Below are positions 1 through 32,389 of a stretch of 32,389 nt of DNA, one piece after another. A program made the translations under genes and the position numbers. The notes under the pieces are model-generated. The model was given only the letters and a program-made list of their open reading frames with translations, made no database searches and had not been told where the DNA came from. Each line of letters opens with the position of its first letter. Within the stretch, counting starts at the first letter, position 1. The stretch is from Rhodothermales bacterium (GTDB lineage Bacteria; Bacteroidota; Rhodothermia; Rhodothermales; JABDKH01), in the NCBI GenBank assembly GCA_028284545.1, contig JANQRN010000285.1, forward strand, positions 1 through 32,389, given 5' to 3'.

Positions 1-1579
1 ACTCGAGATCATGGGCGGTCTGGAAGTACCTTGCAAAAACATCGGCGTGGTCGGCAATCGGTAGTCGGCCGAATATCGCTCCCCCTCCGTTGTTTACGAC
101 GACGACCACTATAGGCCGGGATGTCTGCGCGACAAGTGCCAAACCGTTGAGGTCGTGCAGTGTTGTCAGGTCTCCGAGCACGGCGAGCGTTGGACGCCGC
201 GAACCAACCGACAACCCGTAGGCCGTGCAGATGAGGCCATCGATCCCACTCGCGCCGCGGTTGGTGGCGATATGAGCTGGGCCCTCACCCCAGGCGTAGT
301 CATTGAAGTCGCGGACTGGGAGCGAGTTGCCAATGAGGAGGCTCCAGTCACCGGGAACCCCGCTCCAGACTGCACCCGCTACCTGCGGTCCTGTTGGTAC
401 GCCAATTGAAGTCACCGAGGTACGCTCCCGAATCGCTTCGCTGCCGCGTCGGCTCAGCGCAACAACCTCCTCCTGCCATCCTGTCCGCAACGAATGTGAC
501 CCGGCGTCAATGCGCTTCCGGGATACCTCATGACTTGCAGCCACCAGAGAGGCGGCGCTGACTTTCACACGGTCGGTGATCAATCCAAACGGATCGTACG
601 CTAACGAGTTGAAAGCCGCGTGCACAACGCGAGCTGGATTTACTGACCGCAACCACTCCCCAATCCGCGTCGAGACCAGGCGTCCACCGATATGCAACAC
701 GGTTTCCGGCCGCGGCATCCTTTCGGGGTCGCGGGAAATAGTTTCGTCGCACAGAGTTATGGGACCAGTAGGGTCATTGCCCCGCGGAACTTGTGACGCA
801 ATGTCCGCGACAATTGCGTAACCGAGTGCTTTCGCGAACGCTGCCGCCGCTTCGGCATCTTCGCGGCGATCAAGCCGCCCGACGACTGCGATGCCACGCG
901 CGGACTGTGTCAGCGCTGAGAGAACGTCGTCCGAAATCGGCTCGACCGGTGCTGCTGGGCGACTCCACATGGCTTGCGCGGCGCGATCGCCAACCGGATC
1001 AAGACCGGAGTCGTCCTGCCCCGTCGCGGGCTCATAGGGCGGCGCAAGCGGTTTTGCGAACTGGCAATTGAGCTGGACAGGCCCGGGGGTCAGGGTGGTT
1101 GCCGCCAGCAGGGCGCTGCGCACCACATCGACCACCGAGGAGATGTTCGAGCTAGTGTCGTCGACGCCGAGGTCAGCGAAGTATCGAACGTACGCGCCAA
1201 AGATCTCAACCTGATTAATCGTCTGGTTCGCCCCAGTACCACGTTTGTCAGCCGGCCTGTCGGCAGAAAGGACGATCAGCGGCTGAGCGTCGGTCGATGC
1301 CTCGACAACGGCAGGATAGAGATTCGCAACGGCCGTTCCCGACGTTGTAATGACGGCCGCCGGCATACCACTACCGCGAGCAAATCCGACGGCGGCAAAG
1401 CCGGCGCCTCGTTCGTCGGTGTGCACGTGCACACTGGCATGACTGTCTCGTGCGATCTGGAGAACCAGGGGCGTAGACCGACTCCCCGGGGCGAGAAAGA
1501 ACGTTGTTACTCCGCCCTCAATCAGCGTGCGGATAATCGCCGAAGCTCGTTGCTGCCCGTTAGTGTGATCGGCTGCCAT
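1..1579 (-). CDS. menD: 2-succinyl-5-enolpyruvyl-6-hydroxy-3-cyclohexene-1-carboxylate synthase (MenD), C-terminus cut by window edge
   Basis: ThDP-dependent enzyme of menaquinone synthesis, which joins isochorismate to the succinic semialdehyde unit derived from 2-oxoglutarate. An open frame of 526 codons runs from an ATG at 1579 off the left edge. Family signatures visible: APGSRSTPL near residues 30-38, DERGAGF with the expected ThDP-activating Glu near 56, SADRP near 105-109, GANQTI near 116-121, and further on GNSLPVRD, NRGASGIDG, GDLTTLHDLNGL and VNNGGGAIF (cofactor and metal region). MenD proteins are usually 550-590 residues, so perhaps 30-60 residues are missing. The start overlaps the end of menF by 20 bases; an ATG two codons upstream (1585) is an alternative. 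The menF-menD order is a common arrangement and suggests co-translation. Identification is firm; only the exact start and the missing end are uncertain. Confidence 0.96.
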   Translation of the reverse strand, partial: MAADHTNGQQRASAIIRTLIEGGVTTFFLAPGSRSTPLVLQIARDSHASVHVHTDERGAGFAAVGFARGSGMPAAVITTSGTAVANLYPAVVEASTDAQPLIVLSADRPADKRGTGANQTINQVEIFGAYVRYFADLGVDDTSSNISSVVDVVRSALLAATTLTPGPVQLNCQFAKPLAPPYEPATGQDDSGLDPVGDRAAQAMWSRPAAPVEPISDDVLSALTQSARGIAVVGRLDRREDAEAAAAFAKALGYAIVADIASQVPRGNDPTGPITLCDETISRDPERMPRPETVLHIGGRLVSTRIGEWLRSVNPARVVHAAFNSLAYDPFGLITDRVKVSAASLVAASHEVSRKRIDAGSHSLRTGWQEEVVALSRRGSEAIRERTSVTSIGVPTGPQVAGAVWSGVPGDWSLLIGNSLPVRDFNDYAWGEGPAHIATNRGASGIDGLICTAYGLSVGSRRPTLAVLGDLTTLHDLNGLALVAQTSRPIVVVVVNNGGGAIFGRLPIADHADVFARYFQTAHDLE

Positions 1580-3002
1580 CGGCATCAAACACGCTGACAA
1601 AGTCGGCGAGCTTGTCTTCGATCTCTGCCCACTCGCTCGCGGCGGTTGACCCACCGACGATGCCCGCGCCGGAGTACAGACTGACCTGTTTGCCCTCCAC
1701 CAATCCGGATCGAATTGCGACGGCGAATTCCGCTGCGTCTCGGCTGATCCACCCGACGGGCGCGGCGTACCATCCACGATCAAATCCTTCGAGCTGTGAG
1801 ATCGCGCGCATGGCGTCCGGCGTTGGGTAGCCGCCGACGGCAGGCGTCGGATGAAGGCCAAGGAGCAAATCTGCTGCAGACACATCCGCTGCCGCTATCC
1901 CCTCGACGCGAGAAACGAGGTGGCGCCCGCGCCGAAGACGCATCTCGCTGGCGCTAGCGTCCACGTGCAACTCTGCGCACAGGGCACTCAGCGTCTCTTT
2001 GATGCTCTGCCGCACGTAGACGTGTTCGCGCTGGTCCTTCTCGGACATCAAAAGCTCCTTGCAAAGCTCCTCGTCAGCCCCTTCGGTCTCCCCGCGACGG
2101 CGTGTGCCGGCAACTGCTTCCGACCAAACGCGACGGTCCTGCAGCTTGAACAAACGCTCGGGAGACGCGCCCACAAAGGCACGCGACTGGGTCGGCGCGA
2201 ACATGAAATGATAGCAGTTCGTCGTGCTTGACGCGAGCTGCTGCATGAGACCCGTAGGTGACACGGGCTGTTCGAATCCCAATATCGCGCGTCGCGCGAG
2301 GACCACTTTCCCGAGCCGCGAGGTGGAAAACCGCTCCAGTGCCCAGGTGATGTTTTCACTCCAGCCGTCGAGATCCGGCTGGTTGTCTCTGAAGACGGGC
2401 GCCCGAATGCTACCTGGACTCTCGGATTCAAAGGTGGTTTCGCGAACGGCTCGGTCGATCATGTCAGGGCGCTCCCAGTCAACCGGGCCAAGATTCATTA
2501 CGACGACCGGTCCTTCGTCGCCCAATCGAATCTCGAACCGCGGCAAGACAAAGTCGAAGCGACCAAACGGCGCCCATTCTGGGGCCATCTCCATTTCCAT
2601 GTCAAAACGAAGCCCCCCGTAGTACCGAGTGTCTCGGGGTGCCTCGGCGAGACGTCGGATCAGCGAATTGCCGCCGGGCACCGACCCGCCATCCGCGATT
2701 TGATCTGCGACACCCACTCCCGCAGTAATCTCGCTTTCCGTTCCGGGCGATGGCCGGCTCGACCAAAAAACCCGCCGTTGCGATGCATTTGCGGCTAGCC
2801 ACGACAGCGCGAAGTTCGCGTTCGCTGCGCGATTCCCGTTTAGGCCGACGTCAAGCGGTACCGAGACGTGGACAAACCCGGGCTGCGCCGATTGAAGCAG
2901 CCGGTGGGCCCTCGACGACAGCGTGTTCGCCACGAGCGCAAGCGGCGTTGGAGTGGTAAGACAATCCTGCACCCGATCATCGTTTGACGCAGCCCTTTTC
3001 AC
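1560..3002 (-). CDS. menF: Isochorismate synthase (MenF/EntC/DhbC family)
   Basis: Converts chorismate to isochorismate, the committed step to menaquinone and the substrate of the MenD encoded immediately downstream. The 480-residue protein has the chorismate-binding fold in its C-terminal two thirds: ARRAILGF, the segment FVGASPERLF, EAVAGTRRRGETE, HPTPAVGGYPT and the C-terminal GAGIVGGSTAASEWAEIEDK block typical of the family. The first 150 residues are poorly conserved, as usual. The start is GTG at 3002, one base after the TGA of the histidine phosphatase gene, so the two are probably translationally coupled. The tail overlaps menD by 20 bases. An isochorismate synthase serving a siderophore is possible from sequence alone, but the menD partner argues for menaquinone. 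Confidence 0.94.
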   Translation of the reverse strand: MKRAASNDDRVQDCLTTPTPLALVANTLSSRAHRLLQSAQPGFVHVSVPLDVGLNGNRAANANFALSWLAANASQRRVFWSSRPSPGTESEITAGVGVADQIADGGSVPGGNSLIRRLAEAPRDTRYYGGLRFDMEMEMAPEWAPFGRFDFVLPRFEIRLGDEGPVVVMNLGPVDWERPDMIDRAVRETTFESESPGSIRAPVFRDNQPDLDGWSENITWALERFSTSRLGKVVLARRAILGFEQPVSPTGLMQQLASSTTNCYHFMFAPTQSRAFVGASPERLFKLQDRRVWSEAVAGTRRRGETEGADEELCKELLMSEKDQREHVYVRQSIKETLSALCAELHVDASASEMRLRRGRHLVSRVEGIAAADVSAADLLLGLHPTPAVGGYPTPDAMRAISQLEGFDRGWYAAPVGWISRDAAEFAVAIRSGLVEGKQVSLYSGAGIVGGSTAASEWAEIEDKLADFVSVFDADGSRSH

Positions 3003-3003
3003 C

Positions 3004-3642
3004 TCACGCCACCTCCTCCAGGTGCTCGTCGCTCGCGAGCATTTGCGGTTCGAACCGTCCCTCTACATGCCGAAGGTGCGTGATGGCCGTGTTGCGATGC
3101 AGCAGGTCCTCCATATTCTCAAGCCGGTAGTCGTCCAGAATCGAGGCCAGCAAGATGCGAAGCCAGCGGCCGTGAGTCACGACGAGGACCCTTCCACCCC
3201 GATTTTGCTCGACTATGCGCTCAACCGCTCGAACAGCTCGGCTCTTGACATCGACCAACGACTCACCGCCATCGATTTGGTCGGTGAATACCCCTTGAGA
3301 CCAGCGGCCATATAGCCACTCGAAGAAGGCGGCATTCTCTCCATCATAATTCTGGCCCTCCAGGTGCCCGAAGGACATCTCCATCAAATCTGGATCAAAT
3401 TCGACCGGGACTTCCGGGTGGAAAGCACTTATGGCCTCTGCAGTTTGGCGGGCGCGCAGAAGGGTACTGACATAAATGCGACCCGGAGACAGGTCTGCCA
3501 ATCGCCGCGCCACGGATGCGGCCTGCTGGCGGCCCTTTTCGTTCAGCGGACAATCGATGAGCTGACCCTGAATGACCTTCAGGACGTTCTCACGCGTCTC
3601 GCCGTGCCGGACGAAGAATAGCTGGGTCTCGAGGTCGCTCAG
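3004..3642 (-). CDS. Histidine phosphatase (phosphoglycerate mutase-like) with no ordinary start codon
   Basis: Member of the branch-1 histidine phosphatase superfamily; the substrate is unknown (alpha-ribazole phosphatase/CobC-like or broad phosphatase are both possible). The catalytic RHGET motif sits at 12-16 and the second catalytic His in VVTHGRW near 157 if translation begins at CTG 3642, giving 212 residues, the normal family length. The reading frame opens only after a TAG just downstream of the YbbR-like gene, and between that stop and RHG I find no in-frame ATG, GTG or TTG. The first standard start is GTG at 3513, which would remove the catalytic RHG and leave 169 residues. CTG 3642 or an ATC codon further upstream is therefore my best guess for the start. 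It is followed after one base by menF. Function as a phosphatase is well supported; the start is unusual. Confidence 0.85.
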   Translation of the reverse strand: MSDLETQLFFVRHGETRENVLKVIQGQLIDCPLNEKGRQQAASVARRLADLSPGRIYVSTLLRARQTAEAISAFHPEVPVEFDPDLMEMSFGHLEGQNYDGENAAFFEWLYGRWSQGVFTDQIDGGESLVDVKSRAVRAVERIVEQNRGGRVLVVTHGRWLRILLASILDDYRLENMEDLLHRNTAITHLRHVEGRFEPQMLASDEHLEEVA

Positions 3643-3756
3643 TGCTCTGCGGCGTGTATCCGCGGTAGGTTCTGGGATGTTTTTCTTACGAGATGCCGAT
3701 CTGTCGCAGGGGCCTGAGATACGACTGGTCCAGCGCGGGGTTTCCCTCTACTGGCG

Positions 3757-4761
3757 TCACTGGTCGATGAGAATATTGAAGTACCTGACCATCGGCGGGT
3801 CGACGGTATACGACTTAATATTCAGGTTCGCCGGGATATTTAGAATCGGCGTCACGCGACCGGTAGTGTCGCCCCGGACGAGGTCATACGGAACGGTCGC
3901 ATAGAACTCGGCCGAATTCATCGCATTCTGATAGTATTCGACCGGCAATCGAAATGATACCGCCACGCGAGCGGGCTCCAGAGTAGCGACAGGCTGGTTC
4001 ACCGGCGCCCCCGTCAAGCGGATGTCGACGTGCCGAACTCCCTGGGTAAACTCCGATGCAATGGCGCGAAGGCGCGTGGTGGGACGCGCAAGACGAACGA
4101 GACCGTCTAGCGAATCGGCGAGCTCGACGCGCATATCCAGGGAATCCGTTAACGACGGAACACTTACCAGCCTTGTCGGCCAGCTCTGAATCCTGTCGAT
4201 TACCGACTGTGCGCCGGAGATCACAACTGAGTCGGGTGAGATATAAGGCTCGACTATGAAGGCGTGCGTGGCCGGGACCTTAAGCGCCGCGCGCAGAACG
4301 ATTGGCACTCGCGTCGACACACGTTCTTCCCTGACTGGGGTGTACCTCCGAGGAACGGCCGCATCGACGCGTATGTCGCCGGGAAACGTGACTCCACCTA
4401 TCTCGAAGTCCACCTCCTGAAGCGCAGCGTCGATCTCAACGACGGGTCGGTTGTAGTAGACCGGCAGAATCGAAATCGCCTCGCCTGAGACGATGTACTC
4501 GACTGAGTCAGGTGCGGGTATCGACAGCGACTGATTTGCCGGAAGGTTCACGACACGCGTCGGAAGCCTTAGCGTTACCGAGGTCGGCCGACGTAGAGAA
4601 AATGCAAGCCAAAGGAGTGCCGACAGCACAAGGCACGTGGCAATGATCCATCCGCGCCCTCCAGCATGTCCGTAGTCTTCGAAATCGGGTTTGCGCTTCT
4701 TTGCCTTTGCGGGCGCTTGTCCCGGCTTCGAGTGCTTCGCCTGTAATTCGGAGTCAGCCAT
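3757..4761 (-). CDS. YbbR-like (CdaR-type) membrane-anchored protein
   Basis: 334 residues: a basic cytoplasmic N-terminus (lysine-rich, residues 9-24), one transmembrane helix near 37-56, then an extracytoplasmic beta-rich region with repeated segments such as LRLPTRVVNLP and VSFRLPVEYY that resemble YbbR domains. In Firmicutes YbbR/CdaR regulates the diadenylate cyclase CdaA, while Bacteroidota carry YbbR-like proteins of unknown role. No cyclase gene is next to it here. The ATG overlaps the TAA of the upstream BMC shell gene by one base (TAATG), indicating coupled translation. A 114-base spacer separates it from the phosphatase gene. The YbbR assignment rests on overall architecture and is moderate; the single-pass topology is clear. 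Confidence 0.7.
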   Translation of the reverse strand: MADSELQAKHSKPGQAPAKAKKRKPDFEDYGHAGGRGWIIATCLVLSALLWLAFSLRRPTSVTLRLPTRVVNLPANQSLSIPAPDSVEYIVSGEAISILPVYYNRPVVEIDAALQEVDFEIGGVTFPGDIRVDAAVPRRYTPVREERVSTRVPIVLRAALKVPATHAFIVEPYISPDSVVISGAQSVIDRIQSWPTRLVSVPSLTDSLDMRVELADSLDGLVRLARPTTRLRAIASEFTQGVRHVDIRLTGAPVNQPVATLEPARVAVSFRLPVEYYQNAMNSAEFYATVPYDLVRGDTTGRVTPILNIPANLNIKSYTVDPPMVRYFNILIDQ

Positions 4762-5192
4762 TACTGGATGCTACGGAAAGCGGCCAGCAACTGTTCTTTC
4801 GTAGCAGAGGCCACTGCTCTACCGACTATCGGGAAGTCCGGCGTGCTACGCGCCAGGGCGCGCAACTCGAGGACGGTCATATCTGCGGGGTCCTTCGCTC
4901 GCCGCCCACCAGGCGACTGGAGGATGGCAACTACATCTGTGGAAGGCCTGGGGATAACATGCCGGGCGACGAACTCCCCAACACGATTTGCAGCAACCTC
5001 GCCGGCATCGACAGCGCTCTGCACCGCGGCGACCTGCCCTTCGACACGAACCGTAGCGAGGCCGGCGTCTGCGAGCTCAATCCCCAGAACGCGGACTTCC
5101 GCCGCCTTGACCATCGCGTCGGCAGCTTCCAGGGCAGCAACGAGACCACGGGTCTCGATCATACCCAGCGCAGGCCCACTGAAGGCGGTCAT
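4761..5192 (-). CDS. BMC-domain shell protein with C-terminal helical extension
   Basis: 143-residue protein whose residues 7-93 form one BMC domain ([22 protein letters not shown] at the start, then [14 protein letters not shown] and HVIPRP). It would form hexameric tiles of a bacterial microcompartment shell. The pore-loop region reads ADAGLATV instead of the KIGxG seen in its neighbour, so the pore chemistry should differ. Beyond the BMC domain comes a basic GGRRAK linker and a 38-residue segment (105-142, starting [10 protein letters not shown] and ending LLAAFRSIQ) that looks like a small helix-loop-helix of SAP/Rho-N type. That last assignment is inference only. The start overlaps the stop of the preceding shell gene (TGATG), and its stop overlaps the YbbR-like start. 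Confidence 0.9.
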
Positions 5193-5479
5193 CAGTCGAT
5201 GCCGGGAAGGATCGCTTCGACCTCGGAATGCGGCCGCGGTATGACGTGGACCGAGACCAGTTCTCCGACCCGTTCGGCAGCGGCTGCCCCTGCGTCCGTG
5301 GCGGCCTTGACCGCACCAACATCACCCCGCACAAGAATGGTGACGTATCCGCCGCCAATTTTCTCTTTGCCAACAAGCTGAACACGTGCAGCTTTCACCA
5401 TGGCGTCGGCAGCTTCAATAGCGCCGACGAGACCCTTCGTTTCCACTAAGCCTAGCGCGATGCCGTAGTCGTCTGCCAT
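5192..5479 (-). CDS. BMC-H microcompartment shell protein (PduA/EutM/CcmK-like)
   Basis: 95 residues, exactly the size of a single-domain BMC-H hexamer protein. It has [18 protein letters not shown] at the N-terminus, the pore-lining KIGGG at 40-44 followed by [16 protein letters not shown], and [11 protein letters not shown] near the C-terminus, all close to the PduA/EutM consensus. It is the first gene of a minus-strand unit, 37 bases downstream of a strong sigma70-like -10 box. No pentameric vertex protein (EutN/CcmL type), no BMC-T protein and no recognisable encapsulated enzyme lies in this window. These shell proteins may therefore act with genes elsewhere or form a non-polyhedral assembly. 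Confidence 0.96.
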
Positions 5480-5516
5480 GGTCAGTAACTGCCGTCGTGA
5501 GTGGGTACAATTTTCG

Positions 5517-5546
5517 AATATAGACGCCCCAGATCCTGATTGTCAA
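5517..5546 (-). promoter_or_regulatory. Sigma70-type promoter for the BMC-YbbR-menFD unit
   Basis: Read on the minus strand there is a TTGACA -35 box (5546-5541), an 18-base spacer and a TATATT -10 box (5522-5517). This is one mismatch from the canonical hexamers. The -10 box is 37 bases upstream of the first shell gene. The -35 box overlaps the TGA stop of the upstream flippase gene, so the shell-menaquinone unit can be transcribed independently of the glycan cluster. Prediction from sequence only; if the host belongs to Bacteroidota proper its major sigma factor prefers a different consensus. Confidence 0.7.
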
Positions 5547-7039
5547 CCAGACCGAACGGACCTGACGAACCCCAACATACGCCGAAAAGCGTCGCGTAAC
5601 TCTCCTGCCCGGTAAACTCTGGCGACGACGATGAGGGGCATGTACATCAGCACAGCGGCAACCCGCAATACAAATCGGGCGGTCGGGTCTTGCGTGGCGT
5701 TATCGGCCCCGTAGTAAAGCAGGCAAACGACGACGATAACAACGATCGAGTCCTTCCAGGCGTAGCCTACGTCATACTCGCGACGACTCAGGAATGCCGT
5801 TACCATGGCAAGGAGGAAATACGACAGTACGGTTGCGACGGCGGCACCGTAGATGCCAATTTGTGGAATGAGCACGAGGTTCATCGCCACGTTAGCCGCC
5901 GCCGCGAAAACAACTGCGGAGGCGATCAGATGCGTGCGACCTGAGGCGAGCAGCGTATTCGAGAAGACTACAAAATGACCGTAGAAGAGGTAACCCAGAC
6001 TGAGCGGCAAAACCAGTGGAGCGGCGGTAGGGTAACCGGTGTCAGCTGTCAGAAGCGCGGTGATCTCGTAGGCGAACAGGGACAGCGCGAGCACGGCCCA
6101 ACCGGCCCACACCGTGAAGTGTCGAAAGGCGCGACGATGCAGTGACACGTCGATTTCGGATCCCGTAAGCGCCTTGACACCCACAACCCCGAACGCCATC
6201 GAGACACTCTGCACAAACAGCATGTTGAGCAAGCCACTCAACCGCGAACCCCAGTAGTACACGCCCACAACTTCTGCCCCTCTGAAGTAGTCCAGTATGT
6301 AGCGGTCTCCGGCATGAAGGATCGGCATCGCGAGACCGCCGAGTGCGAGGGGCGCACCGTACCTCAGCATTCGTTTCACCGCCGACCACGAAACAGAAAG
6401 ATCCAGTCGGCTGGCCATCCCGACGACGAGTGTCACGACCGCCACAGCGGATGACAGCACGAAGGCGTAGACGACCCCGCGCAGACCCAGCCCCCGAACG
6501 GCGAGAAAGTAGAACACACCGGCGATCAGGAATGCAATCTCACTAAGCCGGGCCACGACAAACAGCGCCGCTCGCTCGCGAAGTCGGATAAAGCCGTAGG
6601 GCACTGCGAGCATAGTCTGTAGCGCGACGTAGAGTCCGTACACGCGCACAATCCCGGCATGCCCGATGTCGTCGAGTAGCCACTTGGCGATCGGCGCAGC
6701 AAGCAACCAGAAGAGACCGAACATCGCGAGGCCGGATACGGCCGTCCCGACCAGGGCGGTGCCCGGTGCTCGGGCGGCATCCGGGTCCCCGGGATCGGAG
6801 CTGAGGCGGATCATTGCCGACGTCAATCCGAGTCCGGCCGTCAGGATACACAGTTGCCCGGTTATTTCGAGGAGACCCAACTGCCCGTAAGCAGCCCGCG
6901 GCAAGAGCGTGGTGTTCAAGTACAACGGGGCCAGCAGGAGCCCGCTCGCCTTGATCACGGCGTTCCCGACGGCGTAGACTGCACTTTGCGTCGCGAGGCG
7001 CCGCGCGCCACTATCTCTTCGCTCCACGCTACTGGTCAT
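5543..7039 (-). CDS. Polysaccharide flippase (Wzx/oligosaccharide flippase, MATE-like MOP superfamily)
   Basis: 498-residue polytopic membrane protein with roughly 12-14 hydrophobic helices spread along its whole length. The N-terminal block (VYAVGNAVIKASGLLLAPLY, residues about 20-39) is typical of O-antigen/capsule flippases, as is the long C-terminal run of helices. It would move undecaprenyl-linked oligosaccharide units across the inner membrane. Its start overlaps the end of the deacetylase gene by 11 bases, placing it last in the glycan operon. The specific substrate cannot be read from the sequence. Confidence 0.9.
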   Translation of the reverse strand: MTSSVERRDSGARRLATQSAVYAVGNAVIKASGLLLAPLYLNTTLLPRAAYGQLGLLEITGQLCILTAGLGLTSAMIRLSSDPGDPDAARAPGTALVGTAVSGLAMFGLFWLLAAPIAKWLLDDIGHAGIVRVYGLYVALQTMLAVPYGFIRLRERAALFVVARLSEIAFLIAGVFYFLAVRGLGLRGVVYAFVLSSAVAVVTLVVGMASRLDLSVSWSAVKRMLRYGAPLALGGLAMPILHAGDRYILDYFRGAEVVGVYYWGSRLSGLLNMLFVQSVSMAFGVVGVKALTGSEIDVSLHRRAFRHFTVWAGWAVLALSLFAYEITALLTADTGYPTAAPLVLPLSLGYLFYGHFVVFSNTLLASGRTHLIASAVVFAAAANVAMNLVLIPQIGIYGAAVATVLSYFLLAMVTAFLSRREYDVGYAWKDSIVVIVVVCLLYYGADNATQDPTARFVLRVAAVLMYMPLIVVARVYRAGELRDAFRRMLGFVRSVRSG

Positions 7040-8336
7040 CTAGCAACCCACCGGTCGACTCGCGAGGACCGTACGCCGCCACGATCTCTCTGGGTGCGAG
7101 ACCCGACCAGCCATTGTCTCGAAGGTACAGGAGCAAATCACGGTATAACTTGACCCATGGAGTGAAAACGCCAGGGGCAAGATATTCGTTGTGAAAGAGG
7201 ATGCCGATAACCCGGTCTGTGCGGTGCCTCTCCAGAAGATCGACTATGCTGCGCCAGGCTGTACCGGCGCTCTCCCGTCGATAGTACAGGAACGTTGTAT
7301 CCATAATGGTAAGCGGGACTTCAACGAACTCGTACGGCCGGCGTTCGACGTGATGGTACGGCTGAAACGGCAGACCATAGCTGTGACGAAACCCGGGAGC
7401 CTCTGCGAATCCAGCACTTGCATCGAGTTGTACGCCGGCACCCTCGAGGGCATCAAATGAAGCCGGCAGCCGGTACTTTAGAAAGTGGAATCGGTTCGAG
7501 ATCACCGTTGACGGAAGCTTATCGAGTTCTTCCTCGACAGACGCACCGGTGGCACTCTTGTGGAGCCCGATAGCGTGACCGCGGCCTGCGGCATCCTCGA
7601 TGAGCGTGCGGGCGCCGGTGGCGCCGACGTCGTAGTCAGCGTGCGGTACGTCGTTCTCGGCGTGCTGCTCTGTCAACCAGAAATACGTCGCCCGTAAATC
7701 CGCCGCCTCCTCCCATCGCATGATTCGATCCAGGTCAGCTTTGTCGTTTCGCCGCAGCAACGCGCTGAACAGCATCCGCACGAGTGCTCCCGGATCACGC
7801 CGTTTGATGGCAAACCGCGCCTGCGTGTAGGTACTCGAGCGCAGGCTATCGATGTCATGACTCAGGAAAACGCGGGACGCTTTCGGCGGATTCGGCGACA
7901 GGCCGTCGATCCCGATTCGTTCGAGGATATTGGAATAGTACCCCGACACAACGTCATCTGAAACGAAGTCGAAACGCCGCTGCACGCTCGCGTTAAACGG
8001 GAACCGGCCGTGAGAGTCGACTGACACGGGCCTCTGATCGGCACCCTCCCACTCCTGCGCACCCGAGAGGAGATAAAATGCGGTGCTCAGATAGTCGATG
8101 GTGCCGTCGGAATTGCGAACGAGCGGCTCATCGCGAAAATACTGAGCGTGTGCGCGTATGCCGGCTTCATAGCGCCGGCCAAACTCTGGACTCACCCGAA
8201 GTCCCGTAGGGCCGATCGTAAAGTGTGGGCGGTCAGAGGAGAGCTCGTAGAAATGTCCGTGGTGACGACCGAGTGCGTTCAGCGTGTACAGGTACTCCCG
8301 TACCAGTTGACCCGAGATGGCTACCCTGACGTTCAC
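7029..8336 (-). CDS. Polysaccharide deacetylase-like (NodB-fold) protein
   Basis: 435 residues. The first ~150 form an N-terminal domain of unknown role. The NodB-like domain begins at VFLSHDID (156-163), where the Asp-Asp motif supplies metal binding and catalysis. GHAIGLHKS (253-261) probably provides the metal-binding histidines in place of the classical HSxxH, and ILFHNEY near the C-terminus supplies a later conserved His. The expected job is removal of N- or O-acetyl groups from a surface glycan or its precursor. The start is GTG at 8336 in a GTGA overlap of 4 bases with the sulfotransferase stop; its end overlaps the flippase start. It is longer than simple NodB enzymes, so another glycan-modifying role remains possible. 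Confidence 0.82.
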   Translation of the reverse strand: MNVRVAISGQLVREYLYTLNALGRHHGHFYELSSDRPHFTIGPTGLRVSPEFGRRYEAGIRAHAQYFRDEPLVRNSDGTIDYLSTAFYLLSGAQEWEGADQRPVSVDSHGRFPFNASVQRRFDFVSDDVVSGYYSNILERIGIDGLSPNPPKASRVFLSHDIDSLRSSTYTQARFAIKRRDPGALVRMLFSALLRRNDKADLDRIMRWEEAADLRATYFWLTEQHAENDVPHADYDVGATGARTLIEDAAGRGHAIGLHKSATGASVEEELDKLPSTVISNRFHFLKYRLPASFDALEGAGVQLDASAGFAEAPGFRHSYGLPFQPYHHVERRPYEFVEVPLTIMDTTFLYYRRESAGTAWRSIVDLLERHRTDRVIGILFHNEYLAPGVFTPWVKLYRDLLLYLRDNGWSGLAPREIVAAYGPRESTGGLLDDQ

Positions 8337-9190
8337 GATTCCGAAAGCGGATAGTACTTGCGCGCCGTCGGCGTCTGGCGTTGAATTTCCTCTTCATCCT
8401 CAGCGCTCAATACCACCCTTCCTTTCGTGTTTGCGTTCGCTTTGCGCTTTACGACACGCGACAGTCTTCGCCTGGCGGGAATCGGGCGACCGATAAACTG
8501 AAACAATTCGGCGGCGACATCGCTGTTGCCGAACAGGTTCTCGGCCAGTACCGTGTGCACGCGATCTGGATGCTCCGCCTTGAAGTCATCGATGTACTTG
8601 TGTGTCTGCTCCCAGAGCCAGGCGATTTTGCCAGCACGCGACAGCCACTGCCAGTCCTCCGTTTGCATTGTCGGCCGGGAGGCATCGTACAAATTGCCGC
8701 CCGTATACCAGCCACGTGGCAGACCACTCTTGACAAACGCTGACGGATGCCTGACCAGATGTACAAACTTCGACTGCGGATACAGTGACGCAATCGCACG
8801 CGCGAAGAACGTAATCCGGTTGTTTGTCTCCACGTACCGACGATCCGTCAGGTGCGAGTCCCGGATGTACTCATAGCGACCGGCGTCGAACATGTCCCCT
8901 ATCCGCTCCTGCTCGTCGGGATGCTCAAACGCGAACGTATTGTGCCACGTGAATTCAGGCCTTGGCTCGTGGACTGCGCGCAACCCGCCATCGAGGGCGA
9001 GGATTCTCGTTACCAGCAGGCTTCCAGACCGTCCCGGGTTCAGCACAAAGACCGGTTCGTGATCGAGGTGAACGCGATCAAACAGATCGTCGAATCGCTG
9101 CATGCCATCAATAAGACGATCGTCACGCAGCTTGTTCAGCCAGGCCGCATTGGAACTCAGCCAGGATGATATGATCTGTCTGACAGTCAC
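8333..9190 (-). CDS. Sulfotransferase family protein
   Basis: 285-residue cytosolic protein with the 5'-phosphosulfate-binding loop NPGRSGS at 51-57 preceded by a beta strand (EPVFVL), and the 3'-phosphate-binding element LVRHPSAFVKSG near 145-156. Both are hallmarks of PAPS-dependent sulfotransferases. It probably transfers sulfate to a sugar of the exported glycan, though the acceptor is unknown. The GTG start overlaps the TGA of the methyltransferase gene by 4 bases and its stop overlaps the deacetylase GTG. This chain of GTGA junctions indicates a co-translated glycan-decoration cassette. Confidence 0.87.
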   Translation of the reverse strand: MTVRQIISSWLSSNAAWLNKLRDDRLIDGMQRFDDLFDRVHLDHEPVFVLNPGRSGSLLVTRILALDGGLRAVHEPRPEFTWHNTFAFEHPDEQERIGDMFDAGRYEYIRDSHLTDRRYVETNNRITFFARAIASLYPQSKFVHLVRHPSAFVKSGLPRGWYTGGNLYDASRPTMQTEDWQWLSRAGKIAWLWEQTHKYIDDFKAEHPDRVHTVLAENLFGNSDVAAELFQFIGRPIPARRRLSRVVKRKANANTKGRVVLSAEDEEEIQRQTPTARKYYPLSES

Positions 9191-9936
9191 AATTCTGCGT
9201 CAAGTGCAGGAAGGCGTGAAAGGACGGTAAGTCCGCTCGAGTGTGCAAAGTGCTCAACCAGCCAACCCTTCCGGTAAAACTGAAAATCGCGAGACTCATC
9301 GACGGTGACTTCGAGGTACTCTTCCAGCGCCCGGACAACGCCTCGCTGGTTGTCCCATCCGAGACCATACCTGCCCGTCTTTCTTTTGTTGAGCGTTGTC
9401 AGGTTGGTATCATGGAAAATGACCACGCCGCGATCGGAAACGTGAGGAAACCAGGCGGCGATCTCGGCACACGTATGCTCGTACTCGTGGCTCGTATCGA
9501 TGAAGAGTAAATCGATCTCATCAAATAGCTGTCCAGACCGACAGAAGTCTTTGAAACGCTTTGCCAGACGGATGTCGTCTTCCTGGACGAAGAATCGCCG
9601 CTCGTGCGAACTGGTTTCGGAACAGTCTTCGATATCGGCACTCAGGATGTATCCTCCGCTAACATCGACGACCCGCTCGAAAACGAACGTGCTGTCGCCG
9701 CTACGTACGCCGAGTTCGACAACCGACCTGGGCGCGGCTCTTATGCCTATCCAGAACATAGTCTGCAGATTGTCGGAGATGGCGGTGTCTTGCGCCGCCA
9801 TGAATTCGAGGATCTCTCGCTCCGCGGGTAGGTCGGTGAGCTGGCCCCCCTGAAATTCATGCGCGGGGACCACGCTATTGTAAAGCCTGGCAGCGACTCC
9901 CGCCGCTTTTCGAATGAGTTGCTTGTCGCGCTTCAT
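9187..9936 (-). CDS. Class I SAM-dependent methyltransferase (Methyltransf_24 / CmcI-like)
   Basis: 249 residues. The SAM-binding motif I is visible as VVELGVRSGDST near 72-83, followed by ILSADIED (acidic end of strand 2) and LLFIDTSHEYEH near 143-154. That last block, with a DxxH pattern and then GVVIFHDT, is typical of Methyltransf_24 and cephalosporin-hydroxylase-like proteins found in polysaccharide loci. It likely O-methylates a sugar or another glycan intermediate. The ATG at 9936 faces the plus-strand glycosyltransferase gene across only 33 bases, so this would be the promoter-proximal gene of the four-gene unit running to the flippase. Confidence 0.82.
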   Translation of the reverse strand: MKRDKQLIRKAAGVAARLYNSVVPAHEFQGGQLTDLPAEREILEFMAAQDTAISDNLQTMFWIGIRAAPRSVVELGVRSGDSTFVFERVVDVSGGYILSADIEDCSETSSHERRFFVQEDDIRLAKRFKDFCRSGQLFDEIDLLFIDTSHEYEHTCAEIAAWFPHVSDRGVVIFHDTNLTTLNKRKTGRYGLGWDNQRGVVRALEEYLEVTVDESRDFQFYRKGWLVEHFAHSSGLTVLSRLPALDAEL

Positions 9937-9969
9937 TACTGAAAGACTAGAAGATCAAACGATCCGTTA

Positions 9970-10728
9970 ATGACCGGACCAATCGAGACTGGAGAAGGAA
10001 AGACCAGCATAATCATCGTCACCTACAACGCCCTTGACTATGTCAGACAATGTCTTGATTCGGTCCTAAAGTACACTGCGCCGAAACATGAGATTGTTGT
10101 CGTCGACAACGCCTCCGATGAGCCAACACGGATGTTCCTGCAGGAGACTGCGCGGCAGCATGCGATGATACGGCTCATTCAGAATGAAGAAAACCGTCTT
10201 TGGAGTCCAGGCAACAACGACGGACTGCGAGCGATGTCGCCTGACTCGGAGTTCGCCCTACTCCTGAACAGTGATACGAAGGTCCTCGGCCCTGCGTGGC
10301 TCCAGAAGCTGCAGGCTCCCTTCAGGTCTTCGCAGAAGATAGCTGTCACGGGCATTCAACATAACTTCGTCCCGATAGCGCCGATGTACGGGGCAATCGA
10401 CGGCTGTTGCTTCATGTTTCCTCGTCAGCTATTGACTGAGGTCGGGTATCTCGACGAAGCATACCCGTGGAATGGCTCGGGTTTCATCTTTAGCGTCCAT
10501 GCCTGGGCCAAGGGCTACAAGTACTACCACGTGACCGATGAGGACGTACTCATCCACTACGGCAAGAGATCACGCATGGCTAACATGACGCAACTGCAGA
10601 ACCAGAAGGTCGATACGTTTGCCGTTATGACGTCTGCCGGTCTGCGGCCGCGATGGGCTCCCGTGGCGTTTCTGACTAATGCACTGGGACGCTTCAACGC
10701 GAACCGGACTATCGGCGTTACCGCATGA
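9970..10728 (+). CDS. Glycosyltransferase family 2
   Basis: 252-residue GT-A-fold glycosyltransferase. KTSIIIVTYNALDYVRQCLD (11-30) is the classic GT2 nucleotide-binding start, VVVDNASDEPT (43-53) follows, and LLNSDT (98-103) holds the DxD-equivalent Asp. DEAYPWNGSGFIFSVHA is the acceptor-side conserved block. It adds a sugar to the lipid-linked repeat. It is the only plus-strand gene in the glycan block. Its start lies 33 bases from the divergent methyltransferase start and its end overlaps the convergent epimerase gene by 11 bases. That tight nesting suggests insertion or inversion during locus evolution. Confidence 0.92.
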   Translation: MTGPIETGEGKTSIIIVTYNALDYVRQCLDSVLKYTAPKHEIVVVDNASDEPTRMFLQETARQHAMIRLIQNEENRLWSPGNNDGLRAMSPDSEFALLLNSDTKVLGPAWLQKLQAPFRSSQKIAVTGIQHNFVPIAPMYGAIDGCCFMFPRQLLTEVGYLDEAYPWNGSGFIFSVHAWAKGYKYYHVTDEDVLIHYGKRSRMANMTQLQNQKVDTFAVMTSAGLRPRWAPVAFLTNALGRFNANRTIGVTA

Positions 10729-11776
10729 GTTCTCTCGCAACTACGTCAGACGCCAATCCGTCCACTTCCCCAATCGGCACCTGTGGCGCGTCAGGTGGGG
10801 GGAGACGCTGGGCGCTGGTCGCGATGCATTCGGGATCCGTGCCGGCGAGTTGATTCCAGCCATTCGTAAGCGTCTCTGTCCACTCCGTCTCATCGCGTAG
10901 GGTAATGCAGGGCGTCGATAGCCAGTACGCCTCTTTCTGCATTCCACCCGAGTCTGTCATGAGATACACAGCCGAATCGAGCAGACGTAACGTGTGCAAG
11001 TAGCCAACCGGTTCCGAGAGCACGACGTTGTCTGGAATCGACATACCGCGCAACGCGATTCTCGTGCGTGGGTGCACCAGAAACAGCACAGGTAGCTGCG
11101 CTCGCGAAAACCCCTCAAGTATTCCAGCTAGTCGGTTGGGGTCATCCGTATTGTGTGCCCGGTGGACGGTCGCGAGCGCAAAGTCATCCGTGCAGACTCG
11201 CGCCAGCGGCTCGGGCAACTCGACCCCACGCGCGTTCGACAAAAAGACAGTCACCGCATCGCGCATCACGTCACCTGACGCAACCAATCGACCGGCTACG
11301 CCCTCTCGACGCAGGTTTTCGATTGCGGTGTCGGTCGGACAAAAGAGGAGGTCGCTGATCTGATCGGTCACAACGCGGTTCACCTCTTCAGGCATCCTAT
11401 GGTCGAACGAACGCAGGCCCGCCTCAACATGGGCAATGGGAATGTGGAGCTTCGAGGCCACGAGCGCACCTGCAAGCGTGCTGTTCGTGTCGCCAAAAAC
11501 GATAACCCAGTCGTATCGATCACGCTGCCGGAGCCAGTCGTCAAGACCCGTCATTATCGCCGCTGTCTGGCGTGCGTGCGTGGCGGATCCAGCGCCCAGA
11601 TTTGCGGCCACGGGCGGCAGGCCGAGCTGTTGAAAGAAGATGTCACTCATCGCGGCATCGTAGTGCTGCCCCGTGTGCAGGAGGTCCTCTTCGATTCCAC
11701 GCCGCCGCAGCGCCTGGCTGACCACGGCGGCCTTCACAAATTGTGGCCTTGCACCAATGATCGTGCAGACCCTCAT
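10718..11776 (-). CDS. wecB: Non-hydrolysing UDP-N-acetylglucosamine 2-epimerase (WecB/WbpI-like)
   Basis: 352 residues with a full-length GT-B-like epimerase fold. Conserved features: GARPQFVK (8-15), TGQHYD (35-40), FGDTNSTLAG (94-103), HVEAGLRSFDHRMPEE (116-131, active-site histidine and acidic residues), HPRTR, and TDSGGMQKEA followed by TLRDETEWTET near the C-terminus. It makes UDP-ManNAc from UDP-GlcNAc, or epimerises a related diacetamido sugar as WbpI does. The start overlaps the GT4 stop as ATGA, and the tail overlaps the convergent GT2 by 11 bases. The enzyme class is firm; the exact nucleotide sugar is not. Confidence 0.93.
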   Translation of the reverse strand: MRVCTIIGARPQFVKAAVVSQALRRRGIEEDLLHTGQHYDAAMSDIFFQQLGLPPVAANLGAGSATHARQTAAIMTGLDDWLRQRDRYDWVIVFGDTNSTLAGALVASKLHIPIAHVEAGLRSFDHRMPEEVNRVVTDQISDLLFCPTDTAIENLRREGVAGRLVASGDVMRDAVTVFLSNARGVELPEPLARVCTDDFALATVHRAHNTDDPNRLAGILEGFSRAQLPVLFLVHPRTRIALRGMSIPDNVVLSEPVGYLHTLRLLDSAVYLMTDSGGMQKEAYWLSTPCITLRDETEWTETLTNGWNQLAGTDPECIATSAQRLPPPDAPQVPIGEVDGLASDVVARELMR

Positions 11777-13083
11777 CTACCCGCTCTCCCTTCTACAACC
11801 GTCTGCAGTATGTGTGAGAGCTCACCAGCCTGACGCGAACGCTCGTATTGCAACACGGTCTCAGGTGATGAGCTCCCTGCCGCCTGACCTTCGACTACGT
11901 GCGTAGCGTGGTCTTCCAGAAAGCGTCGTATTCCCTCGGAGTCATCCCAGTGATACATCGTCCCAGCGTCCGCATCGGCCAGGATCGCCGCAGCGTCGCC
12001 CGATGGCGGACCAATACCGAGAATGGGCCGACCGGTCGCGAGGTACTCGTAGAGCTTGCCCGTAACGATCGCGTCGGCTCCCTCAAATCGAGGAATGACG
12101 AGAAATAGCAGGCCCGCCTCTCGCATCCGATCAACAGCGTTGTCATGCGGTACGACACCTCTCACGTCTATCCGTGCCTCCATGTCCCCTGCACGGAACG
12201 GCTCGAGAACAAGCGGGTCGGTACTCCCAACAAACGAAACTGTGTAGGGCGCAGCCTCAAGATCCGTTAATGCCAGCGCCTGAGCCAGTGCCGCCGCGGA
12301 CTGACTTGGACCGAGATTGCCGACGTGTCGAAGCATCCAGGGGTCTACCACCGGCGCCGGCGAATCGAAGTCCGCCGCATCGTACCCGTTCGGCAAGTAG
12401 TGGATCGGCGTTGAAATACCCCGCTCACGCAAGCGCGTTTCCATCGACTTGGACACGACGATCAGCGCGTCTGCGTTGGAATACACCTTCTTTTCCAGCC
12501 AGCGATCGATCGCCCGCGCCGGTGGAAGGGCCGGCAGGTCTTTGTAAAAGTATATCTCCGTCCACGGGTCGCGCAGGTCGGCGATCCAAGGTATACCATG
12601 ACGGTGCGACTCCTTCCTCGCGGCGAGGTGTGTAGAGTGCGGTGGCCCGGTCGTAATCACGGCCTCGTACTCGCCTGACTCCGCGAGTCTGGTCAACGCT
12701 CGCCGCGCGGACGGAACCCATCCGACACGCGCATCCGGGACGAAGAAGTTTGCCCTCGCAAACCTCGCCACGCGCTGTTTCAACGAAGGCTGGCCTTCAC
12801 CACTGAACCCTATGGAAACGACCGAGTCTTTCTTGCTTCCTAGTAGCTTTGCGTAGGCCGCGTACGGATCCCAGGCCGGAGTACACACAACGTGAAGGTC
12901 GCGCGGGACGTCAGCCGCGAGCGACTTGTCGAGCGACGGGTAGGCCGCCTGCTCAGGATCAACGGTTACAACGGTAGGCGCCCAGCCATGGAGCGGCAAA
13001 TACTTCGACAGCTTCAGGGCCCGCTGCACTCCCGACCCACCCGACGGTGGAAAATAGTACGACAGGTATATGCACTTCCTCAT
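11773..13083 (-). CDS. Glycosyltransferase family 4 (GT-B)
   Basis: 436 residues if started at ATG 13083, which forms an ATGA overlap with the stop of the YfhO-like gene. A longer frame continues upstream to 13320 but lies wholly inside that gene and adds 79 low-complexity Arg-rich residues, so I reject it. The protein begins MRKCIYLSYYFPPSGGSGVQ, the Gly-rich acceptor loop of GT4 enzymes. Later it has YLPNGYDAADFD, LRHVGNLGPSQ at the start of the C-terminal domain, and an EYLATGRPILGIG block around the sugar-nucleotide E. It is expected to extend the lipid-linked glycan at the inner face of the inner membrane. Confidence 0.9.
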   Translation of the reverse strand: MRKCIYLSYYFPPSGGSGVQRALKLSKYLPLHGWAPTVVTVDPEQAAYPSLDKSLAADVPRDLHVVCTPAWDPYAAYAKLLGSKKDSVVSIGFSGEGQPSLKQRVARFARANFFVPDARVGWVPSARRALTRLAESGEYEAVITTGPPHSTHLAARKESHRHGIPWIADLRDPWTEIYFYKDLPALPPARAIDRWLEKKVYSNADALIVVSKSMETRLRERGISTPIHYLPNGYDAADFDSPAPVVDPWMLRHVGNLGPSQSAAALAQALALTDLEAAPYTVSFVGSTDPLVLEPFRAGDMEARIDVRGVVPHDNAVDRMREAGLLFLVIPRFEGADAIVTGKLYEYLATGRPILGIGPPSGDAAAILADADAGTMYHWDDSEGIRRFLEDHATHVVEGQAAGSSSPETVLQYERSRQAGELSHILQTVVEGRAGR

Positions 13084-15635
13084 TCGGACGAGTCTGATGC
13101 TGGCCCGCGAGACCGACGTCGGAACCAGAAGATGACGCCAAAGAGAATCCCGCCGTAGACGATCAGTGTCGAAAGCAGGGCGACCAGGTAGCCAATGCGG
13201 TCCGACGCTGGGTTGAACTCCATTTCGAGAACGTGCTCTCCTCTCGGAACGACTACCCCACGAAACAGGCGGTTCACTTCGACGATCGGCACCTCCTCCC
13301 CATCGATCGTTGCGGTCCACCCCGCCGGGTAGTACACCTCACTCGTAACGAGTAGCCGATCCCGGTCTGTGTTTACCCGCCAGCGAACCGTCCTGGCGTC
13401 GTACAGGTCCAACTCGACTTCGACGACAGAGGCGCTATCGATCGGCGCTGGTGTCAATTGCGTTTCGGGCTCTTTCGCCAGCACAGCGAGGCCCGCAATG
13501 TCGGGCGCGGTTCCGATCGTCAGCCACGCCTCTTCATTGTCTGGCTGCACAACGTAGCCCGGGACAAACCGTGTTCGCGGCACAAAGTCGGTTCGCTCAT
13601 ATACGCCAAGTCCCGTTTGCGGACTCGTGTACGCCAGTTCGTATCCCGGCAACTCTGATCTCGCAACCAGAAACCGGACGCCTAGAAGGTCGAGACCGTT
13701 CCGCTGCGGACTTCCCAACCCAGCGGGAAATACAAGCCGCTCGATGAAGTTCTGGAAGTTGCGGAGTTTTGCGCCGTGGTACCCACCGACGGACTCATAC
13801 AGGTATGCGTTACGGGCATTCGTCAACGGCGACGTCTCGAAAGACAGCACCCTGAAGTGGCCCAATCCGCCAACCTCGGTCAGTCGCTCGACGATGTAGG
13901 CGTCGAAGTCGTAGGTCGGCACTTCCTGCTCGGTCACCACCTTGTCCTGGAGCAAGTCGTCACCCAGGTAACGCCTTCCGACAGTGAACAGGTCGATGCA
14001 AATAATCAACGCGACAGCGAGGGCCGCGATGCCTCTTCCAAGCCGCCGCCGGCGTCGAAGATGCAAGACCCCGTACACAAGCCCAAGCACCACTAGTGAT
14101 CGGATGGCGTCTCGAACAAGCATCTCTTTGCGCGTCTCCTGGAGCGAGGCCATGAAGTTGCCGGTAGCCTGGCCAACACGCGGGTCATCAGGAGAGACTT
14201 GCTGTTGCTGTGCGATTGCGGATGCAATTCGCTCAAATTCACCCGATTTGCTGAATGAGAAGAACGCCCCACTCGCAACGACGATTACCGCGAGTACTGC
14301 GGCGATGACTCCAAACGTGATCGTGAGCTTGCGCCACAAATCGCGATCGCGGTGTCCCGAGTTGCTTGCCTCCGAGGATTCAACCGCAGACGCGAGTCCG
14401 ATAGCGGCTAACAGTGCAACAATAGGCGCGACAACCGACAGCCACGTCTCTGGGGCCCGAAAGGCATCAAACAGGGGGAAGTAGTTGAACATGAATCGGT
14501 TCACGACTTCCAGATGCGAACCAAGCGAGAAGAGTGTCAGCACAAACGCTGCGATTGCCAGACCCGTGACGAGCGTCCTCCTCACTGCCCAGACCGCCGA
14601 AATCGCTAGCGCGACTATCGCGGCTGAGAAGTAGTGCGGCCCGGCCGTGTTGATCTTCGGGCCCCAGTACTCCGCTCCAGCGCCCCCGAACGCACCGGCA
14701 ACGATAAGAGTTAGCAACTCTCCGATGCCTTGGCTCCAATTCATGGCGGCGTCCCACAGAAGCCCGGCCGGCTCCCCGGGCGCACTTGCACCCCGAATGC
14801 TGTATGCCTTGTACTCATACGTCGCCAGATAAGGCTGCGCCGACATCAGCAAACCGAGGATCCCTCCAGCGAAAAGCAGGGCGGTAGAAATGAGGAAGGG
14901 TCGCACCTCACGCGACCTGAACGCAGATACACCCGCGACCAGCCACCATATCAGCAGTACAAACAGTATGTAGTACGTGATCTGGACGTGACCGCCGCGA
15001 AGGCTCGCGGCAAAGGCGGCGGCGAACCAGAATGCCGAGAGCACTCGTGGCTTTTCAAGCGCATAGTGAAAGGCCACAAGAAGCCAGGGCGCAAGGCAGA
15101 GCGTGACAAACTTAGTATTGTGGCCCGCAACCAGGATTACCGGCATATACGTAGTTAGCGCAAACATCACCGAGGCAACGAGAGAAGACCATCGATCTCG
15201 CGTAATCCTGAATGCCAGTACGAACATCCCACTCAGGAGGACCAGCAAGTGTGACGAAGGCCAAATGACCTTCCGGAGTCCGTTAATGACTGTGTCGACC
15301 TGAAAAACACGCGCGGGATACCGGATGAGGAAGCCAGGCATGCCGGCAAAAAGATTCGTTGCCCACAGCGCCGGATCACCCGTCCGATCTTCGTACTCGA
15401 ACATCGTCTCTGCCGCCGCTTTGAAGGCCAGCGTATCGTTAGCAACGACCTGCTTTCCGCCAAAATGCAGGGGCCAGAAAAAGGCAAAAGAGAGCGCGAG
15501 CAAGAGCACAAGGCAAATGATCGTCTGCGTCTGGGGCTTCAGCCCAGTCAGCGGTGACCAGGGAGCAGGAGTGTCCCGGGCCCTGCGTCTGTCCTTCTTG
15601 GTAGTCTTCGCGTTCTTCTTCTTGCCCGAAGCCAT
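13080..15635 (-). CDS. YfhO-family polytopic membrane protein
   Basis: 851 residues with a strongly basic N-terminal tail (Lys/Arg-rich to residue ~19), about a dozen transmembrane helices through residue ~570, a periplasmic beta-rich domain, and a last helix near the C-terminus followed by an Arg-rich tail. Conserved YfhO-type segments include WATNLFAGMPGF, the DLLGVRFLVA segment, and the C-terminal membrane-proximal region around EEVPIVEVNRLFRGV and GYLVALLSTL. The family is related to GT-C enzymes and in Firmicutes is linked to glycosylation of lipoteichoic acid; here a glycan or glycolipid modification role is plausible but not shown. It follows the plsC start-stop series: the plsC TAG begins directly after this ATG on the lower-coordinate side only by position, and transcription goes from plsC toward other genes separately. 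The assignment to the family is good, the function tentative. Confidence 0.8.
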   Translation of the reverse strand: MASGKKKNAKTTKKDRRRARDTPAPWSPLTGLKPQTQTIICLVLLLALSFAFFWPLHFGGKQVVANDTLAFKAAAETMFEYEDRTGDPALWATNLFAGMPGFLIRYPARVFQVDTVINGLRKVIWPSSHLLVLLSGMFVLAFRITRDRWSSLVASVMFALTTYMPVILVAGHNTKFVTLCLAPWLLVAFHYALEKPRVLSAFWFAAAFAASLRGGHVQITYYILFVLLIWWLVAGVSAFRSREVRPFLISTALLFAGGILGLLMSAQPYLATYEYKAYSIRGASAPGEPAGLLWDAAMNWSQGIGELLTLIVAGAFGGAGAEYWGPKINTAGPHYFSAAIVALAISAVWAVRRTLVTGLAIAAFVLTLFSLGSHLEVVNRFMFNYFPLFDAFRAPETWLSVVAPIVALLAAIGLASAVESSEASNSGHRDRDLWRKLTITFGVIAAVLAVIVVASGAFFSFSKSGEFERIASAIAQQQQVSPDDPRVGQATGNFMASLQETRKEMLVRDAIRSLVVLGLVYGVLHLRRRRRLGRGIAALAVALIICIDLFTVGRRYLGDDLLQDKVVTEQEVPTYDFDAYIVERLTEVGGLGHFRVLSFETSPLTNARNAYLYESVGGYHGAKLRNFQNFIERLVFPAGLGSPQRNGLDLLGVRFLVARSELPGYELAYTSPQTGLGVYERTDFVPRTRFVPGYVVQPDNEEAWLTIGTAPDIAGLAVLAKEPETQLTPAPIDSASVVEVELDLYDARTVRWRVNTDRDRLLVTSEVYYPAGWTATIDGEEVPIVEVNRLFRGVVVPRGEHVLEMEFNPASDRIGYLVALLSTLIVYGGILFGVIFWFRRRSRGPASDSSE

Positions 15636-16325
15636 CTACTGATTGGGAGTACTGAGACTGGAGGTGATGATGTCACGCGCTTTCGATGCCGCCGTCAGGA
15701 TGTCCTGGCGCGTCGTACTTGCCACTCGAAAGCTCTTGTTCGTTGAAACCCTGAGCGTGCCGCTGCTGCAAAGCTTCTTTCGTTCGCTGAATAGCGTGTA
15801 CGCGTTGTGGATCGTAACCGGCACAACCGGAACATCGGCGGCTGCAGCGAGGGTGAAGGCACTTTTCTTGAATGGACCGACGTTGTCGCTGTACGAGCGC
15901 TCTCCTTCCGGGAAAACTAGTACAGAGGACCCGTTGCGAATGTGAACGGCTGCCGTCCGCATTGATTCAAGCGATCGCCGTGGATCGCGTCGCTCGACAT
16001 AGACCGATGGCGACGTATCTATCGCCCGGCCCAGCACCGGTACGTTCGCGAGACTGGCCTTGGCAACGAAGCCGAACTCGACGGGAAGCGCGGCGAGCAT
16101 CCCGGGGATATCAAGTGCGTTCTGGTGGTTCGCAACAAAAACACACGGTGCAAGCGCATCGAGATCCTCGACGATACTGGTGTCCACCCGAATGCCAGCC
16201 GGTACAAAGAGAAGCCGCGCCCACCGGTTCCCCCACTTCCGAAAGCGACCTGTCTGCGGCCACAATCGCTCGGAAACGATGAACCCAAACCCGCAATACA
16301 CCGTGGTGAACATCGCACAGAACAT
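15636..16325 (-). CDS. plsC: 1-acyl-sn-glycerol-3-phosphate acyltransferase (PlsC-like)
   Basis: 229-residue membrane-associated acyltransferase that converts lysophosphatidic to phosphatidic acid, or acylates a related lipid. The catalytic HxxxxD motif is NHQNALD (66-72), FGFVAKASL (84-92) follows, VERRD near 111 is block II, and FPEGERS (138-144) is block III with PFKKSAF after it. Its N-terminal ~20 residues are hydrophobic. The TAG stop abuts the ATG of the YfhO-like gene (TAGATG), so plsC is the first gene of a transcript running plsC, YfhO-like, GT4, epimerase. No ATG, GTG or TTG lies in frame just upstream of 16325, so this start is the natural one. Confidence 0.92.
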   Translation of the reverse strand: MFCAMFTTVYCGFGFIVSERLWPQTGRFRKWGNRWARLLFVPAGIRVDTSIVEDLDALAPCVFVANHQNALDIPGMLAALPVEFGFVAKASLANVPVLGRAIDTSPSVYVERRDPRRSLESMRTAAVHIRNGSSVLVFPEGERSYSDNVGPFKKSAFTLAAAADVPVVPVTIHNAYTLFSERKKLCSSGTLRVSTNKSFRVASTTRQDILTAASKARDIITSSLSTPNQ

Positions 16326-16498
16326 TGTGAACCAGTAGCGGAGACGCGTACCCCACGTCGCGGTCAGCGGCCTGTCCTCTGCGACGACGCTATGTGCTGT
16401 GACCTGAGTAATGGTTCGAAAGGGATCTTGCGGTGTACTCGAAGTAGCCTTTCAGGGATCCTGCCCCTGCGGTAGCTTGGACGAAAACCCGACGACCG

Positions 16499-17152
16499 AT
16501 GATACCAAAAACTGGCGCATTGAGACGGGCAACCGTCGCCGCACTTGTCATCTGGACAACTCCGCTCATTTTCGGATCTGCGGGTGCCCAATCCTGGAAT
16601 GCCCATCTCGCGGTTGGGATGTCTTCTGCAAGCTTCACGGGTGAGTCAGACAACGCATTCCAGTACCGGAGCGCCCTCGGCGGTGGGGGTGGCGCAACCT
16701 TCCACCTGACGCGAGCAATAGGCATCAGGTCAGAACTCATGTACGCAGTTCGCGGGGCCGTCGCCCGGGACGCGGTCATCGACGGAGAGCAGACCCAACT
16801 CGAGGCGCGGTTCGCAGTAGCCTACATAGATATTCCACTGATAGTCGTGCTCCGCCTGCCACAGACGTTTCCCCAGCCGTACGCGTTTGGCGGCGCGGCG
16901 TACTCGCGCAACATCGACGCACAACTTACTCTTGTTAGCCCCAGTGGCGAATCGGTAACCAACGGCGACTCGTCTATTAGATCGAGCGACTTCTCGCTGG
17001 TCGCGGGCCTCGGAGTGGCGTTCAGTGTTGGAACCGAAGAGTTGTTTGTCGAGGGGCGCTTCGTTGGCGGGCAGCAAAACGTGAGACCGGAAAGACCGGA
17101 CGCCCCACTGAACAATCGCTCGTTCCTGATCATCGCCGGCATACGTTTCTAG
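16499..17152 (+). CDS. Outer-membrane beta-barrel protein (PorT/porin-like family)
   Basis: 217 residues. A signal peptide covers about residues 1-30 (basic start, hydrophobic core, cleavage probably after SAGA in front of QSWNAHLAVG). The mature part is a series of alternating-hydrophobic strands with glycine turns (ALGGGGGATFHL, LMYAVRG, FAVAYIDIPLIVVLRL) ending with the terminal strand RSFLIIAGIRF, whose final Phe is typical of barrels recognised by the BAM complex. This matches the small outer-membrane beta-barrel (OMP_b-brl_2) family common in Bacteroidota. It is divergent from plsC across 173 bases and ends just before a bidirectional terminator. Function beyond membrane location is unknown. 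Confidence 0.85.
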   Translation: MIPKTGALRRATVAALVIWTTPLIFGSAGAQSWNAHLAVGMSSASFTGESDNAFQYRSALGGGGGATFHLTRAIGIRSELMYAVRGAVARDAVIDGEQTQLEARFAVAYIDIPLIVVLRLPQTFPQPYAFGGAAYSRNIDAQLTLVSPSGESVTNGDSSIRSSDFSLVAGLGVAFSVGTEELFVEGRFVGGQQNVRPERPDAPLNNRSFLIIAGIRF

Positions 17153-17159
17153 CATACGC

Positions 17160-17192
17160 AAAAAAGGGGCATCCAATGGATGCCCCTTTTTT
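17160..17192. terminator. Bidirectional rho-independent terminator
   Basis: Nearly perfect inverted repeat of 16-base arms around a single central base: six A, a GGGGCATCCA arm, the complementary arm and six T. It therefore has a U-tract in both directions. It lies 7 bases after the barrel-protein gene and 26 bases after the secretin gene, so it closes two convergent transcripts. Confidence 0.93.
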
Positions 17193-17218
17193 CTTTCGTC
17201 ACTAGGCAGTGACTCAGG

Positions 17219-18616
17219 CTACTGACCCGAAGTTGGATCTGCGTACGGCCGCGGTTTCATTCGTGTGGCACCGACCTGACCGTCGAACCTGCGAAGACTT
17301 TCGTCGATTTGCTGACGCGTCTGCTGCAAGAGCTCGCGGTTAAGTGGCCGGCGCATCCGCTCGTCGAGCGAATCCAGCACCTTGGCCTGCAGAACGATCA
17401 CGAGTTCCTTCTGCGAGACGGCGCGCTGGGTGCGACCAAAAACGTATCGCAAGCCCAGGAACCAACCTGGAAGATCCTTCAACACCGGTATGCCCCGACG
17501 TGAAATGGTCTCCTCTGTCGTGTAGAGGCCACCAATGACCGTCTGCTCGCCGTCGAGCAGGAGCACCTGCGTATTCGCCGTGCTGCGATCAATTTCGGGT
17601 CCTGCCGGCGTCGGGGTGCTTCCCGACTTCTCAACCTGCACTGCGAGGTGTATGAACTCGACGTCTGACTGACCACCGTCGTCTTCGGTCACCGTTTGTG
17701 TGATGAACGTCGGCACTACGTCAACGATGATACCCGTGGAGAAGAACTGCGTAATGGTGTTGCCGGCGAAGTCACGCACCTGGACTGGCACGTCAGCACC
17801 GATCTGCATTCGTCCCTCAATGCCACTCTGTACGGTTACGTGCGGGCTCGCTACCGTCTCGCCCACACCCTCGGTCTCGAGCAGTCTGAAGAACTGCGTC
17901 AAGTCTGAGAAGTCGATCCTTGACGGAGCAACTACGACGTCCTGAATGCTGCTGAAGATGTCGTTGGTTTTGAGGAAGAACTTCGGGCTGTTTTCACCAG
18001 CCGCACCGGTCCCGCCAGCACCGCCACCGCCGCCGCCGCCGGATCCACCCTGTCCTCTACCCCCACCTGCTTGCTGGTCGCCGAAGAACACGTTCCAGTC
18101 GATACCTGTGTCTCTCGCCATCGAGTGATCGATCTCAAAGAGCAGGGCGTTGATCTGGATCTCACGCGTCTCGTGCGTTGCGGGCAGAGATAACCCGGCG
18201 CCACCCTCACCCGCCGCCGTCACGACGCCGGTATTGGGATCGACCGTGGCTGCGGGCGCGACGATGAAGAACTGCTCGGTCTCAGAGAAGGTCAGACCGT
18301 TGTACTGCAAAACCAGTTCAAAAGCGTCGAAAAAGTGCATACTGGCAATTGAAACGCCAATAGGGCCCGTACGCGATTCGGGATCAACGATCTGCTTTCC
18401 GGTGACCCGTAGAAAAATCGGATCAACGAACTCGACGAACCTGTCAAACGGCGTCGAAGGCAGGAACGACACGAGTTGATCGGGCGGAATGAACGTCCGA
18501 ATCTGCCGTTGCGGAGGGTTCTGCGCCTGTGCAGTCTGCACCAGCGGCCCGAGGGCAATCACGGCAAGTGCAAGGCTGGTAAGTACGAACTTACCGGTGG
18601 GTTTGGGACATCTCAT
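17219..18616 (-). CDS. pilQ: Type IV pilus secretin (PilQ-like)
   Basis: 465 residues from ATG 18616, chosen because AGGAG sits 8 bases upstream and a good signal peptide follows (ending near AQA in front of QNPPQRQ). An ATG 13 codons upstream lacks such a site. The protein is the outer-membrane channel through which the pilus passes. The secretin domain covers the C-terminal half: VASPHVTVQSG, GADVPVQV, STGIIVDVVPTF, LLLDGEQTVIGGLY and the signature RRGIPVLKDLPGWFLGLRYVFG in its usual place near the C-terminus (two parts, hyphen-free in the protein). The N-terminal part is short, with room for about one secretin N-domain, and no AMIN-like domains are evident. A Gly-rich loop lies near residues 195-215. 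A C-terminal ~45-residue tail follows the secretin domain. It is the last gene of the pilT-pilMN-pilOP-pilQ unit. Confidence 0.93.
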   Translation of the reverse strand: MRCPKPTGKFVLTSLALAVIALGPLVQTAQAQNPPQRQIRTFIPPDQLVSFLPSTPFDRFVEFVDPIFLRVTGKQIVDPESRTGPIGVSIASMHFFDAFELVLQYNGLTFSETEQFFIVAPAATVDPNTGVVTAAGEGGAGLSLPATHETREIQINALLFEIDHSMARDTGIDWNVFFGDQQAGGGRGQGGSGGGGGGGAGGTGAAGENSPKFFLKTNDIFSSIQDVVVAPSRIDFSDLTQFFRLLETEGVGETVASPHVTVQSGIEGRMQIGADVPVQVRDFAGNTITQFFSTGIIVDVVPTFITQTVTEDDGGQSDVEFIHLAVQVEKSGSTPTPAGPEIDRSTANTQVLLLDGEQTVIGGLYTTEETISRRGIPVLKDLPGWFLGLRYVFGRTQRAVSQKELVIVLQAKVLDSLDERMRRPLNRELLQQTRQQIDESLRRFDGQVGATRMKPRPYADPTSGQ

Positions 18617-18624
18617 GGCGTTTA

Positions 18625-18629
18625 CTCCT
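18625..18629 (-). promoter_or_regulatory. Shine-Dalgarno site deciding the secretin start
   Basis: AGGAG on the minus strand, 8 bases before ATG 18616. It supports this start rather than the upstream in-frame ATG at 18655. Confidence 0.8.
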
Positions 18630-18658
18630 GCAACGCTCGGGTTATTGAATAGCATCGA

Positions 18659-19666
18659 TCAATTGGTGGGTTTGGCGGGCGCGAGTCGGGACGTACCAAA
18701 GGCCTGGCGATACGCTTCTCCCGTCTCCAGAGTCAGTTCGACCTCGTCAATGATTCCGCCTTTGTTCAGGCGGGCGATTACGAGACCTTCAGACGGGTTG
18801 ATGTAAGTAATCTCGCCGAGGTAGACCGGATCACCGACGCCGAGCTTCACGAAGTCGTCGCGATGCCGGAAGACGGCTTTTCCTTCCACAATGGAGAACA
18901 GGCTCGCCGACTCGACGTCAAGCAGGTCGTAGGTGTTCGGCGGAATCTGGTCAAGAATGAGCGGGAAGAACGGGTTCACCGCCGGACGTTCATCCGGTAG
19001 TACGTCGGCCGGTACCGGCGGAAGATCGAGATTGGCCGCTGAGGTAGGCAGCAAATCGTCTTCAGCTCCCAGGTCGTCTTCGCCGACAGGGGCGCTCAAT
19101 CCGTTCTTGCCGCCGAAGAATGCTTCAACGCGCATGGAGAACGAGACCATGACCTCCAATTTGTTGTTGCCAGTGACCTCGTCTTCAGCCATCAAGTCGA
19201 TGTTCTCGAGCTGCAGATCCTTGACGCGGTAGAAGTCCCGGCTGTTCTCAACTTCCCAAATGAACTTGTAGAGCGACGAGTAATAGCCTCGGCCGGTGAT
19301 CCGGAGCGAGTATGTGCTGTAGTCGCTCGTGCGATCCGTGCCTTCAACAACAACGTCGAAGTTCTTGAAGCCGGTACGCGAGCGCTGGTTGATGTAGTTG
19401 ATTACATCAGCTGAGTTGAGCTTCTGCGGAATGACCTTGTAGCGTGCACGCCATTTGGCAATTGCCTCCTCAGCGACACGTGCCGACGTGCCCTCTTCGG
19501 CCAGCAAGGAAGTGACCTCTGCCTGGCGAAGCCGCGCCAATTTTTCGGCTTCCTCAAGCTGCTCGAGTTCCTTGGGCTGATCGAAAATGGTGAGGTAGAC
19601 CCCCGCACCCGTGACGATAGCCGCAAGTAGGGCAAGTACGATAATGTTGTATCCCAGCGTTGACAT
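18659..19666 (-). CDS. PilO-PilP-like fusion, inner-membrane alignment protein
   Basis: 335 residues. One N-terminal transmembrane helix (about 5-27), a heptad-like coiled coil (about 32-60, rich in E, L, A), then a periplasmic alpha/beta domain to ~185 (contains VINYINQRSRTGFKNFDVVV and YSLRITGRGYYSSLYKFIWE) that fits PilO. An acidic, Pro-rich linker (about 190-240) leads to a C-terminal domain (about 250-330: LLDVESASLFSIVEGKAVF, VKLGVGDPVYLGEITYI, GLVIARLNKGGIIDEVEL) resembling the small beta domain of PilP, which binds the secretin. It would link the inner-membrane platform to PilQ, encoded 42 bases downstream. PilP is normally a separate lipoprotein; here no lipobox is needed because the domain is anchored by the PilO helix. 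PilO is well supported; PilP is my inference from position and pattern. Confidence 0.8.
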   Translation of the reverse strand: MSTLGYNIIVLALLAAIVTGAGVYLTIFDQPKELEQLEEAEKLARLRQAEVTSLLAEEGTSARVAEEAIAKWRARYKVIPQKLNSADVINYINQRSRTGFKNFDVVVEGTDRTSDYSTYSLRITGRGYYSSLYKFIWEVENSRDFYRVKDLQLENIDLMAEDEVTGNNKLEVMVSFSMRVEAFFGGKNGLSAPVGEDDLGAEDDLLPTSAANLDLPPVPADVLPDERPAVNPFFPLILDQIPPNTYDLLDVESASLFSIVEGKAVFRHRDDFVKLGVGDPVYLGEITYINPSEGLVIARLNKGGIIDEVELTLETGEAYRQAFGTSRLAPAKPTN

Positions 19667-19712
19667 ATCCTTTGTCGTTAAGACGTTTTCGCCGTGTGAT
19701 CGAGCCTTTGCG

Positions 19713-21557
19713 TCATTGTAGCACGGGAGCTCCCGCGGCCGCAGCTTCCTCTTCCGAGAGGATGCGAACCTGCTCGCGCAGATATCTGGCAGCCTCGGGG
19801 AGTGTATTCTGGATCGGCATCCGCATCACATAGGTATAGACCGGCCAGTCGCGGATTTCGGAGAACGTGACAGTCTCAATTTCGCTCTCTGTGCGACGCG
19901 CCAGTTCCACGATTCGGTCTCTCGACGTAGCGTTTCCGGATAGAATCAACTGACTGCCCTGCGGTCGCCAGTTGTCGATCCAAATGCCGCGTACCTCTGA
20001 TACCTCGCGAGATGCTGCTTCCAGTGAGCGACTCCAGATGTCGCTACCAACAAGCAGGGAATCGAGCACCTGCAGTGCACGCATATAGCCCGTCGTGACC
20101 TGGTTCAGACTGTCGACGCGTGCCTTCAGCACTGCCGGATCTGCGTTGGCGTACTCCGGTGCGTATTGGGCAATCTTCTGCCGGTGTTCGCGCTCCTTCG
20201 CCTCGTTCGTGAAGTAACGCGCAACCCAGAACAACGCCGAGGCGAAGATGAGTCCATATAACGCCATAACATGCCACGTGACGGGCAGTGACACCTTCCG
20301 ACGAAGTAGCTTCTTTGGAAGCAAGTTGATGTCGTCAAACGAACCCTGGTAGAGGTCGTCAGACGAAAGCCGGAGCGCAGCACCCGTCGCCAGCAGAAAC
20401 GAGGTACTGATCTCGTCGCCGGTTACGTCGCTAACGGTTGTGGGCACGTATTCGCGAAGCGACTCAACACGCGTGTCAGAGAAGAACATCCGGAAGCTCT
20501 CGACGATGGCTTCCTCGCGGTCTTCGCTCAGCAACAGAACGTGTTGCACGTCACCGATCCCATACTCGTCCTGGAGCAGCAGCACGCGGCTACAGATTGT
20601 TTCGGGCGCGTCATACGTGGTAATCGATCTAAGGCTCTCGTAGTGCAGGAGCTTATCGTCCTCCATGAAGACCACGAGGGTGTCTTCCAGACCGGCCCTT
20701 ACGACGAGCGTCTTTCTGACGTCGCCAGGAAAGAATCCGGGGGTACTTGATGGCTCGTCGTCAAGCTCCTGGTTTGCAAGATCAGACGTAACGAGGTAGT
20801 ACGCGGTGCGTGCAAGACCGAGATAGATCGAGATCTCGTTGTCCAGCAGCCTGGCGGCGGGCATTCGGGTACGCCGGCTGCGCATGGTCGTAAGCGTTCG
20901 CGCGACGGGGCCACCTTCGGCGCGCACTAGCGCCAGAAATCTGTCGTTGCCCGCTTCGGTCGGCGTCATCGGGACAAATCCTACGCTGTCACCGTCGACC
21001 TCTGTGCCAAGTTGTTCGGCGAGCTGCGCGATGAGCGCGGCCTGGCCCGTCTTCGGTTTCCGCTTCTTCTTCGCCTTGCCGTCATCCGCAGCATCGGTGG
21101 ACGGTGCTACTTCCCCGAGCCGAAGTTCTGTGGTGGTAACGTAGGCAGATGTTTCGCAGAAGGATACCAGCGGCTCGGCGTAACCCACGTCGGCGCACTC
21201 CTTCAGGATCTCGCGAAGCTCTTCTTCAAACCCGATGGCGGCGCCTTCCGACGTCGGCGCGACGATTCCGTCCACGGGATCCGCGTCGTTGGCCCCAAAC
21301 TCGGAGCTCAAGAACAGGTCGTTGTTGTTCGCGGACCCGAACTTGATGGTGAAGTCGGTACCGAGTCCCGAGTCTTCGTCATCCATCATGACACTCGGCG
21401 ACTCCGGCTGCGAAGCGGCACTTGGAGACGTGACCTGGCGCGAGAAGTAGCGGACTACCTCTGGACCTTTGTCGCTGTTGCGAACGAGTGCGGCGCTAAC
21501 CCCGCGGCCCGACGCCATAACGCCCAGGATGGCACCATTCGCTGCGTTCCGTTTCAT
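19713..21557 (-). CDS. PilM-PilN fusion protein of the pilus alignment subcomplex
   Basis: 614 residues. Residues 1 to ~400 are cytoplasmic and fit a divergent actin-like PilM: an ILGVMASGRGVSAALV start like a phosphate-binding strand-turn, DNEISIYLGL and LVVRAGLEDTLVVFMEDD in the middle, and SFLLATGAALRL at ~386-397 near the end of the fold. At 410-414 there is INLLP, the conserved PilN N-terminal motif that in classical systems docks into the PilM groove. A single transmembrane helix (about 428-446), a coiled coil (450-500) and a periplasmic PilN-like domain (505-590) follow. So the two partners are covalently joined. A Lys-rich insert lies near 161-169 and an acidic Ser-rich insert near 50-100. 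The neighbours pilT upstream and pilOP-like downstream agree with this role. Confidence 0.85.
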   Translation of the reverse strand: MKRNAANGAILGVMASGRGVSAALVRNSDKGPEVVRYFSRQVTSPSAASQPESPSVMMDDEDSGLGTDFTIKFGSANNNDLFLSSEFGANDADPVDGIVAPTSEGAAIGFEEELREILKECADVGYAEPLVSFCETSAYVTTTELRLGEVAPSTDAADDGKAKKKRKPKTGQAALIAQLAEQLGTEVDGDSVGFVPMTPTEAGNDRFLALVRAEGGPVARTLTTMRSRRTRMPAARLLDNEISIYLGLARTAYYLVTSDLANQELDDEPSSTPGFFPGDVRKTLVVRAGLEDTLVVFMEDDKLLHYESLRSITTYDAPETICSRVLLLQDEYGIGDVQHVLLLSEDREEAIVESFRMFFSDTRVESLREYVPTTVSDVTGDEISTSFLLATGAALRLSSDDLYQGSFDDINLLPKKLLRRKVSLPVTWHVMALYGLIFASALFWVARYFTNEAKEREHRQKIAQYAPEYANADPAVLKARVDSLNQVTTGYMRALQVLDSLLVGSDIWSRSLEAASREVSEVRGIWIDNWRPQGSQLILSGNATSRDRIVELARRTESEIETVTFSEIRDWPVYTYVMRMPIQNTLPEAARYLREQVRILSEEEAAAAGAPVLQ

Positions 21558-21586
21558 CTGGCTCGACTGTTTGTTGATTGCGTAGG

Positions 21587-22972
21587 CTAGCGAAGGAGCT
21601 GCTGCAGACGACGCTTCACGTTCGCGTAGTCCATCGCAGTTTCGACAGTGATCTGATTCAGGTGCACGAGACGCGCAAGGTCCTGCTCCAGTGTGATCTG
21701 TCCGTCACCTCCTCCTTCCCACATCATCTGGTAGATCTCGTTGACGTTGTCGTTCTTGATGGCTGCCCGCGACGAACTCGTCATCCACAGGACCTCTTTC
21801 GCCATCACGCGACCGCCGCCAACCTTCGGACAAAGCTTCTGTGACACCACACAGCGCAGAACGTCTGCCAGGCGGTTCCTGACGCGCTCCTGCTCTGATG
21901 GCGGGTATTCGGCGATGATTCGGGCGATACTCTCAACGGCTGACGACGTGTGCAGCGTGGAGAACACTTTGTGGCCCGAGTCGGTGATTTCAAGTGCTGC
22001 CGAAATCGTCTCTGGATCGCGAAGCTCCCCGATCACAACGATGTCAGGGTCCTGGCGAAGCGCCTGGACAATTCCGTCTTTGAATGACGGCGTATCTCGC
22101 CCAACTTCGCGATGCCTCACGATGCACTTCTTCGAAACGTGCATGTATTCGATCGGCTTCGCGACGATCACGATGTGACCCGCAAAGTCCATGTTGTTCG
22201 CGTCGACGACGGCGTCCAGCGTGGTACTCTTACCGGAGCCGGTTACACCCGTAACGAGTACGAGGCCATCGCGCTCGTGTCGGAACATGAGTCCCCGCTC
22301 CACGCGCGGACCAAAACCGAGTCCCTTGAGCGGGCGAACTTCGTCAGCGATGGCGCGCATGTTGAGCGCGAGCTGATCGTAGTCGAAGTAGATCGTACAG
22401 CGGAATCGGCGGTCCCGGCCGTCATGTCCGGGGACCGGGAGCGAATAGGAGATGTCAGCTGCGCGCCAGCTCAGCAGGCCGTCGACGTACACCTCCGACA
22501 GCAAGTTGGCGATCAGCACGTTCGTTTCATCAACCGTGTAGCCACCAAGTCCTTCGTCGGGCTTCTTGTCGCCGTCAACGCGAAGCCAGATCCGCTCATT
22601 GGCAGAAGTGCCGCCGAAGTCGATGTCGGACGCGCCCACTTCGAGCATCCTGCGCAGGAAGAGTTCGACGTGGAGTCGCAGAGCCGTACGGGCCTTGTCG
22701 GGCAGCGCGAACGTCTGCTCCACAACGTAGCGAATCCGCTCCTCGCCCTGGAGCGAATACGGGATATCCTCAACCAGCTGCTTGCAAACCTCAGGCAGCG
22801 GCGGGATCAACATTGACTTGATTTCCCGAGGCCCCCGGTCAGCAGCAGGCAGATCAGGAAGCACCGCGTCTGCCGGCGGTTGCGGCACCGAAGCCGAAGC
22901 GGCCTCTTTGGCAGCCTTTACCCGCGACTCAGCCGCCTGGCGGGCCAGCATTTCACGAAGCGAACTTGACAT
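21587..22972 (-). CDS. pilT: Type IV pilus retraction ATPase (PilT-like)
   Basis: 461 residues, about 100 more than usual PilT because of an Ala/Pro-rich N-terminal extension (1-55). The ASDIDF motif (114-119) is PilT-like. Walker A is GVTGSGKS (242-249), Walker B is IVVIGELRDPET (311-322), and the His box is HKVFSTLHTSS (334-344). The C-terminal part ends in the typical IKNDNVNEIYQMMWEGGGDG and LARLVHLNQITVETAMDYA elements. The Asp box reads AKPIEY (271-276) where EDPIEF is expected. No tetra-cysteine zinc site is present, which distinguishes it from PilB. It is the first gene of the second pilus unit, downstream of two terminators. PilU is an alternative name. Confidence 0.93.
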   Translation of the reverse strand: MSSSLREMLARQAAESRVKAAKEAASASVPQPPADAVLPDLPAADRGPREIKSMLIPPLPEVCKQLVEDIPYSLQGEERIRYVVEQTFALPDKARTALRLHVELFLRRMLEVGASDIDFGGTSANERIWLRVDGDKKPDEGLGGYTVDETNVLIANLLSEVYVDGLLSWRAADISYSLPVPGHDGRDRRFRCTIYFDYDQLALNMRAIADEVRPLKGLGFGPRVERGLMFRHERDGLVLVTGVTGSGKSTTLDAVVDANNMDFAGHIVIVAKPIEYMHVSKKCIVRHREVGRDTPSFKDGIVQALRQDPDIVVIGELRDPETISAALEITDSGHKVFSTLHTSSAVESIARIIAEYPPSEQERVRNRLADVLRCVVSQKLCPKVGGGRVMAKEVLWMTSSSRAAIKNDNVNEIYQMMWEGGGDGQITLEQDLARLVHLNQITVETAMDYANVKRRLQQLLR

Positions 22973-23095
22973 ACGTATCGGTGTTTCCTGGGGTTATCGG
23001 TACTTCCGCGACACATTTGTGCGGCGAAAGTCAATGGTCGTATCGACCGCTCCAATGACCCCTTAACTGCTGGCGGGTAGTCACTTCCGATACGG

Positions 23096-23127
23096 AAAAA
23101 GGGCGCCTCGCAAGTGCGAAGCGCCCT
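23096..23127 (-). terminator. Rho-independent terminator (second of two)
   Basis: Inverted repeat AGGGCGCxTCGCA / TGCGAxGCGCCCT (one mismatch) at about 23101-23127, followed on the minus strand by five T (23100-23096). It is the downstream member of a tandem pair closing the transcript of the minor-pilin genes. Confidence 0.85.
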
Positions 23128-23170
23128 ATTCGGGTCGCAGGCATCACCTTTCCGATTCGACCCAGATAAC

Positions 23171-23208
23171 AAAAGAGGGTGCCCCGCCAAAACGGAGCAC
23201 CCTCTTTC
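23171..23208 (-). terminator. Rho-independent terminator (first of two)
   Basis: Inverted repeat AAAGAGGGTGCxCCG / CGGxGCACCCTCTTT with a short loop, followed on the minus strand by TTTT and another TT. It lies about 30 bases after the stop of the large minor-pilin-like gene and separates the assembly/pilin unit from the pilT-pilQ unit. The 120 bases between the second terminator and pilT presumably hold the pilT promoter; I see no convincing hexamers there. Confidence 0.88.
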
Positions 23209-23237
23209 GAAACGAATGGACTTTTTGAAGCGCGATT

Positions 23238-24914
23238 CTAGTCGACAACCGTGTCCTTTTGCGAGGCAACAACAACCTTCGTCGCGTTGCGAATCGTGCC
23301 AAGTTGCTTACCGAGCTTCGCAATCGCTTCACCCGAGTAGTAGAGACCCGCGTTGCCACCGATGTCCATGCTGATGTTGCCTGTTACGGAAGGATCAGTG
23401 ACGCAGCTACCTTCGGCAGCTGAAAGCGTCACGACGACGACGAGGTCCTGCATGTCGAACGCGCTCGAACCCGTGTCGGTCGTTCCCAATTCGAACAGGT
23501 AGATCACCTGGTTTTCAGCGAGGCTGACTTTGCCGTCTGCACCGATGTACTCACCGATGTACTCCTCTACAGATGACTGGTCCAGGTAACCAGAAACAGA
23601 CGGGACTTCGTCCCCGTCACGGAGCACCTGCAGCTGACCGCCACCGGTCTCCGAATTCTGCTCCATCGCGATCTGCCAATCTGAGTTCAGGTCACCGCTT
23701 ACGAGCGTGTCGACCTTCGACCAGGACCGTGAGCTGATCGTCAACGGCGTTCCGGCAGGCAACGAGTCTGGCACAGACCAGTCGTAGGTGAGGCCGGTGT
23801 TAAGGTTACCATCCAGCGCAAGATCCCAATCGCCCCACGGCTCGCTCTCGTCGTTACCGATGTGCAGCTTAGCCGTGACAGGCATGTCATACTCGCCACC
23901 CGCGCTAATCGCGGCGCCGAGAACATCAAACTGAGCTTTGTAGTCGATCTGCGGTACGACGTCGTTTCCGTCGATGTCAAAGGGGACAACGGAGCACGAT
24001 GATTCAGTCGACATCGGCACTGCCTCGTAGGCGACTACCGCACCGTAGATCTTGGCGTTTCCGCTGATATTCACATCAACAGTGGCAACAGCCGCTTTGC
24101 GGATCATCACAACGCCTTCCCACATGAAGTTGCCGTTCACGATGAAGTCGCCGTCCTCAACGACCAGAAGGCCGGCACCTGAGAACGAACCCGTCGGAGC
24201 GAAGTCGCCGGCTACGTGAACGATTGCAGGCTCTGCATACGTGCCGTAGCTGCCGAGGAAGGGAGCCGCAGCGTGGATAACCTGCGCATGTCCCGCCGCC
24301 TCTGCGTAGAGCGACTCAAACCAGGCGATGTCGGCACCACTGACGATGCTGCCTTCTCCGCCTTCACCCGTAATCTGGCTGTCGCCGAGCTGCGCGGCAA
24401 CGTCATTGACCTGGTCGCCAGACGTAACCATGATGCCGTGAGCGGGCTTCAGGAATCCGCCACCGCCACCACGGGATGGCATCCGGACGTCTTCACCGGA
24501 GATTTCAAAGCCACCACCGTCGCCACCAACCGTGATCGTCGGACCGCTGACCACCAGCGTTGCCGGAATTGGCGCCTCAAAGATCACGTTGGAGTTAATG
24601 GTGTGAATTGCCTCACCAACCTTTCCGGTTGATGTGATCTCCATGTCACCGTACATGACCTCCGAAATCGCGAGGTCATACTCGCCCCCAGCGACTTCGA
24701 CGTCGTCCCAGCTCGATCGAACGGCAGATAGATCCTTTTTAGTTTCGCTAAGCCCGCGATCGAGGCCCGATCGCGCGACGTCGCGCGCGAGTACAGCGTA
24801 CTCGTACTCGCCTGTGGTTTCGCTCGTGGCAATCCTCGTCTGCTGGCTCGAGAAGAGCACAGTGCCTAGACCAAGGATGGCGGCGATTGCGATTAGAAGT
24901 GTTGCGCGGCCCAT
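23238..24914 (-). CDS. Large minor-pilin-like protein (PilX-type N-terminus)
   Basis: 558 residues. A hydrophobic helix at about 3-23 starts almost at the N-terminus (MGRATLLIAIAAILGLG), followed by a helix ending VARSGLDRGLSE, the pattern of PilX N-terminal domains. The remaining ~500 residues are secreted, Gly/Asp/Val-rich and beta-like. They include a glycine-rich stretch near 125-155 and a repeat-like strand region (VHVAGDFAPTGSFSGAG, VVEDGDFIVNGNFMWEG, NISGNAKIYGAVV), which recall DUF7305-like or polymeric beta-helix rungs seen in large pilus-associated proteins. At least two Cys in separate places could form a disulfide. Likely a pilus-tip or adhesin-like component. No classical leader with G and Glu5 is present. 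It is the last gene before the tandem terminators. Confidence 0.72.
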   Translation of the reverse strand: MGRATLLIAIAAILGLGTVLFSSQQTRIATSETTGEYEYAVLARDVARSGLDRGLSETKKDLSAVRSSWDDVEVAGGEYDLAISEVMYGDMEITSTGKVGEAIHTINSNVIFEAPIPATLVVSGPTITVGGDGGGFEISGEDVRMPSRGGGGGFLKPAHGIMVTSGDQVNDVAAQLGDSQITGEGGEGSIVSGADIAWFESLYAEAAGHAQVIHAAAPFLGSYGTYAEPAIVHVAGDFAPTGSFSGAGLLVVEDGDFIVNGNFMWEGVVMIRKAAVATVDVNISGNAKIYGAVVAYEAVPMSTESSCSVVPFDIDGNDVVPQIDYKAQFDVLGAAISAGGEYDMPVTAKLHIGNDESEPWGDWDLALDGNLNTGLTYDWSVPDSLPAGTPLTISSRSWSKVDTLVSGDLNSDWQIAMEQNSETGGGQLQVLRDGDEVPSVSGYLDQSSVEEYIGEYIGADGKVSLAENQVIYLFELGTTDTGSSAFDMQDLVVVVTLSAAEGSCVTDPSVTGNISMDIGGNAGLYYSGEAIAKLGKQLGTIRNATKVVVASQKDTVVD

Positions 24915-24970
24915 GTGTTGTTACCCTGCGATTTCCTTCGTGAAGAGAAGTGCTGCTTTGATGTGTTGTG

Positions 24971-25600
24971 TTATCCCTGGTAGCCCTGGAAGCTGAGTCC
25001 AGCTGGCGCCAGCGTTATGCCCCAGCGAAGCTGATTCGCCACGCGGTGCGCGCCGTCCTGCGACATCGTGTTCGCGCCAACGGCGTTCGACATCCTGATC
25101 CGGAGTTTTCGTGTCTCCGGCAGCGTCGTGTGAATGTCGTTTTCGTCCAACGTGTCGATTTCGAAAGCGACAAGCGAGTTGGTGCTGCCACCAGCGGCGC
25201 TCCAACCTGCGCCTGCGTTTTCGAACCGCTGAACCGTGAATGCCGGTACCGCTGACCCGTCGACAACGAGCGAGTCAGTCTGCGTTGCTACGTAGCGAAT
25301 CTCACCACGCGTACCCGCTGACGTGAGTCCCCAGAACTGAAACAGCGTTGTCACCTCAGTGCTGTCGTAGTCAACGTTTGTGTATGCCGTAATGACGTCG
25401 TTACCGGGGGTGTTGCGATACCCGGCGTTCGACAAGTCTCGCTCCAGAGTCTCTGCGAAACTGAGCGTGGCCTTCTTGGCCTGGTAGAAGAGCGTGTCTT
25501 CAACGCTGTTGTTCTGAACTCGCATCTGCAGCGTGAAGATCATCATGAAGAGCACGGCTGCAACAATCGTCGCTGTCAGTTTGTCGAAAATGAAAATCAT
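24971..25600 (-). CDS. Minor-pilin-like protein
   Basis: 209 residues with a hydrophobic helix at about 8-25 (TATIVAAVLFMMIFTLQM) just after a short charged-containing start (MIFIFDK), then a polar helix (VEDTLFYQAKKATLSFAETLERDLSNAGY) whose ending resembles PilW/GspJ-type minor pilins, where a helix runs into an ERDL..AGY motif. The globular part is beta-rich. No GFxxxE cleavage motif is visible. It lies 56 bases upstream of the large PilX-like gene and 71 bases after the preceding pilin-like gene. Role as a pilus-priming or adaptor subunit is inferred from position and fold. Confidence 0.7.
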   Translation of the reverse strand: MIFIFDKLTATIVAAVLFMMIFTLQMRVQNNSVEDTLFYQAKKATLSFAETLERDLSNAGYRNTPGNDVITAYTNVDYDSTEVTTLFQFWGLTSAGTRGEIRYVATQTDSLVVDGSAVPAFTVQRFENAGAGWSAAGGSTNSLVAFEIDTLDENDIHTTLPETRKLRIRMSNAVGANTMSQDGAHRVANQLRWGITLAPAGLSFQGYQG

Positions 25601-25638
25601 CTTTCAGGCCGGCGTTTGAGTCTTTTGCTTTCTTCGTG

Positions 25639-25664
25639 CTTGCCCGGGCGTCAGCCCGCGCAAG
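25639..25664 (-). repeat. Intergenic stem-loop between two minor-pilin-like genes
   Basis: Arms CTTGCCCGGGC and GCCCGCGCAAG (11 bases, one mismatch) around a 4-base loop. There is no T-tract on either side, so it is more likely an RNA stability or processing element than a terminator. Confidence 0.55.
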
Positions 25665-25671
25665 TGCGTGC

Positions 25672-26169
25672 CTACCATTGTGGCGAGAATTGACGAGTGA
25701 TGTTGATTGGCGTGAATAGCCCGTTCGCTCCGCCAACGGTAACCGTCACCTGCTTCGTGAGTGTTGGCGCTGCCGAAGGCGTCCCCGACTCATCAACGTA
25801 CTTGACGTCCACGTCGACACTGAAGTTGAACCCGTTGCCATTCGCCATCTCGTAGAACACTTCGTGACCCGCGAGTGAATGGAAGTCGTCGATGTCGCCC
25901 GCATTCGCGTAGAGCGATCCACCAAAACCGGTGGCGTGCGTCAGCGCGGACGTGTTCGGATCGAGCCGGGTAACCGTGCCGTTTGCTACGGCCGAGTCAA
26001 ACGGCTTTGTCGCGATATACGCCATCGCCTCTGAGGCAACGGCGTTGGCCATCACCTCGAGTTCCCCTTTCACGAGACGCTGCTGCGTGAGCATTTCTGA
26101 TCGCTGGTAGTTGGCGGTGAAGGTCATCACCGTGAGCACCGCCATGAATGCGCCAATCGTCTGTGACAT
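25672..26169 (-). CDS. Minor-pilin-like protein
   Basis: 165 residues from ATG 26169. The protein starts MSQTIGAFMAVLTVMTFTAN, a hydrophobic helix at once, followed by a polar helix (RLVKGELEVMANAVASEAMAYI) and a beta-rich body with a C-terminal ITRQFSPQW. A GTG at 26235 could add 22 residues (MLKPGEILPG...), but these put a polar segment before the helix, so I prefer the internal ATG. Neither start gives a classical prepilin leader, although a Gly at residue 6 precedes the hydrophobic run. It is the first of three minor-pilin-like genes downstream of pilB, after a 281-base gap containing several inverted repeats. Confidence 0.68.
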   Translation of the reverse strand: MSQTIGAFMAVLTVMTFTANYQRSEMLTQQRLVKGELEVMANAVASEAMAYIATKPFDSAVANGTVTRLDPNTSALTHATGFGGSLYANAGDIDDFHSLAGHEVFYEMANGNGFNFSVDVDVKYVDESGTPSAAPTLTKQVTVTVGGANGLFTPINITRQFSPQW

Positions 26170-26291
26170 GGTATCGGCTGTTAGAAAGTGGTCCGTTATC
26201 GAGAATCCGGGAAGAATCTCTCCCGGCTTCAACACGGTACTCCAAACGCTGTACCAGATAAACGACTGATTTACAACATTTTGCAGGAACA

Positions 26292-26313
26292 GCCCTGACA
26301 GATATCACAGGGC
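26292..26313 (-). repeat. Inverted repeat in the leader of the minor-pilin genes
   Basis: GCCCTG and CAGGGC arms separated by 10 bases that include GATATC. It sits 123 bases upstream of the first minor-pilin-like start. It could be an operator or an RNA hairpin; there is no U-tract to make it a terminator. Confidence 0.45.
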
Positions 26314-26377
26314 CAAAAACGACGCAACTAGTGCGATTCGTATTGACGACGGCGGTGCGGATTTGCTGCCTCACAAT

Positions 26378-26430
26378 GAGACGGACGTCTCAAACGTACT
26401 CGGACAGGAAGGGCGTCTCGAAATGAGACG
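26378..26430 (-). repeat. Four GAGACG/CGTCTC hexamers forming two hairpins
   Basis: The hexamer occurs as GAGACG at 26378-26383 and 26425-26430, and as its complement CGTCTC at 26386-26391 and 26414-26419. Each adjacent pair can form a 6-base stem, with loops of 2 and 5 bases. The block begins about 20 bases after the pilB stop, in the gap before the minor-pilin genes. Neither hairpin has a T-tract. A regulatory or transcript-processing role is inference. Confidence 0.6.
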
Positions 26431-26450
26431 GGTGGAGCGGGACGTGCTGC

Positions 26451-29156
26451 CTACTCGATCGCCGTGACTCGGATCAACTCGTCGAGAGATGTCTCTCCGA
26501 CCTTCATGATCTCCCGCGCAGAGTCCTGCAGCGTCAGCATCCCCTCCTTCTTGGCCTGCGCGAGAATGGCGTCCTCATCGATCGCCTCGGCTGACTCCAG
26601 GATGAGGTGACGAATCGCCTGTGAGAAGTAGAGCGTCTCGCAGAGTGCGCGGCGACCTTTGTAGCCTGAGCCTCCACACGTCTGACACTTCGAGCGAACT
26701 GCCTTGTAGAAAGTGCCCTCCGCAATCTCCTCGTCGGAGAATCCGACCTGCTTCGCCAGGAGCGGATCTGTCTCGTCGTCCACAACCTTACAGGTTGGGC
26801 ACAGCGTTCGGATGAGACGCTGCGCAACAACCAGGTTGATGGCGTAGGCAATCAGAAACGGCTCGACGCCCATCTTGTACAGTCGACTGACGGCACTGGG
26901 GGCATCGTTCGTATGGAGCGTGGAGAACGCAAGGTGACCGGTATTTGCCAGCTTAATGGCGAGGTCTGCCGTTGCCTTGTCGCGCATCTCCCCCACCATT
27001 ACCACGTCTGGGTCGTGCCGGAGAATGCTGCGGAGCGCCTGGTCCAGGTTCAGCTTGGTGTTGAGCTTGATCTGCCGGACACCGTTGATAATGTATTCAA
27101 CTGGATCCTCAACGGTCAGCACGTTGATCTCTGGAGTGACCACCTGGTGCAACGCGGCCACGAGCGTAGTACTCTTACCCGAACCAGTTGGACCCGTAAG
27201 GATCACCATCCCATGCGGCTGTCTGATCGCCTGGTTGAACTTCTCCAACGCAACGTCGAGCATCCCGAGTTTGCGCAAATCGGTCAGCACTTTACGGTCA
27301 TCCAACACTCGAATGACAATACTCTCGGCACGAAGCTCCTGGCTTGCGGTGGCGATCGGCAACACCGAAACACGATATCGGATTAGCGCACCGTCTATCC
27401 GTCGCTGAATAAAGCCGTCCTGGGCCGCGTCACGCTCAAAGCGGTCGACGTTTTTCGAATTATCCTTGACGACCGCCAGGAATGCCTCGGGGTGCACCTT
27501 CTCCTCGGTGTGCCACTTAAAGAGGCGCCCGTCAACGCGGAAGTGTATCTCCACCTTCCGCTGCGGATTCGGAAAGACGTGAATGTCGGACGCGCCGCGT
27601 CGGGTTGCCTCGAGTAGCGTGGCCTCAAACAGGTTGATCAGCGTCGAGCGGCTGATCTCCGCCTCCAGCGCCGACTCATCGATGAGCTCTCCCTCTTCCT
27701 CAAACGACGCCCCGAGGTCCATAGCCATCGGGTCGTCGGTCATCCGGTCGAGAAACTCGTTCCGCCGCGGGAACGCCTGATGTATCAGGTCCTCAACTTC
27801 TGATTCTGAGGCGTAGTAGAGTTGAAAACGGCCAACCTTCAACTGCTGCAGCAGTCGGTGGATCTCAGGCCGCGCCGGGTCGTGCGTCACGAACACGAGC
27901 TTCGCGCCGCCCGTCGCCGAGTCCATCTCGTACTCGACGGGAAACAGCTTCATCGACAGCAGCTCGTCGCGCTTTTCCTCGGGAAAAGCCTCCATCACGA
28001 GCTTCGCAAATTTCGGGTCGGGATCGCTGAGCTCAGCCGTCCGGAAGGCGTACACCGACGCGGCTTCGCAAAACACGATGTCGCGGTCAACACCCTTGAT
28101 GTCTGCCAGGAGTCGCCACAATGCCTCACGCGGATTGTTTTTCTGCGCCTCCATCGCGTCGAGGACCTGCTTCTGCGTCACGACCTGTTTGTGGACCAGC
28201 ATGCCGACGACGCGATCGCGGAGCGCGCCGTGTATCTGGTCCATGTCGTATTTCTCGGAGGCAACAGTCGTCGCCGGCGGAGCCGTTTCTTCGGTCTCGG
28301 GCGCCTTGGGCTCCTCCACCAGATCATCCGCTGGACTGACCTCGACGAGCGGTTGCTCGACCAGATTGTCCAGGCCGGCAGTGCTGACCGAATCGATCAC
28401 GGTCTCGACTTCCCCGTCTGGCTCGGGAATGATGTCCGGCTCGGGAATGATATCGGGTACGATTCCCGCTGTCTCCGCCGGGTTGGCATCAGTCTCGTCC
28501 AGCCAACTTGCGACCTCCGGATCTATCTGCGGGAGCGGATCGCCGGGGAGATTTGCGTCGGTAAGTGGTTCCGGTGGCAACTCTGGCAGTGCGCTAGCCT
28601 GCTCCTCAAGCATATGATCCGGATCGACGAAGTCGGCCTCCTGGACAATTCCGGTGGCCACAATGCGTTCGCGGACGACATCTCGAGGCGCGTAGCGGAG
28701 TACGATGTTGACACCGAGTCCGCCCAGCAGCTCCCGATGCGCAGGGTGCAACGGGTCGTGTGACGCCAGGGCAATGGTGAAGTCGAGCAGCGACGGGTCG
28801 GTCAATATCTCGACCGGAAGGAGTCCGCGTCTAAGGAGCTCCAACGAAACATCCTCCTCGAACAGCCCGAGTATGGACCTCACCAGGTCGTCGGGTGGGT
28901 TGTAGACGTCGACTTCCTGTGGCTGGATCCCCTGCTGCTTTGCCGCCTCGGCGAAGACCGCATCGGCGTCAACGTCTGGTCGCGTCGTTAGCTGTCGCCA
29001 TGAAACGTTCGGCGTGCCAGAGGACACCACAACGTCGGCGAGTACCTGGGCAGGTACGTCGCCACGCGCAAGCAGGGCCGCAACTACCGGATCGTGAGAC
29101 GTTGACCCTTCCGTGTCAACGGCGCCGGGATTCCATTGGGTGTCGTGTTCGCTCAT
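26451..29156 (-). CDS. pilB: Type IV pilus extension ATPase (PilB/GspE family) with long N-terminal extension
   Basis: 901 residues against the usual ~560-580. The C-terminal motor is complete: ASDIHVFP (522-529), Walker A GPTGSGKS (655-662), Asp box TVEDPVEY (681-688), Walker B VVMVGEMRD (718-726), His box HLAFSTLHTN (741-750), and the zinc site CPTC (786-789) with CQTC (824-827). Residues about 303-460 look like a PilB/GspE N-terminal (MshEN-type) domain, and residues about 22-175 look like a second, more divergent copy. An acidic Pro/Glu-rich linker (190-300), with a PEPDIIPEPD repeat, joins them. I do not see the RLG-type c-di-GMP motif clearly in either. It powers pilus extension at the cytoplasmic face, together with the PilC encoded 30 bases upstream. 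Confidence 0.95.
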   Translation of the reverse strand: MSEHDTQWNPGAVDTEGSTSHDPVVAALLARGDVPAQVLADVVVSSGTPNVSWRQLTTRPDVDADAVFAEAAKQQGIQPQEVDVYNPPDDLVRSILGLFEEDVSLELLRRGLLPVEILTDPSLLDFTIALASHDPLHPAHRELLGGLGVNIVLRYAPRDVVRERIVATGIVQEADFVDPDHMLEEQASALPELPPEPLTDANLPGDPLPQIDPEVASWLDETDANPAETAGIVPDIIPEPDIIPEPDGEVETVIDSVSTAGLDNLVEQPLVEVSPADDLVEEPKAPETEETAPPATTVASEKYDMDQIHGALRDRVVGMLVHKQVVTQKQVLDAMEAQKNNPREALWRLLADIKGVDRDIVFCEAASVYAFRTAELSDPDPKFAKLVMEAFPEEKRDELLSMKLFPVEYEMDSATGGAKLVFVTHDPARPEIHRLLQQLKVGRFQLYYASESEVEDLIHQAFPRRNEFLDRMTDDPMAMDLGASFEEEGELIDESALEAEISRSTLINLFEATLLEATRRGASDIHVFPNPQRKVEIHFRVDGRLFKWHTEEKVHPEAFLAVVKDNSKNVDRFERDAAQDGFIQRRIDGALIRYRVSVLPIATASQELRAESIVIRVLDDRKVLTDLRKLGMLDVALEKFNQAIRQPHGMVILTGPTGSGKSTTLVAALHQVVTPEINVLTVEDPVEYIINGVRQIKLNTKLNLDQALRSILRHDPDVVMVGEMRDKATADLAIKLANTGHLAFSTLHTNDAPSAVSRLYKMGVEPFLIAYAINLVVAQRLIRTLCPTCKVVDDETDPLLAKQVGFSDEEIAEGTFYKAVRSKCQTCGGSGYKGRRALCETLYFSQAIRHLILESAEAIDEDAILAQAKKEGMLTLQDSAREIMKVGETSLDELIRVTAIE

Positions 29157-29186
29157 GGGGCGCCCCGGGGAGGGCAGTGGGTCTTA

Positions 29187-30551
29187 CTAATTACCCATCC
29201 CGTTCATGATGTCGTTACTCGACGGCTGGATCAGGGCGATCTCCGAGGAGATGATTGTCAGGAAGCAAATTGCAATCGTGATGAAGATGGCCACGGCCGT
29301 CTGAATGCCTTCGACGGCGCCCTTCAATTTGAGCGTAGTCTCAGCTTCGTAGTAGTCGGCCATTTGCAGGGCGCTCATCCGCACGTTACCTGTTTCGGCG
29401 CCACTTCTGAATCGCGCGAGCGCCATTGAAGTGAACACACCGCTTGCTTCCATCGACCTGACCAGTTCAGCTCCTTGAGCAACCATCATTGGAACGGTGA
29501 CGGTCTTAACCTGGTGTTCGATGTAGGTGTTACCGCAAGCTTCGGCCGCAATCTTGATAACTGTAATGTTATCTCCACTACCGGAATAGAGGACCGCGAA
29601 GACGCGACAGAAGATTTCGATATTCAGCTTGTGCAACAGCGACCCAATGACCGGTATCCGGATCATTGACCTGTGCAGGATGAACGTTCCCCTTTTTGAC
29701 TTCGCGAACGCGACGAACCCGATTATGGAAGTGGCCATTATCAGGAAGACCCAACCATAGTTGTCGTCGAGCCAGTTCGAGAAGTCGAGTGTTTTTCGTG
29801 TGAGTGGCGGCAGCGGGATGTTGAACCCCTCAAACAACCCGGCAGTCTGCGGGAAGATGTACCACACGTACCACACAAACGCGGCGATGAGTACGGCGAC
29901 CGTGATGGCAGGCGTAATCATAGCGCTGCGCACGCTTTTCCGGAACTCATTCTGCCGTTCCAGGAAGCGCGCCGTTGACTCGTAGATCTCCGACATGTTA
30001 CCGCTACGCGAGGCGATGCCGAGCATGTACGCGGTGAACTTGCCGATCATATGCTGGTGCTTCATGAAGGCCTGCTGCGCCTCCATACCAGACTTGAGAT
30101 CCGCGTTGAGGTCGCGGATGACCTGTTTCAGACTGTTGGACGAAACGTCGTTGACAAGGAGGTTGAGCACCTCGTCAAATGGTAGCTTCTCCTTCAGCAG
30201 GTTTGCGCTGAGTCGCACAAACATGATGATGTCCTGGCGCGGCGGCTTTCGCTGGACGTCGAAGAGCTTCTTCTGGACCTTGAGGACGTCGAGGCCCATC
30301 TTGCCCAGGGCTGAGGAAATCTCCTCAGGAGAGAACGCCTTCTGCTCGCCCTTGACGACCTTCCCATTGGGGTGGCGCACCTTGTACTGGTACAGGCTGC
30401 GCTGCTGCACGTCGTTCGAGCGAAACCCGTGCTTCGTCGCAAGCTCGGTTACCTTTTTCTGGGCGTTGCGTTTCGACGGTGCGAAGACCGTGCCCTGAAC
30501 GGGCTGGCCATTCTGGCCGATGCCGCTGAACCGAAACTCTCTTACTGCCAT
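29187..30551 (-). CDS. pilC: Type IV pilus inner-membrane platform protein (PilC/GspF family)
   Basis: 454 residues, about 50 more than typical. Two T2SSF domains are present (about 105-235 and 310-440), with transmembrane helices near 211-233, 266-284 and 415-437. Characteristic segments include LSANLLKEKLPFDEVLNLL, the RSGNMSEIYE segment with the conserved Gly-Asn/Glu region, FCRVFAVLYSGSG and SGAETGNVRMSALQMADYYE. The N-terminus contains two similar ~45-residue modules (4-47 and 54-95). Each begins with an F/Y-rich strand, then NGxxVxG, then a helix, whereas PilC usually has one. It recruits PilB and connects it to the pilus base. Located between the small pilin genes and pilB. Confidence 0.94.
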   Translation of the reverse strand: MAVREFRFSGIGQNGQPVQGTVFAPSKRNAQKKVTELATKHGFRSNDVQQRSLYQYKVRHPNGKVVKGEQKAFSPEEISSALGKMGLDVLKVQKKLFDVQRKPPRQDIIMFVRLSANLLKEKLPFDEVLNLLVNDVSSNSLKQVIRDLNADLKSGMEAQQAFMKHQHMIGKFTAYMLGIASRSGNMSEIYESTARFLERQNEFRKSVRSAMITPAITVAVLIAAFVWYVWYIFPQTAGLFEGFNIPLPPLTRKTLDFSNWLDDNYGWVFLIMATSIIGFVAFAKSKRGTFILHRSMIRIPVIGSLLHKLNIEIFCRVFAVLYSGSGDNITVIKIAAEACGNTYIEHQVKTVTVPMMVAQGAELVRSMEASGVFTSMALARFRSGAETGNVRMSALQMADYYEAETTLKLKGAVEGIQTAVAIFITIAICFLTIISSEIALIQPSSNDIMNGMGN

Positions 30552-30630
30552 GATTGCCGCGTTGAATCAGGTACGTTCAAACTGGGTGCTCGCCACGTGG
30601 CAGGAGTATGACAAGTCCCGGCTGACGCGA

Positions 30631-31041
30631 CTAGTTAGCCGTGATCGAGCCGTCATACCTGACTACGGTCGAGTCAATGCTGTATTCGTAGATGTACGTG
30701 CGAACACCGAGTTCGGGGTATCGCAGGCTCACCGCCGTTATCTGAAGGTTATTATCGTCCGCCAGCGTAATTCTAAAGAAGCCGTCGTTCGTGTATTCGC
30801 CGAGGAAGAGTTTCTTCATTCCATCTGTCTCAAGACCGGCGTACGAGGCATTGCCGCCGCTGTACGGATCGCGCTTCGTCTTCCAGAAGACCGCTTCCGA
30901 AGCAATTGTCAGGTTGCGTCCTATGAGCGTGTCTGTGGCGCTCTGGCGCATCTTCTCGTCCATCGCGAAGAGTCCGGCAAGGACCGACACGGCGACGATT
31001 ACGATCGCAAATACGAGAAGGAGAAGTTGTTGCTGTCCCAT
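30631..31041 (-). CDS. Small pilin-like protein 2 (MGQQQLLLLV family)
   Basis: 136 residues. The first ten residues, MGQQQLLLLV, are identical to those of the upstream pilin-like protein. A hydrophobic helix continues to about residue 25, followed by a polar helix (KMRQSATDTLIGRNLTIASEA) and a beta-rich C-terminus containing LFLGEYTNDGFFRITLADD. This is the layout of a short type IV pilin, but Glu5 is replaced by Leu and the only possible leader is Met-Gly. GAGGT at 31053-31049, 7 bases ahead of ATG 31041, is a good ribosome site. It lies between the other pilin gene and pilC. Probably a minor or alternate major subunit. Confidence 0.78.
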   Translation of the reverse strand: MGQQQLLLLVFAIVIVAVSVLAGLFAMDEKMRQSATDTLIGRNLTIASEAVFWKTKRDPYSGGNASYAGLETDGMKKLFLGEYTNDGFFRITLADDNNLQITAVSLRYPELGVRTYIYEYSIDSTVVRYDGSITAN

Positions 31042-31048
31042 TGCACTT

Positions 31049-31053
31049 ACCTC
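31049..31053 (-). promoter_or_regulatory. Shine-Dalgarno site of the second pilin-like gene
   Basis: GAGGT on the minus strand with 7-base spacing to ATG 31041; confirms that the protein starts at the MGQQQ sequence. Confidence 0.75.
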
Positions 31054-31107
31054 GCTGGGTGCCTAGATGGTGTACGGGAGTGGGAGTTTGAAACAGGGGG
31101 TAGAAAT

Positions 31108-31166
31108 GAGAAGCGGCATCCCGCGGCGAACATTTGCATGACCGCTCACAGGATGCCGCTGTTCTC
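31108..31166 (-). repeat. Stem-loop between the two pilin-like genes
   Basis: GCGGCATCC (inside 31108-31121) pairs with GGATGCCGC (inside 31151-31166), and flanking GAGAA/TTCTC bases extend the stem past a 2-base bulge. The loop is about 29 bases. On the minus strand it follows the first pilin gene by 23 bases and has no clean U-tract, so it may be a partial terminator or a 3'-end stabiliser that sets pilin 1 above the downstream genes. Confidence 0.6.
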
Positions 31167-31189
31167 AGACCTTATCGGTGAGGGTCTAC

Positions 31190-31630
31190 TTAGCTGGAAG
31201 CAGCCGCGTAAGACGTGTTCACCTGCGTGTCAATGGCGTCCGGCGTCGTGCCCGTGACGGTAACCGTAATCTGGTTGCCGTTCGAAGCGCTGGTAGCCGT
31301 GATCACAACTTCAGTGCTTGTGCTCGCACCGTCAATCGTGAATACACCGTTCAGGTTCTCGTAGTTCGATCCGTTAACCGGGTAGCCGAGCTGTGAGAAA
31401 GAGATACCACTCCAATCGCAAGTAGTGGCGCAGGAGTTGTTACCGCCGCCAAAAGCAGTCGGCTTAAGCATCCACGCCTGTGCGTCGGAAGCAACTCGGA
31501 TCGCGTCGTTGACGAGCGCGTCAGAGTTGGCTTTTTTCTGGTTTTCTGAGAATGCCTGGATACCAACGACGACCGCGAGGCCGACGATAACGATACCAAG
31601 GACAAGAAGAAGCAATTGCTGCTGACCCAT
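31190..31630 (-). CDS. Small pilin-like protein 1, probable major subunit (MGQQQLLLLV family)
   Basis: 146 residues. MGQQQLLLLVLGIVIVGLAV begins a single hydrophobic helix (about 4-25) at the very N-terminus, continued by a polar, Asn/Lys/Ala-rich helix to ~55. A globular beta-rich domain follows with two Cys (67 and 71) and a Thr/Ser/Val-rich C-terminus. The size and helix-then-globular plan fit a type IV pilin. It lacks the G/F-T-L-x-E motif: after Gly2 the fifth mature residue would be Leu, not Glu. GGAGG lies 7 bases before ATG 31630, the strongest ribosome site in the locus, and the gene is first in the operon. Both suggest high expression and the major-pilin role, but this is inference. 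Confidence 0.8.
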   Translation of the reverse strand: MGQQQLLLLVLGIVIVGLAVVVGIQAFSENQKKANSDALVNDAIRVASDAQAWMLKPTAFGGGNNSCATTCDWSGISFSQLGYPVNGSNYENLNGVFTIDGASTSTEVVITATSASNGNQITVTVTGTTPDAIDTQVNTSYAAASS

Positions 31631-31637
31631 GACAGAG

Positions 31638-31642
31638 CCTCC
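31638..31642 (-). promoter_or_regulatory. Strong Shine-Dalgarno site of the first pilin-like gene
   Basis: GGAGG on the minus strand with a 7-base spacer to ATG 31630. It fixes the start so that the protein begins MGQQQ with no longer leader peptide. Confidence 0.82.
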
Positions 31643-31893
31643 GTGTTAGTGCGTATTACTCAGGTGCATATCACCCGTTGTAGCCGCGACTGGTATCGGC
31701 GAAGCGAAAAACCGCTTAAACACGCAGCAGACACGGAAATCTCTCGCGAATAGGAGGCCGAATCGCCGCCTGAGCTCCCTATGCGCTGTTTTTACAGCCA
31801 CTTGAACCGCTATTCGAAGGCTCTATGAACGTGAAATGATCATGAACCACGGCTGTATCTTCGCAGTCGTCACCGTTCTCTCACACTTCCTTC
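31643..31893. other. Divergent intergenic region between pilin operon and dehydratase gene
   Basis: About 250 bases that must contain the promoter of the pilin operon (minus) and of the dehydratase gene (plus). I find no convincing sigma70 pair or sigma54 GG-N10-GC element. A small inverted repeat GCTGT-TTTT-ACAGC lies at 31785-31798. No ORF, RNA gene or clear terminator is seen. Confidence 0.5.
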
Positions 31894-32389
31894 ATGGATC
31901 CTCAACAACTCCCCGTCTCTTTCGCGGACATCCTGGACGCGGCGACACGGCTGCGAGGCATAGCCCACCGCACCCCGGTGGTCGAATCCCGAACGGTTAA
32001 CACGACCTGGGGCACTACGGCCTTTTTCAAATGCGAATCGTTCCAACGCACCGGCGCCTTCAAATTTCGGGGGGCCTACAATGCGCTTTCGCTGCTACCC
32101 GAGGGCGAGCGTGAGCGAGGGGTCCTGACGTATTCGTCCGGAAACCATGCGCAGGCAATGGCGCTTGCGGGCCAGATACTCGGGATTAATGTGAGCGTCA
32201 TCATGCCCGCCGACGCACCTGCCGTGAAGCGTGCGGCAACTGAGGGATACGGCGCCACCGTTATTCCGTACGACCGGAGCGAAACCTCACGCGAAGCGCT
32301 CGCCCGACGCTACGCCGACGAAACAGGGAAGCCCATCATCCCTCCTTACGACCACCCGCACATCGTTGCCGGGCAGGGAACGTCTGTGC
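31894..32389 (+). CDS. Threonine/serine dehydratase (PLP fold type II), 3' end cut by window
   Basis: An open frame of 165 codons runs from ATG 31894 off the right edge. The PLP-binding Lys is K57 in FQRTGAFKFRGAYNA, and the phosphate/substrate loop is SSGNHAQAMA (81-90). This matches catabolic or biosynthetic threonine ammonia-lyase (TdcB/IlvA N-terminal domain) and also serine racemase, which cannot be separated without the C-terminus. The reaction is deamination of Thr to 2-oxobutanoate (or Ser to pyruvate). No good ribosome site precedes the ATG. It is divergent from the pilus operon and probably unrelated to it. Confidence 0.92.
   Translation, partial: MDPQQLPVSFADILDAATRLRGIAHRTPVVESRTVNTTWGTTAFFKCESFQRTGAFKFRGAYNALSLLPEGERERGVLTYSSGNHAQAMALAGQILGINVSVIMPADAPAVKRAATEGYGATVIPYDRSETSREALARRYADETGKPIIPPYDHPHIVAGQGTSV

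Follow-up and report, generated by a model that had tools for sequence, protein, structure and literature searches.

Relatives of Rhodothermus, Balneola and Ignavibacterium appear to build type IV-like pili from leaderless subunits, mostly without a detectable prepilin peptidase gene

Cutting of the prepilin leader has so far been thought common to all type IV-like filaments. According to a recent review, the last residue of a prepilin leader is invariably Gly or Ala, while Glu at mature position 5 (Glu5) is frequent and not universal (PMC10191384), and the prepilin peptidase belongs to the ancestral five-protein core of type IV filaments (PMC10191384, PMC6668835). MSHA loci lack a peptidase gene, yet they always occur in genomes that hold another one, and the enzyme is thought to be supplied by a different system of the cell (PMC6668835). 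The T2SS-like/T4aP-like system of Cytophaga-type Bacteroidia, a T4aP-related machine from the broad phylum to which the window also belongs, encodes its own A24 peptidase (PMC5553014, PMC6668835). In Melioribacter roseus, pilT, pilQ, pilB and pilC have been reported with neither pilA nor pilD (PMC3534657). Within the open literature we found no paper on MGQQQ or leaderless pilins, or on a peptidase-free type IV pilus.

We describe here an operon in a 32,389-nucleotide stretch of DNA from a Rhodothermales bacterium (hereafter the window), in which two tandem pilin-like genes lead a set of pilus machine genes. The features run as follows in the direction of transcription.

31646..31648, minus strand: in-frame TAA upstream of pilin 1, excluding a longer leader (read from the sequence)
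31638..31642, minus strand: Shine-Dalgarno GGAGG, 7 nt from the pilin 1 ATG (read from the sequence)
31190..31630, minus strand: leaderless pilin 1, proposed major subunit, 146 aa, MGQQQLLLLV start
30631..31041, minus strand: leaderless pilin 2, tandem paralogue of pilin 1, 136 aa, same MGQQQLLLLV start
29187..30551, minus strand: PilC/GspF inner-membrane platform (Pfam T2SSF, 4.3e-26)
26451..29156, minus strand: PilB assembly ATPase, 901 aa (Pfam T2SSE, 1.5e-98; best solved relatives are PilB)
25672..26169, minus strand: mpA, minor pilin-like, 165 aa, MSQTIGAFMAVL; conserved start at 26169, not the mechanical one at 26235
24971..25600, minus strand: mpB, minor pilin-like, 209 aa, MIFIFDKLTATIVAAV; leaderless, many homologues having Asp as residue 6
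23238..24914, minus strand: mpC, minor pilin-like, 558 aa, MGRATLLIAIAAIL; leaderless
21587..22972, minus strand: PilT-type retraction ATPase (TIGR01420, 9.5e-91, at 304.5 bits under the curated cut-off of 319.1; best solved relatives are PilT)
19713..21557, minus strand: PilM-PilN-like fusion, GspL-like layout (PilN match weak, 0.099; identity mainly from position and synteny)
18659..19666, minus strand: PilO-like protein (no Pfam match; synteny in relatives)
17219..18655, minus strand: PilQ secretin (Pfam Secretin, 3.8e-26; PilQ of solved structures)

Given sufficiently long contigs, the same gene order recurs in Rhodothermota, Balneolota, Ignavibacteria and KSB1; some clusters in relatives lack mpA-mpC. 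The initial annotation had spoken of a recognisable PilB/PilC/PilT machine, and the T2SSE, T2SSF and TIGR01420 matches together with the solved PilB and PilT relatives agree with it. As in T4aP, PilB and PilT ATPases, a PilC platform, putative PilMN/PilO-like alignment proteins and a secretin are encoded in one operon. Unlike in T4aP, the pilins lack both Glu5 and a class III signal peptide, there is no prepilin peptidase, PilM and PilN appear fused, and no PilP was identified. A type II secretion system would have no PilT and a GspG-type N_methyl pseudopilin; here PilT is present, and no N_methyl protein was found in the genome that the window comes from. The PilM-PilN fusion with its GspL-like layout apparently extends across the lineage. 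The PilB of the window carries an N-terminal extension of about 300 residues ahead of the portion matching solved PilB, and the PilB homologues of Balneolota and Ignavibacteria have about 600 aa as against 901.

The start of pilin 1, whose 146-aa product begins MGQQQLLLLVLGIVIVGLAVVVGIQAFSENQKK, leaves no room for a leader. The TAA is the sixth codon before the ATG at 31630 on the minus strand, and none of the five sense codons in between (CAC GGA GGC TCT GTC) is a start codon, so that no leader can be encoded. The start set by the GGAGG site, as first annotated, is therefore sound, and a longer start with a leader was rejected because upstream stops exclude it in the window and in nearly all homologues. 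Likewise, the claimed absence of a G/FxxxE motif, with Met-Gly alone ahead of Gln3, holds: pilin 1 has no match to PF07963 (N_methyl), and neither pilin matches any family in Pfam or NCBIfam. Pilin 1 thus has no class III signal peptide, that is, no leader ending in Gly or Ala before the helix, and in place of the usual, not universal, Glu5, residues 2-8 read GQQQLLL in nearly all members. Two details of the initial annotation need correction. The hydrophobic run begins at L6 and not at residue 4, G2-Q5 being an uncharged polar segment, and the helix of the AlphaFold model begins already at residue 2. Position 5 would be Leu only after loss of Met1 or of Met1-Gly2, and it is Gln in the full-length product.

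This start is conserved far beyond the window. MGQQQ opens 206 of 210 distinct homologues, and the remaining four begin MG[STN]QQ. In 199 of the 210, the interval from the nearest in-frame stop upstream to this ATG contains no ATG, GTG or TTG, and in 136 that stop is at most five codons away. Residues 1-27 are invariant among 27 pilin-1 sequences of the order; between pairs that are identical or nearly so in protein over codons 3-27, codon identity is only 53%, so it is the peptide that is conserved. Such extreme conservation of the first eight residues, with Gln3-Gln5 nearly invariant, sets these proteins apart from classical pilins, as does the lack of a leader. Homologues are present in 42 of 60 relatives and in 101 of 297 genomes of a phylum sample (100 with the window's own genome excluded), at up to eight copies per genome and often in tandem. 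In a wider collection of genome contigs, tblastn confirmed hits to the pattern MGQQQLLL at 461 places, the start being invariant there partly by construction; their record titles name Rhodothermota, Balneolota, Ignavibacteria/Melioribacteraceae, KSB1 and Neomarinimicrobiota, and one contig is labelled Patescibacteria and possibly misbinned. The less biased profile and PilC-anchored searches still returned MGQQQ or MG[STN]QQ, the last PilC-anchored scan requiring M-x-x-Q-Q, which a pilin without Q4-Q5 would escape. Rare paralogues at four loci (L147, 2292-2705; L160; L171; L175) vary at residue 3 alone (MGSQQ, MGTQQ, MGNQQ), with G2, Q4 and Q5 unchanged.

The pilin and the platform protein travel together. 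Cognate PilC, separated from other platforms by a clear gap in the protein search (at least 299 bits against at most 119, with one contig-edge fragment at 176 bits as the exception), is found in all 100 MGQQQ-positive genomes of the phylum sample, own genome excluded, and only two genomes (G241 and G272) have this PilC lineage with no pilin match, a coincidence of 100/102. The initial annotation had proposed to check whether such proteins always neighbour pilB/pilC: at 39 of 60 PilC genes chosen regardless of pilin, an MGQQQ-type pilin lies on the same strand within 3.5 kb upstream. The other 21 loci comprise contig ends, six second-copy PilC genes and genomes with the pilin elsewhere; among the PilC-anchored regions that are not cut off by a contig edge, about a dozen have no MGQQQ gene next to PilC. 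The second, divergent PilC copies (300-370 bits, loci L150-L155 in G062, G147, G130, G276, G170 and G144) have no MGQQQ gene adjoining, and at L153 leaderless mpA/mpB-like proteins of MGQT- and MGAILD-type lie near the second PilC, perhaps as a second leaderless system.

Detection of the A24 prepilin peptidase (PF01478) follows a different set of pilins. Of the 100 MGQQQ genomes, 11 have a PF01478 match and 13 a PF07963 match; all 11 genomes with A24 also have N_methyl pilins, two have N_methyl only, 87 have neither, and A24 never occurs where N_methyl is missing (Fisher p = 5.5e-13). A24 is therefore tied to classical pilins and not to MGQQQ pilins. If MGQQQ pilins needed the enzyme, the detection rate of 11/13 would lead one to expect it in about 74 of the 87, as against 0 seen. 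A24 was detected nowhere in 89 of the 100 genomes, nearly all of them at least 97% complete; since PF01478 missed it in two of the 13 classical-pilin genomes (G130 and G220), single absences are soft. Complete or isolate genomes fit this picture, since both A24 and N_methyl are absent from the complete genome of Roseithermus sacchariphilus and from those of Salinivenus lutea, S. iranica, Fodinibius halophilus and F. sediminis. In KSB1 and Neomarinimicrobiota, all six genomes tested carry A24, and classical pilins occur there as well; the dissociation accordingly stands for the Bacteroidota (in the GTDB sense) only. Where examined, the classical system occupies a cluster of its own, peptidase gene included: classical SLTE pilins stand beside A24 at L128, L129, L138 and L139, apart from the MGQQQ operons where both occur, as with the GFSLTELLIVLAIIGIL pilin of L138, which lies next to A24 at a chromosomal site away from the MGQQQ operon. 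A profile of the short Bacteroidia-type A24, whose rows were poorly aligned and which matched no control, had no match in the 60 relatives, a result that carries no weight.

The initial annotation had allowed for a separate classical pilin gene as the real subunit. None turned up in the draft genome from which the window comes (81% complete), and the classical prepilin motif (G/A-aromatic-S/T-L-x-E), which the same scan found in 5 of 12 control loci, is absent from 60 PilC-anchored regions and 80 MGQQQ loci. One sub-threshold A24 match in the own genome (21.3 bits) falls in a 599-aa transporter-like protein and was rejected as a peptidase.

We consider a type IV filament system whose pilin genes encode no leader peptide to be the best explanation of this locus, with a probability of roughly three in four. 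Judged from sequence, the system would work like a type IV pilus machine, and with subunits that carry no class III signal peptide, and no peptidase found in most of the genomes, it would not be a classical member. Relatives of Rhodothermus, Balneola and Ignavibacterium thus appear to build type IV-like pili from leaderless subunits, mostly without a detectable peptidase gene. It is also probable, if slightly less so, that these systems form a lineage of type IV filaments, spread over several FCB phyla, that does without leader and peptidase, in which all pilin-like subunits are made in near-mature form and the invariant Gln-Gln-Gln replaces the processed, Glu5-paired N-terminus.

On this leaderless reading, the subunit would be inserted so that its very short N-terminus, uncharged apart from the amine, stays in the cytoplasm while the Ser/Thr/Gly-rich domain reaches the periplasm. 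The soluble domain of pilin 1 has 2.6% Lys+Arg and 44% Ser/Thr/Asn/Gly, and in the pilin-1 alignment the cysteine count is even in every Cys-containing member but one, with positions that vary; among 150 coding sequences the counts are 0 in 94, 1 in 13, 2 in 41, 4 in 1 and 5 in 1, so the even-cysteine rule is not strict. Such a composition would fit an oxidising, extracytoplasmic domain; the uncharged N-terminus alone is no argument for an N-in topology. Methionine aminopeptidase is expected to take off Met1 when Gly follows. No prepilin peptidase would be needed, and at most Met1 would be removed by this general enzyme, Gly being residue 2. PilB and PilC would then pack the pilin helices directly, PilT would retract the filament and PilQ would export it. 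The invariant Gln3-Gln5 segment may take over docking or capping, which in classical pilins fall to the processed N-terminus and Glu5, perhaps by hydrogen-bonding neighbouring subunits or by docking on PilC in place of the pairing between N-terminus and Glu5.

A cut after Gly2, one of the two alternatives left by the initial annotation, is unlikely, though it has most in its favour among the competing explanations. An unrecognised or very divergent peptidase would remove a Met-Gly leader and leave Gln1-Gln2-Gln3-Leu4-Leu5, and the N-terminal Gln might then cyclise. Gly2 is indeed invariant in all 210 distinct pilins, classical leaders likewise end in Gly or Ala (PMC10191384), and PF01478 is imperfect, as the two genomes with N_methyl pilins and no A24 match demonstrate. 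However, removal of Met1 or helix packing would explain Gly2 equally well, the operon has no recognised peptidase gene, and 87 of the 89 system-bearing genomes without A24 are also without classical pilins. In classical systems the peptidase site is common to all subunits, whereas the other putative subunits of this operon do not share it. Homologues of mpA begin M[S/P/A/T/Q]QT or MN, most having M-x-Q-T or M-N/S/E-x immediately ahead of the helix, those of mpB begin MxxLLD and those of mpC MG[K/R]; starts such as MSQT, MPQT, MQQT, MIFIFD and MHVLLD in mpA and mpB have no Gly at position 2. Since mpA-mpC are leaderless and have no Gly(-1) in common, cleavage behind Gly2 does not hold as a rule for all the pilin-like proteins of the operon. 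The unprocessed alternative is favoured, because A24 is missing from most genomes with the system and tracks separate classical pilins, and because the other pilin-like subunits of the operon share no Gly2.

From their position, single N-terminal helix and size, we infer that mpA, mpB and mpC are minor pilins, and they may make up an initiating tip complex in leaderless form. The mpC homologue at L142 matches DUF7305. In a Rhodothermales MAG, PilB is followed by two mpA-mpB-mpC sets in a row (L032, 5202-11163), which suggests alternative tip complexes.

It is somewhat less likely still that the MGQQQ proteins serve a secretion or DNA-uptake machine as accessory membrane proteins, with another, unrecognised gene encoding the real subunit. 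AlphaFold predicts for pilin 1 (58-row alignment, pLDDT 87.9) a helix from residue 2 to 55 and five strands, and for a Melioribacteraceae homologue (39 rows) it reaches pLDDT 86.1; both models have an N-terminal helix of 53-54 residues, which starts at residue 2 or 3 and ends at 55, and a sheet of 4-5 strands. This layout suits a pilin, and it resembles classical N_methyl pilins (PF07963) in the single N-terminal hydrophobic helix that is predicted to continue into a long alpha-1, followed by a C-terminal beta domain. Foldseek against PDB and viral structures gave no significant match (best E in the PDB about 0.1), as an accessory protein would allow, and the pilin fold, for which the initial annotation had proposed structure prediction, is thus not confirmed statistically. 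The top 50 hits of the Melioribacteraceae model, none significant, include PilA (5ihj, 5cfv), a type IV pilus (8tob) and PilE (4noa). A profile search against PDB sequences returned four weak matches to mature pilins (E 1.1-4.8), all of which pair query residue 9 with chain residue 6, that is, residue n with mature residue n-3. If this register is right, Leu8 is the counterpart of Glu5, and the protein exceeds a mature pilin in length by about three residues, or by two once Met is removed. MGQQQ paralogues are sometimes unlinked to machine genes, which would also suit an accessory role. Against this, MGQQQ genes stand at the head of the operon, frequently side by side, and number as many as eight per genome, no classical pilin accompanies them in the 60 PilC-anchored regions or the 80 MGQQQ loci, and several clusters offer no other candidate subunit, since they hold only MGQQQ proteins with PilC, PilB, PilT, PilMN, PilO and PilQ.

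Processing by an A24 peptidase that belongs to a different system of the cell, on the model put forward for MSHA pili, is very improbable and for the Bacteroidota largely refuted: such sharing is documented in other systems (PMC6668835) and A24 does occur in 11 of the 100 genomes and in 6/6 of the KSB1/Neomarinimicrobiota genomes tested, but 89 of the 100, nearly all at least 97% complete, have none, A24 tracks N_methyl pilins only, and there is no ordinary leader to cut. MSHA loci resemble this one in lacking the peptidase gene; here, in contrast, the enzyme goes undetected genome-wide in most cases.

If pilins without a leader are indeed assembled in this way, prepilin processing, one of the five ancestral core functions, would be dispensable in type IV filaments, and what the leader, its cut and Glu5 do for filament assembly would become testable. 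It would also explain pil gene sets recorded as incomplete, such as that of M. roseus (PMC3534657), which by its published gene list resembles this locus in having pilT, pilQ, pilB and pilC with pilD not found. Whereas that paper reads a pilus without pilA, we propose the MGQQQ proteins as the missing pilA. Annotation through PF07963, PilFind/SignalP or PilD would be blind to such pili.

Apart from the pilus operon, the only microcompartment genes recognised in the window are two that encode BMC-domain shell proteins (PF00936), placed in tandem on the minus strand (4761-5192 and 5192-5479) beside a YbbR-like gene.
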